Part shown: in pieces, positions 1 through 64,000 of the stretch | How positions within the stretch are numbered: position 1 is the stretch's first letter | Layout: each line of letters opens with the position of its first letter | Made by a program: the position numbers and the translations under genes | Notes under the pieces: model-generated | Databases searched by the model: none | What the model saw: the letters and a program-made list of their open reading frames with translations, nothing else | What the model was told of the DNA's origin: nothing | From: Sporichthya polymorpha DSM 43042 | GTDB taxonomy: Bacteria; Actinomycetota; Actinomycetes; Sporichthyales; Sporichthyaceae | Reading direction: 5' to 3' | Length of the DNA stretch: 64,000 nucleotides | Assembly (NCBI RefSeq): GCF_000384115.1 | Contig: NZ_KB913029.1 | Location: forward strand, 2,204,907-2,268,906

Positions 1-363
1 GGTTGGCTTCGGCTGCAGTGGGACCGGGCGGGGGCCTGGGGCTGCGTGCTCGCCGGCGCCGTCACCCTGTTCATCGGGTGGCTGGGGGTCAGCGAGACGG
101 CGTACACGGCCAAGCAGCTGCCGTACATCGCCGGCTGCGGGCTCGGGGGGATGGCGCTGATCGGCGTCGGCGCGATGCTGTGGCTGTCGGCGGACCTCCG
201 TGACGAGTGGCGCAAGCTGGACCGGATCGAGCAGGCCATCCGGGAGTCCGGCGCCGGCGTCCTGCCCACCGCCGAGAACGGCGCGACCGCGACCGAGCAG
301 TCCAACGGGCACGCCGGCCACCGCGGCGCAGCGCGACCGACCGTGGCGGTCGGTCGGTCCTGA
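1..363 (+). CDS. Small two-TM membrane protein, 5' end outside window
   Basis: The reading frame is open from the first base, so the N-terminus is missing. The visible 120 residues contain two hydrophobic segments, around residues 11-33 and 42-60, followed by a charged tail (RDEWRKLDRIEQAI) likely to face the cytoplasm. The pattern G-W-x2-VS ... Q-x-P ... G-x-G-x2-LW recurs in the next protein, so the two look like diverged paralogues. The stop codon overlaps the next start (TGATG), the first of five overlapping junctions leading into a branched-chain-type ABC importer. The molecular role is unknown. An accessory role for the importer is inferred from position only. Confidence 0.7.
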   Translation, partial: GWLRLQWDRAGAWGCVLAGAVTLFIGWLGVSETAYTAKQLPYIAGCGLGGMALIGVGAMLWLSADLRDEWRKLDRIEQAIRESGAGVLPTAENGATATEQSNGHAGHRGAARPTVAVGRS

Positions 364-791
364 TGTCCTCCACCGCTGCAAGCACCCCCTGGAAACGGAC
401 CGACGCCGTGACGTCGGCGGTCCTGATGGCGGTCGGCGCGATCGTCCTCGTCGCCGGCTGGTGGGAGGTCTCCGACCGGGCCTCGATGGAGTCTCAGATC
501 CCGGCCTTCAACATCGCTGTCCTGGGCCTGGTGCTGATCGGTGCCGGGCAGGGCCTGTGGTTCCTGCGCGGCCGCCGCGCGTGCAGTGACCGGCGTCGAC
601 TCCTCCTGGGCGCGGACGCTGCTCCTGCCGTGATCTCCGCCGCGGTCGAGGACACCGACTCCTTCGCCGGCACCGAGCGCTTCTACCACCGGCTCGACTG
701 CGCGATGGTCGACGACCGGGACTGGGCCCCGAGCCCACGGGCCACGCACGAGCGAGTCGGCCGGACTCCGTGTGGGGTGTGTGCGCCGTGA
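363..791 (+). CDS. Small membrane protein with C-terminal Ada-like Cys/His motif
   Basis: This 142-residue protein has two predicted membrane segments (about 16-34 and 49-69) like those of the preceding protein. Its soluble tail ends with H109-x3-C113 and P136-C137-x2-C140, spaced like the His/Cys zinc motif of Ada-type and related small metal-binding domains. The ATG overlaps the upstream stop, and its own stop overlaps the GTG of the permease gene, so translation is probably coupled. The family is not recognised. Metal binding is inferred from the motif alone, and the link to transport rests on operon position. Confidence 0.7.
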   Translation: MSSTAASTPWKRTDAVTSAVLMAVGAIVLVAGWWEVSDRASMESQIPAFNIAVLGLVLIGAGQGLWFLRGRRACSDRRRLLLGADAAPAVISAAVEDTDSFAGTERFYHRLDCAMVDDRDWAPSPRATHERVGRTPCGVCAP

Positions 792-2842
792 CCGCCGTCA
801 AGCAACGTTTCTCCGACCTGACCGGTCGACTCGGCTACACCGGCTGCTGGATCGCCGGCGCGCTGCTGGTCGTGATCATCGGGGCGCCGGTCGCCGAGGC
901 CCGCAACATGTGGCCGTTCGTGCTGACCGGCATCTCCGACGGGGCGATCTACTCCTTCGCCGCCCTCGGCCTGGTGCTGACGTTCAAGACCTCGGGCATC
1001 TTCAACTTCGCCATCGGCGCGCAGGCTGCCGCATCCGCGTACGTCTTCTACTCCTTCCGCATCGACGCCGGTCTGTCGTGGCCACTCGCCTTCCTGCTCT
1101 CGCTGGTGCTGGTCGGCCTGCTCGGCTCGTTCGTCCTGGAGCGGATCGCGTTCTGGCTCGAAGAGGCGCCCGCGGTGATGAAGGTCGTCGCGACCATCGG
1201 CCTCATCGTGCTGCTGCAGTCCGTGCTCACCGGGGCCTACGGCACCGCCACGCTGCAGTTCCCGCCGTACCTGTCCCAGGAGCAGGTGACCATCGCCGGC
1301 ACCCAGGTCCTGATGAGTCAGATCATCGTTGTCGCCCTCGCACTGGTGGCCACGATCGGGCTGACCCTGTTCTTCCGCCGCAACCGCATCGGTCTGGCCA
1401 TGCAGGCCCTGGTCGACGATCCTGAGCTCCTGGCCTCCGAGGGGACCAGCCCGATCACCGTCCGCCGCTACGCCTGGGCGATCGGGTCGTGCTTCGTCTC
1501 GATCTCCGGGATGCTGATCGCACCGGTGCTCGGCATCGACGTCAACCTGATGCTGCTGCTCTACATCACCGCTTTCGGCGCGGCCGCGCTCGGCGCCTTC
1601 GACAACCTCGCGGTCGCCTTCATCGCCTCCATCGGCATCGGCGTCGCCACCAATGTGCTCGGCAACGAACTCGCCGGCGCGGGCAGCACCTGGGTGACCG
1701 GCCTCTACACGCAGGTTCCGTTCATCGCGCTGGTCGCGGCGCTACTCTTCGTGCCCCGCGCCCGGCTGATCGAGCGCGGCAGCAAGCGCGCCCGCAAGCT
1801 CCCCCCGATCCGTGAGTTCCCGGCCCGGGTGAACGTCGGCATGGCGGTTGCGACGGCCGCGCTGTTCCTGATGCTGCCTCAGATCGTGGCGGCCTCCGAC
1901 CTCAACCAGTTCACGGTCGGCCTCGGCTTCGCGATCGTCCTGCTCTCGCTGGCCCTGCTGCTGTGGTCCTCCGGTCAGATCTCCCTGTGCCAGATGGCCT
2001 TCGCCGCCATCGGGGCTTCGACCTTCGCGCATCTGCAGCAGGCCGGCTTCCCCTGGCTGATGTGTCTGCTGCTCGCGGGCCTGGCCGCAGTGCCGGCCGG
2101 GGCCATCGTCGCGATTCCGTCGTTCCGGCTGTCCGGGGTGTACCTCGCCGTCGCGACCTTCGGGTTCGGGCTGCTCGCGCAGAACCTGCTCTACACCTCC
2201 GGCCTGATGTTCGGCCTCGACAACTCCGAGATCATCGCCCGCCCCGACCTGCCGGGCCTGGAGACGCAGGGCGACACCGGCTACTACTACCTCGTCGTCG
2301 TCATCGCCGGACTGATGGCCGGACTCGTGCTGATGGTGCGCCGCAGCCGCCTCGGCCGCATCCTGCGGGCGCTGGCGGACTCGCCGGCGGCCCTCGACGC
2401 GCACGCCGTGCGGACCAAGGTGACCCGGATCTCGGTGTTCTGCCTCTCGGCCTTCGTCGCGGCCATCGGCGGCGCTCTGATCGGTGGCGCCACCACCGGT
2501 GCCGGCGGCGACGCGGGCGGCCCGTTCGGGTACTTCAACTCCCTCGTCCTCATCGCCGTGCTGGTCTTCTGCTCTCGCCGTCCGATCCTCGGACCGGTGC
2601 TGGCCGCGTTCCTGTTCTCGGTCGCGAAGATCTACCCGCCGATGGACTCCGGCTTCCTCCTCGACTACCGCGGCGCGATCTTCGGCGGGCTCGCCCTGGC
2701 GGTGGCGCTGTGGCCCGGCATCCGCCTGCCCCAGCTGCGGGAACGCGGGGCCGAGCGCGGGGAGAGTTCGCCGGTGTCGGCACGGGCGCACGAGTCCGCA
2801 GAGCGATCCGAGAACGAACTCGTGGGGGCGACGACCCGATGA
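788..2842 (+). CDS. livHM: Fused LivH-LivM branched-chain-type ABC permease
   Basis: A 684-residue polytopic membrane protein joins two permeases that are usually separate. The first half (about 30-310) is LivH-like, with the conserved stretch TSGIFNFAIGAQ. A basic linker near residue 330 leads to a LivM-like half (about 360-640) with GLGFAIVLLSLALLLWSSGQ and a GQISL motif. The family imports branched-chain amino acids, amides, urea or other small organic acids, so the substrate cannot be deduced. GTG was chosen because it gives a GTGA overlap with the upstream stop. An upstream ATG would add six residues and deepen the overlap. The gene ends in an ATGA overlap with the ATPase gene. Confidence 0.93.
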   Translation: MTAVKQRFSDLTGRLGYTGCWIAGALLVVIIGAPVAEARNMWPFVLTGISDGAIYSFAALGLVLTFKTSGIFNFAIGAQAAASAYVFYSFRIDAGLSWPLAFLLSLVLVGLLGSFVLERIAFWLEEAPAVMKVVATIGLIVLLQSVLTGAYGTATLQFPPYLSQEQVTIAGTQVLMSQIIVVALALVATIGLTLFFRRNRIGLAMQALVDDPELLASEGTSPITVRRYAWAIGSCFVSISGMLIAPVLGIDVNLMLLLYITAFGAAALGAFDNLAVAFIASIGIGVATNVLGNELAGAGSTWVTGLYTQVPFIALVAALLFVPRARLIERGSKRARKLPPIREFPARVNVGMAVATAALFLMLPQIVAASDLNQFTVGLGFAIVLLSLALLLWSSGQISLCQMAFAAIGASTFAHLQQAGFPWLMCLLLAGLAAVPAGAIVAIPSFRLSGVYLAVATFGFGLLAQNLLYTSGLMFGLDNSEIIARPDLPGLETQGDTGYYYLVVVIAGLMAGLVLMVRRSRLGRILRALADSPAALDAHAVRTKVTRISVFCLSAFVAAIGGALIGGATTGAGGDAGGPFGYFNSLVLIAVLVFCSRRPILGPVLAAFLFSVAKIYPPMDSGFLLDYRGAIFGGLALAVALWPGIRLPQLRERGAERGESSPVSARAHESAERSENELVGATTR

Positions 2843-3627
2843 GCATGCCTGCTCTCCAGATCGACGACGTCACCGTCAAGTTCGGCGGCCTGACCGCGGT
2901 CTCGCAGTTGTCCCTTCACGCCGAGCCGGGCAGAATCACCGCCCTGATCGGCCCGAACGGCGCTGGGAAGACGACGACCTTCAACGCCTGCACCGGCGTG
3001 GTCCGGACCGCGACCGGTCGGGTCCGGCTCGGCGACCGGAGGTTGGACAAGCTGTCCACGCCGGCGCGGGCGGCGGCCGGACTGGGCCGGACCTTCCAAC
3101 GCATGGAGCTGTTCGACTCCATGTCGGTGATCGAGAACGTCTCCATGGGCCCCGAGGGCGTCCTGTCTTCGCGGCGGCCCTGGGGTCAGTTCTGGGCGCC
3201 GATGTCCGAGCGCCGCGAGATCGCGGAGCGGACCCGGCAGGCGTTGCACCGTTGTGGGTTGGAGGCGGTGACGAACCGCCGGGTGCGTGACCTCTCCACG
3301 GGGCAGCGGCGCCTCGTCGAGCTGGCCCGGGCGATCGCCAGTCCGTTCCGTTTCCTGCTGCTCGACGAACCGTCGTCGGGTCTCGACGTGCACGAGACCG
3401 AGGAGTTCGGCCGCGTCCTGTCCGAGCACGTCCGCGACACCGGCGTCGGCGTGCTGCTCGTCGAGCACGACATGGCGCTGATCGCCGACGTCAGCTCGAC
3501 CGTCTACGTCCTCGACTTCGGTCGGCTGATCTGGACCGGTCCCACGACCGAGGCGATGACCTCGGAGACGGTCCGCGCCGCCTATCTCGGCGGCGACGTG
3601 AACCCGGAGGTCGAGTCGCATGCTTGA
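2839..3627 (+). CDS. livG: ABC transporter ATPase, LivG type
   Basis: This 262-residue nucleotide-binding subunit energises the adjacent permease. Walker A is GPNGAGKTT at residues 38-46. A signature-like LSTGQRRL lies near 155 and Walker B with its catalytic glutamate (LLLDEPSSGL) near 177. The D-loop and switch histidine (VEHDM) follow. The LivG subfamily typically carries an extra segment after the Q-loop, seen here as the stretch with SSRRPWGQFW. The signature has T rather than S (STGQ in place of SGGQ), a common variant in this subfamily. Both ends overlap neighbouring genes, as expected for a co-translated transporter operon. Confidence 0.93.
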   Translation: MSMPALQIDDVTVKFGGLTAVSQLSLHAEPGRITALIGPNGAGKTTTFNACTGVVRTATGRVRLGDRRLDKLSTPARAAAGLGRTFQRMELFDSMSVIENVSMGPEGVLSSRRPWGQFWAPMSERREIAERTRQALHRCGLEAVTNRRVRDLSTGQRRLVELARAIASPFRFLLLDEPSSGLDVHETEEFGRVLSEHVRDTGVGVLLVEHDMALIADVSSTVYVLDFGRLIWTGPTTEAMTSETVRAAYLGGDVNPEVESHA

Positions 3628-4321
3628 GCTGCGCAACGTGTCGGCCGGCTACGAGACGGGTCTGGTGCTGCGGAACGTCTCCCTGACGGTGCCCAAGGCT
3701 TCGGTCGTGGCGCTGCTCGGCGCGAACGGCGCCGGCAAGACCACCTTGCTGCGGGTCGCCTCGGGCCAGCTGAGTCCGGTGAGCGGACAGGTCCGCCTCG
3801 GCGGGGAGGACCTGACCGGCAAGCGGTCGGAGAAGCTGGCCCGCCGTGGGGTGTGCCATGTGCCGGAGGGCCGCGGCATCTTCCCCTCGCTCACCGTCGC
3901 CGACAACATCCGCCTGCAGGCTCCGCCCGGGGTGGACCGGCGCAAGGCCCTGAAGCAGGCCGTCGAGGCCTTCCCGCGTCTCGGTGAGCGTCTCGAGCAG
4001 CGCGCCGGGACCATGTCCGGTGGTGAGCAACAGATGCTCGCGCTCGCTCGCGCCTACGTGTGCGAGCCGCAGGTGGTCCTGCTCGACGAGGTCTCGATGG
4101 GCCTCGCCCCGAAGATCGTCGACGAGATCTTCGTCTACCTGCGGCAGTTGGCGGCGACGGGAATCTCGCTGCTCGTCGTCGAGCAGTACGTCGCGCGGGC
4201 GCTCGAACTCGCCGACTACGTCTACATCCTCGACCGCGGCCGGTTGACCTACGTCGGCGAACCGTCCGAGATCAGTGAAGAAGCAATCGCGCACTCGTAC
4301 CTGGGAGGCCTGGCGTCATGA
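3620..4321 (+). CDS. livF: ABC transporter ATPase, LivF type
   Basis: This 233-residue ATPase is the second nucleotide-binding subunit of the importer. Walker A GANGAGKTT is at residues 34-42, the signature MSGGEQQML near 133 and Walker B VVLLDEVSMGL near 152, followed by VVEQY in place of the more common EHD switch. The length and the EGRGIFP motif match LivF rather than LivG. The start lies inside the end of livG, and the stop overlaps the start of the next gene. The cognate periplasmic binding protein is not in the visible part of the operon and may lie upstream of the window. Confidence 0.93.
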   Translation: MLELRNVSAGYETGLVLRNVSLTVPKASVVALLGANGAGKTTLLRVASGQLSPVSGQVRLGGEDLTGKRSEKLARRGVCHVPEGRGIFPSLTVADNIRLQAPPGVDRRKALKQAVEAFPRLGERLEQRAGTMSGGEQQMLALARAYVCEPQVVLLDEVSMGLAPKIVDEIFVYLRQLAATGISLLVVEQYVARALELADYVYILDRGRLTYVGEPSEISEEAIAHSYLGGLAS

Positions 4322-5637
4322 GCTCGCTCCATCGAATCGTCCGTGCGACGAGTCTCGGCGCCGCCGCGATACTCACCCTCAGCGCGAGCGCATTGGTGTG
4401 GACCGGTACCGCGAGCGCGGCCGCTCCCGACATCTACGACATGAGCGCGGAAGCGGTGGCGCTGCAGACCACGCTCACCGACCCCGGGGTGCCGCTCGGC
4501 ATCCCCTTCTCGGTCGGGTCCTACGGCGCCAGCTCGATTCTCAACAGCAACGGGGAGAGCTCTGCCGACGCCGGAGCGCCGTACTCGCCGCTCGTGTCGT
4601 CGCTGCCGAACACCGGCAACGGCGTCGCGCAGTCGACGTTCGGTACCGGCCTCCCGGTCGTGCCGACCTTTCCCGGGTACGTCAGTGCCAAGGACCCGGT
4701 GCTGCCCAGTAACAAGCAGAACGCGGGCGGCTACGAACTGGTCGCGGACGCGGTGCCGGGCAAGTCGTCCGGCCGGGTCAATATCGGCGGTCAGTCCGCA
4801 ACGTCGGAGGAGAACAATGCCTTCGCCTTCGCGGACAGCGTGGCCGGCGAGGACGGGATCGTCACCCGGGGCTCGGCCGGCGTCCATGCCCTGTCCTTCG
4901 ACGGCATTCTCGACGTCTTCAACGTCTCGTCCTTCGCGAGCCTGACCCGCGGCCCCGACGGACGCACCACCCCCGTGACCACGACCGACCTCGGCACGAT
5001 CAGCTTCGCCGGGCTGAAGTCCGGCCTGACCGGCGATGGTTTCACCGCGCTGGGGTCAGCGCCGGTGCCGCTCGACACCGCCGGCCTCGCAGCCCTCAAC
5101 GGCGCCCTCAAGCCGGCGGGCATCACCCTGACCTACCTGCCGGAGATCTACGCCTACACCGACGGATCGACGAGTACAGGCCCGGCGGTCGACGCGAAGA
5201 AGGACGTCTCCGGCGTGATGTCCGGCGCGCTGCAGATCTTCTTCTCCAACACTTCCGAGCGCGGCACCACCACCGAGACCGTCACGATCGGCCGGGTCTC
5301 CCTGACCGCCACGAGCAACTCGCTGGCCGGGGGAGTCGCCGGCGCGGCCCCCGCCGCAGCGGCCGGCGCCACGGGCGGCACCGCGCTGCCGTCCACCGGA
5401 ACCACCGGGATCGACGCTGCCGGTCTCGGCGCTGCGGGCCTGGGCGCGCTCCCCACCTCGACTGCTCCGACGGCGGCTCAGGCTCCGGCCCAGACGTTCA
5501 TACCGGCCGCGGTGGGCTCGATCCTCCCCGAGGGCACCACCTCGTGGGAGAGCTTCTACCTGATCCTCGCGGTCGCCGCCGCGTCCGCTCTCGCCGGTGC
5601 CCAGGTCGTCCGCCTGTTGGCGGTGCGGGGACGCTGA
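4318..5637 (+). CDS. Secreted surface protein with C-terminal membrane anchor, coupled to Liv operon
   Basis: A 439-residue exported protein. A signal peptide occupies residues 1 to about 36 (positive SSLHR, hydrophobic core, ASA-A cleavage). The middle is rich in Ser, Thr, Gly and short beta-like segments, without a domain I can name. An Ala/Gly/Pro-rich linker precedes a C-terminal membrane helix near 412-434, ending in RGR. This suggests a wall-spanning protein tethered to the membrane. The ATG overlaps the livF stop by four bases, so it is probably translated with the importer. It does not resemble a Liv substrate-binding protein, being small-residue rich with no periplasmic-binding fold visible. 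Role unknown. Confidence 0.8.
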   Translation: MSSLHRIVRATSLGAAAILTLSASALVWTGTASAAAPDIYDMSAEAVALQTTLTDPGVPLGIPFSVGSYGASSILNSNGESSADAGAPYSPLVSSLPNTGNGVAQSTFGTGLPVVPTFPGYVSAKDPVLPSNKQNAGGYELVADAVPGKSSGRVNIGGQSATSEENNAFAFADSVAGEDGIVTRGSAGVHALSFDGILDVFNVSSFASLTRGPDGRTTPVTTTDLGTISFAGLKSGLTGDGFTALGSAPVPLDTAGLAALNGALKPAGITLTYLPEIYAYTDGSTSTGPAVDAKKDVSGVMSGALQIFFSNTSERGTTTETVTIGRVSLTATSNSLAGGVAGAAPAAAAGATGGTALPSTGTTGIDAAGLGAAGLGALPTSTAPTAAQAPAQTFIPAAVGSILPEGTTSWESFYLILAVAAASALAGAQVVRLLAVRGR

Positions 5638-5895
5638 GAGGCTCCTACTCCTGAGCGCCGCCGCGTGTCCCGGCAACCACGGTCCGGGCGTCTTCTCAGA
5701 GGTCAGCCCTGCGCGAGCGGGTCGCTCGGTGCGACCACCTTGGTGCAGTTGGCCGGCCCGCGGCCAAATCGGGGACTAGCAGGAAGACTGTGTGAGCCCG
5801 CGAGAGGTCCTCGCGTTGCCAGCCAATCTGCGGCCAAATCGTGGCGACCGTCGTGGTTGCAGACGCTGCAGAGGCCCAACGCGAGGTTTCTGTAC
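5638..5895. other. Non-coding gap with a 12-base direct repeat
   Basis: No credible gene is visible between the surface protein and the first tRNA-like sequence. The 12-mer GCGGCCAAATCG occurs twice (5760-5771 and 5830-5841), 70 bases apart. No clear terminator follows the operon. Confidence 0.5.
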
Positions 5896-5970
5896 GCTCG
5901 TGGAGGCAGGTGCAACGTTCTGCGTCCGCCTTGTAATCGAAAGGTTGCCGGTTCAAGTCCGGCCGCCGGC
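5896..5970 (+). repeat. tRNA-Thr(TGT)-like sequence, copy 1 (possible att site or pseudo-tRNA)
   Basis: The last 44 bases (5927-5970) look like the 3' half of a threonine tRNA. They include an anticodon loop CTTGTAA with TGT anticodon, a perfect T-arm (GCCGG/TTCAAGT/CCGGC) and the 3' acceptor strand CGCCGGC. They are identical to 9329-9372. The 5' part (GCTCGTG...) can partly pair with the acceptor strand, but the D-arm and anticodon stem lack the canonical bases (no T8, no A14, no GG in the D loop). This is therefore probably not a working tRNA. Integrase attachment remnants usually keep exactly this 3' half. Confidence 0.6.
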
Positions 5971-6488
5971 CCTTCTGACCTGCGGAAACGCGCGGTTCTC
6001 GCCGTTTGCGACATCGATGACGTTAAGAAAGTTGACGTCATCATCGAGTGGTTCGGTTCACTCCGGACGCCTGCGCGCGACTCTGCTCGCATCGGGAGGC
6101 TCGCTGTCTGCGAAACCTGTCGATGAGTGACGTGGTGGCGCACGGGGTTCTGGCCGGCCCCGCTCGAACGACCGCTAAGCAGCACGGCTAGATCACGACT
6201 CGCGGCGTCTGGCATTGGACCTCGACCCGGCGCAGCTGTGATCGAAGGCGGCCTGGCGGGCCGGCCCCACGAGCGAGGCGGGTACGACGCAAGCCCCTTC
6301 ACTCTGGCGGTGCTCCAAGGTCGAGGCGCGACGGAGCGTTTGTCGAGCCGCAAATATCGCGGCGCAATTGGGTGCGGCGTGACGAGCGGTGAGTATCGGT
6401 CGATCGGCCGCGGTGGCCAGTGCTTTTGGCCGATGCCGGGCGGTGCGTTTCGTTCCTAACCTCGCTTGGGAAGGGGTTGGTATTTGTC
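5971..6488. other. Non-coding region between tRNA-like repeat and secreted protein gene
   Basis: Only short frames without coding character are seen in these 518 bases. An inverted repeat GATGACGT/ACGTCATC (6016-6023 and 6035-6042) could form a hairpin or an operator. A purine-rich ribosome-binding site (GGGAAGGGG, 6468-6476) precedes the next gene. No integrase or transposase remnant could be recognised. Confidence 0.5.
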
Positions 6489-8966
6489 GTGCGCCGAGGT
6501 GTCCTGCTCGCCGTGTCAGCGGCTCTGTTGGCGTTGCTGACACCGGTCGGCTCGGCCGAGGCTGTCGAGGTCGGGCCCGCAGCGCCCTACGACGTGCTGA
6601 CGATGACCGGCTCGCACAACGGGTCCGATACCTGGGCGCTCGCGTACGGCGAGAAATCTGGTGACTCCGTATGGAGGCGGAACTACGCCGCGACCACGGG
6701 CATAATCGGGCTTTCTGGCACGCGGCAGTACCCGAACAGCAGTGATTTCGACAGCGCGAGCGTCACGCTGTATCCGCCCGTTGGTGAAGATCGGCTGGAG
6801 GCGGGGCGCACCTACCAGGTCGCCTCACTCGCGGACGAGACGCACGCGGGTCTATCCCGCTCAGTGAACTCCTCGGGCTGCCAGGGAACGGGCAGCTTCA
6901 CGGTCCATGAGCTCGCCTTCGCCGAGGACGGTCGACCCTCGCAGATGGCGATCTCCTTCGACATCACGTGCCCCGGAGCCGGCGGGTCGACCACTCACGG
7001 GGAGTTGCGTTGGAACAGCTCAATGCCGTTCGAGGCCGTCGAGGTGTCACCGGACTGGCTCGAACTATGGAGCGTGGTCGTCGGAACCACCCGGACGCGG
7101 ACGGTGACCTACCGCAACGCCGGGACCAGCGCCGTCACGATCACCAGACTGGACTTCGCCGGCCCAGGCGCCGCGGACTGGTCCGTCCTGTCCACCGACT
7201 GCCTCACGACCTTGGGGTCAGGACAGTCCTGCACCGCGGCCGTGGCGGTCACGCCCACCACAACCGGCAACCGGGATGCCCTTCTGCGCTTCACCGACGA
7301 CACCAGGCGTAGCCCCAGCGTCGAGTTCCAGATCGACGTCAAGGGCGTGAGCGCGCCGACCAATGTCAAGGTCGCGGCGCTGCAGGGCCGCAATGTGATC
7401 ACTTGGCAGCCGGGTCCAGGTCGCCTGCCGGACCGGTACGAGATCGTGAGGACCGGTGGTCTGAATCCGAGCATCACCTTCAAGGCGCCGGCCGGTGCTA
7501 CCTCCTACCTCGATGACCTCCCGGGAGAAGGCAGGAAGACTTACGAGGTCGTGGCCTACCCGGCCGACGAGAAGATGAATGACCAGACTGCCGCGGCTCC
7601 AAGAGTGTCGGTCGAAGCGGCGGACCGTGAGCTCATCCTGGTCGGCGACGACGGCAGCGGCCAGACCCACCTAATGATCGGGTCGGTGGGGTCGAGTACG
7701 TCCATCACTCCCGATGGCCCGGGCGGTGTGGTCACCAGCGCCCCCACGATGGCACCCGGCGGACGCATGATCTATTACACGAAGGGAACCGGCGCTACGG
7801 CCGAGGTGTGGCGCTATGACCTCTTAGGTGGACAGTACGGAACCCTGACGGAGTGCGTCAGCTGCCACGACGACATTCACGGCGCGGATCCCGCCTACTC
7901 GCCGGACTCGAACCGCGTCGCGCTGGTGTCACCCACCGGCGCGCTGCTGCTCTGGCACCAGAGCCTTGCGGATGATTTGCGCGTCGTTTCCGGGGTGTCG
8001 GGCGTCGCCGAACCGTCCTGGCTGCGCGACAGCTCCGGCCTCGTCGTCGCGTCCCCGGTCGGCGCGGCCCTGCGCCGAGTCCTCCTGTCCGGCGAGGAGC
8101 GCGACGTCGGAACGGCGGCCCCGCTTCCCGGCACCGAGGGTGCCCGCAAGCCTGCTGTCAGTCCGGACAACAGCCGCGTCGCGTACCTGGCACCGGCCGC
8201 TGGCGGCACGGCGCTTCGGGTCATCCGGCTCGCCGGCGGCGCACCGACCACGGTGCTGCCCGGGGGTGACCTGCGCGGCGTGAGCTGGACGCCGGACGGA
8301 TCGGCGGTCGTCGTGACCCGCGCCGCAGCGGGCGGCGGCTCGGAGGTGGTGTCGGTCAACGTGGCCACCGGCGCGACGGCGACGCTGTTCACCACGGTGG
8401 ATCGGCTGCAGAACGCGCTACTTCGTCTGCGCGACCTGACTCCTCCTCAGCTATCCATCAACGGTCCGGTGAACACCGGACTGAACCCCACCATCACCTT
8501 CACCGCCGCGGACAACATCACCCCAAGCAGCGGGCTGAGGTACAGCTGCGCACTCGATAACTACCTCGCTCAGCCCTGCGGGCCGACCAGCTGGTCCGGC
8601 ACTGTCTTACCCGGAGCCCACACCCTGACCGTCTACGTCGGAGACGTCATGGGCGCCAACGCCGCCAGCGCGACCCACCACTTCACGGCGGCGGCATCAG
8701 TCGTCGACCGGACACCGCCGCGCACCACGCTGACCTCGAAGCGGTTCACGAACACCAAGGACCGGACCCCGACCTTCAAATTCAGCGCCAACGAACATCC
8801 GGTGCGCTTTCAGTGCCGGATGGACCGCGGTCAGTGGAAGGCGTGCAACTCGGTATGGACATCGCCCCGGCTCACCAAAGGCAAGCACACCTTCCGCGTC
8901 CGGGCGGTGGATCGATCAGGCAACCTCGACCCGACCCCCGCGGTACACACCTTCCGAGTGAAGTGA
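6489..8966 (+). CDS. Secreted multidomain protein: anchor-D-like, FN3, beta-propeller and Ig-like domains
   Basis: An 825-residue exported protein. The GTG start gives a clean signal peptide (MRRGVLLAVSAALLAL ... AEA) and has a GGGAAGGGG site upstream. Longer starts would place residues before the signal. After the N-terminal region (to about 180) comes a choice-of-anchor-D-like beta domain with LGSGQSCTAAV (about 190-285), then a fibronectin-III-like domain (285-380). PD40/TolB-like propeller repeats with SPDSNRVALVS, SPDNSRVAYLA and TPDGSAVVV follow (380-640). Two C-terminal Ig-like repeats are each introduced by TPP and contain paired cysteines. The gene is the only one between two tRNA-like direct repeats. 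It may be a surface or adhesion protein; its substrate is unknown. Confidence 0.85.
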   Translation: MRRGVLLAVSAALLALLTPVGSAEAVEVGPAAPYDVLTMTGSHNGSDTWALAYGEKSGDSVWRRNYAATTGIIGLSGTRQYPNSSDFDSASVTLYPPVGEDRLEAGRTYQVASLADETHAGLSRSVNSSGCQGTGSFTVHELAFAEDGRPSQMAISFDITCPGAGGSTTHGELRWNSSMPFEAVEVSPDWLELWSVVVGTTRTRTVTYRNAGTSAVTITRLDFAGPGAADWSVLSTDCLTTLGSGQSCTAAVAVTPTTTGNRDALLRFTDDTRRSPSVEFQIDVKGVSAPTNVKVAALQGRNVITWQPGPGRLPDRYEIVRTGGLNPSITFKAPAGATSYLDDLPGEGRKTYEVVAYPADEKMNDQTAAAPRVSVEAADRELILVGDDGSGQTHLMIGSVGSSTSITPDGPGGVVTSAPTMAPGGRMIYYTKGTGATAEVWRYDLLGGQYGTLTECVSCHDDIHGADPAYSPDSNRVALVSPTGALLLWHQSLADDLRVVSGVSGVAEPSWLRDSSGLVVASPVGAALRRVLLSGEERDVGTAAPLPGTEGARKPAVSPDNSRVAYLAPAAGGTALRVIRLAGGAPTTVLPGGDLRGVSWTPDGSAVVVTRAAAGGGSEVVSVNVATGATATLFTTVDRLQNALLRLRDLTPPQLSINGPVNTGLNPTITFTAADNITPSSGLRYSCALDNYLAQPCGPTSWSGTVLPGAHTLTVYVGDVMGANAASATHHFTAAASVVDRTPPRTTLTSKRFTNTKDRTPTFKFSANEHPVRFQCRMDRGQWKACNSVWTSPRLTKGKHTFRVRAVDRSGNLDPTPAVHTFRVK

Positions 8967-9297
8967 GAACGCTTGGTCAGGCCCTCGGTGCGTGGATGCA
9001 TCAGCGATGACGTGATGAACGCTCCGGCGAATCTGTTCGAGGGCGACAACAGGCTGCTTATGCGGTCGGTCGTCTCCGGCACGTGCGGACCATTCGTCAG
9101 CGGCTTTCAGCTCGGCCGTACCAAACGCGGCAACCGCAGGTGGTTGCGGCTGGTTGGTCGTCGAACTACGAGGCGTGGGGGCCTTCCCCCGAGCCGCGGC
9201 CCGGAGGGCCAGTCGCGTCATGTTAAATCTCACGATAAGCAGGATGCGATCGGCGTGGTTCCAGGGGGTCGTGAGGCTCCAGCTGAAACTCCCGTCC
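8967..9297. other. Non-coding gap after secreted protein
   Basis: No gene, RNA or clear terminator is recognisable in these 331 bases. Short frames on both strands lack similarity to anything I know and have weaker third-position G/C preference than the flanking genes. Confidence 0.5.
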
Positions 9298-9372
9298 GCT
9301 GGTGGGGCGAGGTGCGGTGCCCCTCGGGCGCCTTGTAATCGAAAGGTTGCCGGTTCAAGTCCGGCCGCCGGC
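9298..9372 (+). repeat. tRNA-Thr(TGT)-like sequence, copy 2 (possible att site or pseudo-tRNA)
   Basis: The 44 bases at 9329-9372 are identical to the first copy, 3402 bases away in the same orientation. The 35 upstream bases match copy 1 at 22 positions with no gap, so the similarity covers a whole tRNA length. GCTGGTG at the 5' end can pair with CGCCGGC at the 3' end through two G-U pairs. The D-arm and anticodon stem are not canonical. It is either a decayed tRNA duplicate or the boundary of an integrated element. Confidence 0.6.
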
Positions 9373-9477
9373 TCTCTCCGCTGCGCAGAATCGACCGGTG
9401 AGGCGCCGTCCTGACCGGTCGACATCCGCTGCGTCGTCGACGGAATGGCGAGTCGCGGGCCGGTCCGCTACCCCTGC

Positions 9478-9880
9478 TCAGCTGCCGCGAACGGCGCCGT
9501 CGGGGTATGCGGGGGTGTGGACGTTGACGTAGAAGCGGGCCGGGTTCGCGAGGATCTCGGCGACCTTGACCTTGCCGGGAACGGCTTTCACGCCGCTGGC
9601 CAGCGTCTCGCCCTCGGTGAGGCAGTCGGCGGAGTTCCCGTCGAACGGGGCGGCCAGGTTGATCAGCACCGGACCGTTCTTGCCCTTAGCGCCCCGGTGG
9701 ATGTGCGCGGCCATGCCTTCGGCGGCGAAGTCGACCTTCTTGACACGCAGGACGTAGCACAGGGTCTTCGGGTCACCGTCGATCCCGAACTCGGAGATCG
9801 AACCGAAGCCGTCGGGGTCACCCCTCTTGACCCTGGGCGCCGCTGAGCTTCGCCGCGGCGACGCCGTTCGTGTGGGTGGT
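9478..9880 (-). pseudogene. CHRD-domain protein, frameshifted and lacking a signal peptide
   Basis: The C-terminal frame contains a clear CHRD domain (GMAAHIHRGAKGKNGPV, then RFYVNVHTPAYPDGAVRG). CHRD domains occur in secreted proteins and chordin. The expected domain start, AAAKLSGAQGQEG, lies in another frame and runs into a stop. Removing one base from the run of four C at 9821-9824 joins the frames into AKLSGAQGQEGDPDGFGS, a normal CHRD opening. No signal peptide is visible upstream. The gene therefore looks disabled, although a sequencing error in the homopolymer would give the same frameshift. It lies just outside the second tRNA-like repeat. Confidence 0.7.
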
Positions 9881-9999
9881 CCGGATTGGTGACGGGTGGC
9901 TGGGCTCCGTCTCGAGCAGATCGCCAGGTGGGTTCTGGCTTCTCGGATCCGGAACTGGCGCGGAATCGGTTGAGAGCCGACCACCGTGAGGAGCCTCCG

Positions 10000-10101
10000 A
10001 TGAGCGTTGTCGTCGATCCCCGTCCCCGTCATCACGAGGCCGGCACCGCTTGTGCTTTCGCCCGATGCGGCGAGGCGGTCGCCGAGGTCCGGCGATCATG
10101 A
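10000..10101 (+). CDS. Possible 33-residue leader peptide upstream of TPR/hydrolase genes
   Basis: A very short frame begins with ATG after a good ribosome-binding site (GTGAGGAG, 9986-9993). It ends in an ATGA overlap with the next small gene. The predicted peptide begins MSVVVDPRPRHHEAG and has no recognised family. Its spacing and coupling make it plausible as a leader or small protein. It could also be chance, as no homology is known to me. Confidence 0.3.
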   Translation: MSVVVDPRPRHHEAGTACAFARCGEAVAEVRRS

Positions 10102-10385
10102 CAGCCGTGTTCGCGGCGTGGGCCGCGGTGCTGGTCGGTTCGGCCCGCGCGCGACTGCTCACCGTCGACGACGGAATCGATCTCGTCCGCGGTTCGTGCG
10201 GCAGGGCGGTGGAGGCGCATCTGCGCGCGGTCGCGCTGGCGGAGACGACCTTCGGGGATCCGCACGACGCCGCGGTCACCGCTCAAGCGCTGGCCGTGAC
10301 GTTCACGCGCGCCGGCCGGTTCGACGACGCCGAGGTGCTGTTCCGCCGGGCGCTCAGCATCACCGGGACGCGAGGTGCGCGATGA
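10098..10385 (+). CDS. Small TPR-like protein
   Basis: The 95-residue product starts with a short hydrophobic stretch (MTAVFAAWAAVLVGSARA). It then shows a single tetratricopeptide-like unit: AVEAHLRAVALAETTFGD, then AQALAVTFTRAGRFDDAEVL. TPR units normally come in arrays and mediate protein contacts, so this may be a fragment of a larger protein or a small adaptor. It overlaps both neighbours by ATGA junctions, consistent with an operon ending in the alpha/beta hydrolase. The function is unknown. Confidence 0.5.
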   Translation: MTAVFAAWAAVLVGSARARLLTVDDGIDLVRGSCGRAVEAHLRAVALAETTFGDPHDAAVTAQALAVTFTRAGRFDDAEVLFRRALSITGTRGAR

Positions 10386-11464
10386 CGTGTCCCATCGCGT
10401 GGCAACCGCACGCCCTCGCGCCCGTGTTCTACGGCGCTCGCAGTCTCGCTTTCGGGGACACCACGCTGCCTTCCGGCGGGACCACCTCTCGCAGGTCGGA
10501 CCCCAGCGCACCCCCGGTCCCGCTGCGGATCTTCTACCCCAGCCTGGACGGCGCGGTTGAGACCGCGCCCATCCTCAAAGGATGTGGGCGGTACCCCGTC
10601 GTGCTGTTCGCGCACGGCCACTGTGCGGGTGACCGCGAGCATTACCGCCGATGGTTCACGATCCCGGCGCAACTCGCGCGGGCGGGCTACGTCGTCGTGG
10701 TCCCCCACCTCCCGGGCAATGCCGGGGGCCAGTTCCATCCCTCGCAGCCGGCCCATCCGGACGAGGCGACGCTCGAGGCCGTCCTGTCCTGGGTGCGGTC
10801 CGGGTGGGTGCACGCCGACCTGGTTCTGCCGCCGCCCGCGACCGGAGTGGTCGGGCACAGCTACGGCGCGATGATGGGCGCTCGGTTCGCGGTCGATCGG
10901 CCGGTGTCCGCCTACGCCGGCCTGAGCGGCGGCTGGCAGGAGTGGTTCGGTGCGGAACCCTTCCCGCTGCCGCTGCTCGACATCCCGAACCTGCTCGTCT
11001 GGGGGGAGGGCATGGATCGGAACAGTCCGCTGCCGGACGGGATCTGGGAGACCATGAGACGGCCTCGGCATCGGGTGATCTTCGCCGAGGGCGAGCACTG
11101 GGACTACCTCGACGCCACCGTCCGCCTTCCCGGCAACCCGGGCCGGGGGCCCTGTCCTCACGTGGCGCGGGCGACGGCGGACCTGCTGACGATGTTCTTC
11201 GGTCGCTACCTCCCGCCGGAGTTCGCCGGCGACCTGCACTACCGCATTCCGCTGACCCTGGTGCCGCCGAGGCTCGATCTCACGGTGGAGCAGGAGTTCT
11301 ACGCCGGTGGATATCTCGGCGGGTACGAGGCGTTGGCCGACGACGCGCGATGTGGCGTCGCCGTGAGTTACGAACTGCCGTCGTGGGTCCGTCTCGACCT
11401 GCCGTGGCGCCGGCCGAAACGCCGAACGGGCCCCGGACGTGGTGCCCGGAGCCCGTTCGGGTAG
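10382..11464 (+). CDS. Alpha/beta hydrolase, chlorophyllase/PET-hydrolase-like fold
   Basis: A 360-residue serine hydrolase. The oxyanion segment is VVLFAHGHCAG, the nucleophile elbow VVGHSYGAMMG has Ser160, and a late EGEHWDYLD carries the likely catalytic His. The probable acid is in the LLVWGEGMD region. There is no signal peptide, so it is probably cytoplasmic, with an ester or amide substrate that cannot be named. The ATG overlaps the stop of the TPR-like gene. The last codons (KRRTGPGRGARSPFG) are read from a strong hairpin that also serves the convergent csp gene. The C-terminus may therefore have been extended by the repeat. Confidence 0.85.
   Translation: MTCPIAWQPHALAPVFYGARSLAFGDTTLPSGGTTSRRSDPSAPPVPLRIFYPSLDGAVETAPILKGCGRYPVVLFAHGHCAGDREHYRRWFTIPAQLARAGYVVVVPHLPGNAGGQFHPSQPAHPDEATLEAVLSWVRSGWVHADLVLPPPATGVVGHSYGAMMGARFAVDRPVSAYAGLSGGWQEWFGAEPFPLPLLDIPNLLVWGEGMDRNSPLPDGIWETMRRPRHRVIFAEGEHWDYLDATVRLPGNPGRGPCPHVARATADLLTMFFGRYLPPEFAGDLHYRIPLTLVPPRLDLTVEQEFYAGGYLGGYEALADDARCGVAVSYELPSWVRLDLPWRRPKRRTGPGRGARSPFG
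11422..11460. terminator. Hairpin between hydrolase and csp, likely bidirectional terminator
   Basis: Arms 11422-11437 and 11445-11460 (CCGAACGGGC.../...GCCCGTTCGG) pair with one mismatch around a seven-base loop. The hairpin lies downstream of csp on the minus strand and inside the last codons of the hydrolase gene. No T-tract is present, as is usual in high-GC actinobacteria. Confidence 0.6.
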
Positions 11465-11471
11465 TGCGAGG

Positions 11472-11672
11472 TCAGACCGGGCGGACGTTCTCCGCCTGCG
11501 GGCCCTTGGGGCCCTGGGTGATCTCGAGCTCGACGCGCTGGTTCTCGTCGAGCGAGCGGTAGCCACTGGCGTTGATCGCCGAGTAGTGGACGAAGACGTC
11601 GGGCTGGCCCTCGACGGCGATGAAGCCGAAGCCCTTCTCGCCGTTGAACCACTTCACAGTGCCCTGAACCAT
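11472..11672 (-). CDS. csp: Cold shock protein (CspA family)
   Basis: A 66-residue single cold-shock domain that binds single-stranded RNA and DNA. RNP1 is KGFGFIAV (about 13-20) and RNP2 is VFVHY (about 27-31). The start [11 protein letters not shown] is diagnostic. ATG follows GGAGGAACACC on the minus strand. It is close in sequence to a second csp gene at 55.1 kb. The upstream region to about 11.86 kb is free of genes and may include a long leader, as is known for csp mRNAs, with a possible -10 (TATCGT) near 11824-11829. Which of the two copies responds to cold cannot be told. Confidence 0.95.
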
Positions 11673-11998
11673 GGTGTTCCTCCTGCCGCATCCGACGGTG
11701 AGTCGCCTGCCCCGGATGGGCGTGCTGGGCTCCGTCGTTCGTGATGCGTTGTGCGCCCTGCGGATCTACAAATCCGCGGACGTCAGGAACGGCGTGGATC
11801 GTAAACACTTGCAACTGCGGACCACGATAGCAGTCACCGAACCGGCCCCAGCCTGACGAACCGTCATGTGATCTGCGCGACCCGGAGGCCGAGCCGCTGA
11901 CCTGCAGGAATGCGCTCACTTCAGTCGGCGCTGTGGGAAAGATTCGCGTCGTCCGGTCGGATCCGAAGACCGGTTTGGGTCGATTTGAGACCTGACTC
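11673..11998. other. csp upstream region, no gene seen
   Basis: These 326 bases hold the csp promoter and leader on the minus strand. A possible -10 element TATCGT (minus strand) lies at 11824-11829. I see no gene, RNA motif or repeat beyond this. Confidence 0.4.
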
Positions 11999-12277
11999 AT
12001 GGGCGCGGGCGTCACGGTCCGGACGCTGCACCCGTACGCGGGGGACGCGCGGCCCGAACGCTTGGACGTCGGCGGGGCCGGGGCCGAGGCCGGCGCGATC
12101 ACCGTCGACCTTACCCTCGCCGCCGCCGAGGACGAGCTGTTCGTCGGCCGCGGCCACGACGGCCTCGTCCGCCGCGATGTCGAGTTCGCCGCCGCGAAGG
12201 CGGTGCCGGCACGCAACTTCGCGGCTGTGGTGCGGGTCCACCTCGACCTGAGTCGCGTCCGCTCTTCTGCACACTGA
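11999..12277 (+). CDS. Hypothetical protein of 92 residues
   Basis: The frame shows strong G/C preference at third codon positions compared with the opposite strand, which supports coding on the plus strand. The product begins MGAGVTVRTLHPYAGDARP and ends near the sortase gene. No domain, signal peptide or membrane segment is recognised. No convincing ribosome-binding site precedes the ATG, so the start is uncertain. The call rests on codon character only. Confidence 0.35.
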   Translation: MGAGVTVRTLHPYAGDARPERLDVGGAGAEAGAITVDLTLAAAEDELFVGRGHDGLVRRDVEFAAAKAVPARNFAAVVRVHLDLSRVRSSAH

Positions 12278-12282
12278 GGGGT

Positions 12283-12993
12283 ATGGCCCACGGGTGTCAG
12301 AAGTGGAGGAGCCCCGCGGCGGCGACTGTTCTGGCTGCTGCGGTTCTGGCTGGCTGCTACGGGGCCGGCGACCCTACGGCGCGGGACCCGTTGCCCACGG
12401 TCCCGGCCTCGCCGACGGGTACCGCGGAGCCGGCGCCGACCCCGGAACCTGAGTCGGAGGCCGTGCCGAGCGACGGACGCCCGCGGCTCGCGAGGCTGAC
12501 GATCCCGACGCTCGACATCCGGGACCTGCCGGTCGAGCCCTACCGGGGCTGGACCGACGACGCCCCCGGGACGGCGATCCAGGACCGGGGTCGCGCGGCG
12601 AGCCCGCACGGTCCGCGGGGCGGGGTCGGGCCCGGCGGCATCGGCAACTACCAGGTCACCGCGCATCGCACGTCGTCCACGCGGGTCTTCGAGTTCCTCC
12701 CCGATCTCCGCCGCGGTGACGTGGTGTACGTCGACGTCGAGGACACCCGCTACGTCTACGAGATCCGCAGTACGCGTCGCACGTCGTTCCGGTCCGAACA
12801 GTCGCTGGCCGAACAGCGCGCAGCCGTCCCGGGACGACCTGGAGCCGAGCCCCGCGAAGCGTTCCTCACCCTCTCCACCTGCGCGACCGCCGAGGACCGC
12901 GCCGCCGGCAACTTCTGGCACGACGAGTTCGGCAACTACGAGCACCGGATCGACAAGATCGGTCTACTGGTCCGCACGGAGGCTCGCCGCTGA
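12283..12993 (+). CDS. Class E-type sortase with lipoprotein signal
   Basis: A 236-residue transpeptidase that attaches proteins to the cell wall. Catalytic residues are His128 (TAHRTS), Cys200 (LTLSTCAT) and Arg222 (EHRIDK). The beta-barrel segment between them (FEFLPDLRRGDVVYVDVED) fits class E. The N-terminus carries a lipobox (VLAGC, Cys25) instead of the usual membrane helix, followed by a Pro/Thr/Glu linker. The enzyme is probably anchored by lipid on the outer membrane face. No substrate gene is adjacent. An LPxTG protein is encoded about 33 kb away in this window. Confidence 0.88.
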   Translation: MAHGCQKWRSPAAATVLAAAVLAGCYGAGDPTARDPLPTVPASPTGTAEPAPTPEPESEAVPSDGRPRLARLTIPTLDIRDLPVEPYRGWTDDAPGTAIQDRGRAASPHGPRGGVGPGGIGNYQVTAHRTSSTRVFEFLPDLRRGDVVYVDVEDTRYVYEIRSTRRTSFRSEQSLAEQRAAVPGRPGAEPREAFLTLSTCATAEDRAAGNFWHDEFGNYEHRIDKIGLLVRTEARR

Positions 12994-13002
12994 GAACGCC
13001 GG

Positions 13003-13611
13003 TCAGGGCTCGGCGGCCACGAGTTGCTGGGCGATGCCGCGCATCGAGCGGCGGACGAGGTTGTTGTCCTCGCCGGCGAGGGGACCGTCGTCGGACTGGG
13101 CGCCGGCGACCATGTTCAGCGCGGCGATCAGGGACCGCAGGGCGAGGGTCTGGGCGGCGAGGCGGCGCTTCGCGGACGGCCGGCCGGCGGGGAGGTACTG
13201 GAACGCGCGGCGGACGTGGAGGGCGACGAAGCGGTCCCGGAGATCGCGGGTCGAGCCGGTCGCGGCCTGCAGATGGGTGCGGTAGAGCCGCGCCGAGTCG
13301 GGGTGGGACTCGAACCAGCCCCACACCGCGTCGACGACGCGGCCGAGCCCCTCGACGTCGGTCACCTCGTCGGTCGGGCGCGCGGCCTCGATGACGGCGT
13401 TGAGCTCGTCCAGGACCTGCTCCATCGCGCTCTCGAACAGCGCTTCCTTGCTCGCGAAGTGGTACGTCACGGTCGCGACGGTGACGCCTGCAGCTTCGGC
13501 GACGTCGGGGAACGAGGTGCCCGCGAGTCCGCGTTGGGCGAAGACCTTGATGGCCGCCGCGAGGACCTCCGGCCGACGCGATCCGGGGCCGGTCCCCACC
13601 GCTTCCGTCAC
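13003..13611 (-). CDS. TetR family transcriptional regulator
   Basis: A 202-residue repressor. The N-terminal helix-turn-helix spans about residues 14-60 (VLAAAIKVFAQRGLAGTSF, then VTVATVTYHFASKEAL). The C-terminal domain, with a DAVWGWFESHPDSARLYR segment, is a ligand-binding region of unknown specificity. The start is GTG. Translation begins 48 bases from the start of a divergent second TetR gene, and a dyad in that gap may be a shared operator. Local gene targets could include the neighbouring SDR or the 335-residue protein, but that is inference. Confidence 0.9.
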   Translation of the reverse strand: MTEAVGTGPGSRRPEVLAAAIKVFAQRGLAGTSFPDVAEAAGVTVATVTYHFASKEALFESAMEQVLDELNAVIEAARPTDEVTDVEGLGRVVDAVWGWFESHPDSARLYRTHLQAATGSTRDLRDRFVALHVRRAFQYLPAGRPSAKRRLAAQTLALRSLIAALNMVAGAQSDDGPLAGEDNNLVRRSMRGIAQQLVAAEP

Positions 13612-13621
13612 TGCGTCACCT

Positions 13622-13644
13622 CGTACTCGCGTGCGATCCGTACG
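13622..13644. promoter_or_regulatory. Candidate TetR operator between divergent regulator genes
   Basis: The dyad CGTAC-TCGC-GT-GCGA-TCC-GTACG fills half of the 48-base divergent gap. The outer arms pair perfectly and the inner arms pair perfectly, with a three-base asymmetry on one side. TetR proteins commonly bind such sites in divergent promoters. Confidence 0.4.
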
Positions 13645-13659
13645 TTACCGTCGCGATCC

Positions 13660-14262
13660 ATGGCGACCGGTGCTGCGGTGGGACGTCCGTCCCGGCGGAA
13701 CGACGTCATCCGCGCCGGCATGGAACTGTTCGCCACCGGCACCCCGGACGAGATCCCGGTCGCCGACATCGCGCGCTCCGCCGGGGTCACGACCGCCGCG
13801 CTCTACTACCACTTCAAGAGCAAGGAACAGATCCTGCTCGAAGGCTTCCGCGCCTTCGGGACCCGTCTGGTCGAGCGGTTCGCCACCGAACTCGGCGACC
13901 CGACGACCAGCCCCGCCACCGCCCTCGGGCCGGCGATCGCGCGCCTCGTCGTCTGGCTCGACGACTGCGACCCCGACGCGACGGTGTTCTTCGTGTCCTC
14001 GGTCGCCGCGCACCACGAGGTCGAGGAGGCCCGGCGCACGACGCGTCACCAGTTGGTGCCGATCCTCGGCGCGGCCGCCGCCCGGGCGAACGCCGACCTC
14101 TCGCCCGCCCAGAGCCTGATCGTCGGCGCCAGCGTCCTCGGCGTCTACGAGACCGCGGTGACGTCGTGGATCGAGCGCGACGAGATCTACCGGGGCCTCG
14201 GCCGCCGCGGGTTCCTCGCCGAGATCGAGCACCTCGTCGAGCGCATGCTCCGCGGCGGCTGA
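13660..14262 (+). CDS. TetR family transcriptional regulator
   Basis: A 200-residue repressor with HTH at about 10-55 (DVIRAGMELFATGTPDEIP, then VTTAALYYHFKSKEQILLEG). The C-terminal helical domain contains VVWLDDCDPDATVFFVSSVA. It is a different subfamily from the divergent TetR, and the two share only the HTH pattern. The ATG lies 48 bases from the divergent start. It ends 15 bases before the convergent 335-residue protein gene. The ligand is unknown. Confidence 0.9.
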   Translation: MATGAAVGRPSRRNDVIRAGMELFATGTPDEIPVADIARSAGVTTAALYYHFKSKEQILLEGFRAFGTRLVERFATELGDPTTSPATALGPAIARLVVWLDDCDPDATVFFVSSVAAHHEVEEARRTTRHQLVPILGAAAARANADLSPAQSLIVGASVLGVYETAVTSWIERDEIYRGLGRRGFLAEIEHLVERMLRGG

Positions 14263-14276
14263 CGCAGCATCAGGAA

Positions 14277-15284
14277 CTAGCGGGCGAGACCCTCGGAGCG
14301 GATGCGGTCCGAGAAGAACTCCATCCAGCTGAAGCCGACCTTGACCGGCCGGTCGTCGCCCTTGATGCGGACCTCGCCGGCCTGCGACTTGTAGCCGCCC
14401 CAGCGCGCCTTCGAGTGGCCCTCCATGCGGCCGTCCGGCACCCCGCTGAACTCGATCTCGGTGTCGTCGACCCGGTACGCGCCCCGGTCGATGTTGCCGT
14501 CGTCGTCGAGCTGGAACGAGGCCTCCATCTGGTCGGTCGACGCGACCACGCGGTCGCCCTCGACCATGCAGACCAGGTTCATGCCGTTGGTGCACCGCAC
14601 GAGGTGACCGAATTGCGTGGTGCCGTCCTGAAGCTGGTTCGCGTAGAGGTTCCAGAAGACCTGACGGTCCGTGTAGAACTCGGTCTCCTTCCACTCCGCT
14701 CCGTGGGGGCGGAAGTAGATGGCGTCGAGGAAGATCGTGCCCTGCATCCGGCGTCCGTCGATGACGCCCTCGACCGCGTACGGCTGGCTCGTGTAGAGCA
14801 TCCCGGCCTTCTCCAGCGAGCAGTACAGTTTCACGCCGGTCGCGCAGATCGAGCCGCTGAGGTTGAGCAGGTTGCCCTCGTCCCACCGCAGCGCGTCGTT
14901 GGTCACCGACAGGTCGAGCGGCTGCTCGCCGGGCAGGCGCAGGTCCTCGGGAATGCGTTGCATGAGCGGCTCGAACCAGCGGAACTCCTCGGGCGTCCGC
15001 ACCCGACGCACCTCACCGCGTGCGCTGTACGGCGTGCCCGGGAGCATCTGCATGCTGCCGCTCTGCGACGACATCACCGTCAGCCCGCCGGTCATCGACG
15101 CCAGGAACTTGCGGTGGACGACGAACAGCGAGCCGTCCTCGGCCCGTCCGCCTCCGTAGGCGTACATGCTCTGCAGGTTCACCCCGAGACGCGGGTGCTC
15201 GTTGAGGAACTCCCCGAGGTCCGGCGTGTAGGTGCCGGTCAACGTCGAGTCCGGGAAGTGGTCGAACGGCTGCGCGGTGGACAT
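14277..15284 (-). CDS. Conserved hypothetical protein, 335 residues
   Basis: No signal peptide or membrane segment is visible. The sequence is rich in alternating aromatic and polar residues predicted as beta strands (GTIFLDAIYFRPHGAEWKE, RVVASTDQMEASFQLDDDG). Together with its length this resembles the lipocalin-like beta-barrel proteins often found near lipid or steroid enzymes in actinobacteria. I could not assign a family. It is divergent from an SDR gene and has a good minus-strand promoter. The ATG is 193 bases from the SDR start. A metabolic role with the SDR is inference. Confidence 0.65.
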   Translation of the reverse strand: MSTAQPFDHFPDSTLTGTYTPDLGEFLNEHPRLGVNLQSMYAYGGGRAEDGSLFVVHRKFLASMTGGLTVMSSQSGSMQMLPGTPYSARGEVRRVRTPEEFRWFEPLMQRIPEDLRLPGEQPLDLSVTNDALRWDEGNLLNLSGSICATGVKLYCSLEKAGMLYTSQPYAVEGVIDGRRMQGTIFLDAIYFRPHGAEWKETEFYTDRQVFWNLYANQLQDGTTQFGHLVRCTNGMNLVCMVEGDRVVASTDQMEASFQLDDDGNIDRGAYRVDDTEIEFSGVPDGRMEGHSKARWGGYKSQAGEVRIKGDDRPVKVGFSWMEFFSDRIRSEGLAR

Positions 15285-15321
15285 GCGTCAGGGTCCCTTC
15301 TGCGGGGGAGCGGTGTCTCGG

Positions 15322-15350
15322 ACGCTAGCTCCGAGGATTTGGTGAGTCAA
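15322..15350 (-). promoter_or_regulatory. Promoter of the 335-residue protein gene
   Basis: On the minus strand TTGACT (15345-15350) and TAGCGT (15322-15327) are separated by 17 bases, close to sigma-70 consensus. The octamer CTTGACTC recurs in opposite orientation at 15420-15427, upstream of the divergent SDR gene. It may be a second -35 element or a shared regulator site. Confidence 0.5.
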
Positions 15351-15477
15351 GAAACTCCTCGCGCGGCCGGCCAACGGCACGCTCAGGCAGGCTCGCACGG
15401 GCCAGGGTTCGCGGAAATACTTGACTCGACATCCAGCGACACGGTTTCGTGGCGGGGCGGCGCGACAGGAGGTTCGG

Positions 15478-16230
15478 ATGACGGTCACGCTGATCACCGG
15501 CGGTGCGGCCGGGATCGGTCGGGCGACGGCGCAGATGTGTCTCGACCGCGGCGGTTCGGTGGTCCTCGTCGACCTTGCGGAGTGCGCGGGGCTGCCGGCC
15601 GACCGCGCCGCGACGGTCCAGGGCGACGCCGCGGACCCCGCGGTGCTGGCCGCGGCGGTCGAGCTCGCCGACAGCCGGTTCGGGCGGCTCGACGGGCTCG
15701 TCCTCAACGCGGGCATCACCGGCTCGGAGTCCGTCGACGTCGTCGAGCTCGACCGGCTGCGCCGCGTCCTCGAGGTCAACCTGGTCGGCCTCGTGGTCGG
15801 GATGCAGGCCGCGACCCCGCTGCTGGAACGCAGCGGCGCTGGCTCGGTCGTCGTCGTCTCCTCGGTCTCCGCCCTCGGCGGCGAACCCCGCCACGGCGCG
15901 TACGGCGCGGCGAAGGCGGGTGCGATCAACCTCGCCCGGTGCGCGGCCGTCGACCTCGCGCAGAAGGGGATCCGCGTCAACACCGTCTGCCCCGGGCCCG
16001 TCCACACCCAGCTCACGACGCCGCTGCGGGAGAAGAGCCCCGAGCGGTACGAGGCGCTCCGCCGGCAGATTCCCGCCCAACGATGGGGCGAGCCCGAGGA
16101 GGTCGCGGAGTTGATCTGCTTCCTGCTCTCCCCGGCGGCAAGCTTCATCACCGGGGCCGCGATCCCGGTCGACGGCGGCATCACCGCCCAGACCCCGCAG
16201 TTCCCTCCGCCGGCGTTCGACCCCCGCTGA
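15478..16230 (+). CDS. Short-chain dehydrogenase/reductase
   Basis: A 250-residue NAD(P)-dependent oxidoreductase of the classical SDR family. The nucleotide motif TGGAAGIG is at residues 7-14, the NAG motif in VLNAGITGS, the catalytic serine in [10 protein letters not shown], and Tyr142/Lys146 in YGAAK. The PG motif (CPGPVHT) follows. An acidic residue after the second strand (VLVDLAE) suggests NAD preference. The ATG is preceded by GACAGGAGG. The substrate is unknown; steroids, hydroxyacyl groups and sugars are all possible. Confidence 0.92.
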
Positions 16231-16317
16231 CTCGACCGAAATTCGCGTTTTCCGGGACCTCCGTACCTCCGACACGGGGCCAAGGACACCCGAACGGAGC
16301 ACCCGTGGACCGACAGA

Positions 16318-19059
16318 ATGGACGCGTGGGCACGGGCCGGGCGCGGAGACTCTGACGTGCAACTCGTGCTCGCCGCGCAGCCGGACGCCGTTCCGAAGGC
16401 CCGACGCTTCGCGGCGGAGGTCACGCGCGACCTGCCGGACTTCCAGGACGGCGTCGAGCTCGTCGTCACCGAACTCGTCACCAACGCGGTGCTGCACGCG
16501 GCCGGACCGGTGGTGCTTCAGCTCCGGACGGACGGGGACGCGGTCCGCGTCGAGGTCACCGACGGCGGCGGATCGTTCGCCCTGGCGCCGCGCGACCTGC
16601 CGATGGGCATGACCGGCCGCGGGCTCGGTCTCGTCGCCGCCTACGCCTCCGCCTGGGGCATCGCGCCCGTCGACGGCGGCAAGACGGTCTGGGTCGAACT
16701 GCGGCCGGACCCCCACGACGTCGCCCCGATCGCGATCGACGACGGCGAGTTCGACTGGCCCGACGACGAGCTCGAGTCGCCCATCGAGGTGCGGATCCCC
16801 GGGGTCCGCGCCGACCTCGTGCTCGCGGTGCGGGCGCACACCGACGGACTCGTGCGCGACCTGCAGCTCGCGCTGGCCGCCGGGTCGTTCGAGCCGTCGA
16901 CGGTCGAGATCGTCCAGCGGCTCCTCGACGACCTGACGCTGGTGGTGGCGGAGTACCGCGACGAGACGGCGCGCCAGGCCGCGAACGCCGACGGCTCCTT
17001 CACCCTCGTCCTGCACGCGACGCCCGACTCCATCGCGAAGGCGCACCGTCACCTCGAGGCCCTCGACGAGGCCGACCGGTTCGCGCGTTCCGCCCAGTTG
17101 CTCAGTCCTCCGGCCTCGGCGGTGCTGCGGGTCTTCCGCCGTTGGCTGGGGGAGTCGGTGATCTCCGCCGTCCGGGCGCAGATCGAGCCGGAGCCGATGC
17201 CGGTGCAGCTCTCCTTCGAGGCGGCGCTGGCGAAGGAGGTCTCCCGTCTGGCGAGCCTCTCCGAGGCCGCCGAACGGCTCTCGGCCCTGCAACGCGTGAC
17301 CGGTGCGCTCGCCCACGCCCACAGCCTCTCCGACATCGCGCGGACCGTGACGATGGAGGCCGCGGCGGAACTGCACGCGCTCTCTGCCCGCGCGTACCTG
17401 CTGCGCGGGGACCGGCTTCAGGTGCTGGCCGTCGGGGGAGACGTGCCCGGCTGGGTGCCGGACTTCGACGAGATCCCGCTCGACTCCCACCTGCCCGCCG
17501 CGGAGGTCGTGCGCACCGGCCGACCGCTGGTTCTACGCGGACACGCACAACTGACGGACCGTTTCCCGGCGCTGGCCGCTGTCTACGAGGACGAGCGCGC
17601 CGTCCACCTCGCGCCGCTGATCGTCGACTCCCGTTGCATCGGCGTCCTCGGACTCACCTTTCCGCTGCTCGGCGTCGACGACGCCACGCAGAACGACTTC
17701 GTCGCCACGCTCGCCGACACCTTGGCGCAGGCCCTGGACCGTGCGCTCGTCATCGAGCGCCTCGCCGAGGCGAACGCCGCGCTGGGCGCCGCGAACGACC
17801 GGCTCACCTTCCTCGCCGACGCCTCGGCCGCGCTGTCCGGGAGCCTGGACTATCAGGAGACCGTCGACGCGATCGTGAACTACATGGTCCCGCGGCTCGC
17901 GGACTGGTGCTTCATCCAGTTGCTGAAGGAGGACGGCCAGCTCCACACGGTCGCGCTCTCCCACGTCGACCCTGACCGCGTCGCCTGGGCGCACGAGGTC
18001 GGGCGTCGGTACCCGACGCGCATGGACGCGGCGTTCGGTGCCGCGAACGTCGTCCGCACCGGTCGTTCGGAGCTGTACGCGGAACTGCCCACCGAGCTCA
18101 TCGAGTCGGCGGTCGAGGACGACGAACACCGCGAGATCATCCGCGAGTTCGCGCTCTCCAGTGCTCTCGTCGTGCCGCTGGCCGCCGACGACGAGGTCCT
18201 CGGGGCGCTCACCCTGACGTTCGCGGAGTCGGGCCGCCGGTACGCCCCCGCCGACGTCGCGTTCGCCGAGGACGTGGCCCGGCGCGCGGCGCTCGCGTTG
18301 CGGTCCGCGGTGACGTACCGCGCCCAGACCGGGCGGCTCGCCGAGGTCCAGCGGGTCGCCGACGCGGCGCAGCGCGCGATCCTCGCGCCGCCGCCCGCGC
18401 GGCTCGGGCCCCTCGCCCTCGCCGCCCGGTACGTGGCTGCCGCCGCGGAGGCCCAGGTCGGCGGCGACTTCTACGAGGTCGTCTCCGGAGGCGCCGGCGC
18501 GCGGCTGCTGATCGGCGACGTCCGGGGCAAGGGCCTGGCTGCGGTGCGAACGGCGACGCTGGTGCTCGGCGAGTTCCGCGCCGCCCGGCGCGACGACAGC
18601 CTGCCCGAGGTGGCGGCGCGGCTCGACCGGCGGATGCGGCCGTACCTGGAGGACGAGGATTTCGTCACCGCTCTGATCGCCGACATCCACGACGACGGCC
18701 GCGTCGAGCTCGTGTCGTGCGGCCATCCGCCGCCCTTGGTGCTGACGCCGGGTCAGATCGTCGAGCTCACCGTGTCCGCCGACCTGCCACTGGGCCTCGG
18801 CGCCGAGCCGGAGGTCACGCACACCCAGTTGGAGCCCGGCGACCGTCTCCTGCTCTACACCGACGGCGCTATCGAGGCCCGCGACGCCCGGCGCCGCTTC
18901 ATCGAGCTCGCCGCGGTGCTGGAGCCCGGCCTGGGCCAGGACCCGGCGGGTCTGCTCGAGACCGTCGTATCCGGCCTGCACCGACGCGTGGGCCAGGAGC
19001 GGCTGAACGACGACCTGGCCCTGCTGGTCGCCGAATACCGGGGGACGGGCCCGGCGTAA
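16318..19059 (+). CDS. Anti-sigma kinase/GAF/PP2C (SpoIIE-type) signalling protein
   Basis: A 913-residue composite regulator. The N-terminus (about 15-130) is a histidine-kinase-like ATPase of the RsbW type, with Glu52 and Asn56 in TELVTNAVLHA and a GRGLGLV lid. A region at about 145-300 resembles no named domain. Two GAF-like sensor domains follow (about 320-490 and 500-670). The PP2C phosphatase (about 680-905) has GGDFYE, IGDVRGKG, CGHPPPL, YTDGAIEAR and NDDLALLV. Such proteins control partner-switching of stress sigma factors through anti-sigma antagonists. A GTG at 16357 with a better-spaced GGAG is an alternative start. No sigma factor or antagonist gene is adjacent. Confidence 0.9.
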   Translation: MDAWARAGRGDSDVQLVLAAQPDAVPKARRFAAEVTRDLPDFQDGVELVVTELVTNAVLHAAGPVVLQLRTDGDAVRVEVTDGGGSFALAPRDLPMGMTGRGLGLVAAYASAWGIAPVDGGKTVWVELRPDPHDVAPIAIDDGEFDWPDDELESPIEVRIPGVRADLVLAVRAHTDGLVRDLQLALAAGSFEPSTVEIVQRLLDDLTLVVAEYRDETARQAANADGSFTLVLHATPDSIAKAHRHLEALDEADRFARSAQLLSPPASAVLRVFRRWLGESVISAVRAQIEPEPMPVQLSFEAALAKEVSRLASLSEAAERLSALQRVTGALAHAHSLSDIARTVTMEAAAELHALSARAYLLRGDRLQVLAVGGDVPGWVPDFDEIPLDSHLPAAEVVRTGRPLVLRGHAQLTDRFPALAAVYEDERAVHLAPLIVDSRCIGVLGLTFPLLGVDDATQNDFVATLADTLAQALDRALVIERLAEANAALGAANDRLTFLADASAALSGSLDYQETVDAIVNYMVPRLADWCFIQLLKEDGQLHTVALSHVDPDRVAWAHEVGRRYPTRMDAAFGAANVVRTGRSELYAELPTELIESAVEDDEHREIIREFALSSALVVPLAADDEVLGALTLTFAESGRRYAPADVAFAEDVARRAALALRSAVTYRAQTGRLAEVQRVADAAQRAILAPPPARLGPLALAARYVAAAAEAQVGGDFYEVVSGGAGARLLIGDVRGKGLAAVRTATLVLGEFRAARRDDSLPEVAARLDRRMRPYLEDEDFVTALIADIHDDGRVELVSCGHPPPLVLTPGQIVELTVSADLPLGLGAEPEVTHTQLEPGDRLLLYTDGAIEARDARRRFIELAAVLEPGLGQDPAGLLETVVSGLHRRVGQERLNDDLALLVAEYRGTGPA

Positions 19060-19069
19060 CGTCGCGCGT

Positions 19070-19858
19070 ATGAGCAACGCGATGGGCTTCGACGAGGCCA
19101 CCTCCCGGCGGATCGAAGCCGCCTACACGAGTCCCGAGCTGATCGCCCAGCGCCGGGCGACCCTCGATCTGCTGGCGCTGCAGCCCGGCGAGGTCGTGCT
19201 GGACGTCGGGTCGGGCCCGGGGTTCCTCGCCGCCGAGATGGCCGCGGCCGTCGGGCCGACCGGGCGCGTCCTCGCCGTCGACCCGAGCGACACGATGCGG
19301 GCCCTCGCGCAGAGCCGGGAGCTGCCGCCGAACGCCGGCGCCGTCGAGCACCTCGCCGGCGACGCGACCGAGCTGCCGGCGCCCGACGCGTCGGTCGACG
19401 TCGTGGTCTCGACCCAGGTGCTGGAGTACGTCGCCGATGTCCCGGCCGCCCTCGCCGAGGCGCGCCGCGTGCTGCGTCCGGGTGGGCGGGTGCACGTGCT
19501 CGACACGGACTGGGACTCCCTCGTCTGGCGCAGCAACGACCCGGAGCGGGCGCGGCGCGTCCTCACCGCGTGGGACGCCCACCTGGTCGACCCGTTCCTG
19601 CCGCGCCGGCTCCCGCAGCTGCTGCGCGCGGCCGGCTTCGCGGAGCCGGAGGTGCGCGTCCTGCCCCTGGTCCGCGCGGGCTGGGACGAGCACTCGTTCG
19701 CCGCGGGGCTGCTCGGGCTGGTCGAGGCGTTCGTCCCGGGCCGCGACGGCCTGACCGCGGACGACGTCGCGGCCTGGGCCGCCGACGTGCGTGGACTCGG
19801 CCCGGACGCCTTTTTCAGCCTCAACCGCTACCTGTTCCTGGCCACCCGGCAAGATTGA
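19070..19858 (+). CDS. SAM-dependent methyltransferase (class I)
   Basis: A 262-residue methyltransferase. Motif I is VLDVGSGPGFLAAEMA near residue 44, the acidic residue in LAVDPSD binds the ribose of SAM, and post motifs ELPAPDASVDVVVSTQ and LRPGGRVHVLDTDWD follow. It resembles UbiE/arsenite-type methyltransferases in layout, but lacks the Cys set of ArsM. It begins 10 bases after the phosphatase gene and may be cotranscribed with it. The substrate is unknown. Confidence 0.9.
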   Translation: MSNAMGFDEATSRRIEAAYTSPELIAQRRATLDLLALQPGEVVLDVGSGPGFLAAEMAAAVGPTGRVLAVDPSDTMRALAQSRELPPNAGAVEHLAGDATELPAPDASVDVVVSTQVLEYVADVPAALAEARRVLRPGGRVHVLDTDWDSLVWRSNDPERARRVLTAWDAHLVDPFLPRRLPQLLRAAGFAEPEVRVLPLVRAGWDEHSFAAGLLGLVEAFVPGRDGLTADDVAAWAADVRGLGPDAFFSLNRYLFLATRQD

Positions 19859-19873
19859 CGCCCGTTTCCGGGA

Positions 19874-19920
19874 ATACCCCCCAGTGGTACCGTCTTGGAC
19901 CAGGTACCCGCAGGGGGTAT
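19874..19920. promoter_or_regulatory. copZ promoter with two CsoR-like boxes
   Basis: Two imperfect dyads of the CsoR type, TACCCCCCAGTGGTA (19875-19889) and GTACCCGCAGGGGGTA (19904-19919), flank a possible -35 TTGGAC (19895-19900). A weak -10 TATCCG follows 17 bases later. Known CsoR operators have a TACCC...GGGTA arrangement. Copper-relieved repression of the operon by its own csoR product is inferred. Confidence 0.65.
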
Positions 19921-19936
19921 CCGAACGGAGGCGATC

Positions 19937-20146
19937 ATGAGCACCAGCGAGTACAAGGTCCAGGGCATGACCTGCGGTCACTGCGTCAGCGCCGTGACCG
20001 AGGAGCTGACCAAGCTTCCCGGCGTGACGGACGTGCAGGTCGACCTCGCGTCGGGCCGCGTGACCGTCCAGTCGGACGCGCCGCTTGCCGACCCGGACGT
20101 CGTGGCGGCGGTCGATGAGGCCGGCTACGAGGTCGTGACGGCGTGA
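19937..20146 (+). CDS. copZ: Copper chaperone CopZ (HMA domain)
   Basis: A 69-residue heavy-metal-associated domain with the copper-binding motif GMTCGHC (Cys13, Cys16). The family carries Cu(I) to the efflux ATPase CopA, which lies three genes downstream. The ATG follows ACGGAGG. The stop overlaps the GTG of csoR, so sensor and chaperone are translationally coupled. The double operator upstream predicts copper induction. Confidence 0.95.
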   Translation: MSTSEYKVQGMTCGHCVSAVTEELTKLPGVTDVQVDLASGRVTVQSDAPLADPDVVAAVDEAGYEVVTA

Positions 20147-20427
20147 CGCACGGCTACACCCACGCCAAGGACGAGCACCTGCGCCGGCTGCGGCGCATCG
20201 AGGGTCAGGTCCGCGGCCTGCAGCGCATGGTGGAGGAGGACAAGTACTGCATCGACATCCTCACCCAGGTGTCCGCCGCGACCCGCGCGCTGCAGTCGTT
20301 CTCCCTGGCCCTGTTGGAGGAGCACCTCGCCGGCTGCGTCGTCGACGCCGCCCAGCGCGGTGGCCCCGACGCCGACGCGAAGGTGCGCGAGGCGTCCGAG
20401 GCGATCGCCCGGCTCGTCCGGTCCTAG
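20143..20427 (+). CDS. csoR: Copper-sensing transcriptional repressor CsoR
   Basis: A 94-residue all-helical DNA-binding repressor without a helix-turn-helix. Cu(I) ligands of the X-C-H-C pattern are Cys36 (KYCIDIL), His61 and Cys65 (EEHLAGCVV). The basic N-terminal region (HLRRLRRIEGQVRGL) matches the family and contributes to DNA binding. GTG start in a four-base overlap with copZ. It probably binds the dyads upstream of copZ and releases DNA when copper is high. Confidence 0.95.
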   Translation: MTHGYTHAKDEHLRRLRRIEGQVRGLQRMVEEDKYCIDILTQVSAATRALQSFSLALLEEHLAGCVVDAAQRGGPDADAKVREASEAIARLVRS

Positions 20428-20446
20428 GAATCTCGGAGCATCCGTC

Positions 20447-21391
20447 ATGAACACACCTGTCAAACTCGGCGCGTACGTGCTCGGCCTGTGCGGCGTCTTC
20501 GGCGCCGCTGCCGGGGTTGGTGCCGCGGTCGGGCCGGTGGGCTCGGAGCCCGTCTCCCACACCGTCGCGCACGGCGAGCAGTCGCCGGCGCCGGCCGCCG
20601 AAGGAAGCGCGACGCACGCCCCGGCGGCGCACGCGCCGGGTGGGCTGCAGATCTCCGAGGCCGGGTACACGCTCGAGGTGGCGCGGGAAGTCGCGGCCGG
20701 ACCGGCCGTCCCGGTCTCGCTGCGGATCCTCGGGCCCGACGGAACTGCGCTGACGGACTACGAGGTCGTGCACGACAAGAAGCTGCACCTGATCGCGGTG
20801 CGTCGCGATCTGACCGGCTTTCAGCACGTCCACCCGACGTTGGCGCCGGACGGCACCTGGTCGGTCCCGCTGAACCTCTCCGCCGGGACGTGGCGCCTGT
20901 TCGCCGACTTCGACCCGGCCGGCGCTGGCGGGGCGCTGGTGCTTGGCACCGATGTCGCGGTCGCGGGCGAGTACACGCCGGCCGCGTTGCCTGTGCCCCG
21001 CCTGCGGACCAAGGTCGACGGCTACACCGTCAATCTGGAGGGCACGCTGGTCGCGGGTCAGGAGGGTCCGCTGCGGTTCTCGGTGAGCCGCGACGGCACC
21101 GAGGTGACGGACCTGCAGCCCTACCTGGGCGCGTACGGGCACCTCGTCGCCCTCCGGGCCGGGGACCTGGCGTATCTGCACGTCCACCCGGACGGGACGC
21201 CCGGCGACGGCACCACCCCGGCCGGCCCGGTCACCTTCATCGCCACCGCTCCCTCCGCCGGGGACTTCCGGCTGTTCCTCGACTTCCGCCACGTCGGCGT
21301 CGTCCGCACCGCTGCGTTCACCGTGAGGGTCGCGCCGGGTCCCGCGGCCGACAGTTCCGGCGAGCACGCCGACGACGACCACGCGCACTGA
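20447..21391 (+). CDS. Secreted His-rich protein of the copper operon
   Basis: A 314-residue protein with an N-terminal hydrophobic export segment (about 8-29), then an Ala/Pro/His-rich spacer. Two beta-rich repeats follow: DKKLHLIAVRRDLTGFQHVHP and YGHLVALRAGDLAYLHVHP share the pattern H-L-x-A-x-R ... HVHP. The C-terminus is His/Asp rich (EHADDDHAH). The HVHP motifs suggest extracytoplasmic metal binding. Proteins of this type are common between csoR and copA in actinobacteria but have no established activity known to me. Confidence 0.8.
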   Translation: MNTPVKLGAYVLGLCGVFGAAAGVGAAVGPVGSEPVSHTVAHGEQSPAPAAEGSATHAPAAHAPGGLQISEAGYTLEVAREVAAGPAVPVSLRILGPDGTALTDYEVVHDKKLHLIAVRRDLTGFQHVHPTLAPDGTWSVPLNLSAGTWRLFADFDPAGAGGALVLGTDVAVAGEYTPAALPVPRLRTKVDGYTVNLEGTLVAGQEGPLRFSVSRDGTEVTDLQPYLGAYGHLVALRAGDLAYLHVHPDGTPGDGTTPAGPVTFIATAPSAGDFRLFLDFRHVGVVRTAAFTVRVAPGPAADSSGEHADDDHAH

Positions 21392-21413
21392 GAATCGCTG
21401 ACAGGACAGAACG

Positions 21414-23693
21414 ATGAGCACTGCGAAGCAGAGCACGACCCCCCCGGTATCCGCCGAGGGCCAGGTCGAACTGGCGATCGGCGGCATGACCTGCGCGTCG
21501 TGCGCGGCGCGCATCGAGAAGAAGCTCAACAAGCTCGAGGGCGTCACCGCGACGGTCAACTACGCGACCGAGAAGGCGAAAGTCAGCTGGACCGGCGAGA
21601 TCGCACCCGAGGACCTGGTCGCCGTCGTCGAGAAGGCCGGCTACACGGCGAAGCTGCCGGAGCCGCCGGCTCCCGAGGGCGGAGAGGTCGTGCTCGAGTC
21701 CGACGCCGACGTGGAGCTCCGCAGCCGTCGCCAGCGACTGCTGGTCTCGACCGCGCTGACGATCCCCGTCGTCGCGATGGCGATGATCCCGGCGCTGCAG
21801 TTCACGAACTGGCAGTGGCTCTCGCTGACGCTCGCCGCGCCCGTGGTCGTGTGGGGCGCGTGGCCGTTCCACAAGGCCGCGTGGACGAACCTGCGCCACG
21901 GCACGTCGACGATGGACACCCTGATCTCGATGGGCACACTCGCCGCGTTCGCGTGGTCGATCTACGCCCTGTTCTGGGGGGCGGCCGGCGAGCCCGGCAT
22001 GAAGCACGGCTTCGACTTCACCGTCGAACGCACCGACGGCTCCGGGAACATCTACTTCGAGGCCGCGGCCGGCGTCACGACGTTCATCCTCGCGGGGCGG
22101 TACTTCGAGGCCCGCGCGAAGCGGCAGGCGGGAGCGGCGCTGCGCGCACTGCTCGAGCTCGGCGCGAAGGAGGTCTCGCTGCTGCGTGACGGCCGCGAGC
22201 AGCGGATCCCGATCGGGCACCTGGTCGTCGGTGACGAGTTCGTCGTCCGCCCCGGCGAGAAGATCGCGACCGACGGCGTCGTGACCGAGGGTTCTTCGGC
22301 CGTGGACGCCTCGATGCTGACGGGGGAGTCCGTGCCCGTGGAGGTCGGGCCGGGCGACGTCGTCGTCGGCGCGACCGTCAACGCGGGCGGCCGGCTCGTC
22401 GTCCGCGCGACGCGGATCGGCGCGGACACCCAGCTTGCGCAGATGGCGCGCATGGTCGAGGACGCCCAGAACGGCAAGGCCGAGGCCCAGCGCCTCGCCG
22501 ACCGGATCTCGGGCATCTTCGTCCCGGTCGTGATCGCGCTCGCCGTGGCGACGTTCGGTTTCTGGCTCGGCACGGGTGACGGGGTGTCACCTGCGTTCAC
22601 CGCCGCTGTGGCGGTGCTGATCATCGCCTGCCCCTGCGCACTCGGGCTCGCGACCCCCACCGCGCTGATGGTCGGCACCGGACGCGGCGCCCAGCTCGGC
22701 ATCCTCATCAAGGGCCCGGAGGTCCTGGAGAACACGCGTCGCGTCGACACCGTCGTCCTCGACAAGACGGGCACGGTCACGACGGGGCGGATGAGCCTGC
22801 TCGACGTTGTCGTCGCGACGGGCGAGAGCCGGTCGCAGGTGCTCGCCTTCGCGGGCGCGCTGGAGCAGGCGTCCGAGCACCCGATCGCGCAGGCGATCGC
22901 GGCCGGTGCCGTCGACGAGGTCGGCGACCTGCCCTCGGTGCAGCAGTTCACCAACGTCGAGGGCCTGGGCGTGCAGGGCATGGTCGACGGGCACTCCGTG
23001 GTGGTCGGCCGCCCCCGGCTGCTCGCCGACTGGGCGCAGCACCTGACCCCCGAGCTGGAGCAGGCTCGCGCCGCGGCGCAGCAGAGCGGCCGCACCGTCG
23101 TCGCCGTCGGCTGGGACGGGGCCCCGCGCGGCCTCCTCGTCGTCGCCGACGCGGTGAAGGAGACCTCCGCCGAGGCCGTCTCCCAGCTCCGCGAGCTCGG
23201 CCTGACCCCGGTGCTGCTGACCGGTGACAACGCCGTCGTCGCCCGCTCGGTCGCAGCGCAGGTCGGGATCGAGGAGGTCATCGCCGAGGTCCTCCCCGCG
23301 GAGAAGGTCGACGTCGTCCGCCGGCTCCAGAGCGAGGGCCGCACGGTGGCGATGGTCGGCGACGGCGTCAACGACGCCCCCGCCCTCGCCCAGGCCGACC
23401 TCGGCCTTGCCATGGGCACCGGCACCGACGTCGCCATCGAGGCCGGGGACCTGACCCTGGTCCGCGGCGACCTCCGCGCCGCCGCCGACGCGATCCGCCT
23501 CTCCCGTCGCACCCTCGCGACGATCAAGGGGAACCTGTTCTGGGCCTTCGCCTACAACGTCGGGGCCCTCCCGCTCGCCGCCGCGGGCCTGCTGAACCCG
23601 ATGATCGCCGGCGCCGCGATGGCGCTCTCCTCGGTCTTCGTCGTCTCCAACAGCCTCCGGCTCCGCCGCTTCCGCCCCCTCAACGCCTCCTGA
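21414..23693 (+). CDS. copA: Cu(+)-exporting P1B-type ATPase CopA
   Basis: A 759-residue copper efflux pump. One N-terminal HMA domain has CASC at residues 27-30. Eight membrane segments are expected; the ion-binding Cys406-Pro407-Cys408 lies in IIACPCALG. The phosphorylated aspartate is Asp450 (DKTGT), the HP motif is in [10 protein letters not shown], and the hinge GDGVNDAP starts at about 649. These are features of the Cu(I)/Ag(I) subgroup. It is the last gene of the copper operon and ends three bases before a strong palindrome. Confidence 0.97.
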
Positions 23694-23695
23694 AA

Positions 23696-23754
23696 CCCCG
23701 TAACGTCAGCGGGATCGCGCGCTATAGCGCACGATCCCGCTGACGCTACGGGGG
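23696..23754. terminator. Palindromic terminator after copA, repeat family A copy 1
   Basis: Arms of 22 bases (CCCCGTAACGTCAGCGGGAT...) pair with one mismatch around an inner palindrome GCGCTATAGCGC (23719-23730). The element begins three bases after the copA stop. A close relative lies at 27087-27141, with GTAACGTCAGCGGGA identical. Confidence 0.75.
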
Positions 23755-23774
23755 TGTTGGGGGAGGATCGGGCC

Positions 23775-24147
23775 GTGCTCAGGGCCGTCCTCGGCATTGC
23801 AGCGAGCCCACGCCGCCGGGCTGACGGTCGTGGCGTTCACCAACGGCGACGAGGAGCAGCAGCGCGCCAAGCTCGCCAGGACGGGGCTGGCCGACGCCGT
23901 GGATCACCTGATCGCGTCGTCGACCCTCTCGGTCGGCAAACCGGATCCGCGCGCCTTTGCCGAGGCGATCGACCTGCTCGGCGTCGCGCCCGCCGAGGCC
24001 CTCATGGTCGGGGACTCGCTGGAGATCGACGCCCGCGGCGCCCTGGCCGCCGGGCTCGACGCGGTGCTGCTGGATCGCAACGGCGCCCATCCGGACCTCG
24101 GCGCCGAGGTCCCCCGGATCCGCTCCCTCGACGAGCTCCGCTGGTGA
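23775..24147 (+). pseudogene. HAD-family hydrolase with internal deletion
   Basis: A good ribosome-binding site (GGAGG, 23762-23766) and GTG at 23775 begin a typical HAD start (MLRAVLG). The frame then breaks, and the rest of the protein continues from 23797 in another frame as LQRAHAAGLTVVAFTNGDEE. That segment is HAD motif II, followed by VGKPDPRAF (Lys motif III) and ALMVGDSLEIDARGALAAG (motif IV). The catalytic DxD motif I and the cap domain are absent. About 80-90 codons therefore appear lost by a deletion just after the sixth codon. The remnant cannot be an active phosphatase. Confidence 0.65.
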
Positions 24148-24153
24148 CCCCCC

Positions 24154-24180
24154 TGCACTGGAGATGACATCTCCACTGCA
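24154..24180. repeat. Palindrome family B, copy 1
   Basis: TGCACTGGAGATG and CATCTCCACTGCA (24154-24166 and 24168-24180) form a hairpin with one mismatch and a one-base centre. The core GAGATGACATCTC recurs at 44055-44090, and a partial copy lies at 24305-24315. Confidence 0.65.
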
Positions 24181-24182
24181 CG

Positions 24183-24234
24183 CCTTGCGTCCGTGAAAGT
24201 GGTCGCCCGGGCAACCACTTTCACGGACGCAAGG
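24183..24234. repeat. 52-base near-perfect palindrome
   Basis: Perfect 21-base arms (24183-24203, 24214-24234; left arm CCTTGCGTCCGTGAAAGTGG T) surround an inner GCCCGGGC. It lies between the broken HAD gene and glgX, next to a family-B palindrome. It would act as a terminator on either strand. No second copy of this arm was seen in the window. Confidence 0.7.
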
Positions 24235-24367
24235 GCGGTCAGGGTCACCCGGGTCAGCGGACCTCTGTGTACTGGCCGCGCGACGCACAACCACGCCACG
24301 GTGAAGATGACATCTCCAACGGAGCAGGCGGGGGTTGGACGGGCCCCGCAGGGGGCAGGTGCGCGCC

Positions 24368-26428
24368 ATGGACACCACCGCCGGTCTGCCGTTCCCGCTC
24401 GGTGCCACGCCGAGGCCCGGGGGCACGAACTTCGCCGTCGCCTCGGAGGTGGCGGACTCCGTCGAGGTCTGCCTGTTCGACGAGGGCGGGGGCGAGACGC
24501 GCGTCGAGCTGCCGGAGCGGACGGCGCACGTCTTCCACGGGTTCCTCCCCGAGGTCGGGCCGGGGCAGCGGTACGGGCTCCGGGTGCACGGCCCCTGGGA
24601 CCCGGCGAACGGGCTGCGGTGCAACCCGAACAAGCTCCTGCTCGACCCCCATGCGACGGCGGTGGACGGCGAGGTCGTCTGGGGCGAGGCGGTCTTCGGC
24701 CACACCTTCGACGACCCGGGCCGCCGGAACGACGAGGACTCGGCGGCCTCGATGCCCAAGTGCGTCGTCACCGACCGGGCCTTCGACTGGGGCGACGACG
24801 CGCCGCCGCGGATCCCGCTGGCGGAGTCGGTGATCTACGAGACCCACGTCAAGGGCATCTCGGCGCGGCACCCGGACGTGCCGAAGGAGATCGCCGGCAC
24901 CTACGCCGGGCTCGCGCACCCGGCGATCGTCGACTACCTCACCGACCTCGGTGTGACGGCCGTCGAGCTGCTGCCGGTGCACCAGTTCGTCCAGGACAGC
25001 CACCTGCTGGAGAAGGGGCTCCGGAACTACTGGGGCTACAACAGCATCGGCTTCCTCGCCCCGCACGGGGAGTACAGCTCGGCGGGCACGGCGGGCGGGC
25101 AGGTGAACGAGTTCAAGGAGATGGTGAAGGCCCTGCACGCCGCGGGCCTCGAGGTGATCCTCGACGTCGTCTACAACCACACCGCCGAGGGCAACCACCT
25201 CGGCCCGACGCTCTCGCTCAAGGGCATCGACAACCCGTCGTACTACCGCCTCGTCGAGGGCGATGCCGCACACTTCTTCGACACCACCGGCACGGGGAAC
25301 AGCGTCAACGTCGGGCACCCGATCCCGCTCCGGCTGATCCTGGACTCCCTGCGCTACTGGGTCACCGAGATGCACGTCGACGGGTTCCGCTTCGACCTCG
25401 CGACGACCCTGACCCGCCAGGACGGCCGCGAGGACATCCACTCCGCGTTCCTCAACCTCGTCCACCAGGACCCGGTCCTCGCGCCGGTGAAGCTCATCGC
25501 CGAACCGTGGGACATCGCGGGTTACCAGGTCGGCGGGTTCCCCGCCCGATGGGCCGAGTGGAACGGCAAGTACCGCGACTCGGTCCGGGACTTCTGGCGG
25601 GGCGCCGACGGCGAGCTCGGCGAGTTCGGCCTGCGCCTGACCGGCAGCGGCGACATCTACTCCAGCGACCGGCGGACGCCCACCGCGAGCGTCAACTTCG
25701 TCACCGCGCACGACGGGTTCACCCTCGCCGACCTCACGGCCTACAACGACAAGCACAACGAGGCCAACGGCGAGGACAACAACGACGGCGAGTCCCACAA
25801 CCGCTCGTGGAACTGCGGCGCTGAGGGCGACACCGACGACGCCGACATCCTCGAGCTGCGTGAGCGCATGCGCCGCAATTTGCTCGGAACACTGCTGCTC
25901 TCCGCCGGGGTGCCGATGATCCTCGGCGGCGACGAGATGGGCCGCACCCAGGGCGGGAACAACAACGCCTACTGCCAGGACAACGAGATCTCCTGGTACG
26001 ACTGGGACAACGTCGACGAGCACCTGTTCGCGTTCACCAAGACCGCGATCGCGCTGCGCCGCGACCACCCGGCCCTGCGTCCCCGCGAGTACCTGCGCAC
26101 CCCGGAGGGCGGGGTCGCGCAGATGGTCCTCTACCGGCCCGACGGCAAACAGATGCAGGCCGAGGACTGGCAGAACCCGATCGCAAAGACCCTCGCGGTC
26201 GCGCTCGACGGCCGCCTCATCTCCGACGCCGACGGCGAGACCACCCGCGACCGCCTGCTGCTCCTCATCAACGCCCACTTCGAACCGGTGGAGTTCACGA
26301 TCCCCACCGGCCGCGGCTCCTGGCGGGTCGTGCTCACCACGGACGACCCCGACCCTCTCGATCCCCTCAGCGCGGGAGACGTCATCGCCGTCCGGGACCG
26401 CTCACTGCTCCTGCTGCACAGCGACTGA
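24368..26428 (+). CDS. glgX: Glycogen debranching enzyme GlgX (GH13)
   Basis: A 686-residue GH13 isoamylase-type enzyme that cleaves alpha-1,6 branches of glycogen. An N-terminal CBM48-like domain (about 10-100) precedes the TIM barrel. Catalytic residues are Asp343 (DGFRFDLA), Glu379 (AEPWD) and His448/Asp449 (TAHDG). VVYNHTAEG and the [19 protein letters not shown] region are GlgX hallmarks. ATG (CGCGCCATGGAC) gives the family start [14 protein letters not shown]. No other glycogen gene is adjacent. Confidence 0.96.
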
Positions 26429-26434
26429 GCTCCG

Positions 26435-26500
26435 TCAGGCGTAGAGCGCCTCGATGCGATCGGCGTAGAGCTCGTGGGCACGACCCGTGACGACATCGCG
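26435..26500 (-). pseudogene. Remnant of an acyl-CoA ligase C-terminus
   Basis: Read on the minus strand, the last codons before a TGA spell [15 protein letters not shown]. This closely resembles the conserved end of long-chain fatty-acid-CoA ligases (KYAD-I-ALY). Nothing upstream in any frame continues the enzyme. It is most likely the tail of a deleted gene. Chance cannot be excluded for so short a match. Confidence 0.35.
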
Positions 26501-26590
26501 GCCGTCGCGATCCGCGTCCCGTCGGCCTGAACGATCCTTCGATGTGACCGGGTCGACCGTCGTTTCCGGCCCCTTTTCATTTTTCTGAAC

Positions 26591-26617
26591 TAGAATCAGA
26601 TGTAATGCTGAGGAGGG
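26591..26617 (+). promoter_or_regulatory. Promoter -10 and ribosome-binding site of the universal stress gene
   Basis: TAGAAT (26591-26596) is a good -10 in an unusually A/T-rich tract (from about 26572), with no convincing -35. AGGAGGG (26611-26617) is a strong ribosome-binding site close to the ATG. The implied leader is short. Confidence 0.45.
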
Positions 26618-26620
26618 AAA

Positions 26621-27079
26621 ATGGCTGACCAGCAGCGTTACATCACCGTCGGAGTCGATGGTTCGGAAGGGGGCCGTCGGGCCCTGTCCTGGGCGATCCG
26701 GCACGCGGTCGCCGTCGGCGCGGACGTTCAGGTCGTCACCGCCTGGTCGTGGGACGGGATGGCCTTCGCCGCCGGCAACACCGGTGGCCCGCACGAGGCG
26801 CGCGCCTACGCCGAGAAGGTCCAGCGCACCGACATCGACAAGGTGCTCAGCGAGATCGACGGCCCGGTGCCGGTGATCACGACGCGGGTCGTGGAGGGAC
26901 ACCCGACGGCGGTGCTCGTCGCGGCCTCGAAGGGCTCGGAGCTGCTCGTGCTCGGCAGCAACGGCCGCGGCTTCCTCGCCTCCACGCTGTTCGGCTCGGT
27001 GAGCGAGTCCGTCGTCCGCCGGGGCAGCACCCCCGTCCTCGTGGTGCCCGCGCTGGCGCGCGTGGCTGTTGCCGCCTGA
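26621..27079 (+). CDS. Universal stress protein (UspA family)
   Basis: A 152-residue single-domain Usp. The start YITVGVDGSEGGRRALSWA and the ATP-binding signature GSNGRGFLASTLFGSVSESV (G-x2-G-x9-G-S) indicate the nucleotide-binding subgroup. Such proteins are induced by starvation or hypoxia in actinobacteria. A family-A palindrome follows the stop, then the acetyltransferase/acyl-CoA synthetase and deacetylase genes. Some actinobacterial Usp proteins are acetylated by cAMP-linked acetyltransferases, so the neighbourhood may be meaningful. Confidence 0.93.
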   Translation: MADQQRYITVGVDGSEGGRRALSWAIRHAVAVGADVQVVTAWSWDGMAFAAGNTGGPHEARAYAEKVQRTDIDKVLSEIDGPVPVITTRVVEGHPTAVLVAASKGSELLVLGSNGRGFLASTLFGSVSESVVRRGSTPVLVVPALARVAVAA

Positions 27080-27086
27080 CCTTCGC

Positions 27087-27141
27087 GCGTAACGTCAGCG
27101 GGACCGAGCGCTATGGCGCGCGATTCCGCTGACGTTGCGGG
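27087..27141. terminator. Palindromic terminator, repeat family A copy 2
   Basis: An imperfect palindrome with the same layout as 23696-23754: GTAACGTCAGCGGGA, an inner GCGCTAT-GCGC, then CCGCTGACG. It starts eight bases after the usp stop. The arms differ from copy 1 at several positions, but outer pairing is largely kept. Confidence 0.7.
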
Positions 27142-27154
27142 GTACGGAGGAGAC

Positions 27155-29863
27155 GTGGGCGAGCACACGTTGACTCTTGGACCACCGGACCCGGTGGACG
27201 CGCTGGCGGCTGACGGCTCCTACGTCCGGATCCGGCCGGCCGGGCCGGGGGACACCGATGCGCTCGTCGAGCTGCACGACCAGGCCTCGGCCCGGTCGCG
27301 CTACCTGCGGTTCTTCACCAACGACGCGAACGCCGGTCGCCGCTTCGTCACGCACCTGATGGCACCGCCGGCCGCGGGGGAGCAGCCGCCGGTCGTCCTG
27401 CTCGCCGAGCGCAGCGGGGCCGTGGTCGCGATGGGCGCTTACCTGCCCTCGTCGGCGGTCGAGGCCGAGGTCGCGTTCCTGGTCGCGGACTCCTGCCACG
27501 GCCTCGGCCTCGGGACGCTGCTGTTGGAGCAGCTCGCCGCCGTCGCCCGCGAGCGGGGCATCCGGCGGTTCCGGGCCGAGGTGCTGCTGGAGAACCGGGC
27601 GATGGTCGGGGTCCTCGTCGACTCCGGGTTCGCCGAGCGCAGCGAGCCCGACGGGCCGACGACGTCGATTCTCCTCGACACCGCCCTCGACGACCGGGCG
27701 CTGCGCCGCATCCTCGACCGCGAGCGGATGGCCGAGAACCGGTCGCTGGACCGTCTGCTCGCCCCGCGCAGCGTCGCGGTCGTGGGGGCCGGGCGGCTCG
27801 AGGGTCCGGGTCACCGCGTCGTCCGCAACCTGCTCGCCGCCGGCTTCACCGGCTCCGTGCACCCGGTGAACCCGACGGCCCGCGCGGTGCGCGGCGTGCC
27901 CGCGGTCGCGAAGATCGGGGACATCTCGCCGCCGGTGGACCTTGCCGTGATCGCGGTCCCCGCGCCCGCGGTGCTCGACGTCGTCGCCGAGTGCGGCCAG
28001 GCCGGGGTCGCCGCGGTGCTCGTGATCTCCGCCGGGTTCGCCGAGGCGGGGCCCGAGGGCCGGCAGGCCGAGGCCGAGCTGCTTTCGGTCGTCCGCCGCT
28101 ACGGGATGCGCCTGGTCGGGCCGAACTGCCTCGGCGTCGTGAACACCGGCCCTGACGTGCGGCTCAACGCGTCGTTCGGACTCGAGATGCCGCCGCCCGG
28201 GGGGCTGTGTCTGGCCTCGCAGTCCGGGGCCGTCGGGATCGCCGTGCTCGACGCGGCGAGCCGCAACGGGCTCGGCGTCGCGGAGTTCGTCTCGCTCGGC
28301 AACAAGGCCGACGTCTCCGGCAACGACCTGCTGCTGGAGTGGTGGCGCGACCCGCGGGCCGACGTCATCGGTCTGTACCTGGAGTCGTTCGGCAACCCGC
28401 GTCGCTTCGCCCGTATTGCGCGGCTGGTCGCCTCGGACAAGCCCGTGCTCGTCGTCAAGGGCGGCCGGTCGAGCCGGGGCAGTCGGGCCGGGGCTTCCCA
28501 CACCGCGGCCGCGGCGACGCCGGACCGCGTGCTCGACGCCCTCTGTGCCTCGGCCGGCGTCGTGCGGTTGGACTCGCTGCCCGAACTGCTCGACGTCGCG
28601 CGCCTGCTCGCCGGGCGCCCGCTGCCGCAGGGGTCGCGGCTCGCCGTCCTCGGGAACGCCGGTGGCGGCGGGGTGCTTGCGGCCGACGTGGCGTCCGCGG
28701 CCGGCCTCGAGGTGCCCCCGCTGACGGCGCCGACGATCGAGGCGTTGCGGGCCCTCGGCCCGGTCGACACCGACGGCAACCCGCTCGATCTCGGCGCGAC
28801 CGCGTCCGCGGCGGCGCTCGCCGAGGCCCTGCGCATCGTCGCCGGGTCCGGGGAGGTCGATCTGGTGGTCGCGGTCGTGGCCTCCACCGGCGACAACGAC
28901 GCCCCGGGCGCCCTCGACGCCATCGCCCGCGCGGCCGCGGAATGCCCCGAGGTGCCGGTGACCGTCGTCGCGCTCGGCGCGGTGACCGGCCCGCAGCGCA
29001 TCGAGACCGATGGCGTCCGCATCCCGATCTTCGAGTTCCCCGAGACGGCTGTGCGCGCGCTCGGGCACGTCGCCCGGTACGCGGCCTGGCGCCGGCGGCC
29101 ACAGGGTGAGGTGCCCCAGTTGGCCGGCGTCGACCTCGCCGCCGCCCGCACGCTGCTCGACGAGTTCCTGGGCGCGAACCGCGAGGGCGGGTGGCTCCCG
29201 CCGGTCGAGGCCGCGACGTTCCTGCGCGCGATCGGCATCGACGTCGCGCCCGGCGTCGTCGTCACCGACCCCGACGCGGCCGAGGCGGCGGCGACGCAGC
29301 TCGAGTACCCCGTCGTCCTGAAGAGTGCGGTCCCCGACCTCGTGCACAAGACCGACCGGGGCGCGGTGCGCACCGACCTGCGCGCCCCGTGGGAGGTCCG
29401 CGCCGCCTACGCGGCGGTCGTGCGCGCGGCGGAGGATCCGCGCGTCCTCGTGCAGCCGCTCGTGACGGGTACGGAACTGCTGATCGGCCTCGCCCGCGAC
29501 CCGGACTTCGGCCCGGTCGTCGCCGCCGGCAGCGGTGGCGTCCTCACCGACCTCGTCGGCGACCGGGTGTACCGGGGCCTGCCGCTCACCGACGTCGACG
29601 CGACGGAGATGATCGCCGGGCCGCGGATCGCCCGGCTGCTCGCCGGGTACCGTGGCGCGCCGCCCGTCGCCATCCCCGCGGTGACCGACGTGCTGCACCG
29701 GGTCGCGGTGCTGGCCGAACGCTTCCCGGAGATCGCCGAGCTCGACCTCAACCCGGTCATGACCGGACCCGACGGCGCGACCGTGGTCGACGCGCGGATC
29801 CGCGTCATCCCCGCCGGCCCCGAGCCCGACCCCTACCGCCGGCGCCTCTCGCCCGCCCGCTGA
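27155..29863 (+). CDS. GNAT acetyltransferase fused to NDP-forming acyl-CoA synthetase-like protein
   Basis: A 902-residue Pat-type protein. The GNAT domain (about 20-165) has the acetyl-CoA loop HGLGLGTLLLEQL. The acyl-CoA synthetase part has a CoA-binding domain (about 200-330, VAVVGAGRLEGP), the ligase region with SQSGAVG, His449 (SHTAA) in the position of the phosphohistidine, and a C-terminal ATP-grasp segment (VVLKSAVPDLVHKTDRG). In the Pat family the synthetase part is often inactive and senses ligands while GNAT acetylates lysines. The His is kept here, so activity is possible. GTG with GGAGGA upstream was chosen to clear the palindrome. The deacetylase gene follows at 16 bases. Confidence 0.92.
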   Translation: MGEHTLTLGPPDPVDALAADGSYVRIRPAGPGDTDALVELHDQASARSRYLRFFTNDANAGRRFVTHLMAPPAAGEQPPVVLLAERSGAVVAMGAYLPSSAVEAEVAFLVADSCHGLGLGTLLLEQLAAVARERGIRRFRAEVLLENRAMVGVLVDSGFAERSEPDGPTTSILLDTALDDRALRRILDRERMAENRSLDRLLAPRSVAVVGAGRLEGPGHRVVRNLLAAGFTGSVHPVNPTARAVRGVPAVAKIGDISPPVDLAVIAVPAPAVLDVVAECGQAGVAAVLVISAGFAEAGPEGRQAEAELLSVVRRYGMRLVGPNCLGVVNTGPDVRLNASFGLEMPPPGGLCLASQSGAVGIAVLDAASRNGLGVAEFVSLGNKADVSGNDLLLEWWRDPRADVIGLYLESFGNPRRFARIARLVASDKPVLVVKGGRSSRGSRAGASHTAAAATPDRVLDALCASAGVVRLDSLPELLDVARLLAGRPLPQGSRLAVLGNAGGGGVLAADVASAAGLEVPPLTAPTIEALRALGPVDTDGNPLDLGATASAAALAEALRIVAGSGEVDLVVAVVASTGDNDAPGALDAIARAAAECPEVPVTVVALGAVTGPQRIETDGVRIPIFEFPETAVRALGHVARYAAWRRRPQGEVPQLAGVDLAAARTLLDEFLGANREGGWLPPVEAATFLRAIGIDVAPGVVVTDPDAAEAAATQLEYPVVLKSAVPDLVHKTDRGAVRTDLRAPWEVRAAYAAVVRAAEDPRVLVQPLVTGTELLIGLARDPDFGPVVAAGSGGVLTDLVGDRVYRGLPLTDVDATEMIAGPRIARLLAGYRGAPPVAIPAVTDVLHRVAVLAERFPEIAELDLNPVMTGPDGATVVDARIRVIPAGPEPDPYRRRLSPAR

Positions 29864-29879
29864 CCCGACAGGAGACCCG

Positions 29880-31082
29880 ATGCCCGACGAGCGTTCCTGC
29901 CCCACCCTGCTCGTCGCCGGCGACGGCGCCGCGGCCTACGACCTCGGCGACGGGCATCCGATGCGCGCGGTGCGGGCGGCGCTCGCGGTCGAGCTCGCGC
30001 GGGCGCTCGGGGTCGCGGAACGCGCCGGCTGGACCGAGGTCGTCGCCCCGCCCGCCGCCGACGAGCAGCTGCGGCTCGTGCACACCGAGACCTACGTCGC
30101 GCTCGTGCGGCAGGCCGAGCGATTGCCGGAGGCGATCCTCGCCGGGTTCGGGCTCGGCACCGAGGACACCCCGGTGATCCCGGGTCTGCACCAGGCCGCG
30201 GCTGCGGTGGCCGGCGCGACGATCGCGGCCTGCGAGGCCGTGTGGTCCGGAACGACGCGGCACGCGGTCAACCTCGCGGGCGGCCTCCACCACGCGATGC
30301 CCGGCCACGCCAGCGGCTTCTGCGTCTACAACGACGCGGCCATCGGCATCGCGACGCTGCTCGCCGCCGGTGCGCGCCGCGTCGCGTACGTCGACCTCGA
30401 CGCGCATCACGGCGACGGCGTCGAGAGGTGCTTCGTCGACGACCCCCGCGTGCTCACGATCTCACTGCACCAGGACGGGCGGACGCTGTTCCCCGGCACC
30501 GGGGCGGCCCACGACACCGGCGGCGACACGGCGCCCGGCAGTGCGGTGAACGTCGCGCTCCCGCCCGGGACCGACGACGCCGGCTGGCTGCGCGCCTTCC
30601 ACGCCGTGGTGCCCGAGCGGATCCGCGCCTTCGGCCCCGACGTGATCGTCACCCAGTGCGGGTGCGACGCCCACCGCAACGACCCGCTCTCGGACCTGCA
30701 GATCTCGGTCGAGGGCTTCACGGTCGCGTACGAGGCGATGCACGACCTCGCCCACGAGACCAGCGCCGGGCGCTGGGTCGTCCTCGGCGGCGGGGGTTAC
30801 GACCTCGGCGACGCGGTCCCGCGGTCGTGGGCCCAGCTGCTCGCGGTCGTCAGCGGTTCGGCGGTGGCCCCGGACACGGAGCTTCCCGGGGACTGGCGCG
30901 CGCAGTCCGAGACCCTGGTGGGTCGCGCGGCCCCGACCGTCCTCGGCGACGGTGCGGACCCGACGTGGCGGGGCTGGGAGACCGGCGCCGACCCCGAGCA
31001 CGCCCTCGACGCCGCGATCCTCCAGACCAAGGCCGCCCACCGGAACGCCGGGATCGTGCCGATGGTCGGCGAGCTGTTCTGA
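29880..31082 (+). CDS. acuC: Histone-deacetylase-like acetoin utilisation protein AcuC
   Basis: A 400-residue class I/II-type zinc deacetylase. The active-site stretch HHAMPGHASGFCVYNDAA holds the tandem His. YVDLDAHHGDGVE carries the zinc Asp and His ligands, and GCDAHRNDPL the second Asp. A C-terminal GGGGYD closes the site. The family removes acetyl groups from lysine of acyl-CoA synthetases. It lies 16 bases after the acetyltransferase gene, so the pair can write and erase the same mark. A small DUF385 gene follows at 10 bases. Confidence 0.93.
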   Translation: MPDERSCPTLLVAGDGAAAYDLGDGHPMRAVRAALAVELARALGVAERAGWTEVVAPPAADEQLRLVHTETYVALVRQAERLPEAILAGFGLGTEDTPVIPGLHQAAAAVAGATIAACEAVWSGTTRHAVNLAGGLHHAMPGHASGFCVYNDAAIGIATLLAAGARRVAYVDLDAHHGDGVERCFVDDPRVLTISLHQDGRTLFPGTGAAHDTGGDTAPGSAVNVALPPGTDDAGWLRAFHAVVPERIRAFGPDVIVTQCGCDAHRNDPLSDLQISVEGFTVAYEAMHDLAHETSAGRWVVLGGGGYDLGDAVPRSWAQLLAVVSGSAVAPDTELPGDWRAQSETLVGRAAPTVLGDGADPTWRGWETGADPEHALDAAILQTKAAHRNAGIVPMVGELF

Positions 31083-31092
31083 CGGATCGTCA

Positions 31093-31494
31093 GTGCGTCC
31101 GCCGCCACGCCTCCCCGACATCCTGCGCCCGCTCGCCCGGGCGACGGTCAACCGCCACCAGCTCCGGACCGCGGGTGGCCCCGGCGCGCGGGCGGCGCTG
31201 ATCCGGCACCGGGGCCGCCGCTCCGGCCGGACCTACGAGACCCCGGTGACCCCGACCCCGATTGACGACGGCTTCCTCATCGCCCTGCCCTTCGGTGACC
31301 GCGCGGACTGGGTCCGCAACGTCCTCGCCGCCGGGGAGGCGACGCTGATCCGTGAGGGGGTCGAGCACGTCGTCCGGGACCCGGAGGTCGTCCCGATGGC
31401 CGACGTCGCGGACTGCTTCGACCCCGGGGACCAGCGCGTCCACCGCCGCTTCGGCGTCGACCTTGCCCTCCGCCTCCGCCTACGGACCCGGTGA
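31093..31494 (+). CDS. DUF385 nitroreductase/F420-dependent family protein
   Basis: A 133-residue split-barrel protein. GRRSGRTYETPVTPTPID, DDGFLIALPFG and DWVRNVLAAG are the typical elements of the deazaflavin (F420)-dependent nitroreductase family represented by Ddn. Members reduce quinones or bind F420, but no substrate is known here. GTG start, ten bases after acuC. No F420 biosynthesis gene is in the window. The gene ends just before a GTGTCACCC-family palindrome. Confidence 0.85.
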   Translation: MRPPPRLPDILRPLARATVNRHQLRTAGGPGARAALIRHRGRRSGRTYETPVTPTPIDDGFLIALPFGDRADWVRNVLAAGEATLIREGVEHVVRDPEVVPMADVADCFDPGDQRVHRRFGVDLALRLRLRTR

Positions 31495-31515
31495 ATCTGG
31501 GGTGACACCCTCTAC

Positions 31516-31550
31516 TTCGTTGATAAGGGGTGTCACCCCTTATCAACGAA
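31516..31550. terminator. Palindrome family C, copy 1 (GGGGTGTCACCCC type)
   Basis: Perfect 17-base arms (31516-31532, 31534-31550; TTCGTTGATAAGGGGTG) surround one base. A smaller GGGTGACACCC hairpin (31499-31509) precedes it. The convergent gene on the minus strand ends inside the palindrome at 31533, so FVDKG is read from it. The GGGGTGTCACCCC core recurs at 51.6 kb. Confidence 0.75.
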
Positions 31551-32414
31551 TGGGCGGGCGATGCGGCCCGGCGGGGGAGCGGCGAAGGCGTCGGGGTGGA
31601 GGGCCCAGGCAAGGGCCTCGATGCCGTCGACGAGGCCGGGACCCGCCTGGACGACGTAGTTCGCGGAGTCGATCGCGACGATCGGGAGGCCGGGGAGGCG
31701 CTCGGCGACCGCGGCGCTCTGCTCGATCGCGGCGTCGAGGCCGAAGCCGCAGGGCGCGACCACGACGACGTCGGCCGCGGGCAGGTCCTCCCACGGGATG
31801 CTGACGCTGCGGCCGCCGTCGATCGAGCCGACCGGAATCCCCCCGGCGTGCCGGACGAACTCGGGAACCCAGTGCCCGGGCAGGAACGGCGGGTCGGTCC
31901 ACTCCAAAACGAGGACCCGCGGCCGCGGCCGGTCGCCGACGCCGTGGGAGACGACGTCGACGCGGCGGCGCAGGGACCACGCGAGTTCGCGGCCGACCTG
32001 CGGGACCCCCGCCGCGGCGGCGACGGTCTCGACGTCGAAGAAGACGTCGGAGAGGTAGCGCGGGTCGAGGGAGACGACCGCGGCGTCGGTGCCGATCGCG
32101 CGGCACGCGTCCTCGACGGTCCCGGCCGGGAGCGCGCACACCCGGCACAGGTCCTGAGTGAGGATCAGATCCGGTTTCAGCGCGGCGAGCGCGGCCCGGT
32201 CCAGTTCGTACATCGGCAGCCCGGCCGCCGTTCGGTCGCGGACCCACGCGTCGATCTCGGCGGGACTGAGCCCGTCCGGGATCGCGGTGTCGACCACGAC
32301 CGGCACCCGGTCCCGCAGCGAGCACTCGAACGTCACCGCGACCAGGTCGTCCGCAAGGCCCAGCGCCCGCACGATCTCGGTCGCCGCGGGCAGCAGAGAG
32401 GCGATCCGGGGCAT
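31533..32414 (-). CDS. Cobalamin-binding (BtuF-like) metal-receptor protein
   Basis: A 293-residue helical-backbone metal receptor. PRIASLLPAATEIVRALGL is the family start, and ECSL, LILTQDLCRVCALP and WEDLPAADVVVVAPCGFG are characteristic of the cytosolic cobalamin-binding branch. There is no signal peptide or lipobox, so it may act inside the cell rather than as a BtuF importer subunit. No permease is nearby. The ATG is clear. The last five codons lie in a palindrome, which may have altered the original end. Confidence 0.85.
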   Translation of the reverse strand: MPRIASLLPAATEIVRALGLADDLVAVTFECSLRDRVPVVVDTAIPDGLSPAEIDAWVRDRTAAGLPMYELDRAALAALKPDLILTQDLCRVCALPAGTVEDACRAIGTDAAVVSLDPRYLSDVFFDVETVAAAAGVPQVGRELAWSLRRRVDVVSHGVGDRPRPRVLVLEWTDPPFLPGHWVPEFVRHAGGIPVGSIDGGRSVSIPWEDLPAADVVVVAPCGFGLDAAIEQSAAVAERLPGLPIVAIDSANYVVQAGPGLVDGIEALAWALHPDAFAAPPPGRIARPFVDKG

Positions 32415-32434
32415 GACCCCAGGGTAGGCAGCGA

Positions 32435-32785
32435 TCAGTCGTCGGGTTCTTCGGTGTGCTCGGCGTGCGCGGAGTGCCCGGCGTACCAGTCCGCGTAGGG
32501 GGTGTTCTTCGCGAGATGCCGGTTCCAGTCCGGCGCCCCGTCGGTCCACCACACCGGCCCCCGCTCGCCGAGGGCGCGCTTGGCAGCGTCGACCTGCTCC
32601 CGCGCCCGCGTGCGGGCGTCGTCGTCCCCGGCCTGCATCGCGGCCTGCTTGGCCCGCCGGGCCGCCATCAGGTCGGAGACCAGGCGCTCGCGGGCGTCCT
32701 CGGACAGCGCCGGGTTCGACCGCCGCCACAGCCGCCCGCGCACGACGACGTACCGGTCGTCGGGGGTCACGAGTGGTTCGGCCAT
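32435..32785 (-). CDS. Conserved hypothetical protein
   Basis: A 116-residue charged protein, start MAEPLVTPDDRYVVVRGRLW. The central helix is Arg/Ala rich (LMAARRAKQAAMQAG), and a conserved tail GERGPVWWTDGAPDWNRHL ends with NTPYADWY. The same block order occurs in unnamed proteins of many high-GC bacteria. No activity is known to me. It ends 20 bases before the cobalamin-binding gene starts, in the same direction, and may be cotranscribed with it. Confidence 0.75.
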   Translation of the reverse strand: MAEPLVTPDDRYVVVRGRLWRRSNPALSEDARERLVSDLMAARRAKQAAMQAGDDDARTRAREQVDAAKRALGERGPVWWTDGAPDWNRHLAKNTPYADWYAGHSAHAEHTEEPDD

Positions 32786-32918
32786 GGCGGAACACTTCCG
32801 CAGGACGGCCCGTCCATGTACTACACGTTCTTGACGTGACGCGGGAAACGCGTAGCGTATCGCCGGATGGGCCCGCCCCGGCAGGATGGGCCCGAGTCGC
32901 CGAGGAAGGGACGTCCCG

Positions 32919-34469
32919 ATGAGCGCACTGCTGGAGAGCTACGCCGCGGGGACGTGGTTCCGCGCCGACGACGAGGGCGACCCGCTGCTCGACGCCGCGA
33001 CCGGCGAGGAGGTCGCGCGGATCTCCGCCCGCGGCCTCGACCTCGCCGCGATGGCCGAGCACGCGCGCACCGCCGGCGGCCCCGCGATCCGGGCACTGAG
33101 CTTCCATGAGCGCGCCGCGATCCTCAAGCAGCTGGCCGGGTTCCTCAACGAGAACAAGGACGACCTGTACGCACTCTCCGCCCGCACCGGTGCGACCAGG
33201 CGCGACTCGATGGTCGACATCGACGGCGGGTTCGGCACCGTCTTCGTCTACGCGAGCAAGGGCGCGAAGGAACTGCCCGAGGGCGACGTTCTCGTAGACG
33301 GCAACACCGAGCGCATCGGCAAGAACGGCGTCTTCGAGGGCCGGCACCTCTACACCTCGCGGCCCGGCGTCGCGGTGCAGATCAACGCCTTCAACTTCCC
33401 GACCTGGGGGATGTTGGAGAAGTTCGCCCCGGCCTTCCTCGCCGGCCTGCCGTCGATCGTGAAGCCCGCGAGCCAGACCGCGTACCTGACCGAGGCCGTC
33501 GTCCGGAAGATTGTCGGGAGCGGGATCCTGCCCGAGGGCTCGCTGCAGCTGCTGTGCGGCAGCGCCGGCGCGCTGCTCGACGTCCTCGACGAGCAGGACT
33601 CCGTCGCGTTCACCGGCTCCGCGCACACCGCCGGTGTCCTGCGCGCCAACCCGGCGGTGCAGCACCGCGGGGTGCGGCTGCAGGTCGAGGCCGACTCGCT
33701 GAACTGCTCGATCCTTGGGCCGGACGTCGAGGCCGGTTCCGCCGAGTTCGACCTGTTCGTCAAGGGCGTCGTCACCGAGATGACGGTGAAGGCGGGTCAG
33801 AAGTGCACGGCGATCCGCCGCTGCCTGGTGCCGACGGCGACGGCCGACGCGGTCACGGAGGCGATCGCCGCGAAGCTCGCGAAGGTCACCGTCGGCAACC
33901 CGGCCAACGACGAGGTCCGCATGGGTGCGCTCGCGAGCCTCGGCCAGCGCGAGGAGGTCCGCAAGGCGATCGAGGCCCTGCGGTCCTCCGCCGAGATCGT
34001 GTTCGGCAGCCCGGACGCCGTCGACGTCGTCGACGCGGACGCCGAGCGCGGGGCCTTCCTCTCCCCGGTGCTGCTGCGCGCCCGCCCCGGCGCCGTCGAA
34101 CCGCACGACGTCGAGCCGTTCGGCCCGGTCTCGACGGTGCTGACCTACGACTCCGTCGACGACGCGATCGCGCTCGCCGCCCGCGGCCGGGGCAGCCTCG
34201 CGGGCTCGCTGGTCACCGCCGATCCCGCGATCGCGCGGCAGGTCGTGCGCGGCGTCGCCCCGTGGCACGGGCGGGTCCTCGTCCTCGACGCCGTCGCCGC
34301 GCCGGACAGCACCGGCCACGGCACCCCGCTGCCGACGCTGGTCCACGGCGGCCCCGGCCGCGCCGGCGGCGGCGAGGAACTCGGGGGCATCCGCGGCGTC
34401 CTGCACCACATGCAGCGGACGGCGATCCAGGGATCACCCGCCATGCTGGACGCGATCACCGGCGCCTGA
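32919..34469 (+). CDS. PaaZ/PaaN-type aldehyde dehydrogenase (ALDH domain only)
   Basis: A 516-residue NAD(P) aldehyde dehydrogenase. It matches the N-terminal ALDH half of PaaZ, which oxidises the ring-opened semialdehyde in phenylacetyl-CoA breakdown: RTGATRRDSMVDIDGG, NAFNFPTWGMLEKFAPAFLA and GGPGRAGGGEELGG. Catalytic Glu257 (VEADSLN) and Cys296 (GQKCTA) are present. The C-terminal MaoC hydratase of PaaZ is absent, so ring opening would need another protein. No other paa gene is near. The ATG follows GAGGAAGGGA. Confidence 0.9.
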   Translation: MSALLESYAAGTWFRADDEGDPLLDAATGEEVARISARGLDLAAMAEHARTAGGPAIRALSFHERAAILKQLAGFLNENKDDLYALSARTGATRRDSMVDIDGGFGTVFVYASKGAKELPEGDVLVDGNTERIGKNGVFEGRHLYTSRPGVAVQINAFNFPTWGMLEKFAPAFLAGLPSIVKPASQTAYLTEAVVRKIVGSGILPEGSLQLLCGSAGALLDVLDEQDSVAFTGSAHTAGVLRANPAVQHRGVRLQVEADSLNCSILGPDVEAGSAEFDLFVKGVVTEMTVKAGQKCTAIRRCLVPTATADAVTEAIAAKLAKVTVGNPANDEVRMGALASLGQREEVRKAIEALRSSAEIVFGSPDAVDVVDADAERGAFLSPVLLRARPGAVEPHDVEPFGPVSTVLTYDSVDDAIALAARGRGSLAGSLVTADPAIARQVVRGVAPWHGRVLVLDAVAAPDSTGHGTPLPTLVHGGPGRAGGGEELGGIRGVLHHMQRTAIQGSPAMLDAITGA

Positions 34470-34517
34470 GTCGAGCCGCGGGGAAGAAACCCGACCGAAC
34501 CGGCATTGTTGACCCCC

Positions 34518-36371
34518 GTGGCGAACTCCCCGACGTCCGGCGCGTCGACCGGTCGGGCAATGATGACCCGGCTGGCGGCTCCGGCGCGTCGGTACCTGGA
34601 CACCGAGGCCGGCAGCGCGGGCCTGCTGCTGCTCGCGACGCTCGCGGCCCTGGCGTGGGCGAATTCGCCCTGGCCGGACAGCTACGACCGGTTCTGGCAC
34701 ACCGAGCTGTCGATCACCCTCGACACCCACACGCTGAACCTCGACCTGAAGCACTGGGTCAACGACGGCCTGATGGTGTTCTTCTTCCTCGTCGTCGGTC
34801 TCGAGGTCAAACGTGAGCTCGCGATGGGCGAGCTCACGGACCGTCGACGCGCCGCCGTCCCGCTCGCCGCCGCCCTGCTCGGGCTGGTGGCACCGGCGCT
34901 GCTGTTCCTCGCGATCAACCCCTCCGGCGAAGCCGCGTCCGCGTGGGGCGTCGTGATCTCCACGGACACCGCGTTCCTGCTCGGGGTGCTCGCCCTCGTC
35001 GGCTCGCACGTCTCGACCGGGCTGCGGCTGTTCCTTCTCACCCTCGCCGTCGCCGACGACATCGGCGCGCTGACGATCATCGCGCTCTTCTACACCGAGG
35101 ACCTCGACCTCGTCGCGCTCGCGCTCGCGGCGCTCGGCATCGCCGCGATGCTGTTGCTCCGTTACCTGCACGTGTGGCGCGGGCCCGGGTACTTCGTCCT
35201 CGCCATCGGGGTCTGGATCGCGATGTACGAGTCCGGGGTGCACCCGACCCTGGCCGGTGTCGTCATCGCGATGTTCACTCCCGCGTACCCGGCCCGCCGC
35301 GAGCAGGTCGAGGAGGCTGAGCGCCTGACGCGGGCGTTCCGGCAGTCGCCGAACCCGGAGTACGCCCGCGCCGCGCGCCTGAGCATCGAGCGCTCGGTCT
35401 CGCTGAACGAACGGATGACGCGGCTCTACCACCCGTGGACGAGCTACGTCATCGTCCCGATCTTCGCCCTGGCCAACGCCGGTGTCCGCCTCGACGGCGA
35501 CACGATCAGCGACGCCTCCTCCTCGCCGGTGACGATCGGCATCGTCGTCGGTCTCGTGCTCGGCAAGCTGATCGGCATCTGGGCCGGTGCCTACGCCGCC
35601 GTCCGCTTCCGGCTGGGCGAGTTCGCGCCCGGCATCACCGGCCTCGGCCTCGCCGCGGGCGCGGCGCTGTCGGGCATCGGGTTCACGATCTCGCTGTTCA
35701 TCGTCGACCTCGCGCTCGACGACCCGCAGCTCGCCGACGAGGCGCGCATCGGCGTTCTGGCCGCCTCCGTGCTCGCGACCGCGCTCGGGTGGGGCCTGTT
35801 CCGCGTCGCGCAGGCGCGGCAGGGCGAGATGCCCGGCCGGCCGCTCAAGCTCGACCCGCCCGTCGACCCGGCGCGCGACCACATCCGCGGCCCGGTCGAC
35901 GCTCCGCTCACCCTCGTCGAGTACGGCGACTTCGAGTGCCCGTTCTGCAGCACGGCGACGGGGTCCGTGCACGAGTTGCAGGACCGCCTGGGTGACCAGT
36001 TGCGCTACGTCTTCCGCCACCTCCCGCTCGACGTCCACCCCCACGCCCCGCTCGCCGCCGAGGCCTCCGAGGCCGCCGCCGCGCAGGGTCGGTTCTGGGA
36101 GATGTACGACCGGCTCTACGAGCGACAGGACCAGCTGAGCGAGCGCGACCTGATCGTCCACGCCTACGAGCTCGGCCTGAACGTCGAGGAGTTCGCCCGC
36201 GAGCTGGTCGAGAGCAGGTACGCCCCGATCGTCCGCGACCACGTTCTCTCCGCCGAGGCCAGCGGCGTCGGCGGCACCCCCACGTTCTTCGTCAACGGGG
36301 TCCGCCACGTCGGCCCGTTCGACGCCGAGACCCTCGCCGCCCGCCTCCTCGAGACCGCCCCGGTGCACTAG
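34518..36371 (+). CDS. nhaA: NhaA Na+/H+ antiporter fused to DsbA/thioredoxin-like domain
   Basis: A 617-residue protein. The first about 425 residues are NhaA with the paired aspartates in AVADDIGALTIIALF and the GLEVKREL region. The last about 180 residues are a DsbA-like thioredoxin domain with the redox motif CPFC at 474-477 (FECPFC) and a cis-Pro in GGTPTFFVN. NhaA exchanges sodium for protons. The role of the fused redox domain is unknown, but the fusion is seen in other bacteria. Start uncertain: GTG at 34518, ATG at 34560 or 34563. Confidence 0.92.
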   Translation: MANSPTSGASTGRAMMTRLAAPARRYLDTEAGSAGLLLLATLAALAWANSPWPDSYDRFWHTELSITLDTHTLNLDLKHWVNDGLMVFFFLVVGLEVKRELAMGELTDRRRAAVPLAAALLGLVAPALLFLAINPSGEAASAWGVVISTDTAFLLGVLALVGSHVSTGLRLFLLTLAVADDIGALTIIALFYTEDLDLVALALAALGIAAMLLLRYLHVWRGPGYFVLAIGVWIAMYESGVHPTLAGVVIAMFTPAYPARREQVEEAERLTRAFRQSPNPEYARAARLSIERSVSLNERMTRLYHPWTSYVIVPIFALANAGVRLDGDTISDASSSPVTIGIVVGLVLGKLIGIWAGAYAAVRFRLGEFAPGITGLGLAAGAALSGIGFTISLFIVDLALDDPQLADEARIGVLAASVLATALGWGLFRVAQARQGEMPGRPLKLDPPVDPARDHIRGPVDAPLTLVEYGDFECPFCSTATGSVHELQDRLGDQLRYVFRHLPLDVHPHAPLAAEASEAAAAQGRFWEMYDRLYERQDQLSERDLIVHAYELGLNVEEFARELVESRYAPIVRDHVLSAEASGVGGTPTFFVNGVRHVGPFDAETLAARLLETAPVH

Positions 36372-36391
36372 CGACCGAGGGGCAGGAAGGG

Positions 36392-37057
36392 TCAGGGGCG
36401 GCCGGGAGTGAACAGCTGGATCGAGCCGACGGGGGAGCAGCCGGCGCGGAGCAGGGCCCGCATGCTCGCGGCGTTGCCGGGGGCGCAGGCGGCGACGACG
36501 AGCTCCCCGGCGGGGACGGCGGCGAGGCCGGCCCGGACCAGCGCGGTGCCACCGCCGGCGCCGCGGCGCGACTGATCGAGCTCGAAGCTCAGCTCGGTCA
36601 GGCCGCCGATGCCGCGGGCGAGGACGACCACGGAGGTGTCGGTCGCGTCGGTCCGGCCGAGGACGCGGACGTCGTCGCGGACCCGCTGCGCGAACCCCAC
36701 CCGGGGGTGCCCGGCGAGGTCGGGCCGCGTGATCAGGTGTCCGCCGGTCCCGCGGGCCTCCCAGGCCCCGGTGCCGACGCCGACGAGCAGCGAGTCGAGG
36801 CTGTCGATCCAGCCGCCGTCGGCGAGGGCCGCGATCACGGCGGGGTGGTGCGCCCCGCCGAGCCCGTCGACGCCGAGCTTGGTGAGCTCGTCGTCGGCGA
36901 CCCGGTCGGAGATCGCGAGCACCGCGTGCCCGGTGAACGCGACGACGGCCTCGACTCCGTCGCGCCACGGCGGGACGCGTCGCCAGCCGGCGTCGGCGGC
37001 CGGGAACTCGCCGGCCGCCGCGGCGCGGATCAGCGTCGCGAGCGGATGTTCGCTCAT
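36392..37057 (-). CDS. GNAT-like acetyltransferase
   Basis: A 221-residue protein whose C-terminal third resembles a GNAT fold: GLAAVPAGELVVAACAPGNAASMRALLRAGCSPVGS has the strand-helix pattern in which the conserved Asn precedes the acceptor helix. The N-terminal part (AWVAF-like VVAFTGHAVLAIS) is less typical. The substrate is unknown. The ATG is two bases beyond the sulfotransferase stop. A TTG at 37063 would give a TTGA overlap. Both readings support cotranscription with the sulfotransferase gene. Confidence 0.65.
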   Translation of the reverse strand: MSEHPLATLIRAAAAGEFPAADAGWRRVPPWRDGVEAVVAFTGHAVLAISDRVADDELTKLGVDGLGGAHHPAVIAALADGGWIDSLDSLLVGVGTGAWEARGTGGHLITRPDLAGHPRVGFAQRVRDDVRVLGRTDATDTSVVVLARGIGGLTELSFELDQSRRGAGGGTALVRAGLAAVPAGELVVAACAPGNAASMRALLRAGCSPVGSIQLFTPGRP

Positions 37058-37059
37058 CG

Positions 37060-38235
37060 TCAACCTCGACGCAGGGGGCTGTCGGGGCCGGAGACGAACG
37101 CTCGGTACGCGGCGAATGCCTCATCGACCTGATGGGGCGTCAGGCCGTAACGGTCGAGGGTGTAGTCGGGGGCCCCGGTACGGCCGGGCGGGTGCGAGCG
37201 TTCCCATGCGGTGATGGCGGCGAGCAGCGCGGGCGCGGGTTCGGTGCCGCGGCTGCGCAGGATGCGCGCCACCACCGCACTGACGTCGGAGCACGTCTCC
37301 GCGTAGTCGACGTCGAGCACCTGGGCGGCGTCGACCCGGGCCCGCTGCTCGATGTTGGCGTCCCAGCTCTGGGCGCTGAGCAGGACGTTGCGGCCGATCT
37401 GCTCCAGCGGGACGTGGTCCGCGCCGTAGGCCCGGTGGAAGATCTCCTGCATGTGCGCGCTGGACGGCACGACCTGCTGCGGGTCGCGGTGGCAGTGCAC
37501 CACGGTCGCGCGGGGAAAGGTCTTGAGCAGGGTCTCGAGCGCGTGCAGGTGGATCGGGGCCTTGAGCACCCAGGGCCGGCCTCGGCGCCCGCCGTCCTGC
37601 CACTGCAGGTACTGCAGTGCCCGCTTGAGGTCGGCGTAGGCGGGGGTCTGGTCCTGCTGCACGACCCAGTCGATGAACGAGTACCCGTGGCAGACCCACG
37701 GTGTGCCGACGGTGCGGAAGCTGAGCTGGAGGAGCAGCACCTCCTCCTCCGGCTCGGTCGCCTCAACCGGATGCACCGCCATCATGTCCGGGTGCTGCTC
37801 GCGCAGGACCGCGAGCTGCTGCTCGGTGACGGCGATGCGCGGGTCCGGGCCGGGGCCGGGCGGGCCCCACGGCGTCGGGAACAGCGCCTGCCACAGCAGG
37901 AGCCGCTGGAAGTCCGGCACGACCGCGAGTGCGCGGTGCAGCTTCGTCGTTCCGGTGCGGGCCAGGCCGGTGATGACGATCGGGTCGTCGAGCTCCTCGT
38001 CGGCGATCTCCGGGTGCTCGGCGAACGCGGCCGCGATCGCGAGGCGCGTGCACAGCAGCCGCGTCATGTCGGCGTCGAACGCCGCGGCCCACGTCGCGTC
38101 CAGGGTTCCGGCCGAGTCGACGGCCTCGACGAGCTTCTCGAACGGCTCCCGGAACGCCGGGTCACCGAAGTCGCGCAGCCCGAGCAGGTCCCCGGCCGCC
38201 GACATCAGGGCGGCCGCGCGCAGGCTCGGGGTCAT
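37060..38235 (-). CDS. Sulfotransferase family protein
   Basis: A 391-residue protein of the large sulfotransferase family found in mycobacteria and relatives. The PAPS 5'-phosphosulfate loop is VITGLARTGTTKLHRAL, and the 3'-phosphate-binding segment is VVHCHRDPQQVVPSS. The W/H-rich APIHLHALETLLKTFPRAT is typical. The acceptor, perhaps a lipid or glycan, is unknown. It is the first gene of a two-gene minus-strand unit. Confidence 0.85.
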   Translation of the reverse strand: MTPSLRAAALMSAAGDLLGLRDFGDPAFREPFEKLVEAVDSAGTLDATWAAAFDADMTRLLCTRLAIAAAFAEHPEIADEELDDPIVITGLARTGTTKLHRALAVVPDFQRLLLWQALFPTPWGPPGPGPDPRIAVTEQQLAVLREQHPDMMAVHPVEATEPEEEVLLLQLSFRTVGTPWVCHGYSFIDWVVQQDQTPAYADLKRALQYLQWQDGGRRGRPWVLKAPIHLHALETLLKTFPRATVVHCHRDPQQVVPSSAHMQEIFHRAYGADHVPLEQIGRNVLLSAQSWDANIEQRARVDAAQVLDVDYAETCSDVSAVVARILRSRGTEPAPALLAAITAWERSHPPGRTGAPDYTLDRYGLTPHQVDEAFAAYRAFVSGPDSPLRRG

Positions 38236-38279
38236 CGGTCCAGCACATCACAGAGTGGCGGAAGGGTGGGCCGGGCCGC

Positions 38280-38972
38280 TCAGATGTCGACCGTGTCCCT
38301 CGCCGGCACCGGGTAGAGGGCGAGCAGCAGAACCAGGCCGAGCGCGGCGCCGACCAACTGCGCGGCGACGAAGCCGGGGACCGACGAGGGCGCGATCCCG
38401 GCGAAGGTGTCGGTGAAGGCGCGGCCGATCGTCACGGCCGGGTTCGCGAACGAGGTCGACGAGGTGAACCAGTACGCCGCCCCGATGTACGCGCCGACGG
38501 CGGGGGCGCACAGGGGACGCTGCGAGCTGCGCACGAGCGCGAAGATCACCAGGACCAGGCCGGCCGTGGCGACGCCCTCCGCCACGAGCGTCGGACCGCC
38601 GTCCCGTGCGTGCGTCGAGGTGGTGAGCACCCCGACGTCGAACATCCCGTGGGCGAGCCAGGTGCCGGCGATCGCCCCCGCGGTCTGGGCGGAGACGTAC
38701 GCGGCCACCTCCGGCCCGCGGAACGAACGCCGGTCGAGGGCCCACGCCGAGAGGGTGACGGCGGGGTTGAGGTGGGCCCCGCTGACCGGCGCGAGGACGA
38801 GGATCAGCACCGTCAGCCCGAGGGCGGTGGCCATCGAGTTCTGCAGCAGCTGGAGGCCGACGTCGTCGGGCGAAAGTCGCTGGGCCGCAATGCCGGAACC
38901 GACGACGACCGTGACCAGCCCGCCCGTGCCGACGAACTCGGCCAGGGCGCGGCGCCGTAGCTCCGCCGTCAT
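38280..38972 (-). CDS. MIP-family channel (aquaglyceroporin), arsenic-linked
   Basis: A 230-residue six-helix channel with both NPA boxes: HLNPAVT (Asn69) and FANPAVT (Asn177). It overlaps the arsR stop by an ATGA junction, which links it to arsenical stress. In several bacteria a MIP channel takes the place of an arsenite pump and exports arsenite formed by reduction. No arsB, acr3 or arsC is visible here. Water or glycerol transport is also possible. Confidence 0.85.
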   Translation of the reverse strand: MTAELRRRALAEFVGTGGLVTVVVGSGIAAQRLSPDDVGLQLLQNSMATALGLTVLILVLAPVSGAHLNPAVTLSAWALDRRSFRGPEVAAYVSAQTAGAIAGTWLAHGMFDVGVLTTSTHARDGGPTLVAEGVATAGLVLVIFALVRSSQRPLCAPAVGAYIGAAYWFTSSTSFANPAVTIGRAFTDTFAGIAPSSVPGFVAAQLVGAALGLVLLLALYPVPARDTVDI

Positions 38973-39304
38973 CCGACCGGAGTGCCGAGTAGGCGGCCCA
39001 GCGCGTCGAGGGCCTCGGCCCGGACGCGGTAGTACACCCAGCTCGCCCGGCGCTCGGAGGTCAGCAGGCCCGCCTCGCGCAGCACCTTGAGGTGGTGACT
39101 GATCGTCGGTTGGGAGACGTCGAACTCGCCCGTGAGCTCGCAGACGCACGCCTCCTGGTCCTCGTGCGATGCGATCAGGGAGAACAGGCGCAGCCGCACC
39201 GGGTCGCCGAGGGCCTTGAACGCCGCGGCCAGATCCACGGCCTGACGCGCCGTCAGCGGCTCGCGGCTCAGCGGTGCGCAGCAGTTCACGTCCAGAAGTT
39301 CCAT
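38969..39304 (-). CDS. arsR: ArsR-family arsenic repressor
   Basis: A 111-residue winged-helix repressor. The HTH is DVSQPTISHHLKVLREAGLL. Cysteines that may bind arsenite are Cys8/Cys9 (NCCAP) at the N-terminus and Cys53/Cys55 (EACVCEL) in the recognition-helix region. The latter resembles the metal site of ArsR. It is divergent from the arsI gene and overlaps the MIP channel gene. A palindrome between arsR and arsI is the likely operator. Confidence 0.93.
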   Translation of the reverse strand: MELLDVNCCAPLSREPLTARQAVDLAAAFKALGDPVRLRLFSLIASHEDQEACVCELTGEFDVSQPTISHHLKVLREAGLLTSERRASWVYYRVRAEALDALGRLLGTPVG

Positions 39305-39331
39305 GACCGTCCCGGGAATGAATTCGACAGG

Positions 39332-39353
39332 TATCGATATTGACAGCTATCGA
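39332..39353. promoter_or_regulatory. ArsR operator and -35 of arsI
   Basis: TATCGATA (39332-39339, a perfect palindrome) and CTATCGA (39347-39353) surround a consensus -35 TTGACA (39340-39345). Actinobacterial ArsR sites with an ATCGATA core are known. Binding here would block arsI transcription. Confidence 0.6.
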
Positions 39354-39398
39354 AACAAGGCGCAACCTTCGACCATTCCGAGAGAACGGAGCACCGTC

Positions 39399-39848
39399 AT
39401 GACCAGCACTGCCGCTCGTACTGCCATCGACACCAGCCGCGTCCAGCTCGCCCTCCGGGTCGCCGACCTCGAGGCCGCCGTGGATTTCTACGGCCGGCTG
39501 TTCGGGGCCGAGCCGGCCAAGCGCCGCCCGGGGTACGCCAACTTCGCGATCGCCTCGCCGCCGCTCAAGCTCGTCCTGATCGAGGGCGAGCCCGGCCGGG
39601 ACACGGTGCTCGACCACCTCGGCGTCGAGGTGCCCACCAGCGCGGAGGTGTCCGCAGCCGCCGCGCGTCTGGCCGCGTCCGGCCTCGCGACGGAGGAGGA
39701 GCAGGACCGCGCCTGCTGCTACGCCGTCCAGGACAAGGTCTGGGTCGAGGCGCCCGGCAAGGAGCCGTGGGAGATCTACACGGTAAAGGCGGACGCCGAC
39801 ACCCTCAGCCCCGCGGGAGCCGAGCCGTGCCGCGCGGGGTGCTGCTGA
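39399..39848 (+). CDS. arsI: ArsI/CadI-family glyoxalase-fold protein
   Basis: A 149-residue VOC-fold protein. ArsI cleaves the carbon-arsenic bond of organoarsenicals; the close relative CadI is cadmium induced. The vicinal Cys106-Cys107 (RACCYAV) and the metal ligands His in LDHLGVEV and Glu in PWEIYTV match. Extra cysteines end the protein (EPCRAGCC). Position divergent from arsR supports ArsI. It probably forms a unit with the convergent-direction MIP channel under the same repressor. Confidence 0.85.
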   Translation: MTSTAARTAIDTSRVQLALRVADLEAAVDFYGRLFGAEPAKRRPGYANFAIASPPLKLVLIEGEPGRDTVLDHLGVEVPTSAEVSAAAARLAASGLATEEEQDRACCYAVQDKVWVEAPGKEPWEIYTVKADADTLSPAGAEPCRAGCC

Positions 39849-39876
39849 CCGCGCGTCCCGGTCCTACGCTGAGCGC

Positions 39877-41001
39877 GTGACCGAGCTGGCGCAGCGACCC
39901 GGACGCTCCGGTCCGGTGCGCTGCGCCCGCTACGTCGGCGGCCGCCGGGTCGACCTGACCCTCGACGGCGCGTTCGCGGCCTGCTCCGCCGAAGGCTTCG
40001 TCTGGATCGAGTGCACCGACCCGACGCGGGAGGACATCGCCGCGGTCGCCACCGAGTTCCGGCTGCCCGAGCTCGCGGTCGCCGACGCCGTCGCCGCGCA
40101 CCAGCGGCCGAAGCTCGAGGTGCACGGCGACATCCTGCTCGTCGTCCTCAAGCCGGTGCACTACGTCGACAGCTACGAGGTCGTCGAAGTCACCGAGGTA
40201 GCGCTGTTCCTCGGGCCGAGTTTCGTCGTGACGATCCGCCACGGCGACAACGACGTGCTCGACCGCGTGCGCCGCGACCTCGACTCCGGCGAGCACCCCG
40301 AGTTCGGCGTGGCCGGCGTGCTGTACCGAGTCGCGGACCGCGTCGTCGACGGCTACCGGGAAGCGATCGACTACATCTACGACGACGTCGACGACATCGA
40401 GGAGCAGGTCTTCGGCGGCGGTGATCAGGACCGCTCCGAACGGATCTACAGCCTCAAGCGCGAGGTCGCCGACTTCCGGCGCGCGGTCTCACCCCTGAGT
40501 CGGACGCTGGAGACCCTCGCCGACGGCCGGCACCCGGTGCTGACGCCCGCGGCCGAGCCGTACTTCCGCGGCGTCCACGACCACCTGCTGCGGGCGGCCG
40601 ACAACGTCGAGGCCATCGACCGGCTGCTCTCCGACGTCCTGCAGGCGAACGTCGCGCAGGTGAGTGTCCGTCAGTCACAGATCCAGCTGCGCCAGAACGA
40701 GGACATGCGGCGGATCAGTGCCTGGGCCGCGATCGCGCTGGTGCCCACCGCGGTCGCCGGCATCTACGGCATGAACTTCGAGCACATGCCCGAGCTGGAC
40801 TGGCAGTACGGGTACCCGCTGGTGCTCGGCGTGATCCTGACGATCTGCCTCGCGCTGTACTTCAACTTCCGGGCGCGCCACTGGCTGGGCGCGCCGGCGT
40901 CGGCGGAGAGTCAGGCGGACGGAGCGGGCCGCGTGCGGCGCGAGCTGAAGAGCCGGGCGAGAAAGCTGCGACGGACGGCCCGCTTCGGCTCCTGGTCGTA
41001 A
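39877..41001 (+). CDS. corA: CorA-family Mg2+ channel
   Basis: A 374-residue metal channel. A long cytoplasmic helical region is followed by two C-terminal membrane helices; the selectivity motif is YGMNFEHMPEL (Gly298-Met299-Asn300). Mg2+, Co2+ or Ni2+ are usual substrates. GTG start, 28 bases after arsI. A basic Ala/Arg tail of about 40 residues follows the last helix, longer than usual, and overlaps a small antisense frame. Confidence 0.93.
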   Translation: MTELAQRPGRSGPVRCARYVGGRRVDLTLDGAFAACSAEGFVWIECTDPTREDIAAVATEFRLPELAVADAVAAHQRPKLEVHGDILLVVLKPVHYVDSYEVVEVTEVALFLGPSFVVTIRHGDNDVLDRVRRDLDSGEHPEFGVAGVLYRVADRVVDGYREAIDYIYDDVDDIEEQVFGGGDQDRSERIYSLKREVADFRRAVSPLSRTLETLADGRHPVLTPAAEPYFRGVHDHLLRAADNVEAIDRLLSDVLQANVAQVSVRQSQIQLRQNEDMRRISAWAAIALVPTAVAGIYGMNFEHMPELDWQYGYPLVLGVILTICLALYFNFRARHWLGAPASAESQADGAGRVRRELKSRARKLRRTARFGSWS

Positions 41002-41072
41002 CCCGGCCACACCGGCGCGGTGCGCGACTGCGGCGGCGGCGGTCCCTCGAACAGGCCGTGGTGCAGATCCAT
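40911..41072 (-). CDS. Possible small protein antisense to the corA 3' end
   Basis: A 53-residue frame begins MDLHHGLFEGPPPPQSR and ends with a basic tail. Its N-terminal part lies outside corA and has good third-position G/C content. The rest overlaps the unusual corA tail on the other strand. The ribosome-binding site is weak. No homology is known to me, so it may be chance. Confidence 0.2.
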   Translation of the reverse strand: MDLHHGLFEGPPPPQSRTAPVWPGYDQEPKRAVRRSFLARLFSSRRTRPAPSA

Positions 41073-41142
41073 CGTCTTCGTCCCCCCGGACTTGCGCACG
41101 CGGCGGTGCGTGCCGATCGTGCTTCGACGGTAGAGCTCCGAA

Positions 41143-41182
41143 CTCCCGTGCGGGAGCCGTTCGGTCAGAGATCAACCGAACG
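41143..41182. terminator. Two short hairpins after corA
   Basis: CTCCCG-TG-CGGGAG (41143-41156, tight loop) and CGTTCGGT...ACCGAACG (41158-41165, 41175-41182) lie back to back in the 231-base gap between convergent genes. They are the likely terminators. Nothing else is seen in the gap except the weak antisense frame. Confidence 0.45.
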
Positions 41183-41232
41183 ATGGACCCCTATCGGCCG
41201 CACCGCCGCCGACCTGACCCGGGCGGCCGAAC

Positions 41233-41613
41233 TCAAGCCGCCCGCGTGGCCGGTTCGCCGAAGAATCCGGCGACGTAGCGGAGCCGGCCGGCGTCGTCGA
41301 CCAGGACGACGTCGGTGCCGGTGAGGACCGCCGTCCCGTCCGGGGCGACGAGCTCCCACGTGTAGCGCGCCAGGTCGTGGTGCGCGTCGAGCTCGCTGGT
41401 CCGGCGGAACGTGTGGCCGGGGAACTGGCTTTGCGCGGCGCCGGTCAACGCGAGGATCTCCGCGTGGCCGGTCCCGGTGAACGGCGGGTCGGCGAGCACG
41501 CCGTCGGGCGCCCAGACTTCGGCGATCAGCGCGGCCCGCGCGGCCTCGTCCGGGTCGCCGTAGGCCTGCAGCCAGGTGTCGACGGTGAGCTCGAGGGTGA
41601 CGGTGGTGGTCAT
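41233..41613 (-). CDS. SnoaL-like (NTF2-fold) protein
   Basis: A 126-residue cone-barrel protein. ELTVDTWLQAYGDPDEAARAAL, the DPPFTGTGHAEI motif and the terminal strand FFGEPA fit the SnoaL/NTF2 family, which includes isomerases, cyclases and sensor subunits. The activity cannot be deduced. It is divergent from an MmyB-type regulator whose operator lies between them, so it is probably a target of that regulator. Confidence 0.75.
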   Translation of the reverse strand: MTTTVTLELTVDTWLQAYGDPDEAARAALIAEVWAPDGVLADPPFTGTGHAEILALTGAAQSQFPGHTFRRTSELDAHHDLARYTWELVAPDGTAVLTGTDVVLVDDAGRLRYVAGFFGEPATRAA

Positions 41614-41681
41614 CAGGTGTCCTTTCGGCCGGTTCGGGTGGCACCACCGTCGGGTCCGGCGCGGGCGTTCTCAATTACGTC

Positions 41682-41707
41682 CGAGGTCATGACCGGCCAT
41701 GACCTCG
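41682..41707. promoter_or_regulatory. Operator between SnoaL-like gene and XRE/MmyB regulator
   Basis: Inverted arms CGAGGTCATG (41682-41691) and CATGACCTCG (41698-41707) are perfect, with a six-base centre. GGTCATGACC (41685-41694) is itself a palindrome, and a further GCATGACCG half-site lies at 41721-41729. A regulator site for the divergent pair is inferred. Confidence 0.6.
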
Positions 41708-41749
41708 CAGGTAATCGCGGGCATGACCGCGCGCGGTTAGCGTCACGGG

Positions 41750-42565
41750 ATGACCGAGCTGACCGTGGGCGCGTTGCTGCGCGACTGGCGCCGGCGGCGC
41801 CGGCTGAGCCAGCTGGACCTCGCGCTGGCCGTCAACGTCTCGACGCGGCACCTGAGCTTCGTCGAGACCGGCCGCTCCCGGCCGAGCGCCGAGCTCGTGC
41901 TGGCTCTCGCCGACGGCCTGGACATCCCGCTGCGGGAGCGGAACACGCTGCTGCTCGCCGCGGGCTACGCGCCGCGGTACCCGGTCCGGCCCCTGGAGGA
42001 CACCGCGATGGATCCCGCCCGCGAGGCCGTCCAGCGCATGCTCGACGCCCACGACCCGTACCCCGGCATCGTCGTCGATCGGGCGTGGAACATCGTGCTC
42101 GCGAACACTTCCGCCGCCGCGATCACGGCCGGGCTCCCGGACGAGCTGCTCGGCCCGCCCGCGAACGTCTACCGGCTGAGCCTGCACCCCGAGGGCCTCG
42201 CGAAGCGGACGCGAAACTTCGGCGAGTGGGCCGCCCACCTGCTGCAGCAACTGCGTCGCTCGGTCGTCCTCACCGGCGATCCGGGGCTGGCGGCGCTGGA
42301 GGCCGAGGTCCGCGCGTACCCGGGGGTCGAGGAGGCTGTCGCCTCCGTCCCCGCCTCACCGCTGGAGCGCGCGCCCCTGCTCCTGCCGTTCCGCCTCGAC
42401 CTCGGCAACGGGACCGAGCTCTCGCTGTTCACGACCCTGACGACCTTCGGCACCCCCCGCGACGTCACCCTCGACGAGCTCGCGGTCGAGCTGTTCTACC
42501 CCGCCGACGACGAGTCCGCCCGCCTCCTCGGCGGCCGCGGCTCCACCGCCTCGGCCCTCAACTGA
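41750..42565 (+). CDS. XRE-family regulator with MmyB-like ligand domain
   Basis: A 271-residue regulator. The N-terminal HTH (about 8-65, RRRRLSQLDLALAVNVSTRHLS) is followed by the MmyB-like PAS-type domain (about 95-260) with HDPYPGIVVDRAWNIVLANTS and the characteristic ELFYPADDESARLL. The domain binds fatty-acid-like ligands in related proteins. It is divergent from the SnoaL-like gene. Repression or activation of the pair through the palindrome between them is inferred. Confidence 0.92.
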   Translation: MTELTVGALLRDWRRRRRLSQLDLALAVNVSTRHLSFVETGRSRPSAELVLALADGLDIPLRERNTLLLAAGYAPRYPVRPLEDTAMDPAREAVQRMLDAHDPYPGIVVDRAWNIVLANTSAAAITAGLPDELLGPPANVYRLSLHPEGLAKRTRNFGEWAAHLLQQLRRSVVLTGDPGLAALEAEVRAYPGVEEAVASVPASPLERAPLLLPFRLDLGNGTELSLFTTLTTFGTPRDVTLDELAVELFYPADDESARLLGGRGSTASALN

Positions 42566-42621
42566 CGCCCGGGTGCGGCTCGCCGCCCCCAGCCCGCGCC
42601 GGCTGGGCTGTTCTCCACCGA

Positions 42622-42673
42622 GTGCGCAGTTGAGCACCGCCGGCGGCCCCTCGGCCGGTGCTCATCTGCGCAC
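42622..42673. repeat. Large hairpin, repeat family D copy 1
   Basis: GTGCGCAGTTGAGCAC (42622-42637) and GTGCTCATCTGCGCAC (42658-42673) pair at 15 of 16 positions around a GC-rich 20-base loop. A second stem ATCTGCGC/GCGCAGAT (42664-42671, 42677-42684) overlaps it. The motif GTGCTSATCTGCGCAC recurs at 63529-63544. Confidence 0.65.
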
Positions 42674-42714
42674 TGAGCGCAGATCGCGTCCACCCGGACG
42701 CCCCCGTGGCCCGC

Positions 42715-42790
42715 TGCTCATGCATGAGCAGAGTGTCGATTTCGCCGGACAAATCGGACACAAATCGACCACCCGCTCATGCATGAGCGG
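42715..42790. repeat. Paired CTCATGCATGAG palindromes flanking an inverted repeat
   Basis: Perfect palindromes TGCTCATGCATGAGCA (42715-42730) and CCGCTCATGCATGAGCGG (42773-42790) flank TCGATTT/AAATCGA (42737-42743, 42762-42768). The unit lies between convergent genes. It may be a terminator pair, a small folded RNA or a mobile palindrome. Confidence 0.65.
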
Positions 42791-42833
42791 GGTGCGTGGT
42801 GAAATGCGTGGCGGGCCGCGGGGCGCCCGAGGA

Positions 42834-44039
42834 TCAGGGCTCGAGGGAGCGGAAGACGGTCCCGGTCCGGGGCTTGGGCCAGAAGAACGTCGACTTCGGG
42901 GGCATCAGGCCGCGGGCGTCGGCGGTGGCGCGGATCTGCTCGACCGAGACGGGACGGAGCAGGATCGCCGCCTGAGCGCGCCCGCCGGTGACGGCGGCGA
43001 CGGCGTGCCCGACCCCGTGCTGGTACTTCACCTCGGCGCCGAGGCCGTCGAGGGCATCGGCGACGCGGACCGAGTCCAACGGCTCGACCGCGTGCGGTTC
43101 GGCACCGTCGGGCCCGGGGCCGTCGACGGGATGCAGCAGCCGCAGCCCGTCGGGGGTCACCAGCGCGAGCGCCCGCTCGGCGACCAACCGCGCGACGACG
43201 TCCGGCCCCGGGAGCGGCTCCAGCTCCCCGATCTCGAAGTCGACCGCGAGGGCCCCGGCGAGGTCGACGTCCGCCCCGAGCCCGGAGATCAGCCGGTGGA
43301 TCGGTTGGACCGTCAGCTGCTCGGCGTCCAGCTCGACGACCAGGCACAGCGTCGCGTTCGCGCCCGCGGGGGCGCCGTCCTCGCCGGCGAAGATCTGACA
43401 GGTCGAGTACCGGTGATGCCCGTCCGCGACGACGACGGGGTTCGACGACACCGCGTCGGTCACGGCCTTCACGGCGGCGGGAGAGTCGAGGCGCCAGAGC
43501 TCGTGGGTGACGCCGTCGGGGTCGTCCCAGCGGCCGAGGGGCTCGGCGGCGTCGAGGTCGATCAGGTCGGTGAGGCCGGACGTCAGCGACAGACCCCAGA
43601 TCGCCGACAGGTTCGCCCGGGTCGCGCGCAGGAGCTCCAGCCGGTCGCTGTGCGCCTTCGGCGTCGTGTGCTCGTGGGGCAGGACGTCCGCCCGCGACTC
43701 CGCGTCGATGCCGAGCGCGCCGAGCACGCCGAGGGTGTGCCGCCGGGTCCCCGCCTCGTCGGTGAACGTCATCCGGTACGGGTAGAGCGCGGGCGCGTCG
43801 TCGACGAGGACACCCTCCGCCCGCCACCGCGCGAACAGCGCCGCCGCCCCGGCGTAGGCGCCGAGACCGCCCGAGTCCTCGGGGTCGGTCGGCATGTCGA
43901 CGAGCACGACGTTGTGCGGGTGCTGCGCGACGAGCGCGGCCCGCTCCTCCGCGTCGATGACGTCGTAGGGCGGCGCCGTCACCGCCGCGAGGTCGTCGGT
44001 GGCGTAACGGATCCCGGCGAACGGCTCGAATCGCGGCAT
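42834..44039 (-). CDS. DUF1015 family protein
   Basis: A 401-residue protein of a widely conserved family without an assigned reaction. Conserved blocks are present in order: VTAPPYDVID, GVLGALG, VVVADGHHRYSTC, and the terminal LMPPKSTFFWPKPRTG. The family is often described as SpoOJ/ParA/ParB-related, but this is not established. No signal peptide or membrane segment. No functional partner is adjacent. Confidence 0.9.
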   Translation of the reverse strand: MPRFEPFAGIRYATDDLAAVTAPPYDVIDAEERAALVAQHPHNVVLVDMPTDPEDSGGLGAYAGAAALFARWRAEGVLVDDAPALYPYRMTFTDEAGTRRHTLGVLGALGIDAESRADVLPHEHTTPKAHSDRLELLRATRANLSAIWGLSLTSGLTDLIDLDAAEPLGRWDDPDGVTHELWRLDSPAAVKAVTDAVSSNPVVVADGHHRYSTCQIFAGEDGAPAGANATLCLVVELDAEQLTVQPIHRLISGLGADVDLAGALAVDFEIGELEPLPGPDVVARLVAERALALVTPDGLRLLHPVDGPGPDGAEPHAVEPLDSVRVADALDGLGAEVKYQHGVGHAVAAVTGGRAQAAILLRPVSVEQIRATADARGLMPPKSTFFWPKPRTGTVFRSLEP

Positions 44040-44054
44040 GCCGCGATCCTGTCA

Positions 44055-44090
44055 GCCCTGCACTGGAGATGACATCTCTTGTGCAGGGGC
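44055..44090. terminator. Palindrome family B, copy 2
   Basis: GCCCTGCACTGGAGATG and CATCTCTTGTGCAGGGGC fold with a small bulge. The core CTGCACTGGAGATGACATCTC is nearly the same as at 24154-24180. It lies two bases after the stop of the 145-residue membrane protein, read on the minus strand, so it is a likely terminator. Confidence 0.65.
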
Positions 44091-44091
44091 G

Positions 44092-44529
44092 TCAGGCGTA
44101 GTGGAAGACCTCGGTGCCGGCGGGGGCGCCGTAGCGGTCGACGACCTTGTTCAACTCGTCCTGGAGGTACAGGAGGCCGACGCCGAAGCAGACCCACATC
44201 AGGACGCCGGTGGCGGGGTCGCAGGTGACCGGGAGTCCGGCGGCGCGTTGGGCGGACTCGATGCGGCGGGCCATGCGGTGGAGGGCGAGGAACTGCGGGA
44301 TGCCGATCGGCCACCCGAGGGCGAAGGCGGTGGTGTCGACCCGGTACGACCCGGGGATCCGCTCGTCGAACCGGGCGAGCTCCCGGTTCGCGCGCAGGAA
44401 CCACACGACCCAGTAGACGCCCAACGTGGCGACGCCGAGGAACCACACCGCCGCCGGTCGGCGCCGTTTCGGCGCCGGGCCGTACGTCAGGATCTCCCGG
44501 CTGAGCAGTACCGACGTGTCCGGTGTCAT
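44092..44529 (-). CDS. DUF4234-like integral membrane protein
   Basis: A 145-residue protein with two or three hydrophobic segments: PAAVWFLGVATLGVYWVVWF (about 27-46), a helix around FALGWPIGIPQFLAL and GVLMWVCFGVGLLYLQ (about 110-126). The spacing YWVVWF ... NREL resembles DUF4234-type proteins. No function is known. A short palindrome CGTGA/TCACG (44619-44633) lies in its upstream region. Confidence 0.7.
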   Translation of the reverse strand: MTPDTSVLLSREILTYGPAPKRRRPAAVWFLGVATLGVYWVVWFLRANRELARFDERIPGSYRVDTTAFALGWPIGIPQFLALHRMARRIESAQRAAGLPVTCDPATGVLMWVCFGVGLLYLQDELNKVVDRYGAPAGTEVFHYA

Positions 44530-44618
44530 CGCGCATCCCCCCGAACGCGGCCGGCCTCCCCAGAACGGCCGCGGTCCACCGAAACGCTAGGGCGATTTCA
44601 GTCCGTCCGCAGAGAAAT

Positions 44619-44633
44619 CGTGAGAAATTCACG
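44619..44633. promoter_or_regulatory. Palindrome upstream of the DUF4234-like gene
   Basis: CGTGA-GAAAT-TCACG has five-base perfect arms in an otherwise empty 150-base gap. It could be an operator for the membrane protein gene, but no promoter elements are convincing. Confidence 0.3.
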
Positions 44634-44679
44634 CGCCGCGCCGGGACGTCGTCACGAAGTGCACCCGGACGGCCGATCC

Positions 44680-45129
44680 TCAGCGTGCGGACTGCAGGTG
44701 CCGGCGCAGCCCCCGCTCGCCGGCGCGCATCATCAGCGCGTGGTTGGCCCGCAGCGCGGGCCGGGCGAAGGAGAAGGCGCGGAGCAGGGCACGGCGCACC
44801 TCGACCTCCTCGCCGAACTCCAGGATCGTCCCGCCGTCCGGGGCCGGGCGCAGCCGCCAGCGGCTGTGCCCGACGAGGTCCCCGGTCAGGCGCGCCTCCA
44901 GGACGCCGGCGTCCGGATCCTTCTGCGAGTGGTGCGCGGTCATGCGCAGCGAGTACGGAAGTGTCGACCGAACCTCAACTTCACAGGTCTGTTCGTCGAT
45001 AGGACGGGTACTGCGGACCTGCGGCCACCAATGGGGGTATTCGTCCAGCTTTGCGAGGGTCTCGAACACTCGCGGTGCGGGCGCGTCCACCAGCCAGTGA
45101 CTGCGGAACACGTAGAAGTGTCGGCTCAC
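44680..45129 (-). CDS. SRPBCC (polyketide cyclase-like) protein
   Basis: A 149-residue START-type fold. VDAPAPRVFETLAKLDEYPHWWPQV is the typical opening of the polyketide cyclase/dehydrase branch, and LRPAPDGGTILEFGEEVEV the later strand pair. Such proteins bind hydrophobic ligands. The ligand is unknown. Short basic C-terminus. No operon partner is obvious. Confidence 0.85.
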   Translation of the reverse strand: MSRHFYVFRSHWLVDAPAPRVFETLAKLDEYPHWWPQVRSTRPIDEQTCEVEVRSTLPYSLRMTAHHSQKDPDAGVLEARLTGDLVGHSRWRLRPAPDGGTILEFGEEVEVRRALLRAFSFARPALRANHALMMRAGERGLRRHLQSAR

Positions 45130-45268
45130 CCGATCAAGTGTGGCGACGCCAGTGAAATTGGACGGAACCGGACCGGATCAGTGCACGTCTCACCTTTGCT
45201 GCGAGTCGGGGGACGGCACGCGGCGGGCCCACAGCGGCCCACGGTCCGCAGTGTCGATGGAGGTTCGA

Positions 45269-45424
45269 ATGCGCCGGTGGTTCTCCCGGATGCGTCCTTC
45301 GCATCACGTGTCGGAGCCGGTCCCCGTGGCCGCGTCGCAGGCCCGGATCCCCGCCCCCACGGTCGGTGACCGTCTGGCGTTCATCCCGGCCCAGCGCGAC
45401 CGTCGCGCGCACCTCGGCTCCTGA
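45269..45424 (+). CDS. Small basic protein of 51 residues
   Basis: A short frame with a strong ribosome-binding site (GGAGG, 45259-45263) and clear G/C-ending codons. The product begins MRRWFSRMRPSHHVSEP and is Arg/Pro rich, without a signal peptide. No family is recognised. The TlpA gene starts 42 bases later on the same strand. An upstream in-frame ATG at 45257 lacks the good spacing. Confidence 0.45.
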   Translation: MRRWFSRMRPSHHVSEPVPVAASQARIPAPTVGDRLAFIPAQRDRRAHLGS

Positions 45425-45466
45425 GGCCCGCGCAAGTTCCTCCACCACACTTCCTACGATGGTCGC

Positions 45467-46048
45467 GTGCGAGCCGGCCGTCTTCTCGCCGCTGTGGCGG
45501 CGACCCTCGTCGCGCTGACCGCGTGCGGCGCCGAGGACGGCCCCGCGACGCCCGGCGGTGACCGCGGGTTCGTCTCCGGAACCGGCGCCGTCACGATCAT
45601 CGCCCCGCAGGACCGGGGCGAGCCGATCGCGCTGGCCGGCGAGAAGGTCGGCGGCGGGACGCTGGACCTGGCCGCGCTGCGGGGCAAGATCGTTCTGCTC
45701 AACGTCTGGGGCTCCTGGTGCGCGCCGTGCCGCAAGGAGGCTCCCTACCTGCAGGCGGCGTGGGACCAGACCCGCAAGCTCGGGGACGTCCAGTTCGTCG
45801 GACTGAACACGCGCGACGACGCCGTCGGCGCCGCGGAGGCCTTCGAACGCCGCTTCGGTATCACCTATCCGAGCCTGCGCGACAACGACGGCCGCCTGCA
45901 GTTGGTGTTCCGGGCGACGCTGCCGCCGCGGGCGATCCCGTCGACGATCGTGCTCGACCGGCAGGGCCGGGTCGCCGCGCGCATCATCGGTGAGGGTTCT
46001 CGCGCGACTTTCGTGGGTCTGGTTGACCAGATCCGATCCGAGGCGTGA
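45467..46048 (+). CDS. TlpA/ResA-like thioredoxin lipoprotein
   Basis: A 193-residue exported thiol-disulfide protein. Lipobox LTAC (Cys20) anchors it to the membrane. The redox motif is WCAPC (Cys85, Cys88) in NVWGSWCAPCRKEAPYL, and the cis-Pro lies in RAIPSTIVLD. The family reduces disulfides in extracytoplasmic cytochrome c or other proteins. No cytochrome biogenesis gene is present in the window. GTG start. Confidence 0.9.
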   Translation: MRAGRLLAAVAATLVALTACGAEDGPATPGGDRGFVSGTGAVTIIAPQDRGEPIALAGEKVGGGTLDLAALRGKIVLLNVWGSWCAPCRKEAPYLQAAWDQTRKLGDVQFVGLNTRDDAVGAAEAFERRFGITYPSLRDNDGRLQLVFRATLPPRAIPSTIVLDRQGRVAARIIGEGSRATFVGLVDQIRSEA

Positions 46049-46107
46049 CGCCCGGCTGAGGCGCCCCCAGCCGCCCGCCCGATTTGCCCGTCGGCAATAG
46101 CGGACAA

Positions 46108-46166
46108 ACGCCGGCAACCCACCCTCGGAGGGTGAGGAGCCTGTGACGGAAAGTAATTGCCGGCGT
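46108..46166. promoter_or_regulatory. Inverted repeat between tlpA-like and LPxTG genes
   Basis: ACGCCGGCAA (46108-46117) and TTGCCGGCGT (46157-46166) pair perfectly, enclosing the small stem CACCCTCGGAGGGTG (46120-46134). It begins 60 bases after the TlpA stop, so it may be a terminator or an mRNA structure. The following 160 bases to the LPxTG start hold no gene. Confidence 0.4.
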
Positions 46167-46325
46167 CCCTAAAGTTATGAAGAACTCACGGAACCGCAGG
46201 TCAGCGGCCTGCGTCTCACCGCGGACAAGAGCAGAAGCACCGCAGGGGTCACGGACTGATGCGGCTGGGGGGTTGCCCAGACCATGACCGGTGCTTCGCA
46301 CACTTCACACCAGGGGGATCCACCA

Positions 46326-47036
46326 ATGTCCGGTCTTTCCATGCGTACCCGCGTTCTCACCGTCGCCGTCTCCGGCGCGATCGTCGCCCCGTTCGCCCTG
46401 ATGGGCGGCTCCGCCTCGGCCGTCGAGGCCCCGATCGTCGGCGACGTCGCCGCGGTCGACAGCCTCCTCGGTGGTGCCGGCGGCGGCCTGCTCGGCGGCG
46501 ACCTCGTCGGCGGCGTCCTCGGCACGGCCACCGGTACCGTCGGCGGCGTGCTCGGCGGCACCGGCCTCGACCCGGTCAACACGGTCACCGGCGTGGCGGC
46601 CGACCCGCTGTCGGTCGTCGAGACCCTGCCGCTCGGCGACGTCCTCGGCGCCGACGTCCTCTCCACCGTCACCGACCTGGTCGACCTGGAGAACGTCCTC
46701 GAGACCGTCACGAACCTCGTCGACCTCGACGGCATCATCAAGACCGTCACCGACCTGGTCGGCTCCGTCACCGACGCGCTGAACCTGGACGAGCTGCTCG
46801 GCCTGCCGGTCAAGGTCACCAAGCCGGCCGGTGAGGTCAAGGGCGCGGCGAAGCCCGCGAAGACCACGAAGACCACGAAGGCCGCCAAGCCCGCCACCGT
46901 CGAGGCCGGCGCGCTGCCCGCGACCGGTGGCAACGCCGACCTGACCGCGCTGCTCCTCTGCGCGGGCCTGGCCGTCGCCGGCACCGGTGTCACCCTGGTG
47001 ACCCGCCGCCGCGGCAGCATCCTCGGCGCCGCCTGA
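46326..47036 (+). CDS. LPxTG-type cell-wall-anchored protein
   Basis: A 236-residue surface protein. A signal peptide (MRTRVLTVAVSGAIVAPFAL ... ASAVEA) is followed by repetitive Gly/Val/Leu/Asp segments (VTDLVDL, VTNLVDL, VTDLVGS) and a Lys/Thr/Ala linker. The sorting signal is LPATG at 197-201, then a membrane helix and RRR. It is a sortase substrate. The class E sortase at 12.3 kb prefers LAxTG in known cases, so the responsible enzyme is open. ATG at 46341 is an alternative start. Confidence 0.85.
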   Translation: MSGLSMRTRVLTVAVSGAIVAPFALMGGSASAVEAPIVGDVAAVDSLLGGAGGGLLGGDLVGGVLGTATGTVGGVLGGTGLDPVNTVTGVAADPLSVVETLPLGDVLGADVLSTVTDLVDLENVLETVTNLVDLDGIIKTVTDLVGSVTDALNLDELLGLPVKVTKPAGEVKGAAKPAKTTKTTKAAKPATVEAGALPATGGNADLTALLLCAGLAVAGTGVTLVTRRRGSILGAA

Positions 47037-47094
47037 ACTCCGGGCTCGAACTCGGGGCAGAGGTCGATGCGCTGACCCCGGACTGAACGTCGCG

Positions 47095-47127
47095 AACGCC
47101 CGTCACCGCACCGCGGTGGCGGGCGTT
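47095..47127. terminator. Terminator after the LPxTG gene
   Basis: AACGCCCGTCACCGC (47095-47109) and GCGGTGGCGGGCGTT (47113-47127) pair with one G-U and a three-base loop. It lies about 60 bases after the stop. Confidence 0.7.
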
Positions 47128-47285
47128 TCGTCGGTGTCGCGGGGCGTGTGCGATGCTGGCCGGACTTACCGGCGGTAGCGCCCGCGTAGGGAATGACAGC
47201 AGTGTCATTCAGCCGTAGACTGGCGATGCCGCCGTCGAAAGCGGGCGGTCGGAAGAACCCCTCGGACGCTTCGGAGGTCTACTCG

Positions 47286-47633
47286 ATGGAAGCCGCAGCA
47301 GCCGCGTCGGAGCGCAGCGCCCAGGTCGCCGCCGAGCTTGAGCTCGCGGAGCCGGGATCGGTGACGTTCGACGGTCCGGCCGGCGCGCTTCCGGAGCGGG
47401 ACCGCGAGATCCTCGCCTTCGAGCGCCAGTGGTGGCGCTACGCGGGGGCCAAGGAGCAGGCCATCCGTGAGCTGTTCGGGATGTCCGCGAACCGGTACTA
47501 CCAGATCCTCAACGCCCTGATCGACCACCCGGACGCCATGGCCTACGACCCGATGCTGGTCAAGCGCCTGCGCCGGCTGCGTTCGGCCCGGCAGCGCGCG
47601 CGGTCCGCGCGCCGCCTCGGCCTCGACGCCTGA
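47286..47633 (+). CDS. DUF3263 protein
   Basis: A 115-residue actinobacterial protein of unknown activity. The family block ALPERDREILAFERQWWRYAGAKEQAI, then YYQILNALIDHPDAM and RRLRSARQRARSARRLG is complete. The pattern ERDREIL ... AIRELFGMSANRYYQ resembles a helix-turn-helix, so DNA binding is possible. Start at 47286 chosen for GGAGG at 47274-47278; an earlier frame from 47193 lacks this. The LytR-C gene follows at 18 bases, a conserved pairing. Confidence 0.88.
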   Translation: MEAAAAASERSAQVAAELELAEPGSVTFDGPAGALPERDREILAFERQWWRYAGAKEQAIRELFGMSANRYYQILNALIDHPDAMAYDPMLVKRLRRLRSARQRARSARRLGLDA

Positions 47634-47651
47634 GGTCCCCGGCCGTCTGAC

Positions 47652-48179
47652 ATGGCCCCCGGCGAGCCCCGGCGCGGCGCCTCGCTGCTGAGCATCCTCG
47701 CCTCCTCGGCGCTGGCCGCCCTGGCCGTGATCGTGCTGGTGGGGGTGCTGATCCTCGCGTTCGGCACCGACGACGACCCCGAGGCCGAGCAGGCCGCCCC
47801 GGTCGCGACCGCCTCGCCCGCGCCCGGGCAGCCCGCCGCGCCGACCCCGACGCCCGCGTCGGCCACCCCCACGCCGCGCCCGACCCCGCGGCCGGCGGCG
47901 AAGGTGCCCGTCGTCGTGTTCAACCAGACGACGGTCCGCGGCCTCGGCCAGACCTTCGCCGACGACCTGACCGCCGGGGGCTGGACCGTGGCCGGCGTCG
48001 ACGACTGGCGCGGCAACGTGCCGGCGACGACGGTCTACTTCCCGCCGGGGCTGCGACCCGTGGCGAAGGCCCTGATGGGGCAATTCCCCCAGATCGGGAG
48101 GATTCGCCCGGCATTCGCCGGCATCTCGAGCACCCAACTGACCGTCATCCTGAGTAAGGACTTCCCCACGTCTGGATGA
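47652..48179 (+). CDS. LytR C-terminal domain membrane protein
   Basis: A 175-residue protein with one N-terminal membrane helix (about 10-38), a Pro/Thr/Ala linker and a LytR_C domain (about 95-170) beginning PVVVFNQTTVRGLGQTFAD. The domain also occurs on cell-wall polymer ligases of the LCP family, but no LCP domain is present here. Its cell-wall role is unproven. It forms a conserved pair with the DUF3263 gene. Confidence 0.85.
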   Translation: MAPGEPRRGASLLSILASSALAALAVIVLVGVLILAFGTDDDPEAEQAAPVATASPAPGQPAAPTPTPASATPTPRPTPRPAAKVPVVVFNQTTVRGLGQTFADDLTAGGWTVAGVDDWRGNVPATTVYFPPGLRPVAKALMGQFPQIGRIRPAFAGISSTQLTVILSKDFPTSG

Positions 48180-48243
48180 GATGTCGGCGGGCTTGGGGAG
48201 CGCGTGACCGGACCGTTTCGCACCCTGCGGTAGAACTCGTCAG

Positions 48244-50529
48244 GTGCCCGCCGTCCCCCACACCTGCCCGCTCTGCGAGGCCAGTTGTGGGTTGCTGGTC
48301 AGCGTGGACGACGACGGGTCCGTCCTGGAGATCCGGGGAGACCCGGACGACGTCCTGTCCCAGGGCTTTCTGTGCCCCAAGGGCGTCGCGGTCAAGAGCC
48401 TCCACACCGACCCCGACCGCCTGCGCACGCCGATGGTCCGCTGGGGCGGGATGCTCCGCGAGGCGACCTGGACGGAGGCCTTCGACGAGATCGCGCACCG
48501 ACTCCCGGCGCTGCAGGAGCGGCACGGGCGGGACTGCATCGCGGTCTTCTCCGGCGTCTCCGCCGACCACGCGCTCGGGCCGCTGCTCTACACCGAGTCG
48601 CTGATTCAGGCCCTCGGCACGCGGAACGTCTTCTCGGCGGCGTCGCTGAACTCGCGGCCGCGGCACGTGGTCTCCGGGATGCTCTACGGCAACCCGTTCA
48701 CGACGCCGGTGCCGGACATCGACCGCAGCGACTTCGTGATCATGATCGGCGCGAACCCGGTCGTCTCGAACGGCAGCATGCTGACCGCGCCGGACCTGCG
48801 CTCGAAGCTGCGCGCGCTGCGGCGCCGCGGCGGGCGCATCGTCGTTGTGGACCCGCGGCGCACCGAGTCCGCCGACGGCGCCGACGAGCACCTGCGCGTC
48901 CGGCCCGGCACCGACGGGCTGCTGCTGCTCGCGATGCTGAACGTCCTGCTCACCGAGGGGCTGGTGAACCTCGGCGACCTCGCGGACTTCGTCGACGGCG
49001 TCGACGGGATCGCGTCCCTGGCCGAGGGCATCACGCCCGAACGCGTCGAGCGGCGCACCGAGGTCGACGCGGGGAGCATCCGCCGGGTCGTGCGGGAGTT
49101 CGCGCGGGCGGACGCCGGCGTCGTCTACGGGCGGATCGGGGCGTCGACGACGTCGTTCGCGACGGTGACGACGTGGCTGATCGACGTCCTCAACGTGCTG
49201 ACCGGCAACCTCGACCGCCCCGGCGGCGCGATGTTCCCCCAGCCCGGCCACGGCGGGCTGCCGAACTCGCCGCGCAAGGGCGTGCCGCCGGAGCCGTTCA
49301 CCCTCGACGGGCCGCGCAGCCGGGTGAGCCGGCGGCCGGTCCTGCTCGGCGAGGTGCCGGCGGCGGCGCTCGCCGAGGAGATCGACACCCCGGGTTTCGG
49401 TCAGGTCCGCGGCCTGATCACGATCGGCGGCAACCCGGCGCGGTCGATCCCGAACTCCAAGCGGCTGTACGCGGCGCTGAACTCGCTCGACCTGATGATC
49501 AGCGTCGACACGTACCTGAACGAGACCTCCGCCCTCGCGGACGTCGTGCTGCCGGTGCCGTCGATTCTCGAGCGGTCGCACTACGAGCTGATCCACTACA
49601 ACTACGCGTACCGCAACGTCGCGAAGTACTCGCCGCCGGTGCTGGACCTGCCGATCGGCATGTACCCGGAGTGGGAGACGATCGCCCGCCTCGCGCTGAT
49701 CGCGGCGAACGGGTCGTACGAGGGTGTCGAGGAGTTCGACGACCGACTCGCTGCCGCGCTCGCGGTGCGCGAGGGGATTCCGCTCGACCAGGTCGGCGAG
49801 GGTCTGCGCGGCCCGGAGCGGTTGCTCGACATCCTGCTGCAGGCGGGGGAGTACGGGCTGACGATGGAGCACCTGCAGCTGAGTCCGAACGGGCTCGAGC
49901 TCGGGGATCTCGAGCCACGGCTGCCGGAGGCGTTGCTGACCGAGGACCGCCGCATCCATCTCGCGCCCCAAGAGTTTCTGACGGATGCTCAGCGAGTGCG
50001 GGCGCTGCTCGACGCCCCTGCCGGTGAAGGGATGCTGCTTGTCGGCCGGCGGCACCTGCGGTCGAAGAACTCGTGGCTGCACAACCTCTCGGCGATGGTC
50101 ACCGGGCCGCGGCGGTGCACGTTGCAGGTCAACGAGGAGGACGCTTACCGTCTGGGCCTGCGCAACGGCGGCCGCGCGCTCGTGACCTCCGCCGCGGGCC
50201 GCCTCGTCGCCAGCGTCGAGATCACCGACGAGGTCCTTCCCGGCGTCGTCTCCCTGCCGCACGGCTGGGGCCACGACGAGCCTCAGGCCCGCATGACCGT
50301 CGCGGCCGAGCGGCCGGGCGTCAACGTCAATCTCCTGACCGACGACGCCGACATCGACCCGCTCACCGGCAATGCGGTCTTCAACGGCGTCCGCGTCACC
50401 GTCGTCGCCCATGCCGGCGACGCCCCCGACGAGGAACAGCCCATGCCCAACCGCCGCCAGGGCTTCGAGCGGCGCCGCACCCCCCGCGGCCCCGGGGGCA
50501 TCGGCCCCGAGTCCTTCGGCCCCGCCTGA
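48244..50529 (+). CDS. Molybdopterin oxidoreductase family protein
   Basis: A 761-residue Mo/W-bis-pterin enzyme. An N-terminal [4Fe-4S] motif uses Cys8, Cys11, Cys15 and Cys44 (CPLCEASCG, GFLCPKG). Pterin-binding segments include GANPVVSNGSM and NPARSIPNSKRL. The C-terminal half has the molydopterin-dinucleotide-binding domain with LPHGWGHDEPQA. The metal-ligand position (near NVFSAASLNSRPRH) shows no Cys or Sec. The substrate is unknown, and no partner subunit is adjacent. GTG start. Confidence 0.9.
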   Translation: MPAVPHTCPLCEASCGLLVSVDDDGSVLEIRGDPDDVLSQGFLCPKGVAVKSLHTDPDRLRTPMVRWGGMLREATWTEAFDEIAHRLPALQERHGRDCIAVFSGVSADHALGPLLYTESLIQALGTRNVFSAASLNSRPRHVVSGMLYGNPFTTPVPDIDRSDFVIMIGANPVVSNGSMLTAPDLRSKLRALRRRGGRIVVVDPRRTESADGADEHLRVRPGTDGLLLLAMLNVLLTEGLVNLGDLADFVDGVDGIASLAEGITPERVERRTEVDAGSIRRVVREFARADAGVVYGRIGASTTSFATVTTWLIDVLNVLTGNLDRPGGAMFPQPGHGGLPNSPRKGVPPEPFTLDGPRSRVSRRPVLLGEVPAAALAEEIDTPGFGQVRGLITIGGNPARSIPNSKRLYAALNSLDLMISVDTYLNETSALADVVLPVPSILERSHYELIHYNYAYRNVAKYSPPVLDLPIGMYPEWETIARLALIAANGSYEGVEEFDDRLAAALAVREGIPLDQVGEGLRGPERLLDILLQAGEYGLTMEHLQLSPNGLELGDLEPRLPEALLTEDRRIHLAPQEFLTDAQRVRALLDAPAGEGMLLVGRRHLRSKNSWLHNLSAMVTGPRRCTLQVNEEDAYRLGLRNGGRALVTSAAGRLVASVEITDEVLPGVVSLPHGWGHDEPQARMTVAAERPGVNVNLLTDDADIDPLTGNAVFNGVRVTVVAHAGDAPDEEQPMPNRRQGFERRRTPRGPGGIGPESFGPA

Positions 50530-50541
50530 TGATTTCTGGTT

Positions 50542-50564
50542 TATATAACGAGCAGCTCATATAG
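50542..50564. promoter_or_regulatory. Operator/-10 of the arsR-family gene
   Basis: TATATAACGAGCAGCTCATATAG is a near palindrome in an A/T-rich patch that also supplies a possible -10 (TATATAA). It ends eight bases before the ATG of the regulator. Autorepression is likely. Confidence 0.55.
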
Positions 50565-50571
50565 TAGCGCC

Positions 50572-50919
50572 ATGGAAGCGTTCGACGTGCTCGGGGACCC
50601 GGTGCGGCGACGGATCCTGGAGCTGCTCGCCGGCGGGGAGCGGACGGCCGGGGAGGTCGTCGCGGTGATCGCCGCGGAGTTCGGGTTGACGCAGCCCGCG
50701 GTGTCGCGGCAGCTGCGGATCCTGCGTGAGAGCGGGTTCGCGGTCGTCCGGCCCGAGGGGACGCGGCGGTTGTACGCGCTGCAGGACGCCGGGCTCCGGG
50801 ACGTCGAGGCCTGGCTCGGACGCCTGCGCGCCAAGTGGGAACAGCGCCTGGACGCCCTCGGCACCGAGCTGGCTCGCGGCCGTCGCCAACGTCGCACGAC
50901 CCCGGAGGAGACATCGTGA
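50572..50919 (+). CDS. ArsR/SmtB-family regulator
   Basis: A 115-residue winged-helix regulator: MEAFDVLGDPVRRRILELLA is the family start, and LTQPAVSRQLRILRESGFA the recognition helix. No Cys cluster for metal is seen, so it belongs to the non-metal branch commonly paired with AHSA1 proteins. It overlaps the following AHSA1 gene by GTGA. It probably represses its own operon through the A/T-rich palindrome. Confidence 0.93.
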   Translation: MEAFDVLGDPVRRRILELLAGGERTAGEVVAVIAAEFGLTQPAVSRQLRILRESGFAVVRPEGTRRLYALQDAGLRDVEAWLGRLRAKWEQRLDALGTELARGRRQRRTTPEETS

Positions 50920-51557
50920 AGGACCTGATCGCCGAGCTGAACACCGTCGCGCGCCGCGTCGAGCGGGAGGGCGACCACGCCGGGCCCGGGCAGGAGGGAG
51001 ACGTTTACGTCGTCGAACTCACGCGCACCTACGACGCCGATCCCGCGGACGTCTGGGAGGCGATCACCAACCCCGAGCGGATCGTCCGGTGGTTCGCCAA
51101 GGTGAGCGGGGACCTGCGTCGCGGTGGGCGCTACGCGATCGAGGGCAATGCCTCGGGCGCGATCACCGAGTGCGACCCGCCCGCGCGCCTCGCACTCGAC
51201 TGGGAGTTCGGCGACACGACCAGCTGGGTCACCGTCGACCTCGCGCCGGTCGCCGGCGACCGCTGCGAGCTCCGGCTGCGCCACCGGCACGTCCGGGACG
51301 AGCACTGGGTGACCTACGGTCCCGGCGCGACCGGCGTCGGTTGGGACCTCTCGCTGCTCGGCCTCGCCTGGCACCTCGAAGGCGGGGAGCGCGGCGAGGA
51401 CACCGCCGCCGCCTTTCTGGCCCACCCCGAGGGCCGCGACTTCATCCGCGGCGCCGCGACGTCCTGGGGCGAGGCCCATCAGGCCGCCGGCGCCCCTGCC
51501 GAGGTCGCCACCCGCTCCGCCCAGGCCACCGCCGACGCCTTCGCCCCGCCCGCCTGA
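50916..51557 (+). CDS. AHSA1/SRPBCC-domain protein
   Basis: A 213-residue protein. The SRPBCC fold starts with VVELTRTYDADPADVWEAITNPERIVRWFAKV, then GGRYAIEGNASGAI and LDWEFGDTTSWVTVDL. Pairing with an ArsR-type repressor is very common for this family, but the ligand is unknown. GTG start with GGAGGAG upstream and a four-base overlap with the regulator. Ends 15 bases before a strong palindrome. Confidence 0.88.
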   Translation: MKDLIAELNTVARRVEREGDHAGPGQEGDVYVVELTRTYDADPADVWEAITNPERIVRWFAKVSGDLRRGGRYAIEGNASGAITECDPPARLALDWEFGDTTSWVTVDLAPVAGDRCELRLRHRHVRDEHWVTYGPGATGVGWDLSLLGLAWHLEGGERGEDTAAAFLAHPEGRDFIRGAATSWGEAHQAAGAPAEVATRSAQATADAFAPPA

Positions 51558-51572
51558 CCCCGCCTGTGGAAA

Positions 51573-51657
51573 AGAAAGGGTGACACCCCTTACTGCGCAG
51601 TAAGGGGTGTCACCCTTTCTGGACGTCGGCCGGTGGAAAAGAAGGGGTGTCACCCCT
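51573..51657. terminator. Palindrome family C, copies 2 and 3
   Basis: A perfect 48-base palindrome (51573-51620; left arm AGAAAGGGTGACACCCCTTA CTGC) is followed by a second hairpin AGGGGTG-T-CACCCCT (51643-51657). Both share GGGGTGTCACCC with 31516-31550. They lie between two convergent genes and would end transcription from both sides. Confidence 0.75.
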
Positions 51658-51705
51658 GGTGAAACGAGTGGGGTCGTTGGGGCCGTTGGGGTCGGTGCGG
51701 GTGGG

Positions 51706-52512
51706 TCAGGAGTCGAGGGCCCAGCGGACGGCCTCGACCCAGCCGAGGCCGTTCTCGCCCTGACAGACCGTCAGGTTGTCGGGGACGCCGTGCTCGACGA
51801 CATGGGCGCCGTTCGCGGTGAGGAAGAACCGCCGGACGAACGGGGCCATCTCGAGGTCGCTGCGGGAGTCGCCGATCGCGATCGCCTGATCCGGCGTCAG
51901 ACCGCGACGGGCGAGGTCGGCGGCGATGCCGGTTCCCTTGGTGATGCCGTCGGCCATCAGGTGGTAGACGTGCAGCTGGTGGCCGTCGGGGGTCAGGCCG
52001 GCGGCGGCGGGGAGCCGGCCGTTGTCGTGCAGCCGCAGCCACGGCAGGTCCCGCTCGGCGAGCCACTTCTCGACCTCGGCGACGTCGGCGCGGCCACGGA
52101 GCATCACGTCCGCCTCGTGGCCGAGGTGCCAGGGGTCGTAGAGCTCGAGCTGGCCGGGGAAGGCCGCCGCGATCTCCTCGACCAGCCCGATCTCCATGAC
52201 GACGTCGTAGAGATTGCCGTCGAACTCGGGCGGCATGGCGCCGCGGAGGACCTCGTGCTCGATGCCGTAGCGCCAGCCGATGACGGCGCCGAGCTCGCCG
52301 ACGAACCCGTCCGCGCCGAAGATGCGCGCGGCCTCGGAGAGCTGCAGGCGCGTCCGCCCCGACACCAGCACGAGCGTGACGTCCGCGCGCAGCAGGTCGT
52401 GCAGCGCCGCCGCGGGTTCGAGGGTCGGCTCCAGGTCCGCGCGTCGCAGGAAGCAACCCCGCGCCCCGACCATCGTGCCGTCCAGGTCGCTGTAGACGAT
52501 CCGAATGCTCAC
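51706..52512 (-). CDS. HAD phosphatase (MPGP type), probably glucosyl-3-phosphoglycerate phosphatase
   Basis: A 268-residue HAD hydrolase. Motif I is YSDLDGTMVG (Asp9, Asp11), motif II VLVSGRTRLQL, the Lys in GITKGTGI and motif IV IGDSRSDLEMAPF. The cap and order match mannosyl-3-phosphoglycerate phosphatases. GTG overlaps the gpgS stop by four bases. It probably removes phosphate from glucosyl-3-phosphoglycerate to yield glucosylglycerate. Mycobacterial GpgP is a different, histidine-phosphatase family. Confidence 0.85.
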   Translation of the reverse strand: MSIRIVYSDLDGTMVGARGCFLRRADLEPTLEPAAALHDLLRADVTLVLVSGRTRLQLSEAARIFGADGFVGELGAVIGWRYGIEHEVLRGAMPPEFDGNLYDVVMEIGLVEEIAAAFPGQLELYDPWHLGHEADVMLRGRADVAEVEKWLAERDLPWLRLHDNGRLPAAAGLTPDGHQLHVYHLMADGITKGTGIAADLARRGLTPDQAIAIGDSRSDLEMAPFVRRFFLTANGAHVVEHGVPDNLTVCQGENGLGWVEAVRWALDS

Positions 52513-53507
52513 GCCGTACGGGTCCTCGCGTCCAGGACGGCGCGGTGCGCGCGGTACTCGGGCAACGTCATCACCGGCGGCCGTTCGCGCCCGGTCACGT
52601 CGTGGGTCGCGACCTCGATCTCGCCGTCGATGCGCGTGAACTGCGTCAGCGTCGCCGGCGGCGCGGGGTGCGCCCGGCCGGGGACCGATCGCCCGAACCG
52701 CGCGGACGCCGCCTGCCAGATCTGCGCGGCCATGCGCCCGAGCGCGGCGTCGTCCTGGTGCCGGTGGTGCCGGCTGCCGAGGTCGACCTGCGCGATCGCG
52801 TCGAGCCCGCGCAGCGCGAGGGTGTCGACGAGCAGCGCGATCTCGACGCCGTAGCCGCACGGGAACGGCAGCTGTTCGAGCAGCTCGCGGCGGGCGGCGT
52901 ACTCGCCCGCGAGCGGCTGGACGACGCCCGCGAGCTCCGGCCAGTGCAGGTTCAGCAGCGGCCGCGCGACGAGTTCGGTGACGCGTCCCCCACCGGCGGG
53001 CAGCACCGAGCCGCCGTTGGTCAGCGGCCGGTCGTAGAGGCCCTTGACGAGCGCGACGTCCGGGTCCGCGAGCAGCGGTCCGAGCAGCCCGACGACGATC
53101 TCGGGCCGGAACCGCTCGAGGTCCGCGTCGACGAACACGACGAGGTCGCCGGTGCTCACGAGCAGTGACCGCCAGAGCACCTCGCCCTTGCCCGGGACGG
53201 ACGGGATCCGCGGCAGGACGTCGTCGCGGGGGACGACGCGCGCCCCGGCGGCGAAGGCCCGCTCCGCGGTGCGGTCGGTGCTGCCGGAGTCGATCACCAG
53301 CAGCTCGTCGACCAGCGGGGTCCGCTCGACGAGTTCGCGGCCGATCGCCTCGACGATCGCGCCGACCGTCGCCTCCTCGTTGAGCGCGGGGAGGACGACG
53401 CTCACCGTGACGTCCGCCGCATTTTTCGCGGCCAGCACCTGCGTCGGTGACCAGTCCGCGAGCCCGCTGGTGCGGCGCTCGAACCACTCCCTGACCTGGG
53501 CCTGCAC
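52509..53507 (-). CDS. gpgS: Glucosyl-3-phosphoglycerate synthase
   Basis: A 332-residue GT81 glycosyltransferase. It transfers glucose from a nucleotide sugar to 3-phosphoglycerate, the first step of glucosylglycerate and methylglucose lipopolysaccharide synthesis. Key segments are TVSVVLPALNEEATVG, LLVIDSGSTDRTAE, PGKGEVLW, the metal motif VFVDADLERF and LAGEYAARR. HHRHQDD near 240 is typical. GTG start. The phosphatase gene is coupled by GTGA, giving a complete two-step pathway. Confidence 0.94.
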   Translation of the reverse strand: MQAQVREWFERRTSGLADWSPTQVLAAKNAADVTVSVVLPALNEEATVGAIVEAIGRELVERTPLVDELLVIDSGSTDRTAERAFAAGARVVPRDDVLPRIPSVPGKGEVLWRSLLVSTGDLVVFVDADLERFRPEIVVGLLGPLLADPDVALVKGLYDRPLTNGGSVLPAGGGRVTELVARPLLNLHWPELAGVVQPLAGEYAARRELLEQLPFPCGYGVEIALLVDTLALRGLDAIAQVDLGSRHHRHQDDAALGRMAAQIWQAASARFGRSVPGRAHPAPPATLTQFTRIDGEIEVATHDVTGRERPPVMTLPEYRAHRAVLDARTRTA

Positions 53508-53602
53508 GCCGCTCCTCGCCGCTCGCGCTCCGTCCTGCCGGGCCGTCTACCCGACAGGGCACTCTCCATCTTCGTCTACGATGAACACCACAACTGAACA
53601 CG

Positions 53603-53744
53603 CTCATCCAGAGGGGCTGAGAGATACGGCTCGGTGAAGCCCCGGCAACCACCCGCTAACTCCGCCGCGATCCGTTCGGATCCGGTGCGCGGGAGACGGT
53701 GCCAACTCCGTCCCGGTCGTGAATCCGCCGCCGGGGAAGATGAG
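53603..53744 (+). ncRNA. SAM-I riboswitch (S box) upstream of thrC
   Basis: P1 pairs CTCATC (53603-53608) with GATGAG (53739-53744). Conserved SAM-I segments are present in order: AGAGGGGCTGAGAGATACGG, TGAAGCCCCGGCAACC, a variable stem with GATCCGTTCGGATCC, and GGTGCCAACTCC. The RNA binds S-adenosylmethionine and lowers expression of the downstream gene. It ends 18 bases before the thrC ATG, with the ribosome-binding site GAGGAGAGG partly in the 3' strand of P1, so control of translation initiation is plausible. Confidence 0.92.
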
Positions 53745-53762
53745 GAGAGGAACTCCCTAGCC

Positions 53763-55010
53763 ATGACGTCTGCACCCCCGGCCCCCCGTCTCCTGGGCAG
53801 TGCCACCGGCCTGAGCTGTCGCGAATGCGGCTCCGCCTACGAGATCGGCCCCCTCTACGCCTGCGGCGAGTGTTTCGGCCCGCTCGAGGTCGCGTACGAC
53901 TTCCCGACGATCACGCGCGCCACCATCGAGGCCGGCCCCACCAACATCTGGCGCTACAAGGACCTGCTCCCGGTCCCGTCCCACGTCGCCGAGACCAAGA
54001 CGCTCGACCCGGGCTGGACGAAGCTGATCCGCGCCGACAACCTCGCCGCCGAGCTCGGCATGAAGCGGCTGTGGGTGAAGGACGACTCCGGCAACCCGAC
54101 GCACTCGTTCAAGGACCGCGTCGTCGCCGTCGCGCTGGCCGCGGCCCGCGAGCTCGGCTTCACCGTCCTCGCCTGCCCGTCGACCGGCAACCTGGCCAAC
54201 GCCGTTGCCGCGGCCGCCGCCCGCGCCGGCATCAAGTCGGTCGTGATGATCCCGGCCGACCTCGAGCAGCAGAAGATCCTCACGACCGCCGTCTACGCGG
54301 GCACGCTGCTCGCCGTCGAGGGCAACTACGACGACGTCAACCGCCTCGCCTCCGAACTCGCCGGCGAGGAGGAGGACTGGGCGTTCGTGAACGTCAACGT
54401 CCGCCCGTACTACGCCGAGGGTTCGAAGACGCTCGGGTACGAGGTCGCCGAGCAGCTCGGCTGGCGCATCCCGCCGCAGACGGTCATCCCGATCGCGTCC
54501 GGCTCGCAGCTGACGAAGGTCGACAAGGCCTACACCGAGTTCGCGAAGCTCGGCTTGGTCGAGGAGACGCCGTACAAGATCTTCGGCGCCCAGGCGACCG
54601 GGTGCTCCCCGGTCTCGGTGGCGTTCAAGGACGGCCGCGACTTCGTCGCCCCGGTCCGGCCCGACACCATCGCCAAGTCGCTCGCGATCGGCAATCCGGC
54701 CGACGGTCCGTACGTGCTCGACGTCTGCCGGCGCACCGGTGGCACGGTCGAGGACGTCTCCGACGACGAGGTCGTCGAGGGCATGAAGCTCCTCGCCCGG
54801 ACCGAGGGCATCTTCGGCGAGACTGCGGGCGGTGTCACGATCGCGACGCTGCGCAAGCTCCTCGCGACCGGCCAGCTCGATCCGGACGTCGAGACCGTCG
54901 TGTTCAACACCGGTGACGGGCTCAAGACGCTCGACGCGATCGCCGCCCACGTCGGGCCGACCGCCACCATCAAGCCGACGATGGCGTCGTACCGCTCCGC
55001 CGGGATCTGA
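53763..55010 (+). CDS. thrC: Threonine synthase
   Basis: A 415-residue PLP enzyme that converts O-phosphohomoserine to threonine. The PLP lysine is Lys117 (THSFKDRV), the phosphate-binding region is CPSTGNLANAV, and a rubredoxin-like CRECGSAYEIG ... CGECFG pair occurs at the N-terminus as in this subgroup. The SAM-I riboswitch upstream couples threonine synthesis to methionine/SAM status: excess SAM would redirect flux. The ATG lies 18 bases after the riboswitch. Confidence 0.95.
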   Translation: MTSAPPAPRLLGSATGLSCRECGSAYEIGPLYACGECFGPLEVAYDFPTITRATIEAGPTNIWRYKDLLPVPSHVAETKTLDPGWTKLIRADNLAAELGMKRLWVKDDSGNPTHSFKDRVVAVALAAARELGFTVLACPSTGNLANAVAAAAARAGIKSVVMIPADLEQQKILTTAVYAGTLLAVEGNYDDVNRLASELAGEEEDWAFVNVNVRPYYAEGSKTLGYEVAEQLGWRIPPQTVIPIASGSQLTKVDKAYTEFAKLGLVEETPYKIFGAQATGCSPVSVAFKDGRDFVAPVRPDTIAKSLAIGNPADGPYVLDVCRRTGGTVEDVSDDEVVEGMKLLARTEGIFGETAGGVTIATLRKLLATGQLDPDVETVVFNTGDGLKTLDAIAAHVGPTATIKPTMASYRSAGI

Positions 55011-55142
55011 CGCGGGGTCGCGGGCGGCTCCGGGCGTCCGAAGCGGGCTCACTCTCGCGTGCGAAACCTCTGTTCTGGGCTTGTGCTGAACGCTAATGTC
55101 AGCGGCGTCACATCAAGTTCAGCTCGGCACCAGGAGAGACCG

Positions 55143-55346
55143 ATGCCTCAAGGCACCGTCAAATGGTTCAACGCGGAGAAGGGTTACGGCTTCATCGCGG
55201 TCGACGGTGGCGCGGACGTGTTCGTGCACTACTCGGCAATTCAGGCTGATGGTTACCGCTCCCTCGACGAGGGCCAGCGGGTCGAGTTCGAGATCGCCCA
55301 GGGCGCCAAGGGCCCCCAGGCGGACGCGGTTCGCGCCATCGCCTAG
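55143..55346 (+). CDS. csp: Cold shock protein (CspA family)
   Basis: A 67-residue cold-shock domain: [19 protein letters not shown] with RNP1 KGYGFIAV and RNP2 VFVHYSAI. It differs from the 11.5 kb copy at a minority of positions. The ATG follows CAGGAGAGACCG. A leader of over 100 bases without genes lies upstream. A small hairpin follows the stop. Confidence 0.96.
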
Positions 55347-55361
55347 ATCGAACCTGTAAGG

Positions 55362-55377
55362 CCGGGATTCGTCCCGG
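55362..55377. terminator. Short hairpin after csp
   Basis: CCGGGA-TTCG-TCCCGG, a six-base stem with a stable UUCG tetraloop, lies 16 bases after the csp stop. Confidence 0.5.
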
Positions 55378-55407
55378 AGGTCCGCCGGTCGTCTGTACGG
55401 TGTCCAG

Positions 55408-56058
55408 ATGTCCACGGACGACTCAAGTCTGCCCGGCTCCGACGGCGAGCACGCAGCCCAGGAGCGCTGGGACGCGGTCGATCGGGCCCGCACGTTCTAC
55501 GACCGTCAGATGCTCGACCACCTCAACGAGGCCATGCGCGAGTTCATCGCGCGCCAGGAGATGGTCTTTCTCGCCACCGCCGACGCCCGCGGTGAGTGCG
55601 ACTCCTCGTTCCGGGCCGGTGAGCCCGGCTTCGTCGTCGCGCTCGACGAGCGGACGCTCGTCTACCCCGAACTGCGCGGCAACGGCGTCTACGCCAGCCT
55701 CGGCAACATCACCGAGAACGCCCACGTCGGGCTGATGTTCGTCGACTTCTTCGACGATCTGATCGGGCTTCACGTCAACGGTGCCGCCACGATCCTCGAG
55801 CATGAGGACCTCCTCGCCGACGAGCGCGTGACGGTCCCGCTGCTGGAGATGCTGACCCGTCAGGGCGGCCGCCGGCCGGAGCGCTGGGTCGCGGTGCACG
55901 TCCACGAGGCGTACATCCACTGCTCGAAGCACATCCCACGCCTGGCGAAGCTGGACCGTCAGCTCGACTGGGGCACCGACGACACCAAGCGCAAGGGCGG
56001 GGACTACTTCAAAGTCGGCGAGACCAAGCGCGAGGCGTCCCCGAACGTCGAAGCCTGA
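55408..56058 (+). CDS. Pyridoxamine 5'-phosphate oxidase-like FMN protein
   Basis: A 216-residue split-barrel protein. REFIARQEMVFLATADARGECDSSFRAGEPGF is the opening of a PNPOx-like family; later come GNGVYASLGNITENAHVGLMFVDF and WVAVHVHEAYIHCSKHIPRL. Members bind FMN or F420, and the substrate is unknown. The C-terminus is charged. It lies 22 bases from the convergent SARP regulator gene. Confidence 0.85.
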   Translation: MSTDDSSLPGSDGEHAAQERWDAVDRARTFYDRQMLDHLNEAMREFIARQEMVFLATADARGECDSSFRAGEPGFVVALDERTLVYPELRGNGVYASLGNITENAHVGLMFVDFFDDLIGLHVNGAATILEHEDLLADERVTVPLLEMLTRQGGRRPERWVAVHVHEAYIHCSKHIPRLAKLDRQLDWGTDDTKRKGGDYFKVGETKREASPNVEA

Positions 56059-56080
56059 CTCCCTGCCAGATGAGGGTCCC

Positions 56081-58894
56081 TCACCCGGCGGCGCGCGCCA
56101 GCACCGACCGGGCGAACGCGACGGCCTGGGGTCCGGTGGGAACGGGCCCGTCCCCGTCCGGTCGGCCGGTCAGCGGTGACGGCCTCCCGGCGGCGACCAG
56201 CGCCCGGTGGACGGTGCCGGCCGCCTCGTCCGCCCCGATCCGGGCCAGTAAGCGCGCGACGTAGCGCAGGTTGAGCCACTGCTGGGTCCAGTCGCCGACG
56301 CGGTCCCAGTGGTCGAGCACGGCGAGGAAGGCCCGGGCCGCCGCGGCCGGGTCGCCGTGCACCCCGCGGGTGGCGGCGGCCTCCATCAGGGCGATGCCCT
56401 CCCACCAGAAGTTGTGCACCTCCGCGGCGAGACGCGCGGCCTCGTCGAACCGGGCCAGGGCGAGTTGCGGCTCCGACTTCTTCTGCACGAGCCCGAGGGC
56501 GTACTGGCCCATCGATCGGGCGGTCGGGTTCCCGCACCGCTCGGCGACCTCGACGCTCTCCTCGGCCGCCACGCGCCCGGCCTCCGGGTTCCGGAGCACG
56601 GCGGAACACACCGCCAGGTAGTACAGCGTCCACACCAGGCGGACGGGCTCACCCGTCTCCCGAGCCCGGGCGCACTCGGCCTCGTAGTGCCGGCGGGCGA
56701 ACTCGGCGTCGCCCTCGACGAGCGCGACGTCGGCCCGCACGTCGACGGCGTACGCGACGCGGGCGGTGCCCGGCGCGGGGACGCGGTCCTCGGCCAGTCC
56801 GGCCGGGGCCCGCGCCCGCCCGAGCGCGCCCTTGTTCCAGGCCGCGCGGGCGGCGGCGCCGACGGCGACGACGTAGAGCGGGTGGGCGGGGTCGGCGAAG
56901 CTCAGTGCGCGCTCGGCCCACTCGCCGGACTCGAAGCCGACGCGGACGTGGAGGACCTCCGGCGTCGCGGCGACGATGCGCAGCGCGAGGTCGGCGTCCC
57001 CGGTCCGCTCGGCGTACCCGAACGCGACGCGGAAGTTGTCCGAGTCGGGCAGGACGCGCTCGATCCACTCCCGCTCGGCCGGACCGTGCGCGCCGCGCGC
57101 GGCACGGTTCGCGAGGTCGGCGTAGTACTCGGCGTGCCGGCGGGCGAGGTCGGCGGCGGCGCCGTCCTCTCGGATTCGGTCGCGCCCGAACGCGCGCAGG
57201 GTCTCCAGGACGCGGTAGCGCGTCCGCCGCGTGGCGCCGTTGGTGACGACCATCGACCGGTCCACGAGCGCGGTCAGGGCGTCGAGCGTGTGAAGGTCCG
57301 AGCCGCCGGGCTGGCCGCAGACGCCGTGCGCGGCCTCGAGGTCGAAGCCGCCCGCGAACACCGAGAGCCGCCGGAACAGGTCACGCTCGGGCGGGGCGAG
57401 CAGGTCGTAGGACCAGCCGATCGCCGCGTCGAGGCTGCGGTGGCGCGGTTCGGCGGCCCGTGGGCCGCCCGAGAGCAGACCGCCGGCGTCGAGTCGCTCG
57501 GCGATCTCCACCGCGCTCATCGCGCCGGTCCGGGCGGCCGCGAGCTCGATCGCGAGCGGAAGCCCGTCGAGGCGCCCGCAGATCCCCGTCACCGCGGCGG
57601 CGACGTCCGGGTCGTCGGCGGGGAAGTCCGGTCGCTGCGCCCGGGCCCGGTGGGCGAACAGCTCGGCGGCGTCCGCCGCCGACAGGGCGGGGACGGGCCA
57701 GACCTGCTCGCCGTCGACGCCGAGGCGTTCGCGGCTCGTCGCGAGGACGGAGACGTCGGGGCAGTGGGCCAGGAGCCGGGCCGCGAGGGCGGCGGCGGAG
57801 TCCAGGACGTGCTCGCAGTTGTCGAGGATCAGCAGTAACCGACGGGTGCTCAGATACTCGACGACCCGCTCCTCGATGCTGAGCCCGGCGCGCTGCCGGA
57901 TCCCGAGCGCGGCGGCTACGGCGTGCCCGATCGGGCTGCCGTCGGAGAGCGGCGCGAGTTCGCACAGCCAGACCCCGTCGGGCGCGGCGTCGCGGTCCCG
58001 GGCGGCCGCCTGCAACGCCAGGCGCGACTTGCCGACGCCCCCGGGCCCGGTGATGGTCACCAACGGCGCCTTGGCCAGCGCCTCCCGGACGGCCTCGACC
58101 TCGGCACCGCGGCCGATGAACGAGGTCGCCCGGCGAGGGAGGTTTCCCGGGGCCGGGCGGGCCGGGGTCAGTGCGGGGTCCTGCTCCAGGATCCGCAGGT
58201 ACAGCGACCGCGCGGGTTCGGAGGGCTCGACGCCCATCTCCTCGTCGAGCCGTTCGCGCAGCGCGTGGAAGGCGGCGAGGGCGTCGGACTGCCGGCCGGC
58301 CGCGTAGAGCGCCTGCATCAGCTGCACCGCGGGTCGTTCCCGGTTCGGGAAGCGCCGGACGGTCGCCTCCAGATCGGCGACGGCCTCGGACCCGCGGCCG
58401 AGCGCGAGCAGGGCGTCGACCCGCTCCTCCTCGGCCGTCCGGCGCAGTTCGGCGAGCCGCGCCGCCTCGGCCTCGGCGAAGTCGCGGTCGGCGAACTCGG
58501 CGAGGGCGTCGCCCCGCCACAGGGCGAGCGCGCGGTCGTAGAGCTCCAGCGCGTCGGCGGGTTCGGCCGTCCGGGCCGCCGCGATCACCCGTTCGGCCTC
58601 GGCCACGTCGTACTCGCCCTCCTCGACGCACAGCACGTAGCCGCCGGCGCGGAAGTCCAGCCGGCTCGCGTCGTCGAGCACGCCGCGGATGCGCGAGACG
58701 TGCGCCCGCAGCGCGCTCGCGGCCCCGGGCGGGACTTCGTCGCCCCAGACGGCGTCGGCCAGGGCGTCCGTGGGGACGACCGTCCCGCGGCGCAGCAGCA
58801 GCGCCGTGATCAACGCGCGCGGCTTCGGGCCCCCGACGCCGACGACCTGACCATCCATCAGCAGGTCGAGCGGGCCGAGCACGCGGAAGAACAT
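56081..58894 (-). CDS. AfsR/SARP-family regulator with NB-ARC and TPR regions
   Basis: A 937-residue signal-dependent activator. An OmpR-type winged helix (about 1-92: RVLGPLDLLMDG, GGPKPRALITALLLRRG) is followed by a bacterial transcriptional activation domain (100-245). The NB-ARC ATPase has P-loop GPGGVGKS (283-290) and LLLILDNCEHVL (about 354). A C-terminal helical TPR-like region extends from about 600. SARPs bind direct heptamers near -35. Such repeats lie in the gap to the divergent methyltransferase gene. Confidence 0.93.
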   Translation of the reverse strand: MFFRVLGPLDLLMDGQVVGVGGPKPRALITALLLRRGTVVPTDALADAVWGDEVPPGAASALRAHVSRIRGVLDDASRLDFRAGGYVLCVEEGEYDVAEAERVIAAARTAEPADALELYDRALALWRGDALAEFADRDFAEAEAARLAELRRTAEEERVDALLALGRGSEAVADLEATVRRFPNRERPAVQLMQALYAAGRQSDALAAFHALRERLDEEMGVEPSEPARSLYLRILEQDPALTPARPAPGNLPRRATSFIGRGAEVEAVREALAKAPLVTITGPGGVGKSRLALQAAARDRDAAPDGVWLCELAPLSDGSPIGHAVAAALGIRQRAGLSIEERVVEYLSTRRLLLILDNCEHVLDSAAALAARLLAHCPDVSVLATSRERLGVDGEQVWPVPALSAADAAELFAHRARAQRPDFPADDPDVAAAVTGICGRLDGLPLAIELAAARTGAMSAVEIAERLDAGGLLSGGPRAAEPRHRSLDAAIGWSYDLLAPPERDLFRRLSVFAGGFDLEAAHGVCGQPGGSDLHTLDALTALVDRSMVVTNGATRRTRYRVLETLRAFGRDRIREDGAAADLARRHAEYYADLANRAARGAHGPAEREWIERVLPDSDNFRVAFGYAERTGDADLALRIVAATPEVLHVRVGFESGEWAERALSFADPAHPLYVVAVGAAARAAWNKGALGRARAPAGLAEDRVPAPGTARVAYAVDVRADVALVEGDAEFARRHYEAECARARETGEPVRLVWTLYYLAVCSAVLRNPEAGRVAAEESVEVAERCGNPTARSMGQYALGLVQKKSEPQLALARFDEAARLAAEVHNFWWEGIALMEAAATRGVHGDPAAAARAFLAVLDHWDRVGDWTQQWLNLRYVARLLARIGADEAAGTVHRALVAAGRPSPLTGRPDGDGPVPTGPQAVAFARSVLARAAG

Positions 58895-58928
58895 GCGCCG
58901 TTCCTCCGACGGGTCAGGGTGTCAGTCG

Positions 58929-58946
58929 ATTGCAACGCGGGTGCAA
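58929..58946. promoter_or_regulatory. Candidate SARP heptamer repeats
   Basis: ATTGCAA (58929-58935) and GGTGCAA (58940-58946) repeat with an 11-base period, as SARP-binding direct repeats do. They sit between the SARP gene and the methyltransferase gene. Confidence 0.45.
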
Positions 58947-59027
58947 GCCGGTGGCGTGAGCGTAGGGCCCGTTCACCGCCAGACGCGATCAGTAAAAGAC
59001 GCGACCACCCCAGAGGACACCACCACC

Positions 59028-59879
59028 ATGACTGCAACGCTCCCGAGCCAGACACCGGCCGACGCCGCGGCGGCGGACGCCGCGCTCAAGGCCAAGCACC
59101 GGGCCCTGTGGGCCTCCGGCGACTATGCCGCCGTCGCGGCGGAGGTCATCCCCTCCCTCGGTGCGGCCCTCGTCCGCCGCACCGGCATCACGGCGGGCAC
59201 CCGCGTGCTCGACGTCGCCGCGGGCAGCGGCAACGCCTCGATCCCGGCGGCGCTGGCCGGGGCGTCGGTCACCGCCTCCGACCTGACGCCCGAACTGTTC
59301 GACGCCGGCCGCATCGCCGCCCGGGCCGCGGGCGTGGAGCTCGCGTGGGTCGAGGCCGACGCGGAGCACCTGCCGTTCGCGACCGGCGAGTTCGACGCCG
59401 CGATCTCCTGCGTCGGCGTCATGTTCGCGCCGCACCATCAGCAGGCGGCCGACGAGCTGCTCCGCGTCGTGCGCCCCGGCGGGCGGATCGGCGTCCTGTC
59501 CTGGACCCCGACCGGTTTCATCGGCGAGATGTTCGCGGCGATGAAGCCGTTCGCCCCGCCCCCGCCCGGGGCCTCCCCGGCCCCGCTGTGGGGCGACGAG
59601 GCCCACGTCCGCGCGCTGTTCGGCGACCGGGTCACCGGCGTCGAGGCCCACCGCGAGCACCTCGACGTCACCCGGTTCCGCGACGCGGTGAGCTTCCGCG
59701 AGTACTTCAAGGCCTGCTACGGCCCGACGATCGCGGTCTACAAGGCCAACGCCGAGCACCCGGACCGCATTGCGGCCCTCGACGCCGCCCTGGTTGAACT
59801 CGCGTCGCGGCACCTCGCGACCTCAGTCGGCCCCGGCATGCAGTGGGAGTACCTCACGGTGACCGCGACCCGGGCCTGA
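59028..59879 (+). CDS. SAM-dependent methyltransferase
   Basis: A 283-residue class I methyltransferase. Motif I is VLDVAAGSGNASIPAALAG, motif II SDLTPEL, then AEHLPFATGEFDAAISCVGVMFAPHHQQ and LLRVVRPGGRIGVLSWTPTG. The acceptor is unknown. The ATG lies 133 bases from the divergent SARP regulator start, and it is the only gene obviously positioned to be its local target. Confidence 0.9.
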   Translation: MTATLPSQTPADAAAADAALKAKHRALWASGDYAAVAAEVIPSLGAALVRRTGITAGTRVLDVAAGSGNASIPAALAGASVTASDLTPELFDAGRIAARAAGVELAWVEADAEHLPFATGEFDAAISCVGVMFAPHHQQAADELLRVVRPGGRIGVLSWTPTGFIGEMFAAMKPFAPPPPGASPAPLWGDEAHVRALFGDRVTGVEAHREHLDVTRFRDAVSFREYFKACYGPTIAVYKANAEHPDRIAALDAALVELASRHLATSVGPGMQWEYLTVTATRA

Positions 59880-59887
59880 GCCCGCCG

Positions 59888-60453
59888 TCAGGCGAGGCAG
59901 GGGCCGCTCAGCTCGAGCCCGACGAGCAGGAGCCCGGTCAGGGCGACAGCGGCCGCGGCGATCAGCACGACTCCGCTGAGGAACCGGCGGCGAGTGATCG
60001 CCCCGATCCCGGCCGCCACACCGCCGCCGCGACGGCGAGGCACAGCAGCGTCGCGAAGGTGATCCAGCCGCCCGGGCCGACGTCGATGTCGCGGATGTCG
60101 TCGAAGTCGGCGGCCGCCGAGTACGGCCGGTAGGCCTCGGGCGGGTCGGCGAGCTCGGTGACGAGGGCGAACGCAGGGACGCCGGTCGCGGTGAGCAAGG
60201 CCGGCGTCGCCCAGGCGGGTCCGCGCCCGTGCACCGCCGCGGCGGCGGTGAGGCCGGCGAGCGCCAGGGCCAGCGCGAGAAAGTAGGGCCAGGCCCCGCT
60301 CCCGAGCAGGGTGTGGTCCGGGCTCCGACCGCCGGAATGCAGGACGGCGGCGTAGCCGGGGAGGATGCCGCCCAGGACGAGCAGCGCGCCGATCGCACCG
60401 GCTCCGATCCAGGCCGCCGATGTCCGCGCTGGGGTGACCTCGGTCGTGGCCAC
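59888..60453 (-). pseudogene. Polytopic membrane protein with a frameshift
   Basis: The first frame from ATG at 60453 encodes about 150 residues with four hydrophobic segments (IGAGAIGALLVLGGILPGY, YFLALALALAGLTAAAAV, TPALLTATGVPAFALV, WITFATLLCLAVAAAVW). It then reads an unnatural tail to a stop at 59962. Another frame continues from the same point with a fifth segment (RRRFLSGVVLIAAAAVALTG) in strongly coding-like codons up to 59888. The change lies in the GC-rich stretch at about 60007-60030. A one-base change there would restore one protein. A real mutation and a read error are both possible. Confidence 0.6.
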
Positions 60454-60518
60454 GGCCGGAGCCTAGACCCGCGTTGATCTTGGTGTCTCGCTCCGGGAGG
60501 CTGAGCCCGGATCCCAAG

Positions 60519-62335
<1,817 letters not shown>

Positions 62336-62377
62336 GTCCAGCTCCTCGCGCCACCAGCACGACCAGCATTAACTCAT

Positions 62378-62415
62378 CCGAAGGCCCCGGCGGGAATCCC
62401 CGCCGGGGCCTTCGG
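62378..62415. terminator. Bidirectional terminator between groL and nitronate monooxygenase gene
   Basis: Perfect 17-base arms (CCGAAGGCCCCGGCGGG at 62378-62394 and its complement at 62399-62415) flank a four-base loop. The two genes converge here. Confidence 0.85.
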
Positions 62416-62421
62416 CCGTTC

Positions 62422-63405
62422 TCAGCCCAGGAGGGCCCGGCCGCGGTCGCGCAGCAGCGCCTCGGCGTCGCCGGAGATCGAGCGCAGCACCTCGGCCGCG
62501 GGCCGTACGGCGGTGACCGCGTGGGCGCCCTGGCCGTAGAGGACCGCGTCGGTCGCCGGGTCCGGCGGCTTCGCGAACGGGTTCTCGACCGGTGCACCTT
62601 CGGGCCGCGGCACGGGCTGAAGCTCGGACTCCCGGCCGGTCCAGCGGTCGACGTGGGCGTTGCGCCGCACCCGCTCCCCGACGCCCTCGGGCCACGGCAG
62701 CCCCGACGCGATGTCGTACACCCGCGTCCAGACCGTGTCGTCGCCGTCGCTGGCGACGATGAGCTGCTTGTGGATGTCGTGCACCTCGACGGCCTCGTCG
62801 GTGGCGAGGAACGCCGTTCCGACCCACGCGCCGTCCGCGCCCGCGGCGAGGACGGCGGCGAGGCTGCGGCCGTCGGAGATGCCGCCCGCGGCGAGGACCG
62901 GGAGATCGGGGTAGCGGTCGAGGACCGCGCCGAGCAGCGGGAGGAGCCCGCGGGTGCCGGTGTGGCCGCCGGCCTCCGTCCCCTGCGCGACGAGGATGTC
63001 GGCGCCGGCGTCGACGGCGATCTGAGCGTCCGTCAGGTTCTGGACCTGGCACATCACCGTGGCGCCGACATCCTTCGCCTGCGCGACGTAGGGCGCGGGG
63101 TCGCCGAAGGAGAACGCGACCACCTGCGGGCGGGCGGCGAGCGTCGCGTCGAGCAGCACCCCGAACATCGGGAGGAACGCGGTGATGAACCCCACCCCGA
63201 ACGGCCGGTCCGTCTTCCCGTGGATCCGGAGGATCTCCGCCTCGATCCACTCCGGCCCCCGCGCGGGATGGATCCCGCCGAATGACCCCAGCCCCCCGGC
63301 CGCCGACACCGCGGCGGCCAGCGATCCTCCGCTGTGCAGCGCCATCGGCGCCGACATGATCGGGTGGTCGAGCTCGAACATCTCGGTGAACCGGGTCTTC
63401 ACCAT
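62422..63405 (-). CDS. Nitronate monooxygenase-like flavoprotein
   Basis: A 327-residue FMN enzyme of the NMO/2-nitropropane dioxygenase family. HPIMSAPMALHSGGSLAAAV, the VCQ-like VMCQVQNL, AGADILVAQGTEAGGHTG and AAGGISDGRSLAAVLAAGADGAWVGTAFL are the FMN-binding stretches. It oxidises nitronates or related substrates. ATG at 63405 chosen; a longer frame to 63597 crosses the repeated elements and is unlikely. Confidence 0.9.
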   Translation of the reverse strand: MVKTRFTEMFELDHPIMSAPMALHSGGSLAAAVSAAGGLGSFGGIHPARGPEWIEAEILRIHGKTDRPFGVGFITAFLPMFGVLLDATLAARPQVVAFSFGDPAPYVAQAKDVGATVMCQVQNLTDAQIAVDAGADILVAQGTEAGGHTGTRGLLPLLGAVLDRYPDLPVLAAGGISDGRSLAAVLAAGADGAWVGTAFLATDEAVEVHDIHKQLIVASDGDDTVWTRVYDIASGLPWPEGVGERVRRNAHVDRWTGRESELQPVPRPEGAPVENPFAKPPDPATDAVLYGQGAHAVTAVRPAAEVLRSISGDAEALLRDRGRALLG

Positions 63406-63528
63406 CTCGGACTCTCCGTCCTTCGTCGTATCTCGCGTCCTGCCTCCGTGAGTGCGCGTGATGCTCCAGCATGGACCTCTCCCAGGGCGCATGCGCGCGC
63501 TGTCGCGGTGCGGTCGTCGCGCGCGTCG

Positions 63529-63606
63529 GTGCTGATCTGCGCACGGGGTGCAGCTGAGCCCCGAAGAGGGGCGCGGGAGCGGGGCTGATCTGCGCACGGG
63601 GTGCAG
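63529..63606. repeat. Repeat family D, copies 2 and 3 (23-base direct repeats)
   Basis: GCTGATCTGCGCACGGGGTG CAG occurs at 63531-63553 and 63584-63606, identical over 23 bases and 53 bases apart. Between them an AGCCCC/GGGGCT inverted repeat lets the region fold. The 16-mer at 63529-63544 matches 15 bases of 42658-42673. The region lies between the TetR gene end and the monooxygenase start. Confidence 0.6.
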
Positions 63607-63655
63607 GTGGGCCCGGGCGGCCGGGACGCGCGGCCGTCGATCGACGTTCCCGACG

Positions 63656-64000
63656 TCAGGGGCCGAGCGCCGGCGCCCGCCCGTCGTCCCCGACCGGGAA
63701 CAGCGTCGGCAGCGTGCGCATCAGCCGGCGGAAGTGGGGAGTGAAGCGGCCCTCGCCCCAGCGGACGTCGGGTTCGTTGGCGATGGCCATCGTGAGGACG
63801 CCGGAGATGAAGACGGAGATGACGAACACGGCGTCCTCGTCGTCGGCGGAGGGGCCGAGCTCGCCGCGGCGGACGGCCTCGGCCAGCGCGGCGCGTTGGA
63901 GCTCGACCATGTCGACGCTCGCCGCGAACGCCTCGGGGGAGGGCTCGAAGCCGGGGATCGGGCGCCAGAACAGCATCTGGGCGAGGGCGCGGTTCTCCAG
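63656..64000 (-). CDS. TetR-family regulator, C-terminal part (truncated by window)
   Basis: The frame is open to the right edge, so the N-terminal HTH is missing. The visible 114 residues show the C-terminal domain pattern ENRALAQMLFWRPIPGFEPS, VDMVELQRAALAEAVRRGEL and FISGVLTMAIANEPDVRWGE, typical of the TetR branch with a WHG-type domain. The ligand is unknown. It runs in the same direction as the nitronate monooxygenase gene. Confidence 0.85.
   Translation of the reverse strand: MENRALAQMLFWRPIPGFEPSPEAFAASVDMVELQRAALAEAVRRGELGPSADDEDAVFVISVFISGVLTMAIANEPDVRWGEGRFTPHFRRLMRTLPTLFPVGDDGRAPALGP

Follow-up and report, generated by a model that had tools for sequence, protein, structure and literature searches.

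The directly repeated tRNA fragments of Sporichthya polymorpha DSM 43042 (genome G000) are very probably att junctions of genomic islands that lined up in tandem, each inserted behind another, at the 3' end of a tRNA-Thr(TGT) gene. The two copies in the window (the whole stretch of DNA analysed, 64 kb), copies A and B, are att scars bounding the last and smaller of two tandem segments in this genome. The array most likely consists of integrase-less, cis-mobilizable islands that were built up by accretion and have decayed in G000, and it adds a new case to an established type of genomic-island array. A soil actinobacterium has here accumulated genes for catabolism and toxin-antitoxin systems, tens of kilobases in all, at a single tRNA gene with no resident integrase, and its sister species (G002) has likewise gathered about 150 kb if two of its contigs adjoin. 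The defined att site, a core with three boxes, provides a handle for seeking the missing helper integrase, and the mobile elements appear to have swapped half of the host tRNA for their own variant.

Direct repeats and the intact tRNA-Thr gene

The initial annotation described a 44-base 3' half of tRNA-Thr(TGT) occurring twice in direct orientation, 3402 bases apart, which is borne out by the exact coordinates (Table 1; start-to-start distance 3402) and an ARAGORN match. All directly repeated 24-mers of the window fall within this exact repeat. ARAGORN found zero tRNAs over the 64-kb window; the intact tRNA-Thr(TGT) gene, with which the annotation proposed to compare the 3' end, was located by the same program outside the window at G000:C1:2178201-2178274, 32.6 kb upstream and on the same strand as the repeats. 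It is identical to positions 5930-5970 (41 nt), and its presence answers the objection, raised in the annotation itself, that the genome might hold no similar tRNA-Thr gene. Across the 5.5-Mb genome the repeat core occurs three times, all on the same strand and including the intact gene, with identity over 41 nt among the gene and copies A and B. Rfam at the gathering threshold returned nothing but tRNAs at 17 loci.

Elements and cargo

The window holds only the distal end of element 1, as the tRNA gene and most of its 32.6 kb lie upstream. The genes of this distal end include a branched-chain-type ABC transporter and a 439-aa secreted protein with no Pfam match. Element 2 comprises the 3.4 kb between copies A and B and carries a single 2.5-kb gene; no recombinase family match falls within it, in agreement with the annotation, which saw one gene and no integrase there. 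The product of the gene appears from its N-terminus to be secreted and has weak Ig-like matches, and a search of 148 genomes gave part-length relatives only. The G+C content is 70.1% in element 1 and 67.1% in element 2, compared to 72.5-72.8% in the flanks. The suggestion of a mini-element, decayed island or recombination cassette holds insofar as a small inserted segment without integrase lies between att-type repeats, but the intact tRNA gene and most of the 32.6-kb element upstream were not visible to the annotation.

Table 1. Features of the array and its surroundings in the G000 window
Feature	Position in window	Strand	Remarks
Element 1, distal part	1-5926	+	Element 1 spans 32.6 kb, from the tRNA gene (G000:C1:2178201) to copy A
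Fused permease, branched-chain-type ABC transporter	770-2842	+	Element 1; named from translation
ATPases, branched-chain-type ABC transporter	about 2839-3627, 3620-4321	+	Element 1; named from translations
439-aa secreted protein	4318-5637	+	Element 1
Diverged left arm of copy A	5844-5926	+	50/83 ungapped matches to the left arm of copy B; TGACGTTRA box absent farther left
Stretch around copy A	5894-6349	+	90% identical to the junction at G002:C8:311951-312405; covers the inner part of the left arm, the core and the P'-like right arm
Copy A	5927-5970	+	44-nt repeat, 41 nt of it the tRNA-Thr(TGT) 3' half; internal att junction of elements 1 and 2
TGACCTGCGGAAACG	5976-5990	+	Immediately right of the copy A core; widespread actinobacterial 15-mer
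TGACGTTAA box	6018-6026	+	Right arm of copy A; spacing +47/48 as in five G002 junctions
Element 2 cargo gene	6420-8966	+	848 aa if counted from the first start, or 825 aa with the likelier start at 6489
Left (P-like) arm of copy B	9214-9331	+	80-83% identity to the corresponding arms at two G002 junctions; lacks an intact TGACGTTRA box
Copy B	9329-9372	+	Second 44-nt repeat, closing the array distally; not followed by a right arm
Variable 2 kb past the last att copy	9373-11417		Encodes a CHRD-domain protein and an alpha/beta hydrolase; unmatched on G002 C11 in the comparison
First shared chromosome past the array	11418-12076		91.5% identical to G002:C11:136871-136213

Comparison with related genomes

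The annotation proposed to check related genomes for an empty or differently filled site, and held that the same arrangement conserved without movement would speak against mobility. G000, G001 and G002 each fill the site differently. An empty site was found in none of G001, G002 and G004, and in G003 the site was not located. In G002, five copies of the repeat core lie on contig C8, all direct, and contig C11 carries a degenerate core copy together with the conserved right flank. Long colinearity with this contig starts at window position 13001 (92.6-97.3% identity within the window). The elements measure 32.6 and 3.4 kb in G000, and 23.1, 1.8, 30.8, 54.2 kb and more in G002. The site holds 36 kb in G000. 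Its G002 counterpart would come to about 150 kb, provided that C8 and C11, which are not joined in the assembly, adjoin. The 7.2-kb filling of G001 terminates with 21 nt copied from the tRNA end.

The cargo of the arrays consists largely of catabolic genes with AbiE/Fic modules, and the 1.8-kb element of G002 contains just an AbiEi/AbiEii pair. Element 1 of G000 and the third G002 element share blocks of which the two longest are 82-83% identical, whereas the flanks of the two genomes are 91% (left) and 89-97% (right) identical, which argues against simple vertical descent of the shared cargo.

Arms and boxes around the cores

The 22 ungapped matches that the annotation counted in the 35 bases upstream of the repeats were recounted as 21/35; the similarity itself is real and extends to 50/83 matches over 83 nt. 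In a separate control, in which copies A and B were compared without gaps, this value exceeded every one of 1,995 random window pairs (mean 24.8, largest 46). The left flank of copy B is 80-83% identical over 120 nt to those of two G002 junctions, and its left arm only 58-61% identical to those of two further ones. Compared with the tRNA copies, the same flank reaches 49-55% identity, close to the 51% mean of random pairs; the mean alone was used for this baseline because its maximum of 100%, perhaps due to very short local alignments, is unexplained. The similarity upstream of the repeats is no tRNA 5' half; it corresponds to the left arm of an att site.

The annotation had also considered duplicated pseudo-tRNAs, formed by duplication or by homologous recombination between tRNA-gene copies. 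The identity of the copies over 41 nt is compatible with homologous exchange between them. However, the duplication has a sharp start within the anticodon loop, the copies are 1.8 to 54 kb apart with differing cargo, and the explanation is rejected because the flanks match the arms of other junctions rather than the tRNA 5' half. We regard it as highly improbable.

In G002, TGACGTTRA boxes occur about 115 and 103 nt to the left (-115 and -103) and 48 nt to the right (+48) of the core. The spacing is -115/-103/+48 at three junctions, -111/-99/+48 at a fourth and -103/+48 at a fifth. The arms are placed as a tandem array predicts: the tRNA copy of G002 has a right arm and no left arm, internal junctions have both, and the last copy of G000 (copy B) has only a left arm. 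The fit of the G000 arms to the att model is partial. Copy A has both arms, the left one diverged, with the right box kept and the left boxes absent, copy B lacks an intact box, and the tRNA copy has just 23 nt of right arm in common with a G002 junction.

The missing left boxes at copy A would also be consistent with a single 36-kb island that entered G000 once, with copy A as a secondary site inside it or a scar left by a later deletion. Element 1 likewise stops about 250 bp past the last homologous block, where G002 has COX3/COX4-like genes. On the other hand, the right arm of copy A lies within 455 nt that are 90% identical to a G002 junction starting a different element, copy A also has its diverged left arm, and the multi-junction form is directly seen in G002, which makes a single entry improbable.

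The exact left box pair was found in one of 393 genomes of the class, G002, with five occurrences, all at the tRNA-Thr locus. This confinement, together with the fixed distances of the boxes in G002, indicates that both G000 and G002 carry tandem site-specific insertions. When up to two mismatches were allowed in five genomes, G002 gave six arm pairs and G001 a single one. Of these seven, six stand beside a full or truncated core, and one in G002 (C11:139848) has no core behind it. The reversed control gave two matches in G001 and one in G004 at this threshold, and single matches in 5 of the 393 genomes at up to one mismatch. With the latter threshold, the arm pair itself was found in G002 and as one single-mismatch match in G285. 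Neither the arm pair nor a degenerate core matched any viral contig (0 matches each), and the att region matched 3 plasmid and 4 phage records only within the core, over 34-41 nt; the phage matches are annotated tRNA-Thr.

A scan of the genome collection with a right-arm pattern returned at least 118 stretches. Among the matches listed, one Sporichthya contig (L111, contig C342 of G001) and one similar stretch (L184) were found; the others reflect the 15-mer TGACCTGCGGAAACG, which is widespread and apparently unrelated to the att site. This 15-mer might belong to what we presume to be a known mycobacterial terminator class. Folding below -18 kcal/mol did not separate segments with the 15-mer (119/131) from random ones (219/236), and a literature search for the string returned no paper.

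Integrase search and origin of the array

Profile searches gave 32 tyrosine recombinase matches (PF00589) in G000, the nearest about 231 kb from the array, and 13 in G002, of which some are partial and none lies in C8 195-320 kb or on C11. The serine recombinase profile (PF00239) matched once in G000 (1523638) and not in G002, and no match falls in the assembled arrays. A resident integrase next to an att end, as in an autonomous ICE/AICE or a prophage, was accordingly not found in the assembled arrays. No helper integrase or circular form was found in whole-genome profiles, viral contigs, plasmids, phages or the 393 genomes of the class.

As in CIMEs, the elements follow one another in tandem at a single target and each keeps an att site at either end, with the G000 arms partly decayed, and no integrase is present inside the elements of the assembled arrays. 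A tyrosine integrase may have been supplied from elsewhere, by a helper element, a plasmid or a lost neighbour. attP circles would have recombined into the tRNA gene or into a resident junction, and at each insertion the 3' half brought in would have served to rebuild the tRNA. The islands now resident would be integrase-less, cis-mobilizable units, and those in G000 are probably no longer mobile because their arm boxes have decayed.

Alternatively, the islands may never have had an integrase, being cargo cassettes with an attP-like end pair that were served in trans by one dedicated integrase, so that the locus would be a tRNA-anchored analogue of an integron array. Such cassettes would account for the lack of PF00589 and PF00239 matches in the G000 elements and in the assembled parts of at least six G002 elements, for G002 junction arms that look intact despite the missing recombinases, and for very small units such as the AbiEi/AbiEii element and the one-gene element 2. 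Deletion of an integrase would give the same picture, however, and the arm pair occurs outside the array at only one single-mismatch place in the 393 genomes and in no viral contig, with plasmids and phages matching the core only. We consider this reading possible but unlikely. A more speculative proposal, to which we give rather little weight, is a tRNA-anchored gene-capture array whose cassettes, of one gene to 54 kb and all in the same orientation, have an attP-like pair of ends in common and are inserted and shuffled in trans by a tyrosine integrase whose gene lies elsewhere. With every insertion the 3' half of an essential tRNA would be re-supplied, so that the host tRNA-Thr, which has a C27-A43 mismatch, would now be a chimera.

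Relation to known systems

Among the papers listed for Sporichthya and genomic islands, none is on such an array, judged by title. The accretion of integrase-less islands favoured here has a close parallel in the ssrA islands of Dehalococcoides, which the relevant parts of PMC3146451 describe as tandem islands that lie up to 100 kb downstream of an RNA gene and are bordered by that gene and by directly repeated copies of its 3' end. Fifteen of them lack integration modules and are described there as possible cis-mobilizable elements that move by accretion. Both systems consist of tandem islands with metabolic cargo at the 3' end of an RNA gene. The target in Dehalococcoides is tmRNA, with a 20-bp repeat, and 16 of the islands there have retained an integration module, which includes serine recombinases (PMC3146451, in part). 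In Sporichthya the target is tRNA-Thr, with a repeat of 41-44 nt and visible arm boxes, and no recombinase family match falls in the assembled arrays of the two species. Tandem insertion at one target, with att sites kept without integration genes, is likewise described for CIME/ICE accretion in passages of PMC5704250, although no ICE or IME partner carrying an integrase was found in the Sporichthya array.

In the portion of PMC10872708 on Methylophilaceae, the island fGI-2 has a variable number of direct tRNA-end repeats (20 nt, tRNA-Lys) and ranges from 330 bp to 42 kb, comparable to the very variable islands of Sporichthya. That portion describes no arms, and the cargo of fGI-2 is mostly of unknown function, in contrast to the largely catabolic cargo in Sporichthya. 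Tycheposons, as treated in part of the same source, share the tRNA anchor, cargo and variability, but are described with a tyrosine recombinase, while the Sporichthya elements have no PF00589 match. Integrons need an IntI-type tyrosine recombinase beside the array, and no PF00589 match lies near that of G000 or G002. The Sporichthya junctions are tRNA halves with arm boxes; attC sites would be expected between the cassettes of an integron.

Tandem Elements at tRNA-Thr(TGT)

The direct repeat reported in the initial annotation holds: two exact 44-nt copies (A and B), spaced by 3402 nt, contain all directly repeated 24-mers of the window. ARAGORN predicted no tRNA gene inside the window, and the intact tRNA-Thr gene that the annotation had proposed to seek lies 32.6 kb upstream of copy A on the same strand. 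In the S. polymorpha genome (G000; 5.50 Mb, single contig), the window spans C1:2204907-2268906, and the 41-nt core, i.e., the 3′ half of this tRNA, occurs at three places with ≤3 mismatches, and a 21-nt 3′ piece with ≤2 mismatches finds the identical three. The stretches from the tRNA gene to copy A (32.6 kb) and from copy A to copy B (3.4 kb) are referred to as elements 1 and 2, and together as the array.

Among 60 genomes searched, G000 included, the core (≤3 mismatches) was found only in G000 and its sister species G002, which has five direct copies on contig C8. A sixth, degenerate core (4/41 mismatches) with both flanking arms is on contig C11, as is the chromosome found 3′ of the array in G000, colinear from G000 2216324/2217907 in blocks of 89–97% identity. 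Based on the shared downstream chromosome and the degenerate core, C8 and C11, which are unjoined in the assembly, most likely hold the two ends of one ~150-kb array, where the same place in G000 holds 36 kb. Just beyond the array, G002 has ~31 kb (L084–L085, L075) compared to 0.9 kb in G000, and no core copy was detected in this stretch at ≤12 mismatches.

In the relative G001, a 7.2-kb stretch lies behind the tRNA-Thr, with genes judged by reading to encode sugar metabolism and redox enzymes. It is closed by 21 nt that repeat the tRNA end exactly, and then comes the backbone that G000 has 22 kb beyond copy B. In G004, contig C104 ends with the tRNA, and C3 starts with an exact 45-nt copy of the tRNA half, 7.2 kb from a stretch matching the G000 backbone in reverse; the two pieces presumably belong together. 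In G003, the search did not locate the site and gave a weak match only. Of the two outcomes the annotation had suggested looking for in relatives, a different filling was observed (36 kb in G000, 7.2 kb in G001), and no empty site was seen in G001, G002, or G004. A second tandem array in Sporichthya, at tRNA-Leu(TAA), is present in G001 (L076).

Positions of the core copies and associated features
Feature	Location	Position
Intact tRNA-Thr(TGT)	G000	2178201-2178274
Copy A	window	5927-5970
Copy B	window	9329-9372
Cores (direct)	G002:C8	202042 (tRNA gene), 225191, 227007, 257803, 311988
Degenerate core	G002:C11	~141.6 kb
Arm pair, core-less	G002:C11	139848
Stretch beyond array	G002:C11	104825-136213
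Stretch beyond array	G000	2216982-2217907
AbiEi/AbiEii modules	G002, L018; L075	10598-11844; 9958-11437
tRNA-Leu(TAA) array	G001:C342, L076	2987-17158
tRNA-Leu(TAA) 3′-region pieces	L076	~6.6 and ~13.4 kb
Integrase fragments	L076	3443-3729; 16801-17087
Left arm and truncated att, tRNA-Thr type	L076	~6.24-6.38 kb
Antisense ORFs	window	5703-6353 (-); 8916-9425 (-)
15-mer	window	5976-5990
Arm-pair match	G285:C6, L254	768-788

Junction Arms and the Missing Integrase

The arms beside the core can carry TGACGTTRA boxes. Four G002 C8 junctions have two left boxes 12 nt apart (−115/−103 from the core in three, −111/−99 in one) and one right box at +48, and the C11 copy keeps the −103 and +48 boxes with a degenerate −115 box. 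The G002 tRNA copy has a right box with one mismatch and no left arm. In G000, the tRNA copy has 23 nt of right arm in common with a G002 junction, copy A has a right box at +47 and a left arm without left boxes, and copy B lacks a right arm and has no intact box in its left arm. The right flank of copy A is 92% identical to that of the G002 junction at 311988, and the left arms of copies A and B match ungapped at 50/83 positions (among 1,995 random pairs, the mean was 24.8 and the highest value 46).

The similar 5′ parts of the two copies had been considered a possible sign of duplicated pseudo-tRNAs, and the comparison speaks against this. The 120-nt left flank of copy B is 80–83% identical to those of two G002 junctions, 76% to that of the C11 junction, and 58–61% to those of two others, compared to 49–55% for the tRNA copies, near the random-pair mean of 51%; it is an element arm. 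Lambda-type tyrosine integrase systems are expected to give the order attL, attP-like internal junctions, and attR. The arm order is the same here, with the G000 arms decayed, and this decay suggests that the G000 array is now a fossil.

Across five genomes, the arm pair (≤2 mismatches) occurs at six places in G002, one in G001, and none in G000, G003, or G004 (reversed control: two in G001, one in G004). A full or truncated core is beside six of the seven, and the seventh has no recognizable core behind it. Among 393 class genomes (≤1 mismatch), five places are in G002, all exact and all at the array locus, and one further single-mismatch place, outside the genus, is in G285; the reversed control gave single matches in five other genomes.

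As the annotation stated, no integrase lies between the repeats (no PF00589 or PF00239 match). G000 contains 32 PF00589 matches, of which even the closest is ~231 kb away from the array, and the 13 of G002 all lie outside the array stretches; PF00239 has one match in G000, far from the array, and none in G002. The acting integrase is most likely encoded outside the array; the islands may have lost their integrases, a decay resembling that of cis-mobilizable elements (CIMEs), or may never have carried any. Most likely, element circles recombined into the tRNA gene or a resident junction, in both cases at the anticodon-loop region; each insertion at the tRNA would have rebuilt it with the incoming half and pushed older elements outward. 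The nearest relatives found are the tandem islands at ssrA in Dehalococcoides, of which 16 carry integration modules and 15 do not (PMC3146451), CIME accretion (PMC5704250), and fGI-2 of Methylophilaceae, an island bounded by tRNA-Lys repeats (PMC10872708).

Cargo

Apart from the Fic and AbiE genes, gene names in element 1 and G002 come from reading translations. Element 1 starts with a Fic-domain gene (best PADLOC model SoFic), followed by dehydrogenase, MaoC-like, thiolase, acyl-CoA dehydrogenase, ligase, monooxygenase, and regulator genes and a branched-chain-type transporter set. Element 2 holds, as annotated, a single gene, whose product has 848 aa when counted from the first start and Ig-like Pfam matches that are all sub-threshold. 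This protein has matches in 33 of 148 genomes, G000 included, and none in G002; the other 32 match only partly, mostly over the last 80–180 residues.

The G002 cargo reads as catabolic like that of G000, plus two AbiEi/AbiEii modules of ~1.8 kb at separate array junctions with different best PADLOC models, the second ending at the core-less arm pair. The two longest blocks that element 1 has in common with the third G002 element extend over 2.9 kb (83% identity) and 8.3 kb (82%), with additional weaker matches, some inverted, compared to 91% identity in the left flank of the array. Therefore, an element homologous to element 1 occupies a different array position in G002, having diverged more than the backbone.

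Antisense ORFs with a common peptide, PAAGLEPATFRLQG, span both copies. Reading frames antisense to tRNAs are a source of spurious annotated proteins.

Variation of the tRNA-Thr Halves

The tRNA-Thr 3′ half is identical in G000 and G002. The G000 3′ half differs at 5/40 positions from G001 and 6/40 from G004, and the 5′ half at 1/32 and 0/32, respectively; G001 and G004, from different genera, differ at 1/40 and 1/32. The 3′ half of G012, from another family, is 5 to 11/40 from G000, G001, and G004, more distant from all three, so that 3′ halves are more variable in any case. In canonical numbering, the G000 half leaves the anticodon stem with a C27-A43 mismatch at its base. The variant half is common to all eight exact cores of G000 and G002, and from these small numbers we infer that the G000 3′ half may have come from the elements.

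A 15-mer Beside the Core

Immediately to the right of the core lies the 15-mer TGACCTGCGGAAACG, which has 70 occurrences in 34 of 60 class genomes, array copies counted; the reversed pattern has none. For a longer pattern, a loose text test places 21 of 120 listed matches directly after tRNA-type 3′ ends, and several are, by eye, near dnaA-box-like sequence. A tyrosine recombinase match lies within 1.5 kb of 22 of 125 motif loci, a raw count over loci pooled from two different searches. Rfam families at 17 of the 15-mer loci were tRNA only, and a paper search found no mention of the string. In Streptomyces sp. IBSBF 2953 (L114), two tRNA(CAT)-type 3′ halves are 3.2 kb apart with the 15-mer behind each, resembling the small repeat-bounded segment of the window.
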